Source: Thraustochytrium sp. TN22
Taxonomy: Eukaryota; Sar; Bigyra; Thraustochytrida; Thraustochytriidae
DNA: 64,000 bases
Assembly (NCBI GenBank): GCA_013306675.1
Contig: JABLUY010000103.1
Location: 55,195 to 119,194, forward strand
Direction of reading: 5' to 3'
Position numbers and translations under genes: made by a program. Position 1 is the first letter of the stretch. Every line of letters begins with the position of its first letter. Under the pieces are notes generated by a model. The model had not been told where the DNA came from and ran no database searches. It saw only the letters and a list, made by a program, of their open reading frames with translations. Below are positions 1 through 64,000 of the stretch, piece by piece.

Positions 1-95
1 AAAAAGGGGCAAAGGCAAAGAGAGAGAGAGAGAGACGGAGCGTGAGCGTGAGCGTTCGGAAAACTGCATTCAAAGAAACGAGCGTGCCAACGTAC

Positions 96-1560
96 CAGGT
101 ACAGCATCTCGCCGGCCTTGAGGTCCAGCGTGACGGACTGAACCGCCTGCAGGATCTCGCGCTGGCGATCCGAGGTCGGGTTGTTGGGATACTTGAGAGA
201 GGTCATCCAGCACAGGCTCGCGTGCTTGCCGGAGCATACGACCGGGGCGAGCTTGTGGGCCTCGGTGGGCGGCGCAATGAACCAGCGCTGTGGAAAAAAA
301 TTGATACACCGTCTCGCGTGAGACTCCAGTCGGCAAGCAAGCGCGTGCGACCAGTGGAACCTACCTTGGTGCCAACGACCTGGCTAACCCAGTTATCGCA
401 GCAGTCGGCGTGAAGTTTCTGTGGAAGCGGGGCGCGTGTCCAAGACGTCAGCAAAGATTCCAGCGAACGGCGCGATCCTGCGCGCGCACAAAACGTACCG
501 TGTCCGAGGTAGAGGTGCCAAACCACATGGTGGGGACCTGCAGATGCTTCTTGGGCAGAAAAGGAGGGTAGCTGATGTTGAGCGCCTTCATGTACTTGGG
601 CCCGATCATCATGTTGCGCGGGTAATTGCGCAGGCCGGAGGCGCGCTCGAGCTTGATGTCCTTCTCGATGGCGTAGAGGCCGGGGCCAAAGTCCAGATTG
701 GCATTGGTAAGACCTGCCTTGCTGTGGTACTTGAGGTAGGGCTTCTGGCCCGGCTTGGGCTCGTACGGGAACTTCTCGCGCAGCTCCTCGAGCGGGAAAC
801 CCTTGGTGAGGAAGCCCAGGTGGCGCATGTAGTCGAAAGGGATGATGACCGGCGTCGAAGTGGAGCGAAAGGTCTCGTGGAACTGCTTGCGCGTGATGCG
901 CTGCGCCAAATGTGGGATGTAGAGGCGGTGCGGAGACGTGCTAAAGTGCTCGTCGTGCAGGCGCTGGAGCGACCACAGCTTCGAGTACGCGGTCTTGGGC
1001 AGCGAGACGCCAGGACCTTCAATGTAAGGCGCCGACAGGTACTGAGCGCCGTCGCTGAAGAGCAGATTGCCGAGCTCCGGCACGCGCACGGCGCCGGCGG
1101 CCTCGGCAGCGGCCTCCTGCGCGCTCGCCTCCTCGTCCGAGCCCATCTGCTCCTCGATGAGCTGCAGGGACTCCTTCTCGAGCTCCTTGACCTCGGGCGC
1201 GTCGGCGTCGTGCTCGTGGCCGGGTGCCAGCTTCTCGTCGTCGGCCTGCTCCGGATACTCCTCCTTGCTTGGGATGTCACCGTCAACCCCGTCCTCCCCC
1301 GCCGCGTCCGCAAACCTGCCGCTGGGCTCGCCCACCGCGAAGCCGGCCTGCATCTGCGCCGCCGAGATGTCGCGCGAGCCCACGGCCAGGGCGGCAGCTC
1401 GCGACCGCGCCAGCGCCTCCTCGGCGCTCTCGTTCGCTCCGGTCGGCGCCGACAACGACAGCGCCACGGTCACCAGCACCAGGAGCGCGCCTGCGGCCAC
1501 GAGTTCCGCCTTGCGCGGCATGAACCCTCTGCGCCGCTTGTCGCCATCCTCCGTGCCCAT
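96..1560 (-). CDS. JmjC/cupin-type 2-oxoglutarate oxygenase, membrane-anchored, 3' end outside window
   Basis: The visible part is three exons on the minus strand: 1560-499 (354 codons), 418-365 (18 codons) and 287-96 (64 codons), all joined in phase 0. Introns are GTACGT...CAG and GTAGGT...CAG, and another GTACGT donor follows position 96, so the gene continues past the left edge. The N terminus has basic residues and then a hydrophobic stretch (residues about 19-38, AELVAAGALLVLVTVALSLS), which looks like a signal anchor. An acidic linker follows, then a cupin_8/JmjC-like domain: MWFGTSTSDT, then LHADCCDNW with the H-x-D iron ligands, then KRWFIAPP. Members of this superfamily hydroxylate or demethylate proteins using Fe(II) and 2-oxoglutarate. 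The signal anchor suggests a lumenal enzyme, which is inference. The distal iron-binding His is not in the window, so the substrate class cannot be told. Confidence 0.82.
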
Positions 1561-2339
1561 GTTTCCTCCCGCGCCGCCCGCCCTTCTCGTGCTCGTGCTC
1601 GTGCTCGTCCTCGCGCTCGACGACGCCCACCGGCTCCAGCGCCGCCGCCGCCGCCGCCCGCCGCCGCCGCCGGTCTCCGCTCGCCGCGGCCTGGGCCTTG
1701 AGCCGTGGGCCGGCCTGCCAGCAGGGCTCGCGCGTCCCGCCCGCCCGCCGTCGCGCCGCGGAGCGCCGCCGCTCCGTTCTGCCGCGCTCGGGCTCGCGCG
1801 CCCCGCCTCGCCTGCGCTGTGATCAGACTGATCAGAGTGATGAGTGAGGTCGGGTCGCCTGCGCCGTCGCGGCGCCGGTCCCGCCGACCGGGACCGCGCC
1901 GGTCCCGCATTCCGGCCGCGCCGGTCCCGGGAACCGGGCCCGCGGCTTGATGCTGCGTAAGCAAAACAGCCTGAGCGCTGCGCATCAACCGAGGCGAGGC
2001 GAGACGAGCGTCAACTTCAAGCCGCGAGCTTCAGCCAGGCCTTGCTAGCCAGCAAACTAGCCAGCTACCGCAGCCAGCGCCGCGCACTTGCAGTGGACCT
2101 GTCCTGTTGGGTGGTAGCGCGGGTGTAGAGGTGGTTGAGGTTGGTTGGCTTCTGTGGGTGTGCGCGGCGCGGCAGCGCGGCGCGGAGGAGGCTCGGGTTC
2201 TCCAGCACGCCCGCACGCGACCAGCGGCGCGGGGAGGCCGCAGCGGCGGCACTGCAGATGCGCGAGGAGGAGGAGGAGGAGGAGGAGGGCGGCGGCGACT
2301 CGGCGCGCGGCGCTTCTGCTGGCCCGGGCCAAGGGCAGG
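1561..2339. promoter_or_regulatory. Divergent intergenic region between the oxygenase and the CH-like/armadillo protein gene
   Basis: About 780 bases separate two start codons that point away from each other, so both promoters must lie here. The oxygenase-proximal half is extremely GC-rich with CCG/CGC runs. The middle has palindromic TGATCA words near 1819-1830. At 2041-2070 there is a cluster of GCTAGCC/CTAGCCAGC words of the kind found in other intergenic regions of this window. A GGA-trinucleotide run lies at about 2265-2290. I see no TATA box and no further gene. Confidence 0.5.
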
Positions 2340-5300
2340 ATGAAGCCCGCGACGGAGGCCGGGAGCCCCGGCGCTTATGCGCGCGCGGAGCGGCACCCGC
2401 GCGTCGGCGGCGGCACAGCGACGCCGATGAGGAGGATGACGACGACGACGACAACGACAACGACGGCAAAGGCGACGGCGACCAAGGTGCCGCAGCTGCC
2501 GCTCGCAGAAAAGGCGCAGCGTGGGCCAAAGCAAAAGCAGGCGGCAAGCACGCTGCCTCGGCGTGGCGCAGCGGGCGCCGCCAAGAGGGGCAGCCAGCTG
2601 CGGGAGCTGGCGCACCGTGGCGGGCAGCAGCAACAAGAACAGCACGATCAGCAGCAGCAGCAGCAGCAACAACAACAACACCAGCTCGGCACCGCTGCCG
2701 ATGTGCCCGCGGAGCTTGTGCAGTGGCTGGCGACGCAAAATCTGCTTCAGGGCGAGGCGTCGCTGAGCGCGGCCGACGTCAAGGCGTTGCGGTCGGGCCT
2801 TATTCTCGCGCAAGTCGTGCAACAGTGCCTGGGGCGCGACATGCCGGATGCCATGGTACTCGGGTCCGCGGCGGCGGACGAGACCTGGGCCGAGGTGGTG
2901 CGCGTGGCCAGCGAGTATAGTCTGGCCGCCGAGGTGACGAGCCGCGAGGGCGCCGCGCGCGAGCTAGCACGCGGCAACCTGCGCGTGTGCGCGGAGCTGC
3001 TTGCTCGCCTGCACAGCGTGCATCGGCTGCTGCAGGCGAGCGCGCAGCTCCTGCGCACGCCACCTACCATCGCTATTAGCCTGTCGAGCGCGGAGCTGAA
3101 CCGGCTGCGCGCCGGCGCGGACGCCGACTCGCTCGGCATGCTGCTGGTCGGCTCGCTCGCGACCAGGGTCGGGGTGACCTTGGAGCAGTCCGCCGCGCTC
3201 TTCGACGGCGCCAACACGCCGTACCTGGGCCAACTGCTGCGGCATGGCCCGCAGCACAATCTTCGCCCGGTCGTGGAGTGGGTTCGCGAGCTGTACGAGA
3301 GCCGCGAGCTCCTCGCAGAGCTCGCCAAGACAGTGCCGTCTCTGGACGACTGCCTCGGGCTCTTTCGCCTGCTCGGCGCCCTGGCCGCCACGGTGCCCGA
3401 TGAGGGCGCCAACGTGCACGCCTGCACGATTCTGGCCGAGGTGGCGAACCAGCTCGCGCAGGAGGTCCATGGGCACGAAAGCGGGCCCGACCTTGAGCAG
3501 AAGCAGCACGTGTACCCTTGGACCGGACGGCAGCTGGCGGACGCGCTCTGGACCTACCTGCGGTCCGGCTTTGGCATGGCCTCGCTCGTGCAATGCTGGT
3601 CGCAGACACCGGCGTGCCGGCCGCTGCTGGCCAACGTGCTGGCATCGGCAGCCAGCGTGGATGCAGGCTCGCACCTCACGGCCTGGCTGCGCGTTGACAT
3701 GCTGCAGGCGCTGCCGAGCGCGGTGGCGTACATGGGGTTCGTGCAGGAGCTCGTCCGGACCGTGGACGAGCGCGCGCTGCCGCTGGCTCGCGAGCTCAGT
3801 CGCCGCGACCTCCCACGGCATCTGGTGGGCGCCGCTTGGACCTTTGCGGAGCCGTGCCACGGTAAACCGGTGCGCCGCGCTGCCATCGGTCTGCTGGCGC
3901 AGGTGTGGGCAGCCTTCACGCCGGAGGTCGAGCGCGATGCAGCCATGCCCAAGAGCCTGCTCGTCACCATCAGCAAGGGCTTCCGCGAAGCGCACTCGCA
4001 AGAACTGCAGCTCTTCAGCCTGGCCACGTGCTTTGGGCTGCTCGAGCGCTTCGCGGAGCGCCACCAGCCGTTCGCGCCCTTTCTGTACAAGACGCTCATC
4101 TTCGCGCTCATCGAGTTCCACCGCGACGATACGCTGCGCAGCTTCATCGTGCAGCACATGGCTGCAGCGCTGGCGCGCATGCCGTTCGCGCCGGTCGGCG
4201 TGCTGGTCATGCCGCTCGTAAAGCAAATCTCGCTGCAGGGCTTCTCGGAGCTCGACCTCGCCTTCATGCACACCTTGGCGCAGCACCAGCGCCTCATGGA
4301 CAAGGACGCGCTCAAGCTGGCGGAGCTCGCGGCGCGGATCGCCATCAACGACGAGACCTACGGCACTCACGCGGCCGATCTCCTCCTCGTGCTTGTGCAG
4401 CGCTTCGCGCTCAGCCACATCATGGTGCGCTTCGTGATCCGCCTCTTTGAGATTTGCGCCCGGCTCTTGGCCACGCCCGAGGCCACCTCGCCGGACGAGG
4501 TCTCGCGCAAGAAGAATCTCCGCTTCGGTGTGCTCTCTGCCGTTCTGCGTCTCGGCATTGCCTCGCTCAACGACCGCCTCCTCGCCGGCGTCGTGACGCG
4601 CCATGAGGTGCTGCACGGTCTCTTGGACAACGCCTCTAGCTACGGCAAGAACGGCGCCAAGCGCCGCCCCAAGATGCACGTGGAGACGGCGCCACCGCCG
4701 AACGCGCCATCCGGCGCACAGCCCTCGCTTGGCTACTATTCGCCCTCGCCGCGTTCGGCGGTCAGCTCACCGGGGCCCGGGTCGCCGCTCGGCTCGCTCG
4801 TGCCGCAGGCGCCGGACGAGGACGCCGCGCCCTTCTCGCCGGGGCTCGACGAGGTGAGCTCCCCGTGGAGCTCCAACTCTGTCATGGCGCCCATCCCGGT
4901 GCCACACGTGCAGAACTGGAGCGGGTCGTCCGAGGCCGGCGACGGCGAGAGTGCCGCGGCGGACGACGTGCAAGAGGCGACCTCCATGGAGCACGCTCGC
5001 CGTCTGGCCGCACTCCACGTGGAAGGCTTCCCGGGCGGCCACGCGCTGGCCAAGGCGCGGCGGGGCCGCGCTCAGCAGACGCAGCAGGCGTCCAACACGG
5101 CGCGCCAGGTCCTGGAGCGCGCCTCGCCGCAATTCCCCGGCCTGCAGCACGCGTTTGCGGTGCTGGACGGCGCGGACTCGGGCTTCGTGGACAAGGTCAG
5201 CTTTTTGCGCGCCGTCAACGCCGAGGAGGACAACGCAGCACAGCGCGCCATTCTAGCGTGCCCGTTCTCCCAAGCCATGCGTAATCGCAAAGTGCAGGAG

Positions 5301-7583
5301 AAGGTGCGGCGCTTCAAGTCGCCGCGCCAGGGACTCATCCGCCTGTGCGACTTGGAGGCCGTGCTCGTGGAACACTATTGGACGCAGGAGCAAGCGAAGC
5401 TCGACCAGAAGCGTGCCGGGCGCGGGAGCAGCGCGACGCTGCAAAAGCTGGTCAACAAGGCCCCCCTGCCGCCGTCCATGGCCGAGGTTGTCCAGCGCGA
5501 CATTGAGCGTTGCCGCCAGCGCCGCGTCGAGGTCCAGGAGGCCCAGCGGGCCCAGCGCGACGAGGAGCGCCGCAAGGACCGCGAACGCCGCCACCTGCTG
5601 CAGCAAAAGTATGACCGCAAGATCCAGGAGCGCCGCGCACGGCAGGGCGATCCCTTCGGTGCCAGGCGGCCTGAGCCGCAGCAGCAGACCGGCCCGGAGG
5701 GCGCCGGCGCCGCATCGGGCGGCGACTTTCGCGCCGAGGCCGCCGCACTGCGCAAGTTCGACGGCCTGCTACGCGCGGTCTTCCGCCACGCGGTGGAGCC
5801 CGGCACCGGGCTGGGCGTGCACCTGGGTCGGTCCTTTGACGATTTGCAGACGCAGCGCGGCCTGCTCTCGGTCGAGCACTGGCTGCGCCTCCTGCGCAGC
5901 TACCACATGGTGCCAGACGTGCTGGGCCAGAACGAGGCCAAGGCGGCCTTTTACAAGGGCAAGCGCAGCACGGCGGCCGAGGCGTCCTTCAAGGACTTTG
6001 TGCGCGCGCTGGCCTGTTGCGCGGCCACGGCGCCCACCTTTGCGATCGAGCCGGACGCGGCTCGCCGCGCCGGCGCGCTGCTCGCGTATCTGCGGCAGGC
6101 CGCCATTCGCGATGCGCCCAAGGAGGCGGACCTGAACCACCTCGACCCGGAGCAGAAGCGCATCATCGCCTCGTGGATCGGGCTGCAGGACGTGCCCGAG
6201 TACCAGCACCTCGCGCCGACAGGCGCGGCGCTCCAGAGCGACCGCCATGAGGCCGTCAGCGCGGCGCTCGAGGTGCTGGACGATATCCTCTCGTCCACCT
6301 TTAACGTCCACCTGCTCATCCCGCTCCCGGTGCGCCCGCACGACGCGGAGAGCGACGAGGCACTGCGCCACGTTGTCGCCAAGCCCAAGAAGTTCGTGCC
6401 CACCAAGCCGCTGGACACGCGCTTGTACCCGGCCAAGAAGATCATCGAGACGCAGCAGGTCCTGCAGGAGCGGCGCCTGGGCAAGGCGGTGCGCACGGGC
6501 TTCGGCACGACGATGCAGACGACGCGCGAAAAGCTGCAGGCCCAGGCCGCCGCGGCCATGCAGGCCGCCATGCTCCTCCAGGAGCAGGCGGCAGGAAGCA
6601 GCGGTGACGGCACCGAGGCGGCGCCCCGCAGCAAGTCGCCGCCGCCCGGCCCGCCGCTCAGCGCGACGGAGCAGGCCTTCTTGGCGCGTGTCGAGGCCAA
6701 GGCCGCCGAGTCGGAGTTCTTCCAAATGCGCCAACGCGAAAAGGCGGAGGTGCGGCGCAAGCGCGAGGCCAAGGAGCACGCCGCGCACGAGCGCAAACAG
6801 CGTGAGCGCCTCGCCCGGCGCCGCCAGGAGCTCGAGAAGGAGCACGCGCGCCTTGACGAGGCCCGCGCGGCCAAGCGCAAGGAGGAGGAGCTCAAGCGCA
6901 AGGAGGCGGAGGAGACCGAGCGCGTCGCACAGGAGCGCCACGATAAGGCCCGCCGCGAGCGCCAGCTCAAGAACAAGCAGCGCCTCGAGAAGCACCTTGC
7001 CGAGAAGCAGGCCAGGGCCAAGGAAGCCGAGGCCAAGGAGGCCGAGGCGACGCAGGCCCACAAGCAGGAGGTGCGCGAGAAGTTCAAGAAGATCCAGGAG
7101 AAGCAGCACGTCGAGGCCGAAGCCGAGGCCGAGGTGCTTAAGCGCAAGCTGGACCGCGAGAAGAACGCGGCGCTCGCCAAGCAGAAGCGAGAGCTCGACG
7201 TCGACAAGCGCCGCGTGCAGCTCCGCGCCAAGAGCGCCGCAGCCGCGCAGCGCGCCCACGAGCAACGCCTCGCCCAGGATGTCAAGAACGAGAGGCGCCG
7301 CGAGCTCCAGGAGCAGCGCCGCCTCAAGGCTGCCGAGAAACTGCGCCTCGAGCGCGAGGCCACGCAGGCCAAGGCGCGCGAGATCGAGGAGGAAACCAAG
7401 CGCAGGGAGCAGGCCGCGCTCGACCTCCTCGAGACCAAGCGCAAGGAGGACGAGCGCAGGCGCACCGTCTCCAAGCAGCGCGCCAAGGAGGTGAGCAATG
7501 CCGTCGAGGGCTTTGCCGCTGTTGCCAACGAGGAGCTCAAGGAACTTGCCACGTCGCTCGATGTGGACAATGCCGAGCACTGA
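2340..7583 (+). CDS. Large protein: calponin-homology-like, armadillo-type repeats, degenerate EF-hand, C-terminal coiled coil
   Basis: This is an uninterrupted frame of 1747 codons from the first in-frame ATG at 2340 to TGA. The frame is open further upstream, but without an ATG. Residues about 1-120 are low complexity with Thr and Gln runs. Residues about 120-227 resemble the CH-like domain of CLAMP/SPEF1-type proteins (LRSGLILAQVV, then LRVCAELLARLH). Residues about 240-760 are helical repeats of armadillo type. A Ser/Pro/Gly-rich linker follows, then a degenerate EF-hand loop near residue 935 (DGADSGFVDKVSF). A helical domain comes next, and residues about 1450-1715 form a long Lys/Glu/Arg-rich coiled coil. 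CH-like domains with long coiled coils are common in cytoskeletal and flagellar proteins, so an axonemal or basal-body role is plausible. I do not recognise a named orthologue. Confidence 0.85.
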   Translation: MKPATEAGSPGAYARAERHPRVGGGTATPMRRMTTTTTTTTTAKATATKVPQLPLAEKAQRGPKQKQAASTLPRRGAAGAAKRGSQLRELAHRGGQQQQEQHDQQQQQQQQQQHQLGTAADVPAELVQWLATQNLLQGEASLSAADVKALRSGLILAQVVQQCLGRDMPDAMVLGSAAADETWAEVVRVASEYSLAAEVTSREGAARELARGNLRVCAELLARLHSVHRLLQASAQLLRTPPTIAISLSSAELNRLRAGADADSLGMLLVGSLATRVGVTLEQSAALFDGANTPYLGQLLRHGPQHNLRPVVEWVRELYESRELLAELAKTVPSLDDCLGLFRLLGALAATVPDEGANVHACTILAEVANQLAQEVHGHESGPDLEQKQHVYPWTGRQLADALWTYLRSGFGMASLVQCWSQTPACRPLLANVLASAASVDAGSHLTAWLRVDMLQALPSAVAYMGFVQELVRTVDERALPLARELSRRDLPRHLVGAAWTFAEPCHGKPVRRAAIGLLAQVWAAFTPEVERDAAMPKSLLVTISKGFREAHSQELQLFSLATCFGLLERFAERHQPFAPFLYKTLIFALIEFHRDDTLRSFIVQHMAAALARMPFAPVGVLVMPLVKQISLQGFSELDLAFMHTLAQHQRLMDKDALKLAELAARIAINDETYGTHAADLLLVLVQRFALSHIMVRFVIRLFEICARLLATPEATSPDEVSRKKNLRFGVLSAVLRLGIASLNDRLLAGVVTRHEVLHGLLDNASSYGKNGAKRRPKMHVETAPPPNAPSGAQPSLGYYSPSPRSAVSSPGPGSPLGSLVPQAPDEDAAPFSPGLDEVSSPWSSNSVMAPIPVPHVQNWSGSSEAGDGESAAADDVQEATSMEHARRLAALHVEGFPGGHALAKARRGRAQQTQQASNTARQVLERASPQFPGLQHAFAVLDGADSGFVDKVSFLRAVNAEEDNAAQRAILACPFSQAMRNRKVQEKVRRFKSPRQGLIRLCDLEAVLVEHYWTQEQAKLDQKRAGRGSSATLQKLVNKAPLPPSMAEVVQRDIERCRQRRVEVQEAQRAQRDEERRKDRERRHLLQQKYDRKIQERRARQGDPFGARRPEPQQQTGPEGAGAASGGDFRAEAAALRKFDGLLRAVFRHAVEPGTGLGVHLGRSFDDLQTQRGLLSVEHWLRLLRSYHMVPDVLGQNEAKAAFYKGKRSTAAEASFKDFVRALACCAATAPTFAIEPDAARRAGALLAYLRQAAIRDAPKEADLNHLDPEQKRIIASWIGLQDVPEYQHLAPTGAALQSDRHEAVSAALEVLDDILSSTFNVHLLIPLPVRPHDAESDEALRHVVAKPKKFVPTKPLDTRLYPAKKIIETQQVLQERRLGKAVRTGFGTTMQTTREKLQAQAAAAMQAAMLLQEQAAGSSGDGTEAAPRSKSPPPGPPLSATEQAFLARVEAKAAESEFFQMRQREKAEVRRKREAKEHAAHERKQRERLARRRQELEKEHARLDEARAAKRKEEELKRKEAEETERVAQERHDKARRERQLKNKQRLEKHLAEKQARAKEAEAKEAEATQAHKQEVREKFKKIQEKQHVEAEAEAEVLKRKLDREKNAALAKQKRELDVDKRRVQLRAKSAAAAQRAHEQRLAQDVKNERRRELQEQRRLKAAEKLRLEREATQAKAREIEEETKRREQAALDLLETKRKEDERRRTVSKQRAKEVSNAVEGFAAVANEELKELATSLDVDNAEH

Positions 7584-8155
7584 CCTTGAAGTAAACAAAT
7601 CTTCACCGTAACACAATTCGAGTCGTGGGCCACACAGCGAGACAATTTGTCTACGGGGGCTGGCCGCGGAAGCGTCGTGCGTCCGCCTTGCAAAGACGGA
7701 AGTGTCAGCGCATCGCTCTTGTTGAGATGATGCAATCCAAGTGCAATGCGGGCCAACCAACCAAAGCGTGCCGAACAGAAGCGGTCCAGCCCATGCATGG
7801 GCGTGCCGTCGAGGCAGGACTGGAGGCTGGCCCTCCGTCGCGACGATGCCGAGGTAAAGCTCAATAAACTTGAAGCCGAACGGCGCGAGCTCGTTGTACG
7901 GGTCTCTCAGCACGTCGCTCGCCTCCTGGACCGCGCGGCCCGTAAGAATGCATTTCCAAAGAAGCGCCGCTAAACCCACGCCACCCCGTTGTTGCCTTCA
8001 GCCACGACAGTGTCATCAAATCCATCGCCGTGAAGAGAACTGGTACCCTTTTTGCCAACAGGGACCTCGCCAGCAAAGATGCCAAGGATCCCGCCAGCGA
8101 AAGTTTCAAAGGTAACTATCGCCACTCCTTTCAAGGGAGGCTGCCGATAGCCCTT
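7584..8155. other. Convergent intergenic region
   Basis: Two genes end toward each other here. The stretch holds both 3' untranslated regions and is less GC-rich than the flanking coding DNA. I see no supported coding sequence in it. A minus-strand frame crosses it, but it has no recognisable domain. Confidence 0.5.
7863..7868 (+). terminator. Candidate polyadenylation signal AATAAA
   Basis: A perfect AATAAA lies 280 bases beyond the stop codon of the CH-like/armadillo gene, on its strand. The distance is long, so it is only a candidate. Confidence 0.3.
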
Positions 8156-8932
8156 TCATGGTGCGTCTTTGTACACGCTTTGCACACACGCGACCACGGA
8201 CGCTTTGGGAACACCGCGCGCGCGCAAGTCAGCCAGGACCGCGTGCAAGACCTCCAGTCCGCTCGCCTGCAGCTGCTCCTGCTGATGGTTGGCCACGGCA
8301 TCCGCGCTTGCGCCAAGCTCATACTCGAAGCGTCCTGCGCCAGACTTGATGGACGGCGACGCCTCCAAGGTCACTGGCTCAGCGTCCACGACCCTGTGCT
8401 TGGCCATGGACAGCGAGCCGCCAGCGCGCGAGGCGGAATTGGGACGCCGCTCCGCGCCCGGCTTGGCCGCGGACCGTGGTCGCGTCGGCCGTGCCGCCCT
8501 CTCCACGCGCTCCTGTGGCTCAGCGGTTTCTGCTCGCACGGACTCGCCCACGCGGCGCGCCGGCCGGTCCGCGCTGCACGACCGTGCGTGGTGCGCAAGA
8601 CTGTCCGGCAAGAAGGTGCGGCCGCAGTTCGGGCACGGCACAAGCGCCTCCTTGTTGAAGGTGTCGAAGGCAGCGTCATTGTACTTGTCCCAGTCCACGT
8701 CCGCTGGCCGGCCCGGCCGGACGTTGATGAGGTCTTGCTCGCTCACGTCCGCCGCGCTCGGAGGCTGTGGCAACGCTCGCCGCTCGCTCGGCGGTTTCTT
8801 GGCTTCCACCGCCAGGAACAGCTGCTGGCACTGCTTGATGTGGATGCCGATCGAGCTGCGCCCGTAGTCGCGCCCGCAAATGTAGCACGTCGCGGTCCGC
8901 GGTCCTCGCGCGACTGCCCCGCGGCCCTGCAT
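8156..8932 (-). CDS. ZC2HC1-type (FAM164-like) C2HC zinc-finger protein
   Basis: This single-exon frame gives 258 residues from the ATG at 8932. Two C-x2-C-x11-H-x3-C zinc fingers are visible. The first begins CYICGRDYGRSSIGIH close to the N terminus, and the second begins CPNCGRTFLPDSLAHH about 75 residues later. The pair with its spacing is the hallmark of the ZC2HC1A/B family. A Ser/Arg/Pro-rich linker follows. The C-terminal helix (SGLEVLHAVLADLRAR) may be a small dimerisation element. The frame stays open upstream to 9400 with another ATG, but the extra residues are simple Arg/Gly-rich sequence, so I chose the start next to the first finger. The molecular role of the family is poorly known, and the proteins are often found in ciliated organisms. 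Confidence 0.8.
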   Translation of the reverse strand: MQGRGAVARGPRTATCYICGRDYGRSSIGIHIKQCQQLFLAVEAKKPPSERRALPQPPSAADVSEQDLINVRPGRPADVDWDKYNDAAFDTFNKEALVPCPNCGRTFLPDSLAHHARSCSADRPARRVGESVRAETAEPQERVERAARPTRPRSAAKPGAERRPNSASRAGGSLSMAKHRVVDAEPVTLEASPSIKSGAGRFEYELGASADAVANHQQEQLQASGLEVLHAVLADLRARGVPKASVVACVQSVYKDAP

Positions 8933-10607
8933 CTCTCGCGCCGCTGCGGAGACCGACCTCGCAGACCGCAGACCCGCGTCCAGCGCCACGTGCAGCACGT
9001 CCTCGACCACCCGTCCGTCCGTCCGCCCGCCCGCCCGCCCGCGCGCGCCCGCCCGCGCGCGCCGCCGTCTGCGCCCGAACTCCGGGCCGCGAGCCTCCTT
9101 GAACCTGCTCTGCCGTTGATGCTCCGGCTGCTCGGCCACTGACAGGGCCACTAGAACCGGCACTGGCAGTCTGGCAACGCAAAGATACCCCGCGCTGGTA
9201 GCGAGAGTCGTACATTGCCCAGAATTAACGTTACGGCCCGGGCGGCCGATGCAGGTCCGTGCTGGCTCCGTCGCTCGCCTTGGCTCCCCAGACCGCATAG
9301 CAGTAACCAACGCGCGTGCGCGACACCCTGTCCACCGCCCAGCTCCTCTCACGACCTTCGTCAGGGCATGCCGAAAGACAGGGCTGCAAGCTGGGATCAC
9401 GGGCGCAGACCAACCAACAAGGAAAACTCACTGTGCCAGCGCGGCGCGGCAGGCGTACGCGGCCAAGCGACAAGCGGTGGAAGACTTCTGCAGAAGCGAG
9501 TGGCTCGGAGCAGCAACGAAGAAGACACCGTTCAAAGGATGCATTGCAAGCAAGTAAAGCAAGCTTAGTTTTTACCGATGACAGGGCGCTGCCAATGTCA
9601 TTGGCTCAACGCTGATTCACTACCTTCCGATCTTGCTCATGAGTGCCCACATATCATGCCAGATGCGTGGCAGTACCAGAGCACCAACTCGAGTACTTCC
9701 AAATACAATGCAGGACCCAGACGGAAACTTGGGAGCCTCTCTGGCGGTCGCCGCGCCTGTGTGCAAGAGCCAATTTGTCCACGATCGCAGCCAGTGCCGC
9801 AACGTGCACGACCATCTCGCTCAGCACTTTAAAAGCTCCGCAGGCCAAGCTCACCGCCACCGCAGCACAGCACGTGGCCAAAGCGCGTTGGCGGAGGAAT
9901 CAATGGTTCTGGTAAACACTCCTGCAGGAGTCCGTGACTCATTGCTACAGGCGTGGTCTGACACACGCGAGCCTGGGAGTGTCCCCGCGGCGGCTCACAC
10001 CTTTTATGATTTCTACATTTTTTTCAATCAATCACCCACAAGGTTTAGGATACGCCTCCATTCATCATGGATTGGTCTCTGAACATGTGCGCATCGACAC
10101 GCGCAGACAGCTTGTGAATTGCGAGCCTTGCGCCATTTTCCTGACAAATTCCCCCCCCCACCGACTGCCGCCGTTGTACGCCACATCCGAAAAAAAAAAA
10201 GAAAAGAGGACGATCTCGAAAAAAGACAAGCGTCTCAAACAAAAACAACATCGCACAGTCGATTCGTGCTCTAGCTACTAGCTAGCGAGAGGTGAAAGCT
10301 GAACTCAGCGCACGCCGACTTGCGTGGCGACAGAGCTCCCCATAATGCATCACTGCCTGCACGGACACAGAACGAGGCTTCGTCCTCAACAATTTGACAT
10401 GAGCTTGTGTGCTAAACTCGCGCGCAGCCTTCCGAATCGACAGCCTCCGACGAAGTTGGCGGGCATGGAGTCTCCACGCTTTCGGCGAGGCCAAAATAAG
10501 CTGACTGTGAAATCCACTCATTTCGGGCTTGGTGGTATCAAAAGGCTCGCTTCACCTCTCCCTCGACATTCTCATAAGGCGCTTGTCCCTACGATGCGGG
10601 GCTTGTC
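8933..10607. other. Intergenic region without a recognisable gene
   Basis: About 1.7 kb holds no frame with a recognisable domain. The first 300 bases are the likely promoter of the zinc-finger gene and contain the near-palindromic CACTGGCAGT (9161-9170). The region turns AT-richer toward 10000-10280, with an A-run near 10190. At 10268-10288 there is a CTAGCTACTAGCTAGC cluster, a word that recurs in other gaps of this window. Confidence 0.45.
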
Positions 10608-12091
10608 GTGGTGAAGCGCGTGCTGTGTGAGCAGGTGCTGGGTGGTTGCCGAACGGTGGCTCTGGTGAAGCCGACAGGCTGGCGGTGCTACGTCGCCATC
10701 GATGACAACAGCGGCGACCCGAAATGCGCAGCGGAAGTGCGCACCGCGCTCTCGACCACGGCGGTCCAGGTGGAGTACATGCAGCGGCCTGTGCCGCTCG
10801 GTGGCTCAGGGTGTACGTGGATCCGCTGGAGCGCGAGAGCGAGCGCTTCCTGCCGTACGAGACGGTGAGCAAGATGGCGACCGGCTACGGGCGGTCGCGG
10901 CGCGACGCGGACGCCATGTTGGATACTTCCACAACCTCGGCGTCGTGGTGCACCTGCGCTCGTCCGAGACAATGGCCCGCGTGGTGGTGATCGACTCGCA
11001 GTGGCTGCTGGACAAGCTAGCCCGTGTCATCGCAGACTGGATTCACACGCGCAAGGACCAGGGGCGGGACTCGGACGTTCAGGGCGCAGCGTACTACGGC
11101 GATGCGGCGCACGGCGATCGCGCCGGGGTCGCTCCCGACCTAGCTCTGGAAGGTCCAGGTGGTGGCCTACCTGATTAAGTTCATGAAGGCCAACCTGCTG
11201 CTGAACCCATGGCGCTTCGGCGCCGCGCCCGCCGCCGACCCGCAGGACCTGGTGTCGGGCCTGGTCTCGCTGCTGCCTATGCCGGGCAAGAGCCCGTTTG
11301 CCAAGTTGAAGCATGGCCCGACGTGCGAGCTGGACGTCTCGGCGTTCTTCCTGCCAAACGGCGTCGTTGACCGCCTCGTGGCACAGCGCGCCAAGTACGC
11401 ATCGCGCGAGGACGTGGTGGCGTACGGGAGTGACACGAAGCCACCCAAGGTGGCTGCCACCGCCGCCAAGGTATTCGTCGCCTGGACAGCTTCCTGCTCG
11501 AGGTGGATGGCGACATGATTCGCGTCACGGTGCGCAAGAGTGCTGATGAGCCGGTCATCAAGCTGCTCGTGCCCATGTTCCGCAAGCAGCGCGACGCCAT
11601 CTTTCCCGGCCTGGACTGGAAGCTCACGCTGCGTAGTCCCGAGACACGCGTGAGTGTCGCATGTGAAGCGATCGAGGAGGCGCGCTATCTTCGTGTTGCG
11701 AACGATGACGACGTCGTTGAGATAGCGGACTTTGCGCCCTTTTTCGACGACCGCGTCGGCAAGCTCACCACTAATGAGGACGGCGCCGAGGTCCCGCTCT
11801 ACGGGCCCGACGAGCCATGTCTTCTTCAGCCACGGCGAGAGCACCGGCCTCACGTTGGCCGCCTTGCTCAACGAGAAGCTCGTCAAGCGCGGTTTGGCCG
11901 TCAGGTTCTTCCAGACCTGTCGTGGCAAGCTCAACGCGCAGGCCATGAAGAACGGTGTCGATCACTGCCGTCCCTACGTGCTCGTGCTGACGGCGGGCGT
12001 CTTGGAGAGCGCAATGGTACAGATGGAGCTTCGCGAGGCGCTCGCCCACAAGAAGCCCATCATCCAGGTCCATGAGTCCCGGACGGATTGA
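10608..12091 (+). pseudogene. Decayed COR-TIR copy of the downstream ROCO gene
   Basis: The stretch matches the 16.67-18.2 kb part of the downstream ROCO-TIR gene piece by piece, but in several reading frames. It opens inside the Roc domain (VALVKPTGWRC), continues through the COR domain (WRFGAAPAADPQ, VIDSQWLLDKLARVIADW) and ends after the TIR domain (LLNEKLVKRG, LVLTAGVLES, KPIIQVHES). Frame changes fall near 10805, 10915, 11060-11160, 11480 and 11815. The leucine-rich repeats and the GTP-binding P-loop are absent upstream. It therefore looks like a 5'-truncated duplicate that has stopped being maintained. The TIR part is still open over about 90 codons, so a short TIR-only product cannot be fully excluded. 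Confidence 0.85.
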
Positions 12092-12105
12092 GCACAAGAA
12101 GCTGT

Positions 12106-12684
12106 GATCCATGAATGTGCCTTCTTTGCCGCGTTGCGGCGGGCTACTCGGAGCTCGAGGCCCAGGACCTTGTGCGTCTCTTCGAGCCGGGAGCCCCGCC
12201 GGACGGGACCTACTGCGCGCGCTTCGATGACCAGGACCCGGTCTGCCTTGCGCACTGGGACCAAGAGGACGCCGTGGCCGACTTGCACGCGCGTGAGCCC
12301 GAGGGCGACCTGCCTGCGCTTAGCAAGGACACGGAGGTCGTCGCGCGCTCCTGCCTGGGCGCCTTTGCCGACAGTATCAAGGCGCTCAACGTCACCGGGG
12401 AGCTCGAGGACGACTCCAAGCTACTCCACTGCGTCCAGAAGAAGGGCGAGATCGCCTTCATCTTCCCGTGGGACATCAGCACGCAGCCCAGAACCTCAGC
12501 AAGACCGACGCCATGCAGATGCAGTTCAACAACAAGCACTACCGCAACCAGCACGCCCACGAGAGCTTCTTCCGCCACCTGCTGCGCCAGCTCGATCCCT
12601 CCGAGCACGACCCGGACGCCGTGCCTAGCATCCAGCACTCCGCCGGCTGGTGCTCCACCTACCAGCACGTGCTTTGACAAGTAG
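12106..12684 (+). pseudogene. Unrecognised gene fragment in two overlapping frames
   Basis: After the decayed TIR copy, one frame reads about 120 protein-like residues (for example GYSELEAQDLVRLFEPG and KLLHCVQKKGEIAFIFPWD). The protein-like character then moves to another frame from about 12475 (AQNLSKTDAMQMQFNNKHY, then SFFRHLLRQLDPSEHD) until a stop at 12677. The amino-acid mix is normal rather than the Arg/Ala/Pro mix of antisense frames, so I think it derives from a real gene with one indel near 12480, or from two exons with an intron I cannot place. I do not recognise the family. It could be the former C-terminal part of the neighbouring ROCO copy. Confidence 0.4.
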
Positions 12685-13135
12685 AGGCCAGCCTGTAAAC
12701 AAGCTTTCTTTCCAGCTGCGCCGCGGGCTCCTCCAGGCCTGCGCCCCTGGCAGCGGCGGCGCCAGCTCGACACCGACCGCGAGCGGCGAGGCCGGGCCGG
12801 CCGCCGCGCGCCGGCCAGCGCCGCGCCAGCGCCGCGCGCCAAGGCCGCCCTGCAGCCACCGCGCCGCGCCGCGCCGCGCTGCACCGCGCCGCTGTGCACC
12901 GCGCGTGCCGCACACCCCGCTCTCGGCCGCGGCCAGCGCGGCGCGCGCCTGGCAGGCGGCAGACGGCCAACGCGCGCGCGAGCCCGCGGCGGCGGCGCGC
13001 GGCGGCGAGGCGCGGCGAGAGAGCGGCAGCGAGGGCGGCCGGGCGCGCGGCGGCGCGGCGCGAGACCGCACGGAGCGGCGCCGCGCCAAGAGACCGCGAG
13101 GGCGGCGCACGAGGACCTGGAGACCGGCGGCCGCC
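12685..13135. promoter_or_regulatory. GC-rich upstream region of the ROCO-TIR gene
   Basis: About 450 bases of extreme GC content (CGCGCC and GCGGCG runs) lie directly upstream of the first LRR-gene ATG. Open frames here encode only Arg/Ala/Pro-rich strings. It is probably promoter and 5' untranslated sequence. Confidence 0.4.
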
Positions 13136-16100
13136 ATGCCGGACTACTACAGCGCTGCCGAGGCCGTGCAGGCCATCAAGAACGGCGAGACCGAGGTCAA
13201 GTACGTCTTGTGCGAAGGCGCGCCTGCGGCTGTTGGTCTGCCTGCCTGCCCGTCTGCCCGCCTGCCTGCCTGCCTGCCTGGCTGTCTGCGCGGGCTCGCG
13301 GGCGCGGCAGGCGGGCGGGCAGGCGCGGCGCGGCGAGGCGAGGCCAGGCGAGGCGAGGCTTGCGAGGCCCCGGCGCGGCGAGGCGAGGCCGGCAGGCGCG
13401 GCGCGGAGAGGCGGCGCGCGCGCGCAGGCGGGCGCGGCGCGCAGGCGGCGAGGCCGGCCTGGCCGCGCGCGCGCGCGGACCGGCGGGCCCGCCCGGGGAG
13501 GCGGGCGACACGACGACTGACCGCGCCGCGACCCCTTGTGCTTGCGAAACCAGGATCGGCTTGCTGCGCAGTGCGAACCTCAAGAAGGCGGGCGCGCTCG
13601 AGGTGGCCGGCGCGCTCGAGGGCAACACGAGGCTCCAGCAGCTGGGGTGAGTTGCGGCGCGCGCGCGAGGCGACGGCGGCGAGCGGGTCCGCGCGGCGGG
13701 CGGGCCTGTGCTGACTGCTGCGGCACGGCCCGCCCGGCGCAGGCCGGACGCGGGCGGCCTGCGGCGGGGCGCGGGCCGCCGCCGGCGCGGGCTGCGCGGC
13801 CGCCGGCGCGGTGGCGGGGCGAGCAGACTGACTGACGGAGCCGCGGCCGCCTCGCTCTCGCTCTCGCTCGCGACCAACAGGATCTGTAACGACGACATCG
13901 GCGATGACGGGACGCGCGCGCTCACCGCGGCGCTCAAGGGCCACCCGACGCTCTCGAGCTTCTGGTGCGTCCGCCAAGCGCGCTCGCCAGCCGGTCTGCC
14001 CTCGGACGGCGGCGGAAGTCGATTTCTTGCATCACTGATTGCTGACCGGCGGCGCGCCAAGGCGTCGCAGGCTGATTGGCTGCAAGATAGGCCAAGAGGG
14101 TCTGCGCGCCGTCCTGGCGCTGCTCAAGACCAACCCCGCACTGGCGACGCTTGAGTAGGTGCTTGAGGCGACGCCGAGTCACCAGCAAGACGGCCTGCTG
14201 GCTGGCAGTGGACTGACGGACGATGGATCGGCGCGCGTCGTGCCCGGCCGCTTTCGAACGCGCAGCGTCGGCGGAAACAACCTGGGTCTCGCGGGCGCGC
14301 GCGCCGCGGCGGCGGCGCTCGACGGCTGCAAGACGCTGCAGAAGCTGTGGTGCGTGAGGACGCGGGCCGGCGCGGCGGCGGCGCGGGCTCTGGCGCCGCG
14401 GCCGCCGCGGCGGGCGGCGCAAGGGAGGATGGAACCCGGCTCGGCCACCCGGCTAACCTGCTCAACGCGCGCTTCACAGGTTCTTTCAGAACGGCATCGG
14501 CGACGCAGGCGCGCGCGCTTTCGCGGAGGCGCTGCCGCGGAACAGGTCACTCACGTCCTTGTCGTAAGTAGCCTAGATCGTGCCGTGCCGTCGTTACCGC
14601 GCGTGGCTGGCCCGGCATGGCAGGGGCCTGGCAGGCCTCGCCTGGCTTTTCGCTCGCCGGGGCAAGCTTGCCTGGCGGGCGGGCGCAGGTCGGCCAGAGT
14701 CTCTTGCCGGGCGCTCAGGTCGCCGGCCGGGCTGGCAGCTAGAGGAAAAGGGGCTCCCGCGCTCTCGCTTTCTTGTGGAGAACCGGAACCGAGGGAGCAA
14801 GGGAAGATGGAGGAAAGAGCGCCGGTTGACGGAGGACTGACTCGTTGGCTGCCTGACCTTTCTGCTCGCGCCCGTTCGACGTCACAGTCTTTTTGACGAC
14901 GGCATCGGCAACGAGGGCGCGGCGGCGCTGGCCGGGGCTCTGAAGACCAATAGGACGCTCACGAAGATCAATAGGACGCTCACGGAGCTCGAGTACGTGT
15001 TCCTTGCCACGCATTTGCGCGCGCGCGCGCACAAAGGCACAGAGGCGGGCAGAGCCAGGCCAAAAATTAAAGGTGAGAAGAGCGCCCCTGTCAATGGCCT
15101 GCCAAGATGCCTGTGCCTGTGCTTGCGGAGAGCNNCGGGGCGGGCGCGGGTCGGCCAGAGTCTGTAGCCGGGCGCTCAGGCCGCCGGCCGGGCTGGCAGC
15201 CAGAGGGAAATGGGCTCCCGCGTTCTCGCTTTCTTGTGGAGAACCGGATTCGAGGGAGAAGGAAGGAGCGCCGGTGGACGGAGGACTGACTCGTGGGCTG
15301 CCTGACCTTTCTGCTCGCGTCCGTCTGACTTCACAGTCTTTCGAGCAACGGCATCGGCAACGAGGGCGCGGCGGCGCTGGCCGGGGCTCTGGAGACCAAC
15401 CGGACGCTCACGGAGCTCAAGTACGTGTTCCTTGCCGCGCATGTGTGCGCGCGCGAGCACAGAGGCACGGAGCCAGGCGGAGGCAGGCCAGAAAATAAGA
15501 GCGCCCCTGTCAATGGCCTGCCAAGATGCTTGTGCCTGTGCTTGCGCAGCTAAATCGGGACCTTCATCATTCGAACGAGTCTCGCCCTCGCGTACCGTCA
15601 CACATGCGCGCGCCTGGCATTTGCTTTATTTTCATATCAACAGCAGGGCTAACTCAGCGAGCTTCCATGACGCAGCCTCGATTACAACGACAACATCACA
15701 AACTCTGCAATCAAGTCGCAGATCCGGGCCGCGCTCCAGCGCAACAAGGACAACCCTGGTCCTGGTCCGGATGTTTTTGCGCACATGTCGACCTGGAACG
15801 CGATGCTGGCCATGGTGCTGGGCGATGGCGGCGCGCTGGCGCCGTGGCGGCGGTGCAAGATCATGTTCGTGGGCCGCGGCCGCGCGGGCAAGACGTCGCT
15901 GGTGGACTCGATGACGGCGCAAGAGTTCAACCCGCAGCACGACTCGACCGAGTTGGCGGACGTGCACCGCGTGCACGCGCGCGACTGGGCGAAGCAGGCG
16001 TCGGACGGCGGCGAGTTCGTCCTGCACGCGTGCAGGACGGCGGTGGGGCTCGAGCAGCGCGAGCAGGCGGCGGCGTCCGAGGGCGCGGCGGCGGCGGCTC

Positions 16101-18419
16101 GGCCGCCGAGCCTGCCGCAGCGCGCGGTGGCCGCGGTGGCCGCGGTGCGCAACTCGCTGAAGCGGCTTTCACGAGTTGTGCCCTAGTGGTGGCGCACCGA
16201 GGCATAAGAGCCTTGCAAGCTGGCCCCCGCGTGGCGATGCGCGTTGCCATCTTTTTCTGTGGCCAGACTTTGTCGTGGTTCTTTTTCGTATGCGCGGCGC
16301 AAGGAAGGGCGCTGGCAGGCAGCGTTGAGCTCGCTTGGGCGCGGGCTGGCGAGTTTGAATGTCAAAGATGCAGTGTTGGGAGCGAAATCGAGCTAGGCAG
16401 TGCGTACGACTTGTGGCTGGGTTGTGCCCTAGTGGTGGCGCACCGAGGCATAAGAGCCTTGCAAGCTGGCCCCCGCGTGGCGATGCGCGTTGCCATCTTT
16501 TTCTGTGGCCAGACTTGGCTCCCCCGGCCACGCGCGCCAAGGCCGTCGAGTACCTGCGCTTCTGGCTCAACAGCATCGCGCTGCACGCGCAGGGCGCGCC
16601 GGTGCTCCTGGTGGGCACCTTTCTGGACCAGGTGGACGAGGCGGGCCTGGACCTGGTGGACGACGTGCTGCGCGAGCGCGTCCTGGGCACGTGCAGGTCG
16701 GTGGCGCTGGTGAAGCCGACAGGGTGGCGCTGCTTCTTCGCGGTCGACAACAGCAGCGGCGACCCGAACCGCGCGGCGGACGTGTGTGCCGCGCTCTCGT
16801 CAACGGCGGCCAAGCAGGAGTACGTGCAGAGGCCCGTGCCGCTGACGTGGCTCAAGGTGTACGCGGACCTGCTGGAGCGCGAGAGCGAGCGCTTTCTGCC
16901 GTACGAGACGGTCATCAAGATGGCGACCGACTATGGGCGGTCGCGGCGCGACGCGGACGCCATGCTGCGGTACTTCCACGGCCTCGGCGTCGTGGTGCAC
17001 CTGCGCTCGTCCGAGACGCTGGCCCGCGTGGTGGTGATCGACCCGCAGTGGCTGCTGGACAAGCTGGCGCGTGTCATCGCAGACTGGGTCCACGCGCGCA
17101 ATGTGTACGACCCGGATCTGGAGGAGGACGCCGCGTTCGACGCGATGCGGCGCACGGCGATCGCGCCGCGGTCGCTGCTGATCTCGCTCTGGAATTACCC
17201 GGAGGTGGCCTACCTGATTGAGTTCATGGAGGCCAACATGCTGCTGAGCCCGTGGCGCTTCGGCGCCGCGCCCGCCGCCGACCCGCAGTACCTGGTGTCG
17301 GGCCTGGTTTCGCTGTTGCCGACGCCGGACAAGAGCCCGTTCGCCAGGTTCAAGCGCGGCCTCACGTGCGAGCTGGACTTCTCAGCGTTCTTCCTGCCAA
17401 ACGGCGTCTTTCACCGCCTCGTGGCGCAGTGCGCCGAGTACGCGTCGCGCGAGGACGCGGCGGTCGACGACGACGTCAACGACGACAACGACTCCCGCGC
17501 GCCCATGCTGGATGCCACGACCGCCAAGGTCTTCCTTGGCCTGGACAGCTTCCTGCTCGAGGCGGACGGCGACGTGATCCGCATCACGGTGTGCGCCACG
17601 GCCGACCACCCGGCGCGCGTCATCAAGCTGCTCGTGTCCATGATCCGCAAGCAGCGCGAGACCCTCTTTCGTGACCTATACTACCGCCTCCTCCTGCGCA
17701 GTCCGGAGACCACGGTCGCGGCGTCCTACGAGGCCGTGGAGGCGGCCCGCGCCAAGGGCGTCGCCACGATCCGGGCCGCCAAAAGGAACGAGGTGGACGA
17801 CGTCGTCCGTGTGGCGGACTTTGCGCCCTTCTTCGACAGTCGCGTCGGCAGCCTCATCACCAACGAGGACGGCACGGACGTCCCCGTGTACGAGGTGCCG
17901 GACCTGGCGCCGGGGCAGACGAGCCACGTCTTCCTCAGCCACCGCGAGGAGTCTGGCCTTGCGTTGGCCGCCTTGCTCAACGAGAAGCTCGTCAAGCGCG
18001 GCCTCACCGTCTGGTTCTCCCAGACGTATCGTGGCAAGCTCAACGCGCAGGCCATGAAGGATGGCGTCAAACACTGCGGCGCCTATGTGCTTGTGCTGAC
18101 GGCGGGCGTCTTCGAGAGCGACGTGGTGAAGATGGAGCTGCGCGAGGCGCTGGCCCACAGGAAGCCCATCATCCCGGTACACGAGTCCCAGATCGACCTC
18201 CTCACCTACGCCGACTTTGGCCACTACATCGAGACCACGCCTGACTTTTGCAAGGGCCTCTTCACCGGGGAGCAGTCTCTGCCGGTGCGTCACATGTGGT
18301 ATGAGGAGGAGCCTTTTCTTCGCGAGCTCATCCGCCGTTGCCTTTTGGCCAGCATGCTCGCTCTTAGCTCCGTGAACGCCGTGACACAATTTCGTTTTGT
18401 TGCCTTACATTCAATTTAG
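13136..18419 (+). CDS. LRR-Roc-COR-TIR (ROCO family) receptor-like protein, Roc region interrupted
   Basis: Exons on the plus strand: 13136-13200, 13554-13646, 13881-13964, 14071-14154, 14266-14349, 14480-14563, 14888-14992, 15337-15420, 15676 to about 16170, and about 16515 to 18419. The first eight introns are all phase 2 with GT-AG ends. Exons 2-8 each carry one leucine-rich repeat of the NxIGxxGAxALAxAL type. Exon 9 has a P-loop (GRGRAGKTS). Later come LRRK-like VLLVGTFLDQV, a COR domain, and a C-terminal TIR domain (SHVFLSHRE, LVLTAGVFES, KMELREAL; the Glu at 18135-18137 aligns with the catalytic Glu of NAD-cleaving TIRs). The reading frame meets a stop at 16184 inside Roc, and the stretch that should carry the DxxG switch motif is missing around a repeated segment at 16175-16516. 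I cannot find a clean splice across it. The gene may be newly broken, misassembled, or spliced in an unusual way. The architecture suggests an intracellular immune or cell-death receptor, which is inference. Confidence 0.75.
14681..15549 (+). repeat. Tandem duplication carrying an LRR exon and its flanking introns
   Basis: Two units, about 14681-15133 and about 15143-15549, are nearly the same from the upstream intron (CGGCCAGAGTCT) through the LRR exon (IGNEGAAALAGAL in both) into the downstream intron (GCGCCCCTGTCAATGGCC). The two exons differ by a 21-nt internal duplication in the first. The junction holds the two N bases at 15135-15136. Confidence 0.85.
16175..16516 (+). repeat. 96-bp identical direct repeat, period 246, inside the Roc-encoding region
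   Basis: Bases 16175-16270 recur without a mismatch at 16421-16516, so the block is a 246-bp unit present 1.4 times. Each copy ends in a polypyrimidine stretch plus CCAG that looks like a splice acceptor. The block lies where the central part of the Roc GTPase should be encoded. Confidence 0.95.
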
Positions 18420-18547
18420 GTCGAGCCCTTGTTACCGTCTTCGAGAATGTCGTCTTTGCTGTCTTTGTCTTGGTTGTAGTACTCGGTCTTGTGCTCGTTC
18501 TAAGGCTAGTCCTCGTCGTTCCTCCTTGTCACGTTCCTCGTCTCGTC

Positions 18548-19882
18548 TTACTCCGCGCGCTCCGCGCCGAACCGGGCTCGTTTCTGTGGCGACGGCGCGT
18601 GCGTCGTGGCGTGTCGCTGGAGCGCGTTCAAGGCGTGACCGATGGGCAGGGCGTCCAAGTCGGGCGGCTCGTGCACGCCGTGGAGCGCAGGGGCGGCGTC
18701 GGCGTGGCTGATAAGCGCAATGTGACTGTCGAGGCCGTCGAGATCGAGGCTGTGGCCGGCGCCGGCGCGGTGCAGCCAGAGGGCGACCCAGGCGACGCAG
18801 CGGTCGAACATTTCGTTGCCGTGCTGGGCGACGGCGCCATGCGTGCGCGGCGCGCTCTTGGGCCAGCCAGCCTTGGCGATGAGGACCCACAGCAGATAGG
18901 CGAGTTGGTGGTGAGACACTTGCGCGGAGAAGGCGCGAAGCGAGGTGATGGAGGCGGCCTTGGCCGCTGGCTGGTCCGTGTAGACGGTGAGCGCGAGCGC
19001 CATGACGAGCGCGACGAGGCCGGGTCGGCAGCGACCGTCGCCGGGCCCTCCGAAGAAGTCCATGCGGTGCCCGAAGTTGAAGACGCAGCGCTCGGAGAAG
19101 CCCGCGGTCTCGCCGCCCGGCGAGACCGCGGGGCGCAGAGCGACCAACGCCTCGCGTCCGGCGGCGGCCACGATGCTGGCCTCGCGCACAACGCGTTCCA
19201 CCGGGTAGGCCTCGGTGCTTTTCCAGGGGCGCGCCGCGGGGTCGTTTGGGTCTCGCGCGAGGCCGAGCAGCGCGAGGCGGAAGTCGAGGCTGGTCGCCTC
19301 GGGCACGGCGCTGGGCGCCACCCCGGAGGCGCAGAGTGTGCCGCGCGCGGCGGCGAAGAAGGCGGGCGCCAGGCGCTGCACCTTGCGCTTGAAGGCGCCG
19401 CGCTGCGCCAGCACAAAAGTGCGCACCGCCTCATGCAGCACCTCCTTGGCCAACAGGTGCTCCCAGAAGAGCGCGTAGCCGTCCTCACGGAGCTTTTGGT
19501 TGGCGTCCGCGTCGAATCGCGCTGCGCCTGCCTGGTCTGCGAGTGCGGACCGCGACCTGAAGCGCTCGCGGCAGGCGACCGCCACCTCGCGCGCCTCGTG
19601 CTCTGAGAGGCCAGCGCGGTCTTGCAGGTACTGCACCTGCGTCTCGGCGAGCAGCAGCGCGGCGTCGCTGATGTAATGCTCGGTCCAAAAGCTGGAGAAG
19701 AAGAGTCCCGCACGCAGAAAGACGGCCTGCGCTTGGACCCGGCGCAAGAAGGCCGTCACCAGGCCCGCCGCCACGACCGCGGACTTGGCGCTTTCCCCAG
19801 GGACCGTCTGGTCTTCCCTCTCCAGCTCCGCGTCAGTCAAGGCCGTCAAGGCCGTCTTGAACGAGGCCTGCAGCGCCGTCAT
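18548..19882 (-). CDS. Hypothetical protein, 444 residues
   Basis: This single-exon frame of 444 codons starts at the ATG at 19882 and ends 128 bases from the stop of the convergent ROCO gene. The composition is that of a real, mostly helical soluble protein, with evenly spread Leu, Phe, Trp and Tyr. Examples are FFSSFWTEHYISDAALLLAE in the first quarter, FFGGPGDGRCRPGLVALV in the middle and HHQLAYLLWVLIAKAGWP near residue 345. I see no signal peptide, no clear membrane segment and no motif of a known enzyme family. The last 40 residues are His/Ala/Pro-rich and look disordered. I do not recognise a family. It may be restricted to this lineage. Confidence 0.7.
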   Translation of the reverse strand: MTALQASFKTALTALTDAELEREDQTVPGESAKSAVVAAGLVTAFLRRVQAQAVFLRAGLFFSSFWTEHYISDAALLLAETQVQYLQDRAGLSEHEAREVAVACRERFRSRSALADQAGAARFDADANQKLREDGYALFWEHLLAKEVLHEAVRTFVLAQRGAFKRKVQRLAPAFFAAARGTLCASGVAPSAVPEATSLDFRLALLGLARDPNDPAARPWKSTEAYPVERVVREASIVAAAGREALVALRPAVSPGGETAGFSERCVFNFGHRMDFFGGPGDGRCRPGLVALVMALALTVYTDQPAAKAASITSLRAFSAQVSHHQLAYLLWVLIAKAGWPKSAPRTHGAVAQHGNEMFDRCVAWVALWLHRAGAGHSLDLDGLDSHIALISHADAAPALHGVHEPPDLDALPIGHALNALQRHATTHAPSPQKRARFGAERAE

Positions 19883-21290
19883 GGTGACCGTGGCCTGACC
19901 GTGAGCACTCGGCGTGCGTTTTGCCGGTTAGACCCAAGCTCACATTCGCGATTTGCTTTGCTGTACTCCTTTCGGTCCGTGCGGCACGTGTCCGCGACGC
20001 CTGCAATCACGTGCCTGTCCGTGCCCACTCACTGTCAGTGAAGATGCGTGAGCACTGGCAGAGCCTGAGCCTTGCTTCGTGGTGCACCAGAACCGCATCG
20101 AGTGGCTCCGGTGACCTAGCGAGAGCCCGACGACCTCCGAGTCAGGCTCTGCAGAACCACGTAGCCGCAACCCCGGATCTGCGGCCACGTTCGTGCCACT
20201 GTGCGTCGTACTACTACTACCCGCCGCACACTGCCACCGCCGTGACTCACCGTCACGTGTACAAGCCTAGACCTGCCTTTGCACTGATGGCCCGGTGGTT
20301 GCGCAGCTGGCCGCCGTCCGGGCAGCTTCGCTGCCAGTGGCACTGCAGGCTGAGGCGGCGCTGCGGCTCGCGAGCTTTGCACTGGCAGTGCGAACATGAC
20401 TCCCGACGATGACTCGCGATGACTCCGACTCGGACAGTGAGTGGCGAACCACCACTGGCACCACCGGTCACTGACGTCATCTTGCTGCCACGCAGTGGCA
20501 CTGTGCACAGCACTGAACATGGCAGTGGCTCGCGGTGGCACGTGATGATGAGCTGCGCGCGTGCCGCCATGCTCCGGCGGTGGCGGCGGGAGGCTCCCGT
20601 GGCGCTACGAACTTGCAAAGATCGCAACGCGCGCCAAGTTGCCAACGTCGCTGCTGGCTGTCACCACCGGAGAACCACGCCAGCCCCAGGCTCTGGCCAC
20701 CACTCCTGGTTGCGCAGCTTGCGCTGCGTTGCCTCGTTCTCCTTGGCCCCGACCGAGGCCGCCCAGGGGAACAGCCAAATGGTTGTTGTCCTGGTTGCCC
20801 TGGTCGTCCTTCTCGCCGTGTTCTCCTGCCTGCACAATCTCCACCACTGCTCAGGTTCTGCACAACGTTCATGTTCGAGTCCGAATCGTTCTCCGACTCC
20901 TCGAGGCGGTTGTTCGCCGGAGAACCAGTGGAGGAGGCGCCGGCAGCCGGCAGGGGGCTCGCTGCGAGTCGCGCGCGTTCCGCTCGCGGCCGCGCCTGCT
21001 CGCGCGCCGAGCCAGGACGCCGCAGACCGCCGCAGACGCGCGGCGCGCCCCGCCGCGCCGCGCGGCACCGGCGCGGACCTGGCGAGCCCGGCGGGCGGAA
21101 CCCGGGGTTCTCCGGCGGCACCGCCTCGGACCCGGAGCGGCACGCGGCGGACTCCGAGGCGAGCCAGGCACGCGCGCGCGAGGAGTCGGCGGCGGCAAAC
21201 CCGAATCGACGACTCGATCGACGATTCGATCGAAGACCGGCGGCAGCGCGAGGAGCGCGAGGAGCGAGAGCGCAGGCACCGCCTGGGACC
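19883..21290. promoter_or_regulatory. Divergent intergenic region with repeated CAGTGGCAC words
   Basis: About 1.4 kb separates the divergent 444-residue gene and the AAA ATPase gene. The part from 20325 to 20545 is dense in CAGTGGCA/TGCCAGTG words: CTGCCAGTGGCACTGCAG at 20331-20348, GCACTGGCAGTGC at 20380-20392, CCACTGGCACC near 20453 and GCAGTGGCACTG near 20492. The last 350 bases before the ATPase start are CGCG-rich with GATCGACGATTCGATCGA near 21215-21235. No coding frame here carries a recognisable domain. Confidence 0.45.
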
Positions 21291-23348
21291 ATGGGCGACG
21301 AGGACGGCAACATGCGGCTGAACGCGCTGCAGGCGCACCCGGGGCTGGCGTCCGGGCTGCTCAACCTGTTCCGCACGGGCAACCCGGTGCTGGATATGCT
21401 GGCGGCGCTGCTGCTGCCCGGCGTGGTGTCGGGCGGGCTGACGTTCTACCAGCGGTCGCTCCGCGCGCGCGTGTTGCGCTGGTGGACGCTGCTCTTCTCG
21501 CGGCGCAAGGTGTACCACAGGGAGATCTCGTACGAGGAGTCGCGCGGGTATGGGGCGCACCGGCATGCGGATACGCGCAACAACATCCTGCAAAAGGCCA
21601 TCAGCATGTACATTGGGCACCTGCGCAAGCAGATCGAGTACAAGCGCGCGGCGACCAACCTCATGGCGGTCAAGGAGCAGTACAGCTTCAACCGCGACGT
21701 GTGGGAGGCGCAGTACGGGTCGACGGCGGACCAGCTGGCGGCGTACCAGCTGGTGGACCTGCCGAAGCTCGGCGAGTGGGCGGAGATCGAGGACGACCTG
21801 AGCTTTCGCATGCGCATCGACGTGGAGCAGGAGGACAACAAGGGCAACACGCGCAAGACCAAGATGACGACCTTCACGCTGCAGTCGACGCGCAAGGACG
21901 GCGCCGCGCATATCGAGTCCTTCATCACGCGCGCCTTTGACTGGTACAAGGAGCAGATCCGCGCCACCACGGATGACAAGACCAAGTACCTGTACATTCT
22001 CAACACCAAGAAGGCCGGGAGCGGGTCCAAGAACAACGACGACGACGACGACTCGGGCGGCACGCCGCAGGCGCTCTCGGCGCGGCGCTACCCGCTGAGC
22101 GGGCGCAAGACGTTCGAGTCTATCTTCTTCCCGCAAAAGGACGCGCTGCTGCGTGTGCTGGACGACTTCGTGGCGAAGCGCGGCAAGTACCAGGTGCAGG
22201 GCTTCCCGCACAAGCTGGGCATCCTCATGCACGGGCCGCCCGGCACGGGCAAGACCTCGGTCACCAAGGCTCTGGCGCAGTACACGGGGCGCCACATTGT
22301 GTCCATCAACCTGGGCGCGATCCGCACCAACGAGGAGCTGCAGCGCGCCATGATCGACTGCCGTTACTCGGTGCCGGGCGAGGACATGCCGGTCTCGCTC
22401 AAGTACGAGGACGTCATCTTTTTGCTCGAGGATGTGGACGCGGCCACCAAGATCGTGCATCGGCGCGCACCGGGCAAGCGCTCGCGGCGCGGGGGCCGCA
22501 CCTCGTCCTCGTCGGCCTCGGCCTCGGGTGGCGGCGCGCGCGCGGCGGCCGTGCCGGCTGGCGCCGAGTCCGAGTCCGGCACGGTCGACACGGGCGACGG
22601 GTCCGTCTCGGTGTCCTCGCCGACTAGCGGTGCGGGTGCGGAGGCGGCTGGCAGTGCCAGTGCTGCGGAGCCCGCGAGCGCGGACGGCGCCGAGGCCGAT
22701 GCGGACGCCGGCGGCGCCGACGCGGACGAGGACGACGCCGCTGCTGCCGTCCTCAGCGACGACGACGATGATTCGCTGGGCCTCTTCGAGGACGACGGCG
22801 ACGAGGCCGGCGGCGAGGCCGGCGAGGCCGGCGCTGGCGCCGCGGCCGACGTGCTGGGCGCCATCTTCGCCAGCTTGGCCACGCCCATTGGCGGGCCGGG
22901 CGGCGCCAAGGGCGATGCGCAGGGCCCTCGCACGCGGTCGTCCTGGGCCTCGCAAACCGACAAGCTCTCCTTGGCGGGCCTGCTCGAGGTCATGGACGGT
23001 ATCCTCGACACGGAGGGCCGCATCGTGATCATGACCACCAACCACCCGGAGCGCCTCGACGAGGCCCTCATTCGCCCGGGCCGCATCGACAAGATCTTCA
23101 ACCTCACCTACGTGCGCGCCGACGCCGTCTGCGAGATGACCAAGCTGTACTTTGGCTCCATCCAGCCGGCGCACCGCGACCGTCTGTTCGAGATTTTCGC
23201 TTGCGACCAGGTCCGCCTCACGCCCGCCATGGTCGAGAGCATCGCTTCCGAGGCCTACACCGAGGCCGAGTTCATTGCTCACGTTGAGCGCGCCGCAGCG
23301 GCCATGCTGGGGCACGCTGCGCCTGCTGCCAAGCAGCTCATCGAGTAA
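21291..23348 (+). CDS. BCS1-like AAA+ ATPase
   Basis: 685 residues run from the ATG at 21291 in a good context. Residues about 28-48 form a single membrane span, and then a BCS1_N-like region runs to about residue 230. The AAA module has Walker A GPPGTGKTS near residue 315, Walker B VIFLLEDVDAA near 375-385, sensor-1 RIVIMTTNHPERLD near 577-590 and the arginine-finger region RPGRIDKIF just after. BCS1 itself moves the folded Rieske protein across the inner mitochondrial membrane, while plant and fungal relatives act in the ER or outer mitochondrial membrane. Unusually, about 180 residues of Ser/Gly/Asp/Glu-rich sequence separate Walker B from sensor 1, a place where most relatives have only a short loop. 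The in-frame sequence upstream of 21291 is simple and was left out. Confidence 0.9.
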   Translation: MGDEDGNMRLNALQAHPGLASGLLNLFRTGNPVLDMLAALLLPGVVSGGLTFYQRSLRARVLRWWTLLFSRRKVYHREISYEESRGYGAHRHADTRNNILQKAISMYIGHLRKQIEYKRAATNLMAVKEQYSFNRDVWEAQYGSTADQLAAYQLVDLPKLGEWAEIEDDLSFRMRIDVEQEDNKGNTRKTKMTTFTLQSTRKDGAAHIESFITRAFDWYKEQIRATTDDKTKYLYILNTKKAGSGSKNNDDDDDSGGTPQALSARRYPLSGRKTFESIFFPQKDALLRVLDDFVAKRGKYQVQGFPHKLGILMHGPPGTGKTSVTKALAQYTGRHIVSINLGAIRTNEELQRAMIDCRYSVPGEDMPVSLKYEDVIFLLEDVDAATKIVHRRAPGKRSRRGGRTSSSSASASGGGARAAAVPAGAESESGTVDTGDGSVSVSSPTSGAGAEAAGSASAAEPASADGAEADADAGGADADEDDAAAAVLSDDDDDSLGLFEDDGDEAGGEAGEAGAGAAADVLGAIFASLATPIGGPGGAKGDAQGPRTRSSWASQTDKLSLAGLLEVMDGILDTEGRIVIMTTNHPERLDEALIRPGRIDKIFNLTYVRADAVCEMTKLYFGSIQPAHRDRLFEIFACDQVRLTPAMVESIASEAYTEAEFIAHVERAAAAMLGHAAPAAKQLIE

Positions 23349-24436
23349 TGATTGATGAAAAGTAATTGAAACAGGCAAGGCCGTTTGAAACACGTTCCTG
23401 TTCGCTGTTGGCGAGACCTCGGTCCGCAAAGGCGCTCTTGCAGAGTTCTCGAGGCGGCACAGAGCGCCCGGCGCTCAGAAGTGCTGAGCAGACAAAAGCA
23501 CCTCATTGAGTCGAAGCCAGGCTGACACTTGGAGTCAGTGAGACGCTGAAAGTCCGCCGAAAACTCCAGGATGTTGCGCTTGTTGCATGACAGCGAACAA
23601 TGCCGAGTTGGTGTTGGCCTGTCAAGGTGTCAATGTCGTTGTCAGAATCTCTCTCCTGTGTGCAAGAGTAGCGAGACAGACGAACGAAGCCCCTCTCGAA
23701 GCCACAGCCAGCAGCAGCGACAGCAGCAACAACATGGCCACCAACACCAACACCACCAGTACATCCTCACAGCCTTTTACGCATAGTTTTCTGGCACGAT
23801 GGTGGACAATGCTACCAGCACGACACGCTTGAAGAGGGATGGAGTGAGTTGAGATGACAGATGCCAACCATCTTGTCAGGCGCAGGTCGTTGCAGGCAGA
23901 CAGGCAGGCAGACAGGCACAACAGGCGCCCGACGGGCTGCTGGTAGATTAGCCCTTTGACTCCTCGTGCGTCCGCGCAAAGCAAGAGTCGAGAGGCCCCG
24001 CGGCTGGTGCTGTCCCGGGACCCGACGGCGGACGCGCCACGGTGACTCGGAGGAGCTTCACTTGGCCAAACTCTTGCCTAGCCAGCTCGACGGCCGACAT
24101 TGACAGTGAGCCCACGTGTGCGGTGCAGCCTGGCAGCTCGCTGTCATTTCCTGGCCTGCGGCGCAATCGCTTCACGTGGCGCGACCGTAATCACGCTTTC
24201 TTTCTTTTTCCAACATCGTCACGTGGTCTGATCGTTTTCACTCATCACGCTTTCTTTCTTTTTCCAACATCGTCACGTGGTCTGATCGTTTTCATTCATC
24301 TCGCTGGCTGGCCAGCTGGTAAGTTATAATGTGCTTGAGCTTGTCTAAGCCACTGCCGCCGCTGCACGCGGCGGCGCTCTGGCCAAGTGGCGACTCTCCT
24401 CCTCCTTCTTTCTCCCCGGCGCCAAGAGCTAGCTGC
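23349..24436. other. Convergent intergenic region
   Basis: About 1.1 kb lies between the stop codons of the ATPase and SYLF genes. It contains a CAG/CAA-type run at about 23710-23760, AGGC repeats at about 23890-23925 and the CACGTG-bearing tandem repeat described separately. No frame has a recognisable domain. Confidence 0.4.
24191..24298. repeat. Two tandem copies of a 54-bp unit, each with a CACGTG box
   Basis: The unit starts TCACGCTTTCTTTC at 24191 and again at 24245. Each copy contains CACGTG (24220-24225 and 24274-24279). Two more CACGTG boxes stand just upstream at 24113-24118 and 24173-24178, giving four in about 170 bases. Confidence 0.85.
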
Positions 24437-25753
24437 TCAGGGGGCAAAGTCGAAGGAGTTGACCCTCTCGCGGCCAGCGGCCGGGACCTCGGGCGCCGGA
24501 GGAGCCTTGGGCGCGGACGCGTAACCTGAAGAGGAGGAGGAGGAGGAGGAGGAAGAAGAGGAGCCCATGTTGGGGAGGCCAAAAAGCATGCCCATGTCGC
24601 GCGAGGCAAGGTCGCGCGCGGAGCCGCCGTCGGTCTCGGTCTCCCAGCCGCCGAGGCTGGAGCCACGGCTGCGCGCCGACATGGTGGACTTGACGGAGCC
24701 GCGGCGCGAGGAGCTGACGGAGAGGCTGGCGGTGCGCGTGACGAGCGAGGGGTCGAGCTGGCCGAGCTGGCCAAAAGGCGCGGACTCGTCGAGCGGGAAG
24801 TGGTCGTCGCCCATGCCGTACTGCGAGGTGTTGGGCGAGGCGCCGAGCGAGCCGGGCGTGGCGGCCCAGGCGCCGTGCTCGCTGGAGATGGACTCGGAGG
24901 CCATCTGGCGCGTCTGCGGCGGCGAGGTGAGCGAGTCGCGGCGCGGCGGCGGCGGCTGCGGCGCGCGCGCCATGGCCGGGTCGGAGCCTGCCGAGCCGGG
25001 GCTGGCCTGCGGCGCGGTGCGCGCGGCGCCGGCGTCCCCGCTGCCAGAGCCCAGCATGCCGGCGTACGCGGGCATGCGCGCGGCCAGGTCAAAGTACTTG
25101 CGCAGCGCCGTCTGCGCCAGGCCCACCGAGGCGGCGCGGTCGTCCTCGAGCTTGAGGTCACCGCCCAGGATGTCGCTCGCGTTGGCCGCGCGCGTTTCGT
25201 AGAACTTGCGGTTGCTCGAGTCGCGCAGGCGGAGCATCGGGTTCTCAATGTGCACTGCGAACATGCGGCCGTCGCAGATGCCGTACGTGAAGTTGTCGTC
25301 GTCGCGCACCATGTCTGGCCTCTCCGAGATGGCCTCCACGAAGCGCGTGAGGCCGGCCTCGGAGTTCTCCACCAGCACGCCCTTCTTCATCTTGGCCGGG
25401 CCCTCGTCCGAGAACCCAATCTGCCCGTACAGCTCGAACGTGTGCACGGCCTCCACGTCCGAGATGACCATGAGGATATCCGACCGCTCCACGCGCGGGT
25501 ACTTGCCCCAGTACACGTCGCCCTTGCACATGGACACGGCCACCGGGTTTGACCACTCCTCCTTGCCAAGCCGCTTCAAGAAGATGCCGGTGCTCGTCAC
25601 CGTCGACTGCTTGCCGCGCGGCAGCTTCTTGAAGAACACCACGGCGCGCGCGTTCTCCATCACGCTCGGCGGCAGCACCGCCAGGTCCTTGGTCAGCTCA
25701 ATCACGCGGAACGCCTTCACCACGCGCTGCACCTGCTCCTTCACCGTGGACAT
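24437..25753 (-). CDS. SYLF (Ysc84/DUF500-like) domain protein
   Basis: 438 residues run from the ATG at 25753. The N-terminal half is a SYLF-like domain. It begins with an amphipathic helix (VKEQVQRVVKAFRVIELTKD), then LPPSVMENARAVVFFKK, a Gly/Ser turn, EEWSNPVAVSMCKGDVYWG and DILMVISDVEAVHTFELYG. The order matches the Ysc84/SH3YL1 fold, which binds phosphoinositides and actin at endocytic sites. The second half is Ser/Pro/Gly-rich and probably disordered, with a Ser run near residue 405. No SH3 domain is present, unlike Ysc84. The SYLF assignment rests on pattern order and not on a profile score. The start is the first ATG and lies in front of the first helix. Confidence 0.72.
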   Translation of the reverse strand: MSTVKEQVQRVVKAFRVIELTKDLAVLPPSVMENARAVVFFKKLPRGKQSTVTSTGIFLKRLGKEEWSNPVAVSMCKGDVYWGKYPRVERSDILMVISDVEAVHTFELYGQIGFSDEGPAKMKKGVLVENSEAGLTRFVEAISERPDMVRDDDNFTYGICDGRMFAVHIENPMLRLRDSSNRKFYETRAANASDILGGDLKLEDDRAASVGLAQTALRKYFDLAARMPAYAGMLGSGSGDAGAARTAPQASPGSAGSDPAMARAPQPPPPRRDSLTSPPQTRQMASESISSEHGAWAATPGSLGASPNTSQYGMGDDHFPLDESAPFGQLGQLDPSLVTRTASLSVSSSRRGSVKSTMSARSRGSSLGGWETETDGGSARDLASRDMGMLFGLPNMGSSSSSSSSSSSSGYASAPKAPPAPEVPAAGRERVNSFDFAP

Positions 25754-27532
25754 CTTGCCCGCCGCCGCCGCCGCCGCTGCGCCGCGCCGCGCGCCGCTCC
25801 TTCTTCCTCTCCTTGTTCTTCTTCGACGACAGCCTCAGTTGCCCTTCTCAGCGCGCCCCGCGAGCCCGGACCCGCGCCGCGGCCTCGAGCGCCGCGGTCC
25901 CGCGCGCGTCTGCTCTGCTCCGCTGCGCAGCTCTGCACGCGCCAGCGCGTGCGCCCTTCGCCGCCCCACTCCGCGCGCTCTGCGCCGCGCCGCGCACGCG
26001 AGCGAAGCTCTATCCAGCTAGCTAGGTTAGGCTGGGGATCGTTCGTTCGCCCCAACCGGACCTCGCCTCCGCGATCGCGCGCGCCTGCCGGCGCCTGCCG
26101 CCCGCCGCCTGCCTGCCCGCCTGCCTGCCTGCCTGCCCGCCGCCGGCTGCTGCTGCGCCGCCGCGCCGCCGCGCGCCTGCTCGAGCGAGTTGATCGAGGT
26201 TTCGGCTTTGGCGCCGTGGATCAACGATTGGAGTTTTGAATTTGAATTCGGGCTCGATCCGCCGCTGCGGGCCAGTGGCCGCCCCCCCGCGGCGCGCGCC
26301 GCGCTCGCGGGTCCGGCTCCTCCCGCCCACTGGCCCTCGTGGGTGGGGCGCCACTGGCGGCTTGCGGGGGGAGGGGGCGCAGAGGGACCAGGGGGGGGAG
26401 CGCGAGGGCCTGAGCCCGCGCGGGAGGGGCCGGGCGCAGTGGCGCGGGGTGAACGCTGGCGCGGCAGAGGGGACAGAGCGCAGGTGGCGCCCCGCAAAAC
26501 CTGGCAGACGGAAGATGAGCTCCAGTTCTGCAATCGAGGGCGCGGAGGCCGTGCTCGGCGCGGCGGGGCGCGGCGCGACGGCTTGCCGCGACCCGATGGT
26601 GAGCGCAGGAGGCTGCCGGGCAGGCAGACCCGCCAGTGAACGCGTGCAGCGTCACTGCACGCTTGCCTGCCTGCGGCTGACTCTCTGACAGTGGCTGCTC
26701 ACAGTCTGGCGGTCACGCTGCCAATGCGCTGGACGGTACTGGAGGTTTCTGCGAACAGCTGACGAACTCCGCTTCAACTTGGCTCAAGTGTTGCGAGCCC
26801 GGCCGTCTGCCCAGCTAGCTTAGAGCAAGCCTTCGCTCAGACGAGATTTCTGCGGGGCCTGGATCAATTTGAAGCTGGGGACTGCGGAGCGGCGAGACCA
26901 GGGCCTGGCTGACAGCCTTGCCGGCCACGGACCGGACTCTGGAGTACGCGCTCGCTCTCCGCCGCCCGACCTGGCTGGCCGGAGGGCTGGCGAGAGGGGC
27001 GGGCTGACTTGTAGTGCTGGGCTGCCTCGCCGCCGGTGTCGCGATGGGCGATCGAGGTCTTCGTTCGGCTGCGTTTCAGCCGAGCCTTGTCGTGCGCGGG
27101 ATCGTGCCGTCTCCAACTTGAGCTCTTCGTCCTGCACATCACGCCACGCGCTGCTCACTGTCAGCGAGTGCTAGCCAGCGAGCGGCCTCGGCAGCCAGCG
27201 TCATGGCGGCCGACCCGGACCTTCGCTGTCGTGCCTTCGCATCGCATCGCATCGCATCGCATCGCTGATGCGCTGGCTGGCCACTGCCAGTGGCACGTCT
27301 GCGCTCAGACCGGTCGCTGACGCCGGTCCTAGGTACGAGCCATCACCACCTGGGTCGCGCTCCGCGCACACGCCACCCATGCCCACTGCGGCCAGCTCGA
27401 GCTGCACCAAGTTGAACCTCACGGTCACTGCCCAGACCAAGAAGGCGCGCCTCAGCTGGTCACAGACAGCTAGCTAATCAGACTCACGCGCGCGCGCGCG
27501 CGCGCACGCTCGCTCGCTCGCTCGCGGGGAGC
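25754..27532. promoter_or_regulatory. Divergent intergenic region
   Basis: About 1.8 kb separates the SYLF and N-glycanase start codons. It holds CTGCC runs at about 26105-26135, an AGCTAGCTAGG cluster at 26016-26026, another at 26812-26824, and AGCTAGCTAA at 27468-27477, only about 60 bases before the N-glycanase ATG. A (GCATC)n run lies at 27237-27265, followed by the hairpin CCACTGCCAGTGG (27281-27293). A (CG)n/(CGCT)n run lies at about 27486-27525. I see no gene. Confidence 0.45.
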
Positions 27533-28501
27533 ATGGCGGAGGCCTTCGCGGCGCGGCTGCGCGGCGCGCGTGCCACGCGGGCGCGGCACGAGGAGGCGGC
27601 GCTGCATGCCGCAGCGGCCGCCGCCCTGGACGAGGCGGCGCTGGCGCGCGGCGTCGGGGCCGGCGCCGGCGACGAAGGCGTGCGCGGGTGGGCGGCGCGG
27701 CTGGACGCGGAGGGCCGCGACCGGCTGCTGCTGGCGGCGATGCGCTGGTTCAAGCGCGACTTCTTCAAGTGGGCAGGCAAGCTCGAGTGCCCGGGGTGCG
27801 GCGGCAACGACACAGAGGCCGCGCGGTCCGCGGAGCCGCTCGACGAGGAACGCGCGGCCCAGGCGAATCGCGTCGAGGTGCATGCATGCAAGGCCTGCGG
27901 CGCCGAGTTTCGCTTCCCGCGATACAACGATCCGGGCAAGCTGCTCGAGACGCGCCTCGGCCGCTGCGGCGAGTGGGCCAACTGCTTCTGCCTCGTGCTG
28001 CGCGCGCTGGGCTTCGAGGTGCGATACGTGCTCGACTGGACGGATCACGTGTGGTGCGAGGTCTGGAGCGACCGTCTCGACCGCTGGGTGCACTGCGACT
28101 GCTGCGAGGGCCCCGGCACGATCGATTCCCCGCTCATGTATGAGGCCGGCTGGGGCAAGAAGCTCTCTTACATTGTCGCCTTTGGCATCGACCACGTCGT
28201 CGATGTTACGCGCCGCTACACGCGCGACTTTGACGCCCTGCGCGAGCGCCGCTCCGCCGCGCCCGAGATGGTCATCGAGACGCTGGTCTACCAGGCGCAC
28301 CGCGACCAGGTTGCCGCCGCGCGCAGCCTGCCGACCGCGCCAGACCCAGCCCGCACCCGCGCGCGCCTGCTTCTCGAACAGTTCGAGTGGCTGGGTCCTG
28401 CTGTCGTCGATGGCCTCAAGCCCACCGAGCAGCAGGGCCGCGTTTCGGGGGATGCTGATTGGAAGCGTCTCCGCGGCGAGGACGGCAGCAAGCCAAGCTG
28501 A
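27533..28501 (+). CDS. PNG1: Peptide:N-glycanase (PNGase, transglutaminase-like)
   Basis: 322 residues run from the ATG at 27533. The enzyme removes N-linked glycans from misfolded glycoproteins exported from the ER, working in the cytosol. The core is complete. Zinc ligands are C86-x2-C89 (CPGCG) and C119-x2-C122 (CKACG). The catalytic triad is Cys145 in GRCGEWANCF, His172 in DHVWCEVW and Asp189 in HCDCCEG, and WGKKLSYIVAFG follows. The protein is short like yeast Png1 and lacks the PUB and PAW domains of animal NGLY1. The first 60 residues are Ala/Arg-rich, and the last 30 are polar. The start sits just after a CGCT repeat, about 60 bases behind an AGCTAGCTAA word. Confidence 0.95.
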   Translation: MAEAFAARLRGARATRARHEEAALHAAAAAALDEAALARGVGAGAGDEGVRGWAARLDAEGRDRLLLAAMRWFKRDFFKWAGKLECPGCGGNDTEAARSAEPLDEERAAQANRVEVHACKACGAEFRFPRYNDPGKLLETRLGRCGEWANCFCLVLRALGFEVRYVLDWTDHVWCEVWSDRLDRWVHCDCCEGPGTIDSPLMYEAGWGKKLSYIVAFGIDHVVDVTRRYTRDFDALRERRSAAPEMVIETLVYQAHRDQVAAARSLPTAPDPARTRARLLLEQFEWLGPAVVDGLKPTEQQGRVSGDADWKRLRGEDGSKPS

Positions 28502-28675
28502 TGACGAGCTTCCGTCTCCGAAACATCGTTCACAGTGTGTAATTCAATTCGTTCGTACGTTCATGAGACGGTCAGTGACCGAGCGAGTCTGTTCGTACCA
28601 GGTGGTCAAGTCAGTTCGTTCATGCTATCTATCATTCATTCGTTCGTTCGTTCGTTCTGTGCCAGCCAGTCGTAC

Positions 28676-30454
28676 TCAGGCCGACGAAAGAAAACCCTCG
28701 CCCGAGTCCAGACCAGCATCGTGGTCTGGTCGAGACAGGTAGCGCACCAGCTCGATCAGAGCCAAGGTATCCTTGGCACAGTATCGAACCAAATCCTCGC
28801 GGAGGGCAGCCAGCTCCGACTCGGTCGTGTCAGGACGCTGCGCGAGGAACCATGCAAGCTGTGCATCCTGGCCGTTCGCCACAGCGCTCCCATCGTCGTA
28901 TGCAAAGCTCGAGTTCGGGATGCCCTTGACGATGGCCTTGAGCGAGAAGGAGCCCATCTGCTGCGGCGCATAATAACCGTCCCTGCACAGCTTGAGCGTG
29001 TCCACCATGCGCGCCTCCAGCGCGCGCAGACCCGGCACCAGAGCCTCACAGCTCGGGTGCTTCATGAGCGTGCGCAGCACCGAGCGCTCCGCGGCGATGG
29101 AATGGACCAAAACAGGCCCGCTCGTACCCACCGCCGCGAGCAGCGACCGCGCGAACGCCTCGTGCAAGCCTGGATCCGCGGCGAACGAGAGGAAGGAGAG
29201 CCCGTCCTCGAGACGCGGTTCCTCCTCCGGGCTCGACCACACGTGCACGGACCACTGGAACGGCAGCGCGTCGCGCGGGGTCGAGCCATCGAGCAGCGGC
29301 ACAATCTGCTGCACCGTCTCAAAGTCCATGCTGTAGCGCGGCCACGCCAGACCGCGCACGAATTTTGCCGCCTGCTCGCTGCGCCACGGTCGCTCCTCGC
29401 CGTGTGCGCGCCAGATGCGCTCGTGCAAGGGCGTCTTGAGGTCCGCGGCGTGTAGCTCGCGCAGGTCGTACACGCCGTGCACCGCCCACGCCTCGCTCAT
29501 CTCACGGCCCGTGCGCGGCAGGATGCGGATCGGCACCTCCGCGCCGCGGTCCGCCTCCTGCTCGCACAGCGGCTTGAACTCGCACGGGAAGTTTCGCGTG
29601 CACTGGGACCCCATGACCACCTCCGGTGCATCCGTCTCCGGCCTGAGCAACTCTCTCAGCTCCTCTACCGCGGTCTCGATCAGCGCCCGCCGCTCCGCCG
29701 AGACCTCGCACTCGCTCAGCGTCAGCAGGCCCTCGTATCGCTCGCGCGTCGTCTGCGGCGGCATCGTCGCCGCCGGCAACTGGAAGTTCTTGTTGATGCT
29801 CGCCACCATCGCGCGTGCCACCGCCACACCGCCGTCCTGCTCGGCCACCCACCGCTGGAACTCCACGTCCACAAAGTGGTCCTCGCGGAGCGTCGACGAC
29901 GACTTCACCTCGATCATGTCCCACTCGTGCACAAGTGCGTCCGGACCAGGCGGCGCCTCTGCCGCTGCGAGCGAGCTGGTCTCGGCCGCCGCCGCCGCCG
30001 CCGCCGCCGGTTCTGTGATTGCTTCCTCGGCCGAGCCCGCCCCCTCCTCCTTCTTCTTGCTCTTTTGGCCCTTGGCCGTCTTCTTCGCGTTGAGATCCCC
30101 TGGTTTTACGATCTTGCTCTGCACCTGCTCCTGCATCCATGCGCCGCGGCGTCGCTGCATCACGTCCACGCGCACGTAGCAGCCCTGCGCCATGAAGGCG
30201 GCCTCGTACACGCGGTCCACGCTCGGGTCGCTCAGCGCCTCGTAGGTGGCGGCCACGGCCAGCTCGGGGTTCCGCACCTCCGTCAGGTCCACGCCCGGCC
30301 CAAAGTACCTCGGCACGAAGGCCGACAGCCGCTCGCCCACGCCCAGCAGGAAGCCGCTGCGCGCCGTCGCCAACTCGCCCGCGTGCGCCTGCAGCCATCC
30401 GCGCTTGCGGCACCGCAGTGTGCTCATCGCCAGCGTCTTGGTGATGCGCCGCAT
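28676..30454 (-). CDS. DUF2779-type nuclease: Cas4-like Fe-S PD-(D/E)XK plus DEDDy exonuclease-like domain
   Basis: 592 residues run from the ATG at 30454. The frame is open to an ATG at 30742, which would add a hydrophobic, Arg-rich leader. The start at 30454 falls exactly where the conserved family begins (ITKTLAMSTLRCRKRGWL). A Cas4-like nuclease is suggested by that first Cys, the Asp of VRVDVM, the E-x-K of WDMIEVKSS, and three late cysteines spaced C-x5-C-x5-C (TRNFPCEFKPLC), a pattern that holds a 4Fe-4S cluster in Cas4/AddB-like nucleases. The C-terminal DUF2779 part has YSMDFETVQ (D-x-E), then ALPFQWSVHVW, MVDTLKL and RYCAKDTLA (Y-x3-D), fitting a DEDDy exonuclease. I know the family mainly from bacteria, so horizontal gain is likely. 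A Lys/Ala-rich insert separates the first nuclease motifs. Confidence 0.8.
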   Translation of the reverse strand: MRRITKTLAMSTLRCRKRGWLQAHAGELATARSGFLLGVGERLSAFVPRYFGPGVDLTEVRNPELAVAATYEALSDPSVDRVYEAAFMAQGCYVRVDVMQRRRGAWMQEQVQSKIVKPGDLNAKKTAKGQKSKKKEEGAGSAEEAITEPAAAAAAAAETSSLAAAEAPPGPDALVHEWDMIEVKSSSTLREDHFVDVEFQRWVAEQDGGVAVARAMVASINKNFQLPAATMPPQTTRERYEGLLTLSECEVSAERRALIETAVEELRELLRPETDAPEVVMGSQCTRNFPCEFKPLCEQEADRGAEVPIRILPRTGREMSEAWAVHGVYDLRELHAADLKTPLHERIWRAHGEERPWRSEQAAKFVRGLAWPRYSMDFETVQQIVPLLDGSTPRDALPFQWSVHVWSSPEEEPRLEDGLSFLSFAADPGLHEAFARSLLAAVGTSGPVLVHSIAAERSVLRTLMKHPSCEALVPGLRALEARMVDTLKLCRDGYYAPQQMGSFSLKAIVKGIPNSSFAYDDGSAVANGQDAQLAWFLAQRPDTTESELAALREDLVRYCAKDTLALIELVRYLSRPDHDAGLDSGEGFLSSA

Positions 30455-31165
30455 CGCGCCCGCGCTCGCGCCGCCGCGCGGCCCTCCGTCGGGCGCGGCC
30501 GCCTTGCTCGCTTGGCTCAGTTTTGCTGGTCCTGCGCCTGCGCGTGCTCCCCAGCCAAGCCCAGGAGTCAGAGCCAAGACCAGGACAGCGGCCAAAGCCC
30601 GAGCCAATCGCCTAGCGTCGCGGCGAGCGCCAACTTCGCCCTTGGCGCGAGGCACCGCGCGCGTCTCCGCTGTCTCACATCGAGCCACGCAACGATCGAT
30701 TCCACTGGTCGACGACGCTGCAGTTGATTGATGCCAACACAAGAAAACCCTGAGTCAATCAATCTCGAGCCAAAGCAAGCTCGGGACAGAGGCGAAGCCA
30801 GCCACGATGACATCAGAAGCTCGCGCTCGACCTCCAGCCCTGCACCATGGCATGACACGGTGGATGCAGTGATGAAGTGCCGGCGGTGCAATGATTGCAA
30901 TAATACAGTGCCAGTGCCGCATGTCCTCGTCGTCAGTATCGACCATGATCGCCATGTCGGGCCGGGCTCACTGGCAAGAAGGCGCACACAGAGGGCGGCG
31001 CGATCCTGCCCTGGCCGCCAGACTCGGAGCCTTGGACTGGCAGTCCGAGTCCGACGACGCTCCGCAGCAGCAGCGGCAGCAGCAGCGGCAGCAGAAGCGA
31101 TCGATCGCGAGGAGCCGCAGCCGGAGCAGGAGTGCAGCAAGGGCGAGCGAGGCGGGCGAGGCAAG
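30455..31165. promoter_or_regulatory. Divergent promoter region of nuclease and dehydrogenase genes
   Basis: About 700 bases lie between the two proximal starts, or 420 if the longer nuclease start at 30742 is used. It contains CAGTGCCAGTGC at about 30906-30917 and the near-palindrome GGACTGGCAGTCC at 31034-31046, both of the CACTGGCA/TGCCAGTG type. A CAG/CGG run lies at about 31065-31095. Confidence 0.45.
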
Positions 31166-31846
31166 ATGGCTCCACTGGCCGTGGTGGTGGGCGCGTCGCG
31201 CGGCATCGGGCTGGCGCTGGCGTCGCGGCTCGCGGGCGAGGGCTGGCACGTGGTGGGCACGTGCAGGTCGACGCCGTCGGCCAAGGTGAGCTTTGACGTG
31301 CTGGACGGCGTGGACGTGGCCGAGGACGCTTGCGTGGACCGCCTGCGCGAGGGTCTCGCTGGCGAGGACAAGATCGACCTGCTCGTGTACAATGCTGGCG
31401 TGGGTGAGCCGGATTGGTCGGCGCAGGGCGTCGCGGAGGTGGACTTGGAGCTCGCCTCGTATCAGATGAACGTCAACGCGTTCGGCGCCGTGCGCGTTAT
31501 GAAGGCGCTCGGCGACAAGCTCGCCAGCGGCTCCAAGCTGCTGCTCGTCACCTCGCGCGTCGGTTCCGTGACGGACAACTCCTCGGGCGGCTACCACGGC
31601 TACCGCATGTCCAAGTCCGCGCTCAACATCCTCGGCAAGAACATCAGCCTCGAGTTCGAGCCCAAGGGCGTCATCGTCACCCTCATCCACCCCGGCATGG
31701 TTAGCACCGACATGACGCACAACACGCCGCACGGCATCTCCGTCGACGAGAGCGTCGACGGCTTCATGAAGCGCATTGAAGAGCTCTCTGGCCAGCACCA
31801 GGGCTCCTTCCTCCACGCCGTCTCCGGCGAGGTCTTGCCGTGGTGA
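31166..31846 (+). CDS. Short-chain dehydrogenase/reductase
   Basis: 226 residues run from the ATG at 31166. This is a single-domain SDR with the cofactor loop GASRGIG at residues 9-15, NAGVG near residue 78, a Ser in the LLVTSRVGSV strand, and the catalytic pair Tyr146 and Lys150 (YRMSK). The order and length are those of classical SDRs close to bacterial C-factor and animal sniffer-type carbonyl reductases, which use NADP(H). Arg12 after the first Gly-Ala-Ser favours NADP(H) over NAD(H), which is inference. The substrate cannot be read from sequence. No targeting signal is seen. An AATAAA lies 40 bases past the stop. Confidence 0.92.
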   Translation: MAPLAVVVGASRGIGLALASRLAGEGWHVVGTCRSTPSAKVSFDVLDGVDVAEDACVDRLREGLAGEDKIDLLVYNAGVGEPDWSAQGVAEVDLELASYQMNVNAFGAVRVMKALGDKLASGSKLLLVTSRVGSVTDNSSGGYHGYRMSKSALNILGKNISLEFEPKGVIVTLIHPGMVSTDMTHNTPHGISVDESVDGFMKRIEELSGQHQGSFLHAVSGEVLPW

Positions 31847-33061
31847 AGCGGCAAACAAACCAACAAGAAACTTAACGCCAGCCCCAATAAAATCGTTTCT
31901 AGCTTGCCATTGGCTCATCGGCTTCACCAAAACCGACCTCGTGGATGAGTAAGGAGGAAATTGCACGGGATTTGGCCACTTGCGCAAAACCAGAAAAAAA
32001 AAGTTTCGCAGACCGCGGCAAGGATGCCTTTGCTGTAGCCGCAAGCGAGGAAGGTAGCGCATGGCAAGGCGACGAGGCCTGTCCGTCAGCACGCCTTGCG
32101 TGCTGCTTCGCAGGTTCGAAAGCACGCGCGCAGCGAGCACGATATCGATGATACCGAAGGTGACCCCCGCGCGACCGCGTCGTTGAGCTCGGCGAGCGGT
32201 CCCACCTGACGAGGAACAGCAAGTCGAAGCTGGCCAACCGCACGTCGTGGTCTCGGCTGCCGCGAGCGTCGGCGACAACATGCGCCTCAGTCGCGACAGC
32301 GACGACAAGGAGTTTCTGAAGACGACGTTTTGGTACGTGCCGGGCTCGTACTGCACGGTGCAGATGATGGTGTTAGGACCCGGGCGGGATTCCTCCTCTT
32401 TCTCGCCCTCTCGCCCACTTTTGTTGGAATCGACGTGAGGTTTTGCTTGGTAATTCAAATGCTGCGGCTCGATCCTAGCTTCTTCTCTTTGAGACTCGCC
32501 GAGATCTTTTCCCCGCGGAGCTGAGAAGCCAACTGTCGCCGTGCCCGCGCAAGGACTAACTGTCTGACCCGACACGTACACGGCGGGCGTTCAACGTCGA
32601 GGATGCGAACAAGTAAAATGATCTTGCTGACGAAACCAGGTCGTTCTTTGGTGATGCTGCGTTTGCGAGCCAAATCTGAGTCTGGGAAGCCATAGATTGC
32701 GACTTGGCTCTCCAAGCCAAGCTGTGCACTGCAGGCTCCGAGTCGGCTCTGCCACGCGACGCGGCGCGCCCGAAGCCGACCGCCGCGGCCGCCGAGCGCG
32801 AGTGCTGGTTATCCTTGACCGCTCTGCGCACACCCCCGCCGCCAGACCTGCTTTGTTCTTCGAGGTAACAAGTAATGGTGCGGCACGTGCAGCGCAAGGT
32901 GCGCCGTCATCGCGCCTCGGCCCTTGCCGAAGCACGAATCTGCTCGCTCGCCCTCGTCCGACTTCCAGCGGCGCGCTGGCGAGGAGCTGCGTACGACCCC
33001 GGCTCGCTGGCGCGCAGACCGCGCTCGCTTCGCTTCGCCCCGACGGCGAGCCTGCCTGCCA
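31847..33061. other. Intergenic region without a recognisable gene
   Basis: About 1.2 kb lies between two plus-strand genes. It is less GC-rich than coding DNA near 31860-32020 and 32380-32700. Short open frames exist, but none has a recognisable domain. The last 350 bases presumably hold the lipase promoter. Confidence 0.4.
31886..31891 (+). terminator. Polyadenylation signal AATAAA of the dehydrogenase gene
   Basis: A perfect AATAAA lies 40 bases downstream of the stop codon on the coding strand, at a usual distance. Confidence 0.55.
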
Positions 33062-34090
33062 ATGGAGGCGTACGCAGCTGGACTCGTGGGCGCCGCCATC
33101 GCGCTGGCCGTGGTGGGCGTGCTGGCGGTGCTGGCGGGGCGACGGCAGCTGGCGGTGCTCGTGAGCCAGGAGCACGCTTTTCGAGGCGGGTGGCTGCCTG
33201 GGTCGGTGCAGAGTCGCGCGGCGCGCACGGACTTCTCCGGGTGGTTCCAAGCGCAGTACTTCATCAACAAGGACAAGCTCGCCATCTTCTGGCACCGCTG
33301 GCTGCCGGAGCGCGACCCCAAGGCGCTCGTCATCATCTCGCACGGCCTGCAGGAGCACTGTTTGAGGTATGAGGGCGTGGCCTCGGCGCTCGTGGCCAGC
33401 GGCTATGCGGTGTACGCGCTGGACCACCAGGGCCACGGCCACAGCGAGGGGTCGCGCTGCTTTGTCAAGAGCTTCGACGACTATGTGCGCGACGTCGTGC
33501 AGCTGACCGAGATGGCCAAGGACCAGCACCCCTCCGTGGACCACGTCTTCCTGCTCGGCCACAGCATGGGCTCGCTCATCTCGGTCCACACCATCCTCGA
33601 GGAGCCGACGCTCTTCGACGGCGTCGTGCTCTGCGCGCCACCGGTCGGCATGGCGCCGCTCAAGATCGGCACCGCCTCACTCGCCGCCTTTTGCGCGGCC
33701 TGGCTGCCCAAGCTCGGCAGCCCGGCCTTTGCGCCCGCCACGGTCTGCGACAACCCGGCCTCGGTCGACCGCTACCTGAGCGATCCACTCATCGCGCAGG
33801 GCCCGGTCACGATGCGCCTCTCTCACCAGCTCATCACCTACATCAACAAGGCCGCGTCCATGGCCTCGTCCTTTAGCACGCCCTATCTCATTCTGCACGG
33901 CACGGCCGACCGCATCACCTACTACGACGGCAGCGTCGCCTTTCACAGCGCCGCCGCCGCCCAGGACAAGACCTTCATCTCTGTGCCCGACGGCATGCAC
34001 GAGCTCTTCCTCAGTACTGACGGCGACCTGGTCGCCATCGCCGAGACCCTCAAGTGGCTCGACGCGCACGTCGGCCTCAAGTCAGCCTAG
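33062..34090 (+). CDS. Monoacylglycerol-lipase-like serine hydrolase (alpha/beta hydrolase)
   Basis: 342 residues run from the ATG at 33062. Residues about 5-26 form an N-terminal membrane anchor (AGLVGAAIALAVVGVLAVLA). The hydrolase domain then follows the MGLL plan. There is an oxyanion motif SHGLQEHCLRY and HQGHGHSEG. The nucleophile elbow is GHSMGS with Ser168. Asp283 lies in HGTADRITYY and His313 in PDGMHELF. These enzymes split monoacylglycerols into glycerol and fatty acid, or act as lysophospholipases in plants. The added anchor suggests a membrane-bound form. The frame is open upstream, but that part is Arg/Ser-rich and carries no conserved residues. The 3' end of the gene is tandemly repeated just downstream. 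Confidence 0.9.
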   Translation: MEAYAAGLVGAAIALAVVGVLAVLAGRRQLAVLVSQEHAFRGGWLPGSVQSRAARTDFSGWFQAQYFINKDKLAIFWHRWLPERDPKALVIISHGLQEHCLRYEGVASALVASGYAVYALDHQGHGHSEGSRCFVKSFDDYVRDVVQLTEMAKDQHPSVDHVFLLGHSMGSLISVHTILEEPTLFDGVVLCAPPVGMAPLKIGTASLAAFCAAWLPKLGSPAFAPATVCDNPASVDRYLSDPLIAQGPVTMRLSHQLITYINKAASMASSFSTPYLILHGTADRITYYDGSVAFHSAAAAQDKTFISVPDGMHELFLSTDGDLVAIAETLKWLDAHVGLKSA

Positions 34091-34213
34091 CTAGTACCGC
34101 GCAGCGAGCAGCAAACGACGACCTGGTCGCCATCGCCGAGACTCTCAAGTGGCTCGACGCGCACGTCGGCCTCAAGTCAGCCTAGCTAGTAACGCGCAGC
34201 AAGCAGCAAACGA
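34024..34213 (+). repeat. 95-bp tandem duplication of the lipase gene 3' end
   Basis: Bases from 34024 (CGACCTGGTCGCCATCGCC) through the stop codon and 25 bases of trailer recur from 34119 with very few changes. The second copy includes the last 22 codons and the TAG and then CTAGCTAGTA. A shorter echo (AAACGACGACTTGTA) follows at about 34208 and about 34254. Confidence 0.95.
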
Positions 34214-34821
34214 CGACTTGTAAGTAGAGACTTCCTGCGTCATGACGACAACAAACGACGACTTGTAGAGAAATCCTGCGCCGTGACTACAGCTCTTGGC
34301 CCACGCGCGCAAGCACCAAGCCGATCTAGCTCCGCCCCACACACCCGCCCCGCCCCCTAGCGCGCGCTAGGCAGTCCCTTCATGCCCCGCTCGCCTCCGC
34401 TCGCATCTCCTCGCCAGCGCCACGCATTCTCTTCATTCACTGTCATTCCCTTCAAGAAGCCCTCTTTTCGCCGAGCTGCACGGGCGATGAGCAGCACGTG
34501 ACGGGCGACGAGCCCTGACCGCTCCGACTTGACTGCGAAGGGCGCCGCGCCTCGCGCCAGCGACGGCGTCCACGTGAACGTGAACGTCTTGAAGAGCCCG
34601 GCGCGGGCAGTCCGCGCGCGCCGGCAACCGGCGCAGGCACTGGAGTGGCCGCGGCGCAAAGCAGGCGGCGCTGCGCTGCGCAGGCGCAGCAGACCGACGC
34701 GACCGAGGCGGCGCGGCGCGCGCGGCGCGGCTCCGCGGCGGCGACTGCGGCGACTGCGGCGGCGCGCGGCTCGCTGCGCTGCGCGGCGCGGCGCGCTCGC
34801 GGCCGGCGGCGGCGCGGCGCC
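34214..34821. promoter_or_regulatory. Upstream region of the SAP30-PHD-forkhead gene
   Basis: About 600 bases, with an AT-richer first half (probable lipase trailer) and a very GC-rich second half next to the ATG at 34822. No coding frame carries a recognisable domain. Confidence 0.4.
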
Positions 34822-36253
34822 ATGTACGGGCAGCTGCTGCGGCACTCGTCGAAGCGCAAGAAGGACGCGCAGCTGCTCCCGCGCGAGCTCGACAGGTACC
34901 CGCGCAGCGTGCGCGCGGACTTCAGGGCCTGCGAGGTAGGTGGACGCGCGCGGCGGCGCGCCGGCCGCGCGCCGCGCAGCGGGGCGGCCCGGCGCGGCCC
35001 GGCACGCGGCAAGGGGGCGGGAGGGAGGGATGCGCATCAGGTGCATGCCGGCCGCCTGCCTGCCTTGCACAGCAGCGGGCACCGCTGCACCCGGCGCCCG
35101 CGCGCGCGGGGCTGCGGCGGCGGCGGGCGGCGGGGCGAGCGGGTGCAGGCCGAGCGGCCGGCGCTCCCTGCGGCCCGCCTGGGCGGCGAGCGGCGCGCGG
35201 GGCGTGCGCAAGAGGGCCGCAACGGACTGACTGACTGACAGACACTGACGACTGACGTGGCTCGCTCTCTCACTCACTCGCCCCCTCGCGCGTCCGCAGC
35301 CTGCGACGCTGCGCAAGTACGCCAAGAGGTTCGGGCTGGAGGTGCGCGAGGGCGCCAACACGACGGAGCTGGCGAGCGCTGTGGGCAGGCACTATGCGAC
35401 GCACCTGGACGTGGTGGAGGAGGACGTGATTGGGCGCTTCGTCAAGTTCACGCACAACTACCAGGAGGAGATGAACGCCAAGCGCGCGCGACAGGAGAAG
35501 GAGGCGCGCCGCCGCGGCGCGCGGTCCACCTTTGGCACGCGCCAGTACGAGAGCGACAATGACTCGGCGGAGCAGCCCAAGCTCTACTGCATCTGCAACC
35601 GGCCTTCCTTTGGCGAGATGGTCGGCTGCGACGACGATGACTGCAAGATCGAGTGGTTCCATGTCGGCTGCGTCGACGTCACGCCAGAGATGCTCAGCAC
35701 GGGCGCCAAGTGGTACTGCCCCAACTGCCGCGTCAAGCGCGCCGAGGAGCTCGCGGCCGAGACCGCGCGCGCGCGTGCCAAGCGTAAGTCGTGTTGTCGC
35801 TGCGCCCAGCGGAACATTCACTTGGGGTGGAGTGGGCACGAGGAGCCTGACTGACTTTTTCTCTCTTTTCCCGCAGAGCGCAAGGAGCTCGAGGTCGAGG
35901 CCGTGCGGCCTGCCGTGCGCCCGCAGTCCGCGTCCTCGTCCGCGTCGGGCTCGCTGTCAAACGCGGACATCGACACCATCTCACCCACCGGCAGCAACAA
36001 GGGTGGCGCCACCTACGCCGCCATGATCGGCTACGCGCTGGAAGGCCTCAATGGCCAGACCGGCACCTTTCGTGAGATTTGCGACCGCATCGAAGAGCGC
36101 TTCGCCGACAACCTCAACTGGAAGCCCGAGTCCGAGAACCGCCGCACGCCCGTTTGGAAGTCCTCTGTGCGCAAGATTCTCATCAGCCACAACCGTTTCC
36201 GCCGCCTCGAACCCACTGAGCCGGGCGGCCCGCATCTCTTCGCCTTTCGATAG
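34822..36253 (+). CDS. SAP30-like + ING-type PHD finger + forkhead-like winged helix fusion
   Basis: Three exons, 34822-34935, 35300-35783 and 35877-36253, give 324 residues. Introns are GTAGGT...GCAG (phase 0) and GTAAGT...GCAG (phase 1). Residues about 27-95 resemble the SAP30 Sin3-binding domain (ATLRKYAKRFGLEV, then LASAVGRHYATH and VEEDVIGRFV). A PHD finger of ING type follows (YCICNRPSFGEMVGCDDDDC, EWFHVGC, KWYCPNC) with the residues that read H3K4 methylation in ING proteins. The last 85 residues look like a forkhead winged helix (YAAMIGYALEG, FREICDRIEERF, VWKSSVRKILISHNRF). SAP30 and ING are separate subunits of Sin3/Rpd3 histone deacetylase complexes, so one chain would link Sin3 contact, histone reading and perhaps DNA binding in the nucleus. 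The domain calls are from pattern reading. Confidence 0.85.
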
Positions 36254-36342
36254 TTTTCGTTGGTTGCCCTGCCTCGCTGCCACTCATCACGAGCCCTCTC
36301 GGATCTCGCTCCACTTTGTCCGCCGTCTCTTCCTGGCACAGC

Positions 36343-36374
36343 GAGCGAGCGAGAGAGAGAGAGAGAGAGAGAGA
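36343..36374. repeat. GA dinucleotide repeat
   Basis: A (GA)n run lies in the 260-base convergent gap between the fusion gene and the acetyltransferase gene. Confidence 0.8.
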
Positions 36375-36511
36375 AAGAAGCAGAGAACAAATGAAAAAAG
36401 GGGGCGGGAACGAGGGACGAACGACACATTTACTATTGTTTGTTTGGTTTCTGATCTCGTAGTCTAACTTACCCAGTCGCCCCTGCCCCCGCGCACTCAC
36501 GCACCGTCTCG

Positions 36512-37351
36512 TCACGCGCGGTGCGTGCGCAGCCCCGAGGCCTCCGTCTCTCGCCACATGAGCCAAATTGTAACGACAGGGACCTTGGCGTCGTACGACA
36601 CTTCCTCTGGAATGTAGCGCTCCTGACACACGCTTGAAAACCCTTGCCGCTGGAAGAACGGCACGGCCGCCGACTCGGACACCACCGCTAGCAGCGGCAG
36701 CGACGCCGCCTCGGCCTCCTCCGCGATGCTCGTCAGCATTGCCGCGCCCAGCCCCTTGCCCTGCGACGCAGGCCGCACGAACAGGTGGTCAATGCACAGG
36801 TAGTCCTCCTTGGGCGCGTGCCGCCGCTTGAGCGCCAGCAGCCACTGTTCGAACTTGTAGCTACGCAGAAACCCGGCCGACCCGAGCCGCCAGAAACTGG
36901 GCAGCGCGCCCGCCTCCAGCACGTCCAGCGCGCTTGGCACGGGGTCGCACGTCGTGTACACGGACGCGAGGCAAGTCGCGCGGGGCACGTGCGCCGACGT
37001 CCGCTCCGCCGGGTCCACGAAGCACCGCGACCGCCCATACACCTCATTCACCGCCAGGTGCACCCTGCACAGCGCCTCCAACAAGCGCAGCCGCCGCGTC
37101 TCGTCCCCATTGTACAGGTACCGGTACAGCGGGCTCCCGGCGAAGACGCGCGCGTAGATACGCGCCAGCTCCGCGCGGACCGGCGCCGGCACGGCGCGCA
37201 CCACCTCTCGGTCCGCGTCGGACCCGCCCAGCCCCTCCTCGCGCCCGATGATCAGGTTCGCCAGCACCAGCTGGTCGCGCCACGCGCGTCGCATCCGCCG
37301 CACCACGAGCCACGCGACCACCAGGCTGGCGGCGAGCCCCAGACGCCGCAT
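36512..37351 (-). CDS. Membrane-anchored GNAT-family acetyltransferase
   Basis: 279 residues run from the ATG at 37351. An N-terminal hydrophobic segment (LGLAASLVVAWLVV) precedes Arg-rich flanks. The C-terminal third has the GNAT acetyl-CoA site: YLCIDHLFVRPASQGKGLGA with the Q-x-x-G-x-G loop, then a helix (AAMLTSIAEEAEA), the strand PLLAVVSESA and FFQRQGFSSV. The middle (FAGSPLYRYLYNGDE, VLEAGALPSFWRL) resembles the long N-terminal part of fungal and protist GNATs of unknown substrate. The frame is open upstream to 37618, but that extension is Arg/Gly-rich and was left out. The substrate cannot be told. Confidence 0.85.
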   Translation of the reverse strand: MRRLGLAASLVVAWLVVRRMRRAWRDQLVLANLIIGREEGLGGSDADREVVRAVPAPVRAELARIYARVFAGSPLYRYLYNGDETRRLRLLEALCRVHLAVNEVYGRSRCFVDPAERTSAHVPRATCLASVYTTCDPVPSALDVLEAGALPSFWRLGSAGFLRSYKFEQWLLALKRRHAPKEDYLCIDHLFVRPASQGKGLGAAMLTSIAEEAEAASLPLLAVVSESAAVPFFQRQGFSSVCQERYIPEEVSYDAKVPVVTIWLMWRETEASGLRTHRA

Positions 37352-39798
37352 CTCCGCTGCACTGGCTGGCAGGAGACCAACCTGGTCAGCTCCGCGAGCT
37401 CGACGCCCAGGTCGTCGTCCTCGTCCGACTTTGGCCGGTTCCTTCCGGCCCACGCCGTCGCGCTCGCCGCGCCGCGATCTGCTGCCGCGCGGCGGCACGG
37501 CGCCGTGCTCGCCGCGGCCGCCCGCCGTGCGCCCGCGCCCGCTCGCGCGCCGCGCCAAGCGAAACGAAGCGGAGTCCCTCGCTTTGGAGCCCCACGAACG
37601 GGATCTGCGGCGGGCCAAGTGCCGCGCCTGAACAGCCAGGTAGCGGAGCTGCCCAAGGTGCTGTCGTGCTTGCGCTCGTGCTGCTCACGCTCGTGCGCGT
37701 GATTGCGCGGTCGTGCTCGTGGTCATCTTCGTGGTCATGCTTGTGAATGGGCTCGCGCGGCTCTTGCTGAAGTACGAGTACGCTTGCTGACAAGTAAAGA
37801 TGGCATGATGCGTTTATCAAGGGAAGGCGTCAGGTGGGCGCCGCATTCAGATCAGCTGGCGATCTGATCCATGGCTGCGGACCATGGACTGCTGCTGGGG
37901 AAAAAGCCCGTCACTCCTCCTCCGGAGCAAGCCCATCACCCTCTTCACGTGGTCGTCTGTCACGTCGTCCGGACTCGTCCGTCCATGGCCACTCGCGCAC
38001 TCATGGTCAGTTCGTGAGGCCGCACACGCTTCTCAGCTCACGGCAGGCTCTCTCTCTGTGGCAGCTCGTCAAATGCATGCATCCATCTGCCTGACGTCAC
38101 GGTGCTTCTCAGCGCCAATGCGCTGCACCGTGCCGTCGGCAGCGGCTGCGCTGCGCGAGAGCGTCAGGAGAAAGCAAGGGTTTGGCCTTGTCGGGCCTTG
38201 TCGTGCTCGCCGCGGAAAGCTTTACTGGCATCGAGCTGAGGAGGAGCTACGCCTCCAGGTGCTTGCTCGAGAGCACCTTGGCGGAGTGGCGTCCCTTCTC
38301 TCAACGACTTGAGCGTGGGGGGCGTGGCAAAGAACTTGCCCTTTCCCGCGTGCGCGATTTTGAAGAAATGCAGCAGCGGCACGGCGGCCTACGGCGGCTG
38401 AATGCGATAGTGCTGCCACCCGTCATCGGCAGCGGCGGGGGCAACAGGTTCGACGCCGGCGGCGACTGGGCAGTGCTCGACATGGGCGCAGTCGGGCAGG
38501 CAGGCAGGCAGATAGACAGGCAGACAAGAGGGCAGGCAGGCAGATAGACACGCAGACAGGAAGGCAGGCAGATGTTGCGACTTTGCCAGCCCCATCCGCA
38601 TGCCTTGGCATGCGCATCCTGCGAGACGGACCCCTCCCCTCCCCTGGCGTGCGCGTCCCGTGAGACGGAAGGAACCCTGCCACGCTCCTGCCACACTCCT
38701 GCCACGCTCCTAGGGACACGGGCCACTGGTATGAATCACTTGGACGTCAGGTCAAGATCAACTTGCAGTGAACTTGAGAACAGAACAAACCAGCACGTCT
38801 GCTAGGCTGTGCTAGCCCACGATGTGCCGCAATGTGAACGATGCGTGCGAGCTCACCCCGCGCGACGTGCGCCACCCACTGCCGGCAGCGGGATTGGCCG
38901 CGCAGCGCGCTGGAAGTCGTGACGAGCGACGTTGATCAGGTCGACATCGCGGATCGTGCGTTAGACTGACAGCCGCAGTCTTTCAACAGTGGATGTGCGG
39001 ATTCTGCGCTCCCATTGTCCGACATTTCGCTGCGAGTCGGATTGCGCGGCCCACACGGTCTTCAACTTTCCCATCCCTGCAGTCACCAAGGAGTCCGCAT
39101 CGAGGAAGCGGCGGCCAAGCAGGACCAGCGCAGGACAGCACGGCGTCGGTGCAGACCCTCGAGAGGACCGGCATGAGCGCAGCATAGACATCGCTCCATC
39201 GCGAGCCGTCGAGGGGCGCTCTGCGCCGCCGAACGTGAATCCGCTTCTCGTGAACTTCTCCATCGCGCCGCTCGCACCATCCTCGACGCCGTCCAGCATC
39301 GGCCCTCCCCGCCGCTCTTGACATCGTCCCAGACTAGCTAACTTAGAGCTAGCCAGGGCGCATCGCGCTGTCGCAGTCCCACATCGCAGACGCTCATGTC
39401 GAGCGCCGCCGACGCCGGCAGCCACCGCTGCAGCGCCGCCGGCATCGCCCGCTCTTCCTCCAGGGCTAGCTCTAGCTACTAGCTGGCCAGCTGGCCAGCT
39501 ACCCGAGCTCGAGCTCGCTCGCGAACGGTGAGCGTGGTCGTTCAAGTCGTTATTAGGGCTGCACGCGTCGTGCTGCAGCGCGTGCACGACCGCGCGCGCC
39601 ACGGGTACGTACGGCGGCGAGCGAGCTGCGCGGCGCGCAGCCGCGGCAGTCCGAGTCGCGCGGAGGCGGCAGGGCGGCGAGCGCGGCGCTGCGCGCGACC
39701 GGCCGGCCCCGCGTAGCCAGGGCGACCGCCGGAGTTCCCCGCGCAGAGCGGCGGCGAGACGGGACTCGGACGGGACGGGACTCGGCCGCGACGACAGG
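37352..39798. other. Intergenic region with simple repeats and AGCTAGC clusters
   Basis: About 2.4 kb between divergent genes holds no frame with a recognisable domain. AGGC/AGAT-type repeats lie at about 38495-38575, and a TGCCACGCTCC-like triplication lies at about 38678-38710. Two AGCTAGC-rich clusters stand at 39331-39355 and 39461-39505, the second with GCTGGCCAGCTGGCCAGC, about 300 bases before the next start codon. The last 200 bases are GC-rich, as before other starts. Confidence 0.4.
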
Positions 39799-40491
39799 AT
39801 GGACGCACGGCGGCGCAACGACGGCCAGCGGCGCCTGACGCGCGGCGCGTCGCTGGCGGCGTTTGCGGTGCCCGTGGCGCATGACCGCAAGGGGCTGGTG
39901 AGGACTCCGCTGTTCTGGGTGACGTGCATCACGTACGCGGCTATGTGGACGGCCGTGCTGGCGCTGTCCGTCAGCTTCTTCTTGGGCGGCGGGGAGAGGC
40001 CTGAGTCGCCCACTTCTGCGCTGGTGGACAGCCAGGGCCAGGCGTGCGGCTACCTGGGCAGCGGGTGCAACTACACGGTCACAGCCAAGCCTACGCCCAT
40101 GCCCACGCCGTTTCCCATCACGCCGACGGCTACACGCGAGCCTACCACGCCACGGCCCACGCGTACGCCGACCACCTCGCGGCCAACGCGCGAGCCTACC
40201 ATGGCGCCAACGCGCGAGCCGACTCTGGACCCCACGTCGTTTCCGACCACGGCGGCGCCCACCACAGCGGCGCCCACCACAGCGAAGCCTACCATGTACC
40301 CAACGACAGCCCCCCCCCCCAACATAAGTTTGAGGATAATCAGAACGAGGACGACCACGTCCATGACGCCAACGACGACGCCGACTATTATGTGTTTGAC
40401 TGTGAGTGTGAGAAATGAAAGCTATTTTCTGCCCTGCGCAAGACGAACAATGGCTTGGAGGGGCTGCCGAATATATGCTCATCCTTGGTAG
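39799..40491 (+). CDS. Type II membrane protein with Pro/Thr-rich stalk
   Basis: 230 residues run from the ATG at 39799. About 36 basic and polar cytosolic residues precede one membrane span (FWVTCITYAAMWTAVLALSV), then a Gly/Ser linker with two cysteines (CGYLGSGC), then about 110 residues of degenerate PTxxPT repeats (TREPTTPRPTRTPTTSRPT). Such stretches are usually O-glycosylated wall or surface stalks. A run of ten C at 40311-40320 lies inside the repeat. The frame used here continues Thr-rich to about 40390 and then gives an unconvincing tail. The alternative frame after the C-run gives an acidic tail (EDNQNEDDHVHDANDDADYY). A length error in the C-run would switch between them, so the C terminus is unsure. 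Confidence 0.65.
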   Translation: MDARRRNDGQRRLTRGASLAAFAVPVAHDRKGLVRTPLFWVTCITYAAMWTAVLALSVSFFLGGGERPESPTSALVDSQGQACGYLGSGCNYTVTAKPTPMPTPFPITPTATREPTTPRPTRTPTTSRPTREPTMAPTREPTLDPTSFPTTAAPTTAAPTTAKPTMYPTTAPPPNISLRIIRTRTTTSMTPTTTPTIMCLTVSVRNESYFLPCARRTMAWRGCRIYAHPW

Positions 40492-41106
40492 AGGTGGGGG
40501 GTAGAGGTAGGGGTAGAGAACGAGGACGAGGACGAGGTCGAGACGAAGTCGGGGTAAAGATCAAGGTCAAGGTCGAGGTCGAGGTCGAGGTCAAGGTCGA
40601 GGTCCTCAGGTCGAAGTCGAGGTCAAGATCAAGGTCGGAGCACGAGGACCTAAAGACCGACCACGCCAAAATCTACGCCCTCCGCGGGTTTAAAAAAAGC
40701 GAACAGGTGTGATGCGATTTCCACCCAGTACACGATGACTCTACTCTCCTTTCTTCTTCCTCTTTCCACTTTCCACTTGAATCGAATCAGACTGGGTCGA
40801 ATCAGATCGCCTGCCCTGTGAAATGAATTGATACACAACATGAGCCAGAGCGGAGGGAGGAGAGATACACCTGACCTGGTCTGGTCTGGTCTCCATCCGG
40901 TCCGGGTCTCCGCTCCAGCAGCTCTAGAGTCAATTTGAGGCCCACTGAAAGTTCGCCTTTCTGCGAGTGAGCACGACCAGCTGCCTCTTCCACAGCCACA
41001 ACGCTGCGGCCCCGCCGCGGCGCAGTCGCTGCATCCCCCCCCCCCCGCGCAGAGCCAATGCTGATTCTGGACAAAAACTCAGAACGCGTCTTGCACTGTC
41101 CCGAGC
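40492..41106. other. Intergenic region with hexanucleotide repeat
   Basis: Convergent gap of about 600 bases. Its first 150 bases are a GAGGTC/AAGGTC hexamer array and the rest is lower in GC, with a C-run at 41035-41046. No gene is seen. Confidence 0.4.
40495..40645. repeat. Imperfect GAGGTC/AAGGTC hexanucleotide array
   Basis: Alternating GAGGTC, AAGGTC and GAAGTC units run for about 150 bases, best kept at 40560-40610. Confidence 0.85.
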
Positions 41107-44100
41107 TCACGCCTTGGGTGGCGCAGGTTGCTGCTTGGCTTGGGCGTGCTGCGCCTGCGCCTTGGCTTCGTGGACGCGGTCCATGGCTTGGCGCATGGTG
41201 GAGGAGTAAGAGCCGGTCGGCGTCTCGGGGCGATCGCGGTCGGCGCGGCGCTCGAGCTCGTTCATGGGAATGGTGCGGCGCACGTGGCGGCGCAGCTGCT
41301 GCGAGACAAAGTCATGGTCCTGCATGAGCAGCTCGACGGTGTGTCGGGGGATCTTGGACACGATGGTGTTGCGCTGCGTACACACGGCCGAGACGCTGTA
41401 CTTGGCGTCGGTGAGGATCTGCTCCAGACCCGTGGTGTCACCGGGCGCCAGGTGCTGGCGGCGCGCAAGGCAGCCACGGGGGCGGTCGGGCGCCAGAAAG
41501 CCCTCCACGGTGGTGGTCCAGCCCGCGGAGGCGCCGTCGCGGTCGCGGCGGCTGCGCAGATTCTCGGTGTCGTCGGTGTTAGCGTCCTCCTCGGGCGCCT
41601 CTGCCGTGGCGATGAGCTCGGTGGCGTCCTCGCAGAGCTCCAAGCCGCCGCGGTGCACCATGTAGATGGCGTCGACATCCTCGCCGGCGTCAAAGAGCAC
41701 GTCACCGGGCTGCATAATGAGGCGCGTGACGCCGCCCAGGTCAACGGGCTCGCGCGCGTTCTGCTGCTTGGTCGCGGCCGTCGAATACTCGCGGATGGAG
41801 TCCTTGAGCACGCGCGACGAGGTGCGCGCCGGCGGTTGGGTCTGATTGTCGCGGTCGATGAACTGGCCGCGCGGCGGCAGCATGGCGTCCTCGCCCTCCT
41901 CGTCGCGCTCGATCATGCCCAGGTAGTCACTAATGTCCTTGCGCACGCGGCGCTTCTCGAGCTCCTCTTTGCGCTTCTGCTCGTGCGCGCGCACGCGGCG
42001 CGCGCGCTTGTCCTCCTTGGCCAGCTTGAGCAGGTTGCGCACCCAACGGTGCTCGCGAAGGCGCATAGCGAGATAGACAGCCTTGCCAAAGGTCGAAGAC
42101 CCGCCCCCGACGAGCCGGAAAAACTCGTCGCGGTCCATCACGAGCACCTGCGCGTCGCTCACGCAGCGCGCCGTCATGGCGTGCTGCTCCACGTTCGCCA
42201 GGAGCGCCTGCTCGCCAAAGTGGTCGCCCGGGCCCAAGTGGGCCAGGCACAGCACGTTGCCCGCCGCCGACACATACTCCACCGAGACCGACCCGGAGTC
42301 CACAATGTAAAAGTGCGAGGGACGATCGCCCTTGCGCACGAGCGTCTCGCCGGCGCGCAGCTGACGCCGCTCCATGCGCTGCACGACTTCCTCCGCGAAA
42401 TGCTCAAAGGCCGCCACGTGCTTGCTCAAGAGCTCCTTGGAGATCACCTCATACTGGCTGTCCTGGTTCTTGAGCTCCTGCACGCCAAAGGGCGCCGCGG
42501 CCGCGCGCGAGCGCCACGCGCGGTACCAGCTGGCCGGGTTGGCCCACTCCAGCGCGCCGCCCACGGCACGCCCGCTCGCGCGCAGCAGCGAGCGCGCCGC
42601 GGCTGCATCGCTCTGGTGCGGTGCCTCGTCCTCGTCTTCGTCCTCGTCATCATCCTCATCGTCCAGGGACTCGGCGCTGTCCGACGAGGCGCGCGAGCCC
42701 CGAGCCTCGTTCTGGCCCTCGTTCTCGACGCCCTGCTGAGGGTCAGTCACATCGGGACGCACGGCGCCCGCGCTGAGGCAGCTCGGCAGGTCGTCGCGCA
42801 GCAGGAGCGGCAGGAGCTGCGGCTCGCTCACACCGCGCTCAATGTCGGCAATCTGCGATTGCCAGAACTCCTTGCGCACCTGGACGAGGTTCTCCAGGTA
42901 GAAGCGGAAGATGGGCTCGCGGCGCCGCAGGCGCGTGAGCTCCACCATGGGAATGCCCACCACTGTGACCGGCGTGATGCACTTGGCCGTGCTGTAGCGC
43001 GTACCGCCGCCGCCCGTGGCGGCCGAGGTGCCGATGAGGTCGCCGGGCCCGCGCTCCGCCAGCTTCACCGCCATGTCCTCGGCGCCGCGCGCGCGACTCG
43101 ACGGCGCGCTCGTGTTGCTGCCCACGAGGCCCTCCTGGATCAGGTACATGTAGTCTGCGCGCTCGCCCTGGGCGAAGAGGACCTGGCCGGGGCTCAGGTA
43201 CTTGACAACCAGGCCGTTCGGCCGCAAGTACTCGACGAGTCCGTGCAGGCGCTTCGCCTGTTGCTTCATGGCGACACGGAAGACCACCTCGTTCAGCGCA
43301 GGCGACCCGGCCAGCGCGCCCAAAAAGATGTCCTTGGGTACGAAGAGGACCTCCGAAGGCTCCGTGCACCGCACCGTAGCGCTGCGCCGCTTCTGTCCTC
43401 GAAAGAGCGCGGCTTCGCCAAAGATCGACCCGGGCTCCAAAATTGCGTACGAGTACCGGCCATCCGAGCCGACGGCGTTCTGCTGCTGCGGCTGCTGCGG
43501 CTGCGCGTCACCGGCAGCAGGCGGCGAAGCGACGGCGGAAGCGGCTTCCGTTGTGGCAGCGGCAGCGGCGGCGGCGGCGGCGGCGGCGGCAGCACCGGCA
43601 CCAGCACCAGCACTAGCACCAAGACCAGAGGAAGGCGCGCCAGCCTCGAGGTCCAGCTCCTCGTTGTACTCGAGGCGGGCGCGACCGTTGAGCAGCACGT
43701 AAAAACCCTGCGGGACGGAACCCTGCTGAAAGACGCATTGGCCGCTCTTGAAGGAGCGCGTGACGCAGTCGAGCTTGCGCAGGTAGGCCTTGAACTCGTC
43801 AAAGGTAATGCCCACCTCGCCCTTGGCGCTCGCCGCGCGGTCGGCAGCCTTGGCCGCCTTGGCTGCGCGGCCCTGGTCAGCGCGGGCCTTGTTCGCATTG
43901 TGGCGGTGGTAGGAGACGACAACCTCATCCTCCGCCTCGTCGCCCGTGACACGCAGGAGGCGCTCCACTGCGTCGATGCGCAGGCGCTGGGACTCGTCCA
44001 GCTCAAACATGGAGTAGGCGTCCGCGAAAAGGCGCTCGGGCGTGATCTCATGGTCGTACTTGCCGCGCGCCGGATGCTCGTACACGGAGCGGCCGTGCAC

Positions 44101-45957
44101 GCTGGCGGCCATGAGCAGAACGCGCGCGAAGGCCTCGCCGGCGCGCTGCGACGAAAAGGGCTGCAGACGCACGTCCGTGGCCATCTCGATGCGGCGGTCC
44201 ACCTCCGAGTCGCGCTCGACGCGGTAGCCCTGCTGCGTCCAGCTCGTGGGTAGCGTCTTGTCGACGCCGTCCACGACGCCGGCCATGGCACCGCTTTGGA
44301 TAAAAGGGTGCTCCAGGACGTCGCGCGAGGTGAAGCGCTTCTCCGGATCCGGGTCCAGCAGGCCACGGATGAGGTCCTTGGCGTCGTCTGAGAGCCGCAG
44401 CTTGTCGCCGTGCACGTCGAAGCGAAACTTGCCCTTGAGGATGGCGCGCGCCATGGCGCGCTCGTCGCCGCGGCCCTGCGGGTCGAACGGGTGGCAGCCC
44501 AGGAGCATAATGTACAGCACGATGCCCAGGGCCCACATGTCGCAGGCGCGCGGGTCCGAGCGCACCACATCGCGGTCCACGTCCGAGAGGTTGCGGCCGT
44601 CGCGGCCCACCACGCTGGCCACCTGCTCGGGCGACCAGTACGCGAGCGTGCCGACGCGCGAGCCCTTGTCGCCGCGCACCATCGACAGACGGCCGGCCAC
44701 CTCGCTGATCTTGGCGGCCATGCCAAAGTCGATGATGCGGCAATCGTCCACGGACTTCTTCGTCGCGAACACCAGGTTCTCCGGCTTGATATCCAGGTGC
44801 ACAAAGCCGCACTTGTGAATGTGCTCGAGCGCCGACGCCACGTGCGCCATGAGCGAGCTCGCCGCGTCCTCCACGAACGGGCCGTGCTGGATCAGGTGGT
44901 CCAGAATCTCGCCGCCCTCGCACAGCTCCGTCACCACGTAATACTTACCGCAGCAGTACATAACATCGATGAGATGGATGATGTTGTCGTGGCCGCGCAC
45001 GCGCCGGAGCACCTCCACCTCCTCGAGCAGCGCCTCCGCCGACATGGCCGTGTGCGGAACGACCTTCATGGCCACGGCGCGCCCGGTGGACCTATCCAGC
45101 GCGCGCACCACGCGCCCGTACGCGCCCTTGCCAATCACCTGCATCTGCTTGCGCCGCGCCCTGCCGCCGGGCCCGGGCCGCCGGCCCGGGCCGGCAGGCG
45201 CCGGCGCCGGCGCGACGTCGCCGAGCTCGCCGCCTGAGAGCGCCTCCCGGAGGCGCGCCTCGGCGGTCATGGCCGCGCCCGAGGGCGTCGCATTCAAGAG
45301 CGCCGCGGCGATGGACTCCGGCGAGGACGAGGACGGCATGCGCGCCAGCGCTGCCGCGGCGGCCGCGGCCGCCCCGCCGTCGGCCTCCCCATCGCCCGGG
45401 CCCGGGTCGGCGCTCGGCAGCTCCACTGTGCCGCCCAGGCTCGGGGTCGACTCCAGGTCGGCCTCGTCGAAGGCGTACCGCTGCATGAGCGCGGCCGGCG
45501 TGATCTGCTCGCCCACCGAGAATGCCTCGATGGTGACGGCCGCGCCCGCGCTGCCGCTCGTGCTGAAGCGCCGGTTCACCTCCACCTGCGGCACCACCGT
45601 CACGTAGGACTTGGCGGCGATCTGCTCCTTGCCGTCCTGCGACACCAGGTACAGCGAGCCGAGCGCCGCGCCCACCGATCCTATCAGCATGCCCACCGAC
45701 AGCGTCTTGGTCGTGATCACCGGCACGTTGCGCGCCTGGAAGGAGTCCACGCGCCGCGGCCCGCCGCCGCCCTGGCCCAGAGGCGGCCGCGGCGGCGCTC
45801 CTGGGCCTGCCGACGGCGACGACGCCTGTTCTGGCGGCGGCCGCGAGGTCGACGAGCACAGCGCGCGCTCCGCCCACCGCCTGCGCGCCGCGCGCCGCGC
45901 GCCGACGCCGCTCGCCCGCGACAAACGCCCGGGCCAGGTCATGCCCACGCCGGCCAT
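41107..45957 (-). CDS. Ser/Thr kinase with EF-hand-like segment and four cyclic-nucleotide-binding-like domains, probably mitochondrial
   Basis: 1616 residues run from the ATG at 45957. The N terminus is rich in Arg, Ala and Ser with no acidic residue for 30 positions, followed by a span near residues 85-105 (LSVGMLIGSVGAALGSLYLV); together they suggest mitochondrial import and inner-membrane anchoring. The kinase domain (about 270-560) has GKGAYGRVV, AMKVV, HLDIKPEN and DFGMA, and is CAMK-like. A calmodulin-like pair follows (FELDESQRLRIDAVERLL and ITFDEFKAYL). Four CNB folds come next: about 735-880 with FGEAALFRGQKRRSATV, about 910-1005 (PGQVLFAQGERADYMYLI), about 1190-1290 (HFGEQALLANVEQHAMTA) and about 1410-1560. 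Only the first keeps the phosphate-contact Arg, so the others may not bind nucleotide. The layout mixes CDPK-like and PKG-like parts. Upstream in-frame ATGs lead only to simple sequence. Confidence 0.88.
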   Translation of the reverse strand: MAGVGMTWPGRLSRASGVGARRAARRRWAERALCSSTSRPPPEQASSPSAGPGAPPRPPLGQGGGGPRRVDSFQARNVPVITTKTLSVGMLIGSVGAALGSLYLVSQDGKEQIAAKSYVTVVPQVEVNRRFSTSGSAGAAVTIEAFSVGEQITPAALMQRYAFDEADLESTPSLGGTVELPSADPGPGDGEADGGAAAAAAAALARMPSSSSPESIAAALLNATPSGAAMTAEARLREALSGGELGDVAPAPAPAGPGRRPGPGGRARRKQMQVIGKGAYGRVVRALDRSTGRAVAMKVVPHTAMSAEALLEEVEVLRRVRGHDNIIHLIDVMYCCGKYYVVTELCEGGEILDHLIQHGPFVEDAASSLMAHVASALEHIHKCGFVHLDIKPENLVFATKKSVDDCRIIDFGMAAKISEVAGRLSMVRGDKGSRVGTLAYWSPEQVASVVGRDGRNLSDVDRDVVRSDPRACDMWALGIVLYIMLLGCHPFDPQGRGDERAMARAILKGKFRFDVHGDKLRLSDDAKDLIRGLLDPDPEKRFTSRDVLEHPFIQSGAMAGVVDGVDKTLPTSWTQQGYRVERDSEVDRRIEMATDVRLQPFSSQRAGEAFARVLLMAASVHGRSVYEHPARGKYDHEITPERLFADAYSMFELDESQRLRIDAVERLLRVTGDEAEDEVVVSYHRHNANKARADQGRAAKAAKAADRAASAKGEVGITFDEFKAYLRKLDCVTRSFKSGQCVFQQGSVPQGFYVLLNGRARLEYNEELDLEAGAPSSGLGASAGAGAGAAAAAAAAAAAAATTEAASAVASPPAAGDAQPQQPQQQNAVGSDGRYSYAILEPGSIFGEAALFRGQKRRSATVRCTEPSEVLFVPKDIFLGALAGSPALNEVVFRVAMKQQAKRLHGLVEYLRPNGLVVKYLSPGQVLFAQGERADYMYLIQEGLVGSNTSAPSSRARGAEDMAVKLAERGPGDLIGTSAATGGGGTRYSTAKCITPVTVVGIPMVELTRLRRREPIFRFYLENLVQVRKEFWQSQIADIERGVSEPQLLPLLLRDDLPSCLSAGAVRPDVTDPQQGVENEGQNEARGSRASSDSAESLDDEDDDEDEDEDEAPHQSDAAAARSLLRASGRAVGGALEWANPASWYRAWRSRAAAAPFGVQELKNQDSQYEVISKELLSKHVAAFEHFAEEVVQRMERRQLRAGETLVRKGDRPSHFYIVDSGSVSVEYVSAAGNVLCLAHLGPGDHFGEQALLANVEQHAMTARCVSDAQVLVMDRDEFFRLVGGGSSTFGKAVYLAMRLREHRWVRNLLKLAKEDKRARRVRAHEQKRKEELEKRRVRKDISDYLGMIERDEEGEDAMLPPRGQFIDRDNQTQPPARTSSRVLKDSIREYSTAATKQQNAREPVDLGGVTRLIMQPGDVLFDAGEDVDAIYMVHRGGLELCEDATELIATAEAPEEDANTDDTENLRSRRDRDGASAGWTTTVEGFLAPDRPRGCLARRQHLAPGDTTGLEQILTDAKYSVSAVCTQRNTIVSKIPRHTVELLMQDHDFVSQQLRRHVRRTIPMNELERRADRDRPETPTGSYSSTMRQAMDRVHEAKAQAQHAQAKQQPAPPKA

Positions 45958-46255
45958 GGCCGCCTCGCCGCTCCCTCGCCGCGCCGCGCAGGCGCGGCCG
46001 CCGCGCCGCCGTCTGCCGCGCGGCCGCCGCGCCGCGCTCCTCCCCTCGCGCTCCCGCGCGCGCCGCCCCGCGCGCGAGCGCCGCCGCCTCGCCTCGCGCA
46101 CGCGCGCGCGCGCAAGGGGGCCCGGCGCCCAAGGAAGAACAAGGCCGCGCGATGCCCGCCGGCCCGCCGCGGGCCTCGGCGCCGCGCCGCGCCGCGCCGC
46201 GCTGCGCCGCGCCGCGCGGCCACCCGCGGGCTCGCGCCGCGCCGCGCCGCGCCGC

Positions 46256-46298
<43 letters not shown>

Positions 46299-48407
46299 GC
46301 GCGCGCGCGCCGCCGGCCTTTGCGAACTGGGCCTCGCCTGCCTCGCCTGCAAGCATGCCCCGGCTCGCATGCGCGCCTTCGCTCCATCTTCGCCTCGCGC
46401 GCCGCGCGCAGTCGGCGCTCGCGCGGCGCCGCGCGCCGCCGCCGGGCCCGGCCGCGGCGCGGGCCGCGAGGCGCGCGCGCCCGCCGCCGCGCTCGCGAGC
46501 CGCCGGCCGCGCTCGCTCGGCGTGCTGGCGGGAGGGGCGCGGAGGACGCGGGGATGGCGGCCCGCGGCCACGCGGAGAAGACGACGTCGACCGCGGGCGA
46601 GCGAGGTGGACGCGGGCGGGGAGCCGGGGGCCGGGGCTGGCGTGCAGCGGATCGCGTGCGCAGCCGCGGCGCGTTGCAGCGAGTCCAGCGGCTGACAGAG
46701 CGGCTGGAGGGCGAGCGCGAACCCGAACGTGTTGGGATCGAGCCTCTTGCCGAGCCGGCCTCGAGCGGAGACGACATCGCCGTGGATGACCTGCGGCAGT
46801 GCGTCGGCAGCACCGGCATGAGCTCCTCGCGTCACGCAGCGTATACGAGACGGCCAGGCAACTCCACCCCTCAGCTTTGCCTTGAACGTGGCCTGCAAGC
46901 CTGACGGCGCCTGGAGTGGCAGTCGAGCTGGTTTCAAAGCGGCGCTGCGTCGCGGTGTCATCCATTCGCGAAGCTTGACCATGACCATCTTGTGACCTTG
47001 CCGCCGTCCTCAATACAGATGGCCTTGTCGTAGCAGCTGCCGCCCTCGCAGGAGCCACCCTCGCAGCTGTCTGTCTCCAGGCCTTTCTTCTGTTTGTCGA
47101 TTCTCATACACACCGAGGCTTTCGTCCTCGTTGTGAGGTAGGTGAGGGAAGCGTCGGAAGCTTGTGAAGGAGCAGAGGCCGCCTCGCCGCGGCCCGCGCG
47201 TCGGCCTGCTGTCGCTCCTCGATGGTTCCTTGTGTGCTGAGACTCAAGTTCGCTGAGACCCGCGGGGCCTTCTTGCACGCAAACTTCTCGAAGTCGTTGG
47301 CGCAGATGAGGTGCCAGTTCTCGTGAATGATACGGTGAGCGAAGGAAATCGTTGGTATAGCCTCAGACGAAACCTCGCCTTTGGTGAAAAGCGTCGCCAT
47401 CGAGGCTACATTCCCCGGGTTCCCCGTACCAGCGGCAAAATCCTCATATCCTCTCTTCTCCTTCTCCTTCTCCTTCTCCTTCTCCTTCTCCTTCTCCTTC
47501 TCCTTCTCCTTCTCCGTANNNNNNNNNNNNNNNNNNNNNNNNNNNNNNNNNNNNNNNNNNNNNNNNNNNNNNNNNNNNNNNNNNNNNNNNNNNNNNNNNN
47601 NNNNNNNNNNNNNCCTTCTTCTCCTTCTCCTTCTTCTTCTTCTTCTTTTGTGGTGGCAAGAAACGTTTGCAAGTTCTCTCGGCAGAGCGTCTCGAGACTC
47701 GGGCGCCCTGGCCCTCTCTTCGTTCTTAACGGCGCCGCTGCCAATTGCCGTGGTTGGCGCCGCGTATCAAACACTCAAATCAGGTAGGCAAGCCTCCAGC
47801 TGGGCCCACACAAGCCGTCACCGGCGAGCGCGCGGGCGAGAATCGACAACCTGAGGCGGACCCACTCACGGCTTTCCAAGTTGGATCCGAAATTCAGCTC
47901 GAGGCTGGAAGCTCGGAGCCTCGCGACAGTCGGCGAGCGATCGTGGTGGGACAACAACAGAAAAACGCCTTCACTCATGCAGTATCGAAGTTGAGCCGAA
48001 GGTCACCGCCGGGCTGCGCAAGATTGTCGCCAGGATGAGCAAGACCGTCGCAATGCTGGGCACTTGCCCTCCCCCGGCGGGCCCATTCGCCGCAAGGCTG
48101 GGCAGGGTCTTGGGGTACGTGCGCCTCAGCCCTTTTCATTTCAGCATGAGCAAGCAGTTGTTGAGTGATTGATTCGGTTTTTTAGTTTGGCCGAGTTGAG
48201 CTATCGTAGGCTGGCCAACATATGAAGGCGCGGAGACGCACGCAGGACCACGGGGGCTGATTTAGACAGGACGCTGAGCGTGGCGGTAGAGGTCGAGATC
48301 TACTTGGTGCACAGAGTGATGCCAGGGTACACGTGCTCGCGCCTTTTCCCTCGCTTTTTCTCGCCTTTTCTCGCTTTCTCGCATGCTCGCATGCTCGCAG
48401 ACCTTCA
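45958..48407. other. Intergenic region with CGC repeats, assembly gap and microsatellite
   Basis: About 2.4 kb, with a CGCGCC/CCG run at about 46180-46320 next to the kinase start and an A/T-richer part from 46900. On the minus strand, 47400-47104 reads 98 fairly normal residues (for example TISFAHRIIHENWHLICAND). It could be a first exon, but I could not find its partner. A TTCTCC microsatellite surrounds the N gap. The stretch 48000-48400 holds TTTTTCTCGC-type repeats and no gene. Confidence 0.4.
47455..47650. repeat. TTCTCC microsatellite interrupted by a 95-N assembly gap
   Basis: (CTTCTC)n runs from 47455 to 47515, then N at 47519-47613, then CCTTCTTCTCC-type sequence to about 47650. 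The gap is thus probably unresolved repeat. Confidence 0.9.
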
Positions 48408-49388
48408 TCAGCCCTGGCGTGAGGTGGCATCCAAGGTCGGGACGCCGAGGGTGGAGGTCCACTCGTGCAGGAGCTCGAGCGTGACGGCGGTGCCACCGCA
48501 CACAATGATGCCAATGCGAGCGTCGGGAGGAAAGCTCTGCTTAAAGGTCGCGGCCAGGGCAGTGCCGCAGGCCGGCTCGACGAGCACGCGGTGCTCGTTG
48601 GCGAGCAGGCAGCAGGCAGCAACGGCGTCGGCGTCCGAGACGAGCTGGCTCGAGCAACCGGCCGGATGCGAGAGGGCAAAGTCGACGGAGTCCTGCGAGA
48701 CGCAGAGCGCGCCGAGCGTGGTGGCGATGGTGGTGATGCGCTCGATGCGCGTCGGCTTGCCGGCCTCGAGCGCTGCTGCCATCGAGGCGGCGCCCTCGGT
48801 CTCGGCCGCGATGACCCGCGTGGACGAGGCCCAGTCGCCGCCAACCTCTCGAAGGCCGTGCAGCACACCGGCGAGCAGGCCGCCGCCGCCGACGCTGACC
48901 GCGATGGCGTCCAGCGGCGGCTCCCCCGGCGGCAGCTGGTCCACCATCTCGCTCACCATGGCGGAGTGGCCCTCCCAGAGCTTTGGGTGGTCAAAAGGCG
49001 GCACGTAGCTCGCCGAAGGGTCCTCCGCGCAGATCTCTCTCGCGCGCGCGTCGGCGCCGTTCCAGTTCTCGCCCACCACCTCGACCTCGGCGCCCTGGTC
49101 CCGGATGCGCTGCACCATGAGCGCCTTGGTCGTGGTGGGTACCACCACGTGCGCCTTCATGCCGAGCTCGCGCGCGCAGTACGCCGCGCTGTAGCCCGCG
49201 TTGCCGCCCGACGAGCACACCACGCGCGTGGCGCCCTGCTCCTTGAGGTACTCGAGCAGGTGCGACATGCCGCGGTGCTTGAAGCTTCCCGACGGCTGCG
49301 AGCACTCCAGCTTCAGCCACACCGAAGCCACGCCCAGCGCCCGCGCCAGCGCCGGCGACTCCACCAGCGGCGTCCGCACCGCCGTCAT
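48408..49388 (-). CDS. L-serine/threonine dehydratase (PLP-dependent)
   Basis: 326 residues run from the ATG at 49388. The enzyme deaminates serine or threonine to pyruvate or 2-oxobutyrate. The fold-type II signature is complete. TPLVESPALAR is near the start. The PLP lysine is Lys37 in SGSFKHRG. The substrate loop is SSGGNAGYSAAY and the phosphate loop is SVGGGGLLAG near residue 165. Near the C terminus is the VCGGTAV strand, in which Cys or Ser contacts the pyridine nitrogen. Length and motif spelling are closest to animal and yeast cytosolic SDS/CHA1 (about 320-360 residues) rather than to bacterial IlvA, since no ACT domain follows. No targeting peptide is seen. Confidence 0.93.
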   Translation of the reverse strand: MTAVRTPLVESPALARALGVASVWLKLECSQPSGSFKHRGMSHLLEYLKEQGATRVVCSSGGNAGYSAAYCARELGMKAHVVVPTTTKALMVQRIRDQGAEVEVVGENWNGADARAREICAEDPSASYVPPFDHPKLWEGHSAMVSEMVDQLPPGEPPLDAIAVSVGGGGLLAGVLHGLREVGGDWASSTRVIAAETEGAASMAAALEAGKPTRIERITTIATTLGALCVSQDSVDFALSHPAGCSSQLVSDADAVAACCLLANEHRVLVEPACGTALAATFKQSFPPDARIGIIVCGGTAVTLELLHEWTSTLGVPTLDATSRQG

Positions 49389-50109
49389 TCTTCTCGCGCG
49401 CCTTGCACTGCTCGCTGCGCCTTGCTCGACTCCGATTCAGGCTTTGCTGCTCCGAGTCAGGGCGGGGCTGCTCGTCACTCCACCATCGACCTCCCACGGG
49501 GACGGCGAGCAAGTGTCCGACTTGCCCAGCTCTCGGGCATTGTCTGCAGAGTGCGCGATGGGGCAGGCAGGCAGGCAGGCAAACGCCTGGCAGGCAGGTA
49601 GTCGTCGGGCGGCGAGCTGTGCTGCTCTGAGCAGGCCTGAGCAGTGCGAGGCCACGGCGTGCGTGTCTCGCCGTGCAGAATCGGAAAGCCAGGAGCACAC
49701 TTGTGACCTTTGCGCTCGTGTTCGAGAAGCGGGGTAAAGCACCAGCGGACCCGACTCCCGACTCCGGAGCGAGCAGGAAGCGGTGCCGGGTGGCAGCTCT
49801 TGCTGTGTGTCTGACAGTCTCAGAGGAGTCTGGACTCTGGAGCGAGCCGTGCCCGAGCAGCGCTGACGTGCTTCCGGAGGCGAACAGCTCCGGATTGTGC
49901 TTGGAGGTTGGCGAGGCGACCAGAACGACCGCCACAGCGCCGGCGCACTGACCACGGCGCACAGCTCGAGAACGTGCTCTTCTCCGAGCGGGAGCCAGTG
50001 GCTAGAGATGGTGCAGGCTGCGCTTCGAGTTTGTTGTCAAGGCTTCGCTTTCTCGTGGTAGGCCGGGTTCTCCCGACGATAAAAAGAAGGAAATCATGGT
50101 CGTCACGAG
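49389..50109. other. Intergenic region
   Basis: About 720 bases lie between the dehydratase start and the stop of the first ZIP gene. AGGC repeats lie at about 49563-49600. No supported gene is seen. Confidence 0.4.
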
Positions 50110-51051
50110 TCATGCCCAGATGCCAACGACCGCCATGATGGCCATGCCGAGCGCGAGACCCAGGAGCGCTAGCATGGGAAAGGTAAGAGGCGCGGAGCGC
50201 AGCCCCTCGCTAGCGACGATCCACGGCAACAGTAAGCTGATCATGCCAAGGTAGAGCAAAATTCCGCCGCAGAAGCTGTTGAGCACCCCGAGGAGGAGCG
50301 ACACGGACGCCGACTCCTCTGTGCAGAAGCTGTGCGTGCCGATGCCGACGGCAACACCCATTGGCGTCGTAAGCGCAAAGGCTAGGCCCATGAGGAGAAC
50401 CTTGGTACGCGACTCCACTGCAGCATCTGCAATGACCTCCGCGAGTGCGAAGCCCTCGAAGAGTTGATGGAAGGAGATGGCGATGATGAGCGGCACCCAG
50501 TCCGCGTGCGCCTGCAGACCGAGGTCGAAGCCGATGAGAACGCTGTGCACGAGCAGGTTTGCCTCCAAGGCAGCCACGCGCAGCAGCGAGTTGTTGTGGA
50601 GCGTGCTGCCGGGGCTCGCCAGGGAGCGTACGTGGCCAGCCTCGTGCGGGGCGCAGCTTCCGTAGTTCCCATGGCCCGCTTTGATGAGCTCGTGCATCTG
50701 GCCGGGCGCCTCGGGACCGCCGCAATCGCGCCTCCGCGAGAAGAGGTCGCCCGCGGCGCTCAAATAAATGCCACACAGCGCGAAGACGAAGGGCCATGCC
50801 TTGTAAGTATCCCAGCCGGCCACCTCGAAGAACTCATGCGCCTCGTTGATGAGATGGATGGTTGCCGTGGTCACCACAACGCCGCAGCCGGCGCCCTTTA
50901 GCAAGACCATGATGGCTGCCACGTTGCCAACGCTGCAGCCGCATGCCTGGGCCGCATGCAACGCGGAGGACAGTAAAAGGCCAAGACCAGACGCCACCAA
51001 AATCACAAAGAGCCCCGCGATCTGCTCATGAATCCTGTAGTCCTCCGACAT
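50110..51051 (-). CDS. ZIP-family (SLC39-like) metal transporter, copy 1
   Basis: 313 residues run from the ATG at 51051. Eight hydrophobic spans are visible, with a cytosolic loop between the third and fourth (about residues 105-155) that has His residues ([12 protein letters not shown]). The metal site lies in spans 4 and 5: [13 protein letters not shown] and [14 protein letters not shown] with the H-x3-E pair. Span 2 has [11 protein letters not shown]. The C terminus ([11 protein letters not shown]) matches the family's hydrophobic end. ZIPs bring zinc, iron or manganese into the cytosol. A paralogue follows upstream on the same strand and shares most residues. Confidence 0.92.
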
Positions 51052-51487
51052 GATCGAGCCGCTCGAGATGAAGACTTGCCGACCCTCGGACCCGATGATG
51101 ATGGGTGCTCACGTAGAACCTCTCTGACAGGCTCGCTCAGGCTCTGCAGTGGGGCGGCCGCAAAAGAGCACACACAGCCTGAGGTGTCTTTCGGCTCTGC
51201 GCGCACCCCGAATCTCGTGATGCAAGCGAGAGACGCGGGGAATGGTTCAGCCGCGAGGCTGCGCAGCGCACGGTGCGAGCACAACAAGACCCAGAGAATG
51301 GATGGATGTTGCAGATTCTTTCTGTTGCAGGCATGGGCAAGCCGATTCATCAGCGACACAAAGAGATAAAGATCATGATCTAACTTCGCCGTCCAATCCA
51401 TCAACCAAGTGGGGTTCTGAAAACAAACAAAAGGAGCTTGAAGGTGATAGCGAGAGGATGCAGTGTCGGTCGGAAAGCAAAGCCGAA
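51052..51487. promoter_or_regulatory. Spacer between the two ZIP genes
   Basis: About 440 bases with the promoter of copy 1 and the 3' region of copy 2. No gene and no clear metal-response element is seen. Confidence 0.35.
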
Positions 51488-52441
51488 TCAGGCCCAGATA
51501 CCAATGATGGCAAGGGCGGCCATGCCAATGGCCAGGCCGAGGAGAGCGAGCAGCGGATAGATGAGGGGCGCATGCTGCAGGCCCTTGCTGCCGACGACCC
51601 AGGGCAAGAGCAGGCTGACCATGCCGAGGTAGAGCAAAATGCCGCCGCAGAAGCTGTTGAGGATGCCGAGGAGGAGCGCGACGCTGGCGGACTCCTCGTC
51701 GTATGCGCTGTGCGTGCCGATGCCGATGGCCACTCCGAGGGGCGTGGTGATCATGAAGGCGAGAGCCATGAAGACAATCTTGAGGTGCGAGCCGACGCCC
51801 GAGTCGCTGATGACTTCGGCGAGCGCAAAGCCCTCGAAGAACTGGTGAAAGGAGATGGCAATGAGCAGCGGCACCCAGTCCTCGCGCACCTGCAGGCCGA
51901 GGTCAAAGCCGATGAGGATGCTGTGCACGAGCAAATTTGCCTCGAGGGCGACCGCACGCAGCATGGAGTCACCATCGTGCGTGCTCCCGGACGCGAGCGA
52001 GCGAGTCTCGCCGCCCGCCTCGGGCGCCTCCTCGTCGGCCTGGGCGCCGTGGCCGTGGCCGGTCTTGGTCAGGTCGGCGAGCTCGTGCGCCGATGCCGAC
52101 TTGCTGTGACCACGGCGCCGCGAGAAGAGGTCGCCCACGGCGCTCAGGTAGATGCCGCAAAGCGCGAAGACAAAGGGCCACGCCTCGTAGGTGTCCCAGC
52201 CCGCCACTTCGAAGAACTCGCCCGCCTCGTTGATGAGATGGATGGTCGCCGTGGTCACCACGACGCCGCACCCGATGCCCTTGAGGAGCACGACCAGACC
52301 AGCCATCACGTCCATGCTGCAGCCGCACCGCTCTGCGGCGTGCAGCCCAAAGGACAGCAGCAGGCCCAACCCGGAGGCCACGATCACGACAAAGAGGCCG
52401 CCCACCTGCTCGTTCACATGGTAAGACTCGGAGTCTGACAT
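51488..52441 (-). CDS. ZIP-family (SLC39-like) metal transporter, copy 2
   Basis: 317 residues run from the ATG at 52441. The sequence runs parallel to copy 1 along its whole length: [69 protein letters not shown] and a C-terminal IIGIWA. The H-x3-E metal site is kept. The variable cytosolic loop is longer and more acidic and contains HGHG, a typical ZIP histidine cluster. The two genes are in tandem on the same strand with about 440 bases between them, so they arose by local duplication. Divergence is mainly in the loop and in the residues around span 6, which suggests a shift of regulation or metal preference (inference). Confidence 0.92.
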
Positions 52442-54709
52442 GGTTCGAGCACGGGCAGGGTAAAGGGCTAGCTAAAACAGAGCAAGTGCTTGGGCTCGCT
52501 GCAGAGGTTGCGGAATTGCTCTCCCCGCTGCATCGCGCTGTGAGCCCGCGCAGCAACGAGTCCCTCCGAGTCCTCCCGCCATCATTCAGCTGCGCCTCGT
52601 CATTCAGTCACGAAAGCGCATCTCTCGATTCCCCTGCCCGCGTGCAAGCAGGCAGCGCGCACGAGGTCCTCCTCTCGGGGCGCTCGTGCTCTTCCTGCGC
52701 GGCCTGCAGTGCCTGCATGCCAGCGTACCCGCGATTGGCCATGGCAGCGAGCGCGCACGGCAGCGCACGGCGGCGACCACCGACCAGTGCTCGCTCCGCT
52801 CGCTCTGCGCTTCTCTGCCAGTGGTCAACAGCCAGGTCGGGGCCCTGGCGGAGCAGTGGTGCGCCACGAACCGCGCAACCCAAGACTTGCGTGCGCGGTC
52901 GCGCGGCGCCGGCGCGACCTCGCGCGGCGAAGCGAGAAGACGCAGGGCCGCGCGAGGGGGCGGCTAGCCCGACAGCGCGTCCACCAGCCAGCCCGCCAGC
53001 CAGCTCTAGCTAGCCAGCTACGCTTGGTCGAGAGAGGCAGGCACCTTGGCACTGGCACTGTAGTAGCAATGACACGCCGAGAGCCGCCGAGAGCCCGCCA
53101 AGGTGGTGTACCACGAGCAGGGAGTAGACTCGGTCGTGCGCGCGAGATTGAAGGTCATCGAAATAAAGAGGGTGGTGACGAGGTGGTGGAACGCGCTGCG
53201 AGCGCGTTGCGAGCGTTGCGAGGAGGCGCACGCGATACGCTAGGCACTTGGCTCGTCATGTGAGAAGTCTTCGAAGCGATCTTGTAGTAGGGGCCAGTGC
53301 TTGCGATGCTCGAGATTCCTGGCATGAGTCGAAAGACTTGTGGTTGGTTGGTTTGTATGCGGCGTGCCTGGGCGTGGCAAGTAACTCCTACCACTCAGCA
53401 GCGCTTCCCGTACACGCACGGCCATTCAACTTGAACTGCGTGGTGCCTGTCTCGGAAAGAGGCGAGGCGCAGATTATAAGTAAAGTCCCTCTTAGTAGGC
53501 GCTAGAGAGCGAGCGTGCCACACCATCGCCCAATGATCGTTGGCCGGTGGCGGCGCCCGGGCCCGCCGGCCGTCCGTGCTATGGTCACCACACGTGACGG
53601 ACTCTCCCTCTCACTGACAGACTGTCCAATGAATGGATACCCTTGGACAACCCGCAGAGGCACCACCGCGCATCCGTGGCCGCCGCATTGCGGCCGCACC
53701 CGGGGTGCACACCCCGCCTGATCATGACTGTGAGCTCACTTGCAGTGCAGGCACTGGCAGCCCGCGCGTTGCGACAGACCTTCAACGTGCGCCAGCGTGG
53801 CGCACGAAGCAGCATCCACCTCTGTCGTCCACCGCCTCGGCGTCCTCCGTCCTTCACGCCCAAGGCTCCGTCGGCGAGCAACGCCAAAAAAAAAATAACC
53901 ACCTCCCTTCCGCGGCCCGGCAGCCGCGCAGGCTGTAGCATCCCACCCGCTCGCCGCTCGCCGGTCTCCAAGGCCGCGCCCTTGCATCTCTTGCGCTTGC
54001 CTCGTGCCATGCCTTTGTGGCGCGTCAATTTTTCCCTACGCGCAGAAGCGGCGCGGATGCCAGCGAACACAGCGCCTCCAGCCGCGGCAAGGGGTTCCCC
54101 GCGCCGGGTCCGGTGCGCGCACGCCGCCGCGGTGCGCGCGCAAGGGCGCCTTGCGTGACTTGCGGTCGCCGGCCGGCAAGAGCGGGCTGGTTTGCGCGAC
54201 TTGCGCGCAAGAGCGGGTTGCGCGCGGCAAGTGCGGCTTCGCGCCTGCGCAGCCAAGCCACGATCAAACAACCAACGACCGCGGGCGCGCGCGCGCGCGC
54301 GGGGCGGCGGGCGGCGGCGGCGGCGGCGGCGGCGGGCGCGCGGGCGCGCGCGGCGGCGGCGGCGGCTGCGGCGCGCGGCGCCGGCCGCAGCGGCGCCGGC
54401 GCGGCCGGCAGCCGGCTGGCTGGCTGCCTGCTTGGCGTCGGCTGCAGCGGTGGTTTTTGAAAAAGGGAGGGGCGCGTGCATCAATCAAATATCGTCAGCT
54501 CGTGTCGTGGCGCGGCGCGCCGTGGTCGTCTCGCCTCGGCTCGGCCCGGCCCGGCCCGGCTCGGCCCGTCGCAACGCGACGCGCGGGGAGGCGCGAGGAG
54601 ACCGGCGCAGGCAGGTCCCGACCCGAGGATACGCCTCGTTTCGTCTCGCGCGAGTCGCGGCGGCTAGGCGGCGAGCGCGAGGCTGGCCGCTCGCGCGGGG
54701 AGCGTCACC
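52442..54709. promoter_or_regulatory. Divergent intergenic region before the large chromatin protein gene
   Basis: About 2.3 kb without a recognisable gene. CTAGCTAGCCAGCTA lies at about 53006-53020, GGCACTGGCACTG at 53048-53060, and GCAGTGCAGGCACTGGCA at about 53743-53760. From 54280 to 54420 there is a (CGG)n/(CGCG)n stretch, then GGCCC-type repeats at about 54540-54570. The many open frames here encode Arg/Ala/Gly strings. Confidence 0.4.
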
Positions 54710-57700
54710 ATGACGGGCGTGGCGGCGGGCGTGGGGCCCGAGATGGCGGCGGTGATCCGCGCGCCGGAGGACCCGCAGCGTATGGTGCTGCGAATGGCCA
54801 TGGACGCGGTGCGCATGAGCGAGGTGGACGACGCCATGCTTGTGGACCTGTGCACGGTGTGGAAGACCTTTCGCGGCTTCCACGAGCTGGTGCGCGTGAC
54901 GCCCTTTAGCCTGATGGAGCTGCAGCAGGCGGTACGCCAAGGCCAGCCCAGTGTGCTGCTGCTCGAGGTGCACATGTCGCTGCTGCAGTTCCTCATCCAG
55001 GATGCGGTGGCCAAGCGCGAGCACGCGGCGCGCGCTAGCCACAAGCGAGGCGCACTCTCCGCAGAACAGTCCGGCACCCTGCGGCTCGAGCAGCTGCGCG
55101 TGGGTTCCTGGGAGATCGTGCTGCAGGACCTGCTCGCGCATAGCCTGCGCGGGCTCAAGGGCCGCGCCGCGGTCAAGAGCGACTTCTTGCTCGACCGCCA
55201 GCGCCCGCGCATCGCGGTGGACCGTGCACGCGCGCTCGTCACGCGCGAGGCCAGCTGGCGCCGCGAGGCGCGCGCCCTGGTGGCCGGCCTGGTGGAGAGT
55301 GAAGACGCTGCGGCGCTCGTGGGGCCCATGCACGAGATGGTCGGGCTCAGCCCGGCCGCGCTCAGAGACCTCATCGAGGACCCGGTCTGCCTGGGCCTCG
55401 TCTATGCGCGCCTCGCGGAGGACGCCTCGCGGCCCTACGCCGCGCTGAGCGAGGTCGTGCGAGACGTGCAGCGCGTTTGCGACAACTGCTTCGCTTACTT
55501 TGAGCTCGACAGCCCGCAGGTGCTGGCTGCTCGCCGCGTCTCCACTCTCTTCGACGACCTCGTCGCCGCCATGCAGGGCGGCCTGGACGAGGAGGAGGAG
55601 GTCGACGCCGATGCCGACGCCGCGGCTGCCGCAGGGGCGGCGCCGCAGGGCGAGGGCGCGGCCGCCGTCTCCCCGGCCGGGGGTGCCGGAGCAGCGGCGG
55701 CCGCCGGCGGCGCCAAGGAGACCGCGCCGGCCAGCGCCAAGAAGAAGCAGGGGGCGCAGCAGCAAAAGAAGGCCACGCCCAAGGCCAAGACCCGGTCCAG
55801 AAGAAAGAGCGCCGGCGGCGCCGGCCTCGAGAACGAGGCGACGCCGGCCCCTGCCGAGGAAGACCCGGCCGACGACAATGTGTCGGACGCTGGCAATCCT
55901 GGCGACGAGGACGAGGATGCGGCGCTCGATGAGGTGGGCGCCTCGGGCGCCACAGACGAGCGCCGCGCCGCGCTCCAGGAGGCGCTCACGGCGCTGCGCG
56001 ACAACGGCTACGCCGAGCTCGGCATCCCTGAGCGTTGTACCATCCTGGCCTGGCTCTGCGAGCGCTTCATCGAGACCGACCCCGTGCGCGAGTTCATGGA
56101 CAAGGCACTTGAGGAGATTGAGAGCCATGAAACGCGCGTCGCCGCGCTCGAGACCGAGTTCACCGACGAGAACAACGTCACCATCCGCGAGCACCACGAA
56201 AAGGCCATGGAGAAGGTCGATACCGATATGGCCCATATCCGCAAGCTCACCAAGAAGTGGGGCCAGATCTGCTCCAAGCGCCCCGACGTCCCTGGCGTTG
56301 ACCTCGTTGGCCGTACCATCTGCCACCTCGTGCCCGACGCCAAGGGCGTTTCCTTTCGCTGCGGCCTCGTTGAGCGCGTCGCTTCCAAGCGGGAGGCTGA
56401 GCGCAAGAAGAGCAAGCTCGCACCGCCCCCGGTCGCCACGCCTGCGCGCAAGCGCAAGCGCGTCCGCAAGTCGCCCGGCCGACCTTCCGTAAAGAAGCTC
56501 AAGGCGGCGGCCGGCAGCACGCCCAGTGGCTCCTCGGCGCCCACGGCGAGCACGAAGAAGGGAGCCAAGGCCGGTGCGGCCAAGGGGGACGCCAAGTCCA
56601 ACGCCAAGTCCGGCGCCAAGGCGGAGGCCAAGGCGGTGGCCAAGGCCGATGCCAAGGCAGAGGCAAAGGCAGAGGCAAAGGCAGAGGCAAAGGCAGAGGA
56701 GGCCAAGTCCGAGGCCAATGCAGAGGCCAAGGCAGAGGAGGCCAAGTCGGAGAAGGACAAGGTGGAGGAGGCCAATGCAGAGGAGGCCAAGGCCGACTCT
56801 GCGGACAAGGCTGACTCTGCGGACAAGGACGCCAAGGCCGACGCCGATGCCGACGCAGACCCTGACGCGGACGCTGACGACGACGACGACGATGACGATG
56901 ACGATGATGATGGCGATGAAGATGATGACGGTGCGGGCGACGAAGACGAAGACGAGGATCTTCCGGCACCCGCGGATGCCGCTGCCAACGGGACTTCCGA
57001 GACCGTCAAGAAGGACAACGGCGACGACGACGGCGACGACGACGGCGGCGATGGCGACGACGCCAAGGAGGACGCCAAGAAGACGTCTGGCGACGGCGAC
57101 GACGCCAAGAAGGAGTCCGGCGACGGCGAAAAGGCCAAAAAGGAAGCCGGGGACGGCGAGGAGGTCAAGAAGGAGGCCGGGGATGGCGAAGCGGTCAAGA
57201 AGGAGGCCGACGACGCAGCTGTCCCCGCTGCCAAAATGGAAACCGGTGGTGACGACGATGAGACCAAGAAGGACGACGAAGCCAAGCCCATGGAGACGGA
57301 CGAGGCTGGCGCGCAGGCATTGACAGACAGCAAGGCCGCCTCGGAAGAGACGGATGCGGCGAAGCTGGCCAAGCGCGCCAAGCGCGCCGCGCAGCGGCCG
57401 CCCGGTGGCTTCTACTACTCGGTTTCGTACGACGACGACGACGACCGCGTGTCGGGACGCGACATCCTCTCCGAGGCGGAGGTCCGCGCGGCGTTGGTGG
57501 CACCAAACGTAGACCTGGGCATCGAGGAGGACAGCAACGCGGCGGCCACCGGCGGTGCCGCGGCGCAGGCCGCGCAGGGCCAGCACAGCGAGTATACCCG
57601 CTACTACATGTATCCGATCGACGACCTGGTCCGCGGGGAGCCGGGCCAGGTGGTGTGGACCACGTACGGGTACGGTGTCATCCTGAGTGTGCGCCAGAGC

Positions 57701-60700
57701 TCGTATGTGGTGCAATTGCGGTGGGGCAAGAGCCCCGGCGGCTTTCGGGCGAAGGCGTATCTGCAGGCCCGCGACGTGCGCGCTCTGCGGCTGCTCAGCT
57801 CGGAGCTGCGCCAGGTGCTGGAGGCGCGCGCGAAGACCACCATCGAGGAGCTCAAGAAACAGCTGGAGCGGACACGGCCCGAGTTTGCGGAGCGCCGCGC
57901 CAAGCTCGAGTCCGAGACGCGCAACATGAGCATGCGTCTGCGCTCGGTCCCGGACTTTGTGCACCACGGTCTGAACATCTGGCAGATCGATACGGTCCTG
58001 CTCGTGGAGAACCAGGCCAAGGACGCACGGGCCGCTTGCCGCGGCCTTGACGAGCTCGAGCGGGTTGCGGCAGGCGAGGGTGCCTCGCTGCTCGTCTCGC
58101 GCGGGCTTTGCGATCGGACCGAGGTCACGGCCATGGACCCCTTCCTCAATGCGCTGCAGCGCTGCTCGCGCGCCGCGGCCGACCGCCTGCGCCAGGCGCT
58201 CGCCAAGCCCCTCTCCTTCCTTGAGTATCGCAACGAGCACCGCGATGCGCTCGCGCTCGTGCCACCGCTCCTCACGGCCATTCCCTCGCTCACCATGGAG
58301 GAGCGCCTCTCCGAGCTTGAGGGCCTGCGCCACACGCTTCTGCGCATCGAGGGCAACATCGCGCCCCTCTGTCGCCAGCGCTACCGGCTGCACGACCGCA
58401 CCAAGGTCCTCGGCACTCTGCAGCGCGCCGCGCTCGGCCCACTGGACAGCCCGCTGCGCGTCTCCCGGAAACCTTTTGTCGATGCGCTTCGCACGCTCGA
58501 GACCGAGCTTGTCATGGCCATGGGCTCTGTCGGCGTCGAGACTTCGGCCGTTGTCAAGAAGGCTCTCCTCGCTGACGAGAGTGAGCCGGAGCCCTTGAGC
58601 GAGTCTGCCAATGGCGGTGGCTCACACAAGCCTACTGCCGAGAAGGAGGGCGAGGCGAAGCCGGAGGAAAAGGTGAAACCCGAGAAGGCAGAGGAGACCA
58701 AGACTGAGGACAAGAAGCCCGAGGAGACCAAGTCCGAGGAGACCAAGTCCGAGGAGAAGAAGCCCGAGGAGACCAAGCCCGAGGAGAAGAAGCCCGAGGA
58801 GACCAAGCCCGTGGAGGTAAAGCCTGGGGAGATGGCGGAGGAGAAGAAGCCCGAGGAAAAGGCGGGGGAGGAGAAGAAGCCCGAGGAGAAGTCGGACGAG
58901 AAGGAGCCCGAGGAGAAGTCGGACGAGAAGAAGCCCGAGGAGAAGTCGGACGAGACGAAGCCCCAGGAAAAGTCGGACGTGAAGACGGACGAGAAGAAGC
59001 CCGAGGAAAAGACGGACGAGAAGATGCCCGAGGAAAAGATGACCGAGAAGAAGCCCGAGGAAACGAAGGCCGAGAAGAAGCCCGAGGAAACAAAGGCCGA
59101 GAAGAAGCCCGAGGAAACAAAGGCCGAGAGCGAGACCAAGCCTCAAGATGAGTCCAAACAGGGTTCTGCTGAGGACAAGATGGAGGTGGACGAGGAGAAG
59201 GAGAAGGAGAAGGATTCGCCAGAGCAAGAGGAGGAAGAGGCAGAGCCCGCAGAGCTTGCTGCGTGGCAGGTGCCCCCTCTGAGACTGAGCGGCGACGCGC
59301 GCCTTCGGTTCCTCCGCAAGTGGCTCGCTGTACGCCACGAATGGCTGTCGGTGCTGGAGACGTTGCCGACGGTGCCTTACCTAATGCACCTGGCGCTGTA
59401 CTTGGAGCAGGCGCTGCGCGACCTGCTGGCGGATGTGGACTTCAGCAAGGCCCAGGGACTGTTCACGGCGCCCAGTGAGGCGCCGCCTGCGTTCTTCGAG
59501 CCGAAGGTTGGGGAGCGCGTGGTGCTGGACCTGGCGCGGTTGAACTACGCTGCGGAAGTGGAGAAAGCAGGCCATCTGGAGGCGCACAAGCGTGCTCAGC
59601 GCGATGTGGGCGAGCTGACGAAGGACGCGAACTACAAGGCAGAGGCGCAAGGCGTGCAGGGGTTCACGAACCTGTGGTCTTCGACGGTCAGTAGCAAGTT
59701 GGCCGGAACGCCAACGCTGACGCTGCAAGTCTACGCGGTGGAGCACTTTCCCGGTGGCGGCGAGCCGTACTCTGTGCTGACGTTGGGCAAGGTGTCTCCG
59801 CTGGACCACGCCACGCGCAAGGTGGAAGCTGACCAGCCGGCCGAAGTGGCGGGGCGGGCGCGTCTGCGCGGCAAGTTCTGCCGCAAGCTCAACTGCGGAC
59901 GCTTTGCGTTGGAGGCGAACCAGGGCCTCTGCGAGAAGCACCGACAGCCGCTGCCGCCGGTGAGCATGATGCGGGTCAAGGCCAAGCCTTCGGCCGCGGC
60001 GACGACGGCGACGGCAGGCGGCGACGAGGACGAAAAGGCCAAGGCCGCCGCGGAAGCCAAGGAGGGCGAGTCGAGCTCCGAGGCCAAGGAGGCCAAGGAG
60101 GGCGAGCCAGCGGTTGCGGAGAGCGACAAGGATGCTGGCAAGGATGCAGCAGCAGCCGCCACGCCGAGCGAGCCGCCGGAGGAGGAGTCGGCGTGCTTTG
60201 TGTGCCGCGACGGTGGGCACGTTTTCGCGTGCGACGACCCCATGTGCCCCAAGGTGTACCACATGGAATGTCTGCAGATGACGAGCATGCCGATGGGCTC
60301 GTGGCTGTGCCCCCTGCACGATGAGGGCACGGACGCGGCCATCAAGGCGTTCAACCGCGCGCTCCTGGACGTGACGACCAAGATTCTGGCGATGCCCGCG
60401 AGCGAGCCGTTCGTGCACCCGGTATCGGGCCAGGCCGGATACACGGAGGTTGTGAACCGGCCGATCTGTCTGCGCGAGATCCGGCTCGCCGCCCTGCACA
60501 ACCGGTACAAGTCGCGCAAGGCGTTCATGGAGGACGTGGAGCTGCTGGCGCACAACTGCCATGCATGGTGCGAGACGCGGTACCCGCAGCTCCCTCCGAT
60601 GGCAAACCGCGTCCTGTACACGGCGCGTGCGGCGATGCGGTGTGCGAACGCCAAGCTGGAGGCACTGGAGGCCAAAATTCCTTCTGATGCGGAACTCATG

Positions 60701-61908
60701 GCCAAGGCAGAGGCCGAGGAGCGCGAGCAGGAGCGGCTCGCCAAGGAGGCCGCCGAGGCCGTCGAGACGCGCGGCCGCGGCCGCAAGCGCAAGTCGCTGA
60801 GCGGGCTGGGCCTCGCGAGCGGCACGTCTCCTGCGGGTGGGCGGCAGGGCCGCGCACGGCGCGGCGCGGCTATCAAGGCGCGTACCGCCGTGCAAACGAG
60901 CATCTCCGCGGAGAACGGTATTTCCAAGGCTGCGGTGTTGGAGGACTGCGGCAAGTGCAACAACTGCCGCTTGCGCGAGGAGAACGAGGTGCAACTCGTG
61001 AGCAACATGGTGCTACGATGCACCTCGCGCGCCTCCGCGGACGGTCTTGGCGACCACGTGTCGTTGCTGTTGCCGCGCAAGCTGCAGCTCGAGGTCCTCG
61101 ACATTGCGTCGCTTTGGGAGTTGCCGTCGCAGTCGAACCGTGTCTTTGGCTTTGTGTCGGACGTGGCGCGATCAACGCTGGTCCAGATTGTGCCGCTCGC
61201 GACGCGCATCATCACCTACGTCATGTCAGAGCCCGCTTGGCAGCAGTACACGGCCTGGGACGCGCAGCGCCGCGCGGTGGCCCAAGTCCACCAGCCGCAG
61301 GCGGCCTTGGCGGATGACCCTCACGCACGAGCGCGCGCTCAGGCCGCGCTGCAGGGCCAGGCCCATCCGCATCTTCAAGCGCAGGCTCGGGCTCAGGCCC
61401 AGGCTCAGGCTCAGGCTCAGGCCCAGGCCCGAGCCCAAGCTCAGGCTCAAGCCCAGGCACGCTACGCCCCCCAGCAGGCTGCCCATGCGCACGCCTACCA
61501 GCAGCAACAGCGGCAGCAGCAGCTTCTCCAGCAGCAGCAGCAGCAACAACAACAACAACAACAGCACCAGCACCAGCACCAGCCGCAGCAGCGCAACGAT
61601 CAGGTGCCCGCGCACTTGCGTGCTAGCATGGCGTCACCGCACCAGAGCGTGTCCCAGCACCACGTGCAGCGGAGCCCAGGCAGCCATGTCTCGCGTCAAA
61701 CCCAAGCGTATGCGCAAGCATACACCGCCCGGAACGCAGATGCTGCGTCCATGGATTCCCAGCAGTATGCGTCCTACATGCAGCAGCAGCGTCAGCAGCA
61801 GCAGCAGCAGCAGCTCCGCCAGCAGCAGCAACAGCATCAGCAGGGTGAATATTCGCCGGAGCAACAGCGCCAATACGCAGAGTGGAAGGCTCAGCGTGCA
61901 CAGCAAAT

Positions 61909-61943
<35 letters not shown>

Positions 61944-63052
61944 GCGGCCCTGACGGCCAGGGACACTTTCGCAGGACCCCCTCGGATTGGTCGCACCATT
62001 CGGGCGACTCGGGCCAGGCGCACGCGTCGCGGTCCCCGGGCGGGCAGCACCCCCAGCTGCCGGCCATGATGGCGCGACTGAAGCAGCTGCACGACCAGCA
62101 GCTGCAGCAGCTGGCTCTCACGGCGCAGGATGAGAGCCAAAAGATTCAGGTTGCGTTGAGTCGGATGGAGATCACCCCGGAGCAGGCGCAGTACCAGCGC
62201 CAGGTCCTCAAGTCGCGTGTCATGGAGAGCCATCAGCAGCTGGTGCAGAAGCAGAAGCGCGAGATTCAGGAGCTCCCGCAGCGACTTGCCAGGCACGGGC
62301 ACAGCAGCCCGTCCGGACCTAGCCCCGACCCTCGGGCAAGCTCTGCTTACGCGCGGCGGCCTTCGCAGGAGGACGTTGACCGACAGCGCTTCGCTGCGCA
62401 TCAAGCGCAGCTTCGCGCGCAGCAGCAGCAGCAGCAGCAGCAGCAAGAGCAGCAGCAGATGCGGCAGCTGCAGCAGCAGCGGTCGTCGTCGGCTTCGCAC
62501 CAGATGTCGCAGTATCGGCAGCAGTACGGGCCGCAGGGCGATGGAAGTTCGGCGGCCCAGTCTTTCTCCTCGCAGCAGCAGTCGCAGCCGCAGCAGGACT
62601 ATCCCTACCAGCAGCAGCAGCAGCAGCAACAACAACAACAACGTGAGTTACTGCTGCAGCTTGAGGAGGAGAGGCAAAAGGCGCTCCACCAGAAGCTTCT
62701 CATGCAGCAGCGCGAAGATGAGCTGCGCCAGATGCAGATGCAGCATCAGGGCCAGCGCGACCATCGCCAGCAGCAACAGCAGCAGCAGATGATGCTGCAG
62801 CGGCAGGGCGGACCGCCGCTGCCTCAACATCATCAGCAACAAGGAGGTGGCCCATTTGGGTCAGGAGGTTACATGGATTTTCAGCAGCATGGCCAGCAGC
62901 AGCAGCAACATTCCTTCACGGACCCGATGGACCCGCAGCAACAGCAGCGGGGGAACTTTGGAGGCCAAGACTTTTGGACCAACGGTGCTCCGCCGCAGCC
63001 TCCTCCGTCCTCATCCTCGCAGCAACACTCGAACCATGGCGGCTACCGGTAG
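54710..63052 (+). CDS. Giant chromatin protein: DDT-like, WHIM-like, PHD, bromodomain, polyglutamine tail (BAZ/ACF1-like)
   Basis: 2780 uninterrupted codons run from the ATG at 54710. Residues about 35-100 resemble a DDT domain (MLVDLCTVWKTFRGFHELV). Residues 200-290 look like half a bromodomain (VVRDVQRVCDNCFAYFE). A WHIM1-like helix pair lies near 415-470 (LGIPERCTILAWLCERFIE). A Lys/Ala/Glu and Asp-rich tract spans about 600-880. An unknown globular part around 965-1330 follows. A PEEKK-type tandem repeat lies at about 1310-1490 (58640-59140). A PHD finger is near 1828-1874 (CFVCRDGGHVFACDDPMC, YHMECLQM, WLCPLH). A bromodomain follows directly at about 1880-1990. CGKCNNC near 2080 may be a partial CXXC finger. 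From about 2225 on the chain is Gln-rich with many CAG/CAA runs. The DDT-WHIM-PHD-bromo order is that of ISWI partner subunits, so nucleosome sliding is the probable role. Confidence 0.85.
61380..62960 (+). repeat. CAG/CAA-rich polyglutamine-encoding stretches
   Basis: Several pure or nearly pure glutamine-codon runs lie at about 61499-61595, 61784-61840, 61905-61942, 62419-62480, 62610-62642 and 62767-62790, inside the C-terminal part of the chromatin protein. A GCTCAGGC dipeptide (Ala-Gln) repeat at about 61380-61460 precedes them. Confidence 0.9.
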
Positions 63053-63420
63053 AGGTCGAGCATGCTCGCGAGCTAGGAACGGGCGCTCCGCGACAGGCGC
63101 CTCGCAGCAGAAGCTTTTCCTAGCTAGTAGACCTACAATGCATTGAGCAGACATTGATACTTGGACCATTGTGCAGACTTTGATGAGAGGCAAAAGATCA
63201 CCTTCTCTTCCCCGGGCTCGGCTGGGGAGCGCGAAGCATGACATGAGTGGGCCTGAACAGGCTTTGAAGTAAAAGAAGAGGTGTTGTTCCGTGCAGGCAA
63301 GCAAGAGAAGGGAGACTTGGGGGAGGGAGGAACACAAGACGACAGAAAGCGCATTCACATCAGCGTCTAGCAAACGTCTTTAGGGTGGAGCGTATGGATT
63401 CATGACGAGCCGCAGACTTC
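63053..63420. other. Convergent spacer
   Basis: About 370 bases hold the 3' ends of the chromatin gene and of COX6B. A CTAGCTAGTAG word lies at about 63120-63130. No gene is seen. Confidence 0.4.
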
Positions 63421-63678
63421 TTAGTGCGACGGCTCCTCCTCCTCAATGGTCAGACCCGGGAAGGTCTTGTTCTCGCGCTGCTCATCCCAGTTCTCCATGA
63501 CCTCGTTGGGGCAGAGGCTCTGCGCGAGGCGGCGGGCCTGCTGGCACGCGTCCTCATCCTCGCCGGTGCGCTTGAGGCAGAGGATCCACTCGTTGTACCG
63601 GGTCCAGCAGTGCTGGAACTGGTTCGTGTTGGGGAAGCGCGGGTCGCGCGGGGTGGTCTTGAGCTGGACGTCCGACAT
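63421..63678 (-). CDS. COX6B: Cytochrome c oxidase subunit VIb
   Basis: 85 residues run from the ATG at 63678. This is a small intermembrane-space subunit of mitochondrial complex IV. It shows the twin cysteine motif C-x9-C (HCWTRYNEWILC) and C-x10-C (ACQQARRLAQSLC), preceded by TTPRDPRFPNTNQFQHCW and followed by EVMENWDEQRENKTFPG, all family hallmarks. The frame is open further upstream to the window edge, but that part is Ala/Arg-rich simple sequence, and the chosen start gives the usual length of 80-90 residues. Import is expected through the MIA40 disulphide relay, without a cleaved presequence. Confidence 0.95.
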   Translation of the reverse strand: MSDVQLKTTPRDPRFPNTNQFQHCWTRYNEWILCLKRTGEDEDACQQARRLAQSLCPNEVMENWDEQRENKTFPGLTIEEEEPSH

Positions 63679-64000
63679 CTTCTCCACTACTGTGCGTGCG
63701 CGCGCCAACCCTCGCCTCGTCAGTCTCCCGCGGCCTTCTCGCTCGCGCGCGCGCCTTCCTCCCTCTTCCCTCCCGCGCGGCCTCCTCCGCGCCAACCGCA
63801 CATTCGCGCTGCCTGCCACTAGCGCCAGCGCAGCCGCTCCCGCGGCCGCGGCGCGGGCGGCGGTGGCTGCGGCGGCGGCGTCTGCGGCGACTGCGGCTGC
63901 GGCGTCTGCGCCGCCCGCGCCGCGCCGCGCCGCGCCCGAGCGCGAGCGGCGGCGCGGCGGCGGCGGCGGCGGCGGCGGCGGCGTCCCTGGCCTCGTCATG
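63679..64000. promoter_or_regulatory. GC-rich upstream region of COX6B
   Basis: About 320 bases to the right edge, rising to (GCGGCG)n runs at 63900-63985. It should contain the COX6B promoter. No second gene can be supported before the edge. Confidence 0.35.

Follow-up and report, generated by a model that had tools for sequence, protein, structure and literature searches.

The locus at positions 13136-18419 of the 64-kb window (the whole stretch of DNA that was analysed) is, in the reading that we favour on balance, a member, now damaged, of a large family of thraustochytrid proteins with leucine-rich repeats (LRRs), Roc, COR and a C-terminal TIR domain, whose intact members would be NLR-like receptors with the ROCO GTPase as their switch. 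The combination of ROCO and TIR is already known from bacteria, and the present case is best read as a family of ROCO-gated TIR receptors that has expanded in a protist and duplicates its exons.

Architecture of the 13136-18419 locus

The locus and a neighbouring copy of its 3' part were resolved into the following features.

10590..12088, + strand: decayed paralog of the COR-TIR part (profile, repeats, alignment)
13136..13200, + strand: exon 1, where the start codon probably lies (MPDYYSAAEAVQ...); its donor is GTACGT and the intron is in phase 2 (conceptual splicing)
13554..13646, + strand: LRR exon, 93 nt, both ends phase 2 (conceptual splicing and profile)
13881..13964, + strand: LRR exon, 84 nt, phase 2 (exon search and conceptual splicing)
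14071..14154, + strand: LRR exon, 84 nt, phase 2 (exon search and conceptual splicing)
14266..14349, + strand: LRR exon, 84 nt, phase 2 (exon search and conceptual splicing)
14480..14563, + strand: LRR exon, 84 nt, phase 2 (exon search and conceptual splicing)
14677..15549, + strand: an LRR exon and the introns on either side of it, duplicated in tandem (repeat families D4, D7, D9 and D18)
14888..14992, + strand: LRR exon, 105 nt, phase 2, with an internal 21-nt duplication by our reading (conceptual splicing)
15337..15420, + strand: LRR exon, 84 nt, phase 2, in tandem exon-plus-intron duplication with exon 14888..14992
15676..16171, + strand: exon for the final LRR-like repeat and the N-terminal half of Roc, with P-loop GRGRAGKT (15872-15895)
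16172..16520, + strand: interruption with two identical 96-bp copies (16175-16270 and 16421-16516) of a dispersed genomic repeat
16521..18419, + strand: open frame with the end of Roc, COR and TIR; G4 motif VLLVGTFLDQV at 16602-16634
16839..17084, + strand: COR-A domain match (Pfam)
17928..18188, + strand: TIR_2 match; predicted catalytic Glu codon GAG at 18135-18137 (Pfam, alignment, model)

Seven LRR exons lie upstream of the Roc P-loop, and exons 1-9, when spliced conceptually, join the LRRs in frame to Roc, with an LRR_6 match of E 1.2e-23. The P-loop half of Roc (Pfam positions 1-43 of 119, ORF 15785-16183) scores 28.7 bits (cut-off 27), and Roc in the spliced N-terminus reaches 26.3 bits, just under it. 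Downstream, COR-A (E 1.7e-12) and TIR_2 (E 1.1e-10) both exceed their cut-offs in the same 686-aa frame (16359-18419), whose COR-A score ranks fourth among the 46 COR-A matches in the genome; VLLVGTFLDQV and the Glu codon were read straight from the sequence. The repeat families of the tandem duplication are spaced by 419-461 bp at 85-96% identity. Two Ns stand at about 15134.

A structure model of the TIR region, of moderate confidence (mean pLDDT 61.5, pTM 0.54), was compared with the PDB by Foldseek. Ranks 1-19 were all TIR or TIR-bearing proteins (E 1.7e-4 to 1.1e-3; SPARTA and TIR-STING rows counted as TIR-bearing by our reading), and from rank 20 on non-TIR folds followed with nearly equal E values; at that level of confidence the model supports a TIR fold for 17928..18188. 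An AlphaFold model of COR-TIR together (mean pLDDT 48.5) was too poor for use.

The original prediction had named the LRRs, the P-loop, VLLVGTFLDQV, COR and a C-terminal TIR and had proposed profile searches and structure prediction as checks. Its domain calls agree with the profiles (LRR_6, a partial Roc, COR-A and TIR_2 all matched) and with the model, and its NADase-type Glu at 18135-18137 holds as a residue. The single LRR-Roc-COR-TIR protein that it described stands in its parts and their order and is not confirmed in its continuity, as a stop and a repeat lie within Roc.

A large LRR-Roc-COR-TIR family in Thraustochytrium sp. TN22

The host is a protist, as the original prediction had it, and its PUFA synthase marks it as a thraustochytrid. 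Across the genome, 42 COR-A loci, the window copy included, exceed the Pfam cut-off, and in 34 of these TIR_2 follows COR-A without a break in the reading frame. The pairing drew on every one of the 46 COR-A rows and on 110 of 123 TIR_2 rows; among the other 13 (four tandem copies on C160 and nine others) and a zero-score placeholder row, none lies, by our reading, in the open frame of a COR-A row on the same contig and strand. The remaining eight of the 42 loci have no in-frame TIR_2 match: at least three (L020, L021 and L024) have a degenerate TIR, and one, L026, runs off the end of its contig. The proposed layout of sensor, GTPase and TIR holds at the family level, in these 34 loci, and is interrupted in the window copy.

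Among ten hand-chosen long frames, Roc and COR-A exceed the cut-off in all ten and Roc, COR-A and TIR_2 together in eight. One frame, L027, holds all four domain types, with LRR_6 (3.8e-28), Roc and COR-A above cut-off and TIR_2 below it (24.9 bits, cut-off 28). L027 combines an LRR sensor, a nucleotide switch and an effector in one protein, and in the window copy the spliced exons 1-9 join the first two of these. Roc is the switch; at E up to 0.01 the ten frames gave neither an NB-ARC nor a NACHT match, and the genome as a whole gave 2 NB-ARC and 8 NACHT matches against 46 for COR-A. The P-loop of L038 also matches AAA_22 above cut-off. An insert that varies between members and spans several tens of residues lies in the family Roc.

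The repeats are mostly encoded one per exon, mostly of 84 nt, in phase 2; L027, with its repeats within a single frame, is the exception. The window and loci L001-L056 contain 22 distinct 84-nt phase-2 exons, which correspond to 29 of 96 exon-search rows after overlaps were removed by hand. Among 27 LRR positions the most variable are 2, 3, 5, 25 and 26, which by our reading fall on the predicted concave strand, and positions 19 and 9 come close to them in variability. Since exposed positions vary in most LRR proteins and positions 9 and 19 vary as well, selection by a ligand cannot be demonstrated from variability alone.

Between paralogs, dN/dS is below 1 (0.24-0.64) in all eight hand-chosen pairs. 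The paralogs are also mosaics that exchange TIR blocks: across five 150-column windows (C99 residues 328-568, from G4 into COR) C288 matches both C11 and C99 at 100% identity, and from residue 768, the TIR start, it is 71-80% identical to them and 97-99% like C158.

Predicted enzymatic signature of the TIR and proposed function

All 27 aligned TIRs, some of which are near-identical, retain the putative catalytic Glu. They represent the two window copies and 25 loci, of which 22 belong to the ROCO family and three are other TIR proteins (L041-L043) with no COR found in the available stretch. These 25 are the loci, among 32 from which frames had been extracted, in which the TIR start pattern was found. 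The best PDB matches of the family TIR profile are bacterial TIRs, one of them named as an NAD+ hydrolase, and SARM1. The family Glu column aligns with the Glu of 7uwg, which we take to be the catalytic residue, and we infer that the family TIR is an NADase. The Clade A TIRs lack the usual W-C ahead of the Glu. In the subgroup L020-L025 the BB-loop region is shortened and W-x-D is absent, and the TIRs of this subgroup may be inactive, judging from these residues.

In the mechanism that we propose for intact members, the ROCO GTPase would replace the STAND ATPase as the switch of an NLR-like receptor. LRRs assembled from duplicated single-repeat exons would bind a ligand derived from an invader or signalling danger; binding would alter the nucleotide or dimer state of Roc-COR, this change would draw the C-terminal TIR domains together, and the clustered TIRs would use up NAD+ or produce a nucleotide signal, leading to cell death or defence. 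The family would accordingly have an immune or cell-death role, as the original prediction had suggested. A wider reading, which we put forward tentatively, is that a free-living single-celled stramenopile possesses a diversifying NLR-like repertoire of several dozen ROCO-gated TIR NADases, in which duplication of LRR exons renews the range of ligands, recombination between paralogs renews the effector ends, and an infected cell responds by killing itself, from which its clone-mates profit.

It is also conceivable, if rather unlikely, that the family is real and its TIR serves as a non-enzymatic assembly module in non-immune signalling, for example in stress, recognition of prey or partners, or development. 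The loss of the W-x-D/BB-loop stretch in one subgroup and the members without a TIR_2 match would fit such a module, but the invariant Glu and the presence of NAD+ hydrolases among the best profile matches speak for an enzyme. Likewise, Dictyostelium ROCO proteins act in chemotaxis and cell division (PMC4104024), whereas the copy number and the TIR exchange found here resemble those of conflict genes.

The window copy is probably a pseudogene

The interruption at 16172-16520 occupies 349 bp in place of 82-95 Roc residues, including G3/switch II, and the P-loop frame hits a stop within it. As a result the copy has the P-loop and G4 of Roc and no complete G1-to-G5 domain, and the WDYGGQ/switch II segment of the paralogs was not found in the 64-kb window among the best 25 matches listed. 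Of the 30 matches obtained with the interruption, one is the window's own sequence, one covers the stretch that separates the two repeats, and the remaining 28 are to the repeat. With the Roc core missing, the copy cannot act as a receptor as sequenced, and from these lesions it is probably a pseudogene. The neighbour at 10590..12088 is 77-92% identical to stretches of 16636-18192, contains stops in the aligned frames and retains TIR_2 at 28.3 bits (cut-off 28).

That the copy is alive, the repeat-bearing stretch having become a promoter or first exon of a stand-alone COR-TIR gene of 686 aa, seems improbable to us. The frame 16359-18419 is indeed intact with its own ATG, and its COR-A (the fourth best of 46) and TIR_2 are well preserved; however, the ATG at 16359 itself falls within the interruption, the GTPase core is lost, and the upstream LRR exons would be left with no product. 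We likewise give little credence to an assembly error at the repeat that would hide a whole gene. The 96-bp repeats match each other at 100% identity, several paralogs end abruptly at contig ends and two Ns lie at about 15134, but the 28 other matches are what a dispersed element would give, both flanks are contiguous in a single contig, and the neighbouring copy is decayed too. We reject a chance open reading frame on the strength of the Pfam matches, the paralogs and dN/dS, and, at the family level, LRR and TIR as separate genes on that of the COR-TIR frame shared in 34 loci and the LRR-Roc-COR-weak TIR frame of L027.

Comparison with known ROCO and TIR systems

Close to the family in design are the bacterial LRR-Roc-COR-TIR proteins of the AP-GTPase-centred conflict systems, predicted counter-invader systems with varied effectors, which share with the thraustochytrid family the order LRR, Roc, COR and C-terminal TIR and likewise occur as several paralogs per genome, for example 11 in Haliscomenobacter (PMC8195603). 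At least 24 kinds of C-terminal domain, TIR among them, were described for bacterial LRR-Roc-COR proteins in 2021 (PMC8195603). TIR_2 was found in 30 and CHAT in 9 of 74 bacterial Roco tails, a sample (not a census) made up of the tails 80 aa or longer from the best 80 of 513 confirmed loci. The original prediction's rule that a ROCO protein usually has a kinase at its end, or else no effector, does not hold for bacteria, and TPR-ROCO-TIR is also reported from the red alga Chondrus crispus (PMC11378527).

Unlike the bacterial systems, the thraustochytrid family has a variable Roc insert and mostly one-repeat exons, and COR-B was not detected by Pfam in the ten hand-chosen frames; hhalign against bacterial Rocos aligned G3, COR-A and most of COR-B (99.8% probability, 20% identity). 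A tblastn search of plasmids found 8 bacterial Rocos at 23-27% identity. In a tree of hand-chosen rows, with bacterial rows alone for comparison, long stems and 19 rows of unusual composition, a long 100/100 branch separated 20 thraustochytrid from 21 bacterial rows; the family was not placed within the bacterial proteins, and a recent transfer from bacteria is not supported by the tree. Scans with two short patterns from the family alignment, in which absence is weak evidence, gave 17 matches in genome contigs searched for bacterial relatives and 16 in viral contigs, none confirmed. PADLOC against the protist proteins gave a best E of 2.7e-6; the models matched contain TIR or SEFIR, apart from one unnamed candidate.

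Among solved structures, the best match of the family Roc-COR is LRRK2 (E 3.8e-15), followed by 4wnr and 3dpu, presumably both prokaryotic Rocos. LRRK1 and LRRK2 share LRR-Roc-COR with the family but lack a TIR, their C-terminal end being a kinase and WD40. The plant TIR-NLRs RPV1, RUN1 and ROQ1 likewise combine an LRR sensor, a nucleotide switch and a TIR effector in one protein, and their TIRs match the family profile at E 3.9e-7 to 8.2e-5; in these plant proteins the switch is NB-ARC, the TIR is N-terminal and the LRRs are C-terminal.

Thraustochytrids are cultured, transformable and hosts of known viruses. If our reading is right, ROCO proteins as immune receptors outside animals become testable in them, and a unicellular marine protist would have an NLR-sized receptor family in which a Ras-like GTPase takes the place of the STAND ATPase. 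The family would also provide a case from nature of a TIR that may be controlled by a ROCO GTPase, with a bearing on how Roc-COR, the core of LRRK2, transmits signals. Our literature search pairing thraustochytrids with the TIR domain or Roco found nothing relevant. Elsewhere in eukaryotes, ROCO-TIR proteins are reported from Chondrus, Trichoplax (TIR being named among the domains of T. adherens Roc-COR proteins in a figure legend) and Aplysia (PMC11378527, PMC4104024, PMC9334734), with other partner domains (TPR, MBT, EF-hand) and no comparable expansion reported in the parts of these articles available.

The family would, finally, bridge the bacterial LRR-Roc-COR-TIR conflict proteins and the LRR-ROCO proteins proposed as immune receptors in brown algae. 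The latter are also stramenopile and expanded, and their design of one phase-2 LRR per exon with exon duplication is found in the thraustochytrid family as well, with exons mostly of 84 nt against 72 nt in brown algae (PMC11378527). In the brown algae the selected sites lie on the concave face (PMC11378527; Zambounis et al. 2012 as cited there), LRR-ROC-COR, with no TIR, is described as their sole arrangement, and the other SAR species searched in that article, Schizochytrium aggregatum included, are reported to have at most four ROCO copies.

The window copy is interrupted within Roc

Conceptual splicing of the locus at 13136-18419 (+) joined nine upstream exons with GT-AG borders into 393 residues without a stop, and all eight introns between exons 1 and 9 are phase 2.

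Upstream exons of the window copy (conceptual splicing)
13136-13200, +, exon 1
13554-13646, +, LRR exon, 93 nt
13881-13964, +, LRR exon, 84 nt
14071-14154, +, LRR exon, 84 nt
14266-14349, +, LRR exon, 84 nt
14480-14563, +, LRR exon, 84 nt
14888-14992, +, LRR exon, 105 nt
15337-15420, +, LRR exon, 84 nt
15676 onward, +, exon 9, with the start of Roc

Among the seven LRR exons, 84 nt is the commonest length (five exons; the others have 93 and 105 nt). The last two LRR exons in order form a tandem duplication of exon and introns, 85-96% identical. The leucine-rich repeats of the original prediction were recovered by profile in the spliced 393-aa product (LRR_6, E 1.2e-23). The first third of the expected Roc is also matched, scoring 28.7 bits in the unspliced ORF 15785-16183 alone and 26.3 bits in the spliced product, just below the cut-off of 27; G3 and switch II are missing.

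The frame of the downstream half stays open up to 18419 and bears the predicted COR (COR-A, E 1.7e-12) and C-terminal TIR (TIR_2, E 1.1e-10) domains, and the codon at 18135-18137, proposed as that of the catalytic Glu, reads GAG. The TIR region, modelled with AlphaFold from the window sequence and 30 bacterial Roco tails, showed strand-helix alternation with moderate confidence (pLDDT 61.5). The model's PDB matches at ranks 1-19 were TIR domains or TIR-bearing proteins, SARM1 included (22% identity), but other folds with similar E-values followed from rank 20.

By tblastn with intact paralogs, the window aligns to 16141-16171 and resumes at 16512-16533, skipping 82-95 residues (198-292 of paralog L016, 215-296 of L017 and 218-305 of L014). 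In the gap at 16172-16520 (+), a pair of identical 96-bp repeats flanks 150 bp of other sequence. The 30 genome matches of the gap comprise the window itself (1), the middle part (1) and the repeat (28); this dispersed repeat of about 95 bp, at 16175-16270 and 16421-16516 in the window, occurs elsewhere singly or grouped. When nine paralog G3 segments were searched against the whole window, the 25 best rows placed the final 13-21 residues of seven segments at 16512-16577, and all other matches among them were of E 0.085 or weaker. By what is established for Ras-like GTPases, normal GTP hydrolysis is not expected of a Roc lacking G3 and switch II. Because the 82-95 Roc residues, G3 included, are replaced by a repeat-bearing stretch, we regard the window copy as a probable pseudogene. 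Another COR-TIR relic, in a more advanced state of decay, occupies 10590-12088. Separately, a 688-aa ORF at 28679-30742 (-) matches DUF2779 (E 1.3e-20).

The LRR-Roc-COR-TIR layout is widespread in the host genome

The host assembly comprises 37.9 Mb in 453 contigs, the window being C4:55195-119194. Its thraustochytrid nature is supported by a predicted PfaA-type PUFA synthase on contig C124, a single 3044-aa frame (2539.7 bits; cut-off 1010.1), with a divergent 2083-aa neighbour giving weaker PfaA-like matches, a pair that we take to be the usual thraustochytrid arrangement.

The predicted layout, broken in the window copy, is genuine and common across this genome. We found 46 COR-A matches, 42 over cut-off with the window copy counted, and 123 TIR_2 matches (E up to 0.001); 34 of the 42 loci carry TIR_2 in the same open frame, 535-1003 nt downstream of COR-A, and at least three of the other eight (L020, L021, L024) have a degenerate TIR by alignment. 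Such counts are lower bounds by the search tool's own statement, and several copies stop at contig ends. In a Pfam scan of ten frames chosen by hand, Roc, COR-A and TIR_2 all exceeded cut-off in eight; a ninth, L027, had LRR_6 in addition to Roc and COR-A, its TIR_2 lying under cut-off (24.9 bits), and L030 had no TIR match. Pfam COR-B gave no match in these ten frames, but profile comparison with bacterial Rocos aligned G3, COR-A and the greater part of COR-B (99.8% probability, 20% identity). With 2 NB-ARC and 8 NACHT matches (7 over cut-off) against 46 for COR-A, ROCO is therefore the commonest of the three switch types in this genome.

Several further features were seen. Among 11 aligned members, Roc contains a variable Arg/Ser/Ala-rich stretch between the switch I region and G3, several tens of residues long and longer than in bacterial Rocos (for example, L016 residues ~143-250). 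At G000:C160:1120-4789, four head-to-tail units 1043 bp apart each code a COR end and TIR; either the effector end has been amplified in tandem or the repeat stems from the assembly. Two TIR_2 proteins of other architecture, L041 and L043, match Mind-bomb SH3-like (SH3_15) domains, the former also with a ZZ zinc finger and the latter with a C1_2 match under cut-off.

dN/dS between paralogs, repeat variability and exchange of the effector end

In all eight paralog pairs, chosen by hand, dN/dS was 0.24-0.64. Scanning the window and loci L001-L056 for exons yielded 96 rows. Of these, 29 had a length of exactly 84 nt and were in phase 2, and they reduced to 22 distinct exons once overlaps were removed by hand. 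Within these exons, repeat positions 2, 3, 5, 25 and 26 were the most variable (2.9-3.5 bits), positions 19 and 9 nearly so (2.87 and 2.77 bits), and framework positions were nearly fixed. We read the five most variable positions, by the usual LRR pattern, as flanking the concave strand.

In a five-copy alignment, the C288 copy is identical to those on C11 and C99 in five consecutive windows (C99-frame residues 328-568), and from residue 768, where TIR starts, it is 71-80% identical to C11/C99 but 97-99% to C158: its effector end has been swapped between paralogs. The proposed catalytic Glu is retained in all 27 TIRs aligned, which come from 22 family loci, three further TIR proteins and the two window copies. 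In the L020-L025 subgroup, part of the BB-loop region is gone. Within the PDB, the profile of the family TIRs matched best to 7uwg, 3h16, 8g83 (the NAD(+) hydrolase AbTIR) and 7uxr, then SARM1.

Comparison with known systems

The ROCO-TIR combination has bacterial precedent. PMC8195603 (2021) describes bacterial LRR-AP-GTPase-COR proteins as predicted counter-invader systems whose C-terminal domains fall into at least 24 types, including TIR. In our sample from the best-scoring bacterial Roco loci, TIR_2 occurred in 30 of 74 tails and CHAT in 9, and an HMM of 25 extracted protist TIRs matched 30/74 at E <0.001. Recent transfer of the family from bacteria is not supported, because in a tree of G3 to COR (20 family and 21 bacterial rows, a comparison set of bacteria only, 19 of the rows having unusual composition) a 100/100 branch sets the family apart from the bacterial rows; the stems on either side are long, at 2.14 and 2.52 changes per column.

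Two Nostoc plasmids carry Roc-COR genes: pNsp_j encodes an LRR-Roc-COR-CHAT protein (L061:784-5391), whose effector domain is caspase-like, and pn3 a Roc-COR protein (L058:1192-4680) with the annotation SAV_2336 N-terminal domain-related, its gene following immediately after that of a MoxR family ATPase.

Among eukaryotes, a TIR atlas (PMC13142454) mentions some TIR clades that are not yet characterised, and the words thraustochytrid, stramenopile and ROC are absent from its main text; none of the papers among the matches listed deals with thraustochytrid ROCO-TIR families. PMC11378527 (2024) reports TPR-ROCO-TIR in Chondrus, ROCO copy numbers not exceeding four in other SAR species, Schizochytrium aggregatum included, and, in brown algae, LRR-ROCO immune-receptor candidates without TIR that encode one LRR per 72-nt phase-2 exon. 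Both families use single-LRR phase-2 exons, of 72 nt in brown algae and mostly 84 nt here; what is new here is the scale and exon design of such a family in a unicellular stramenopile.
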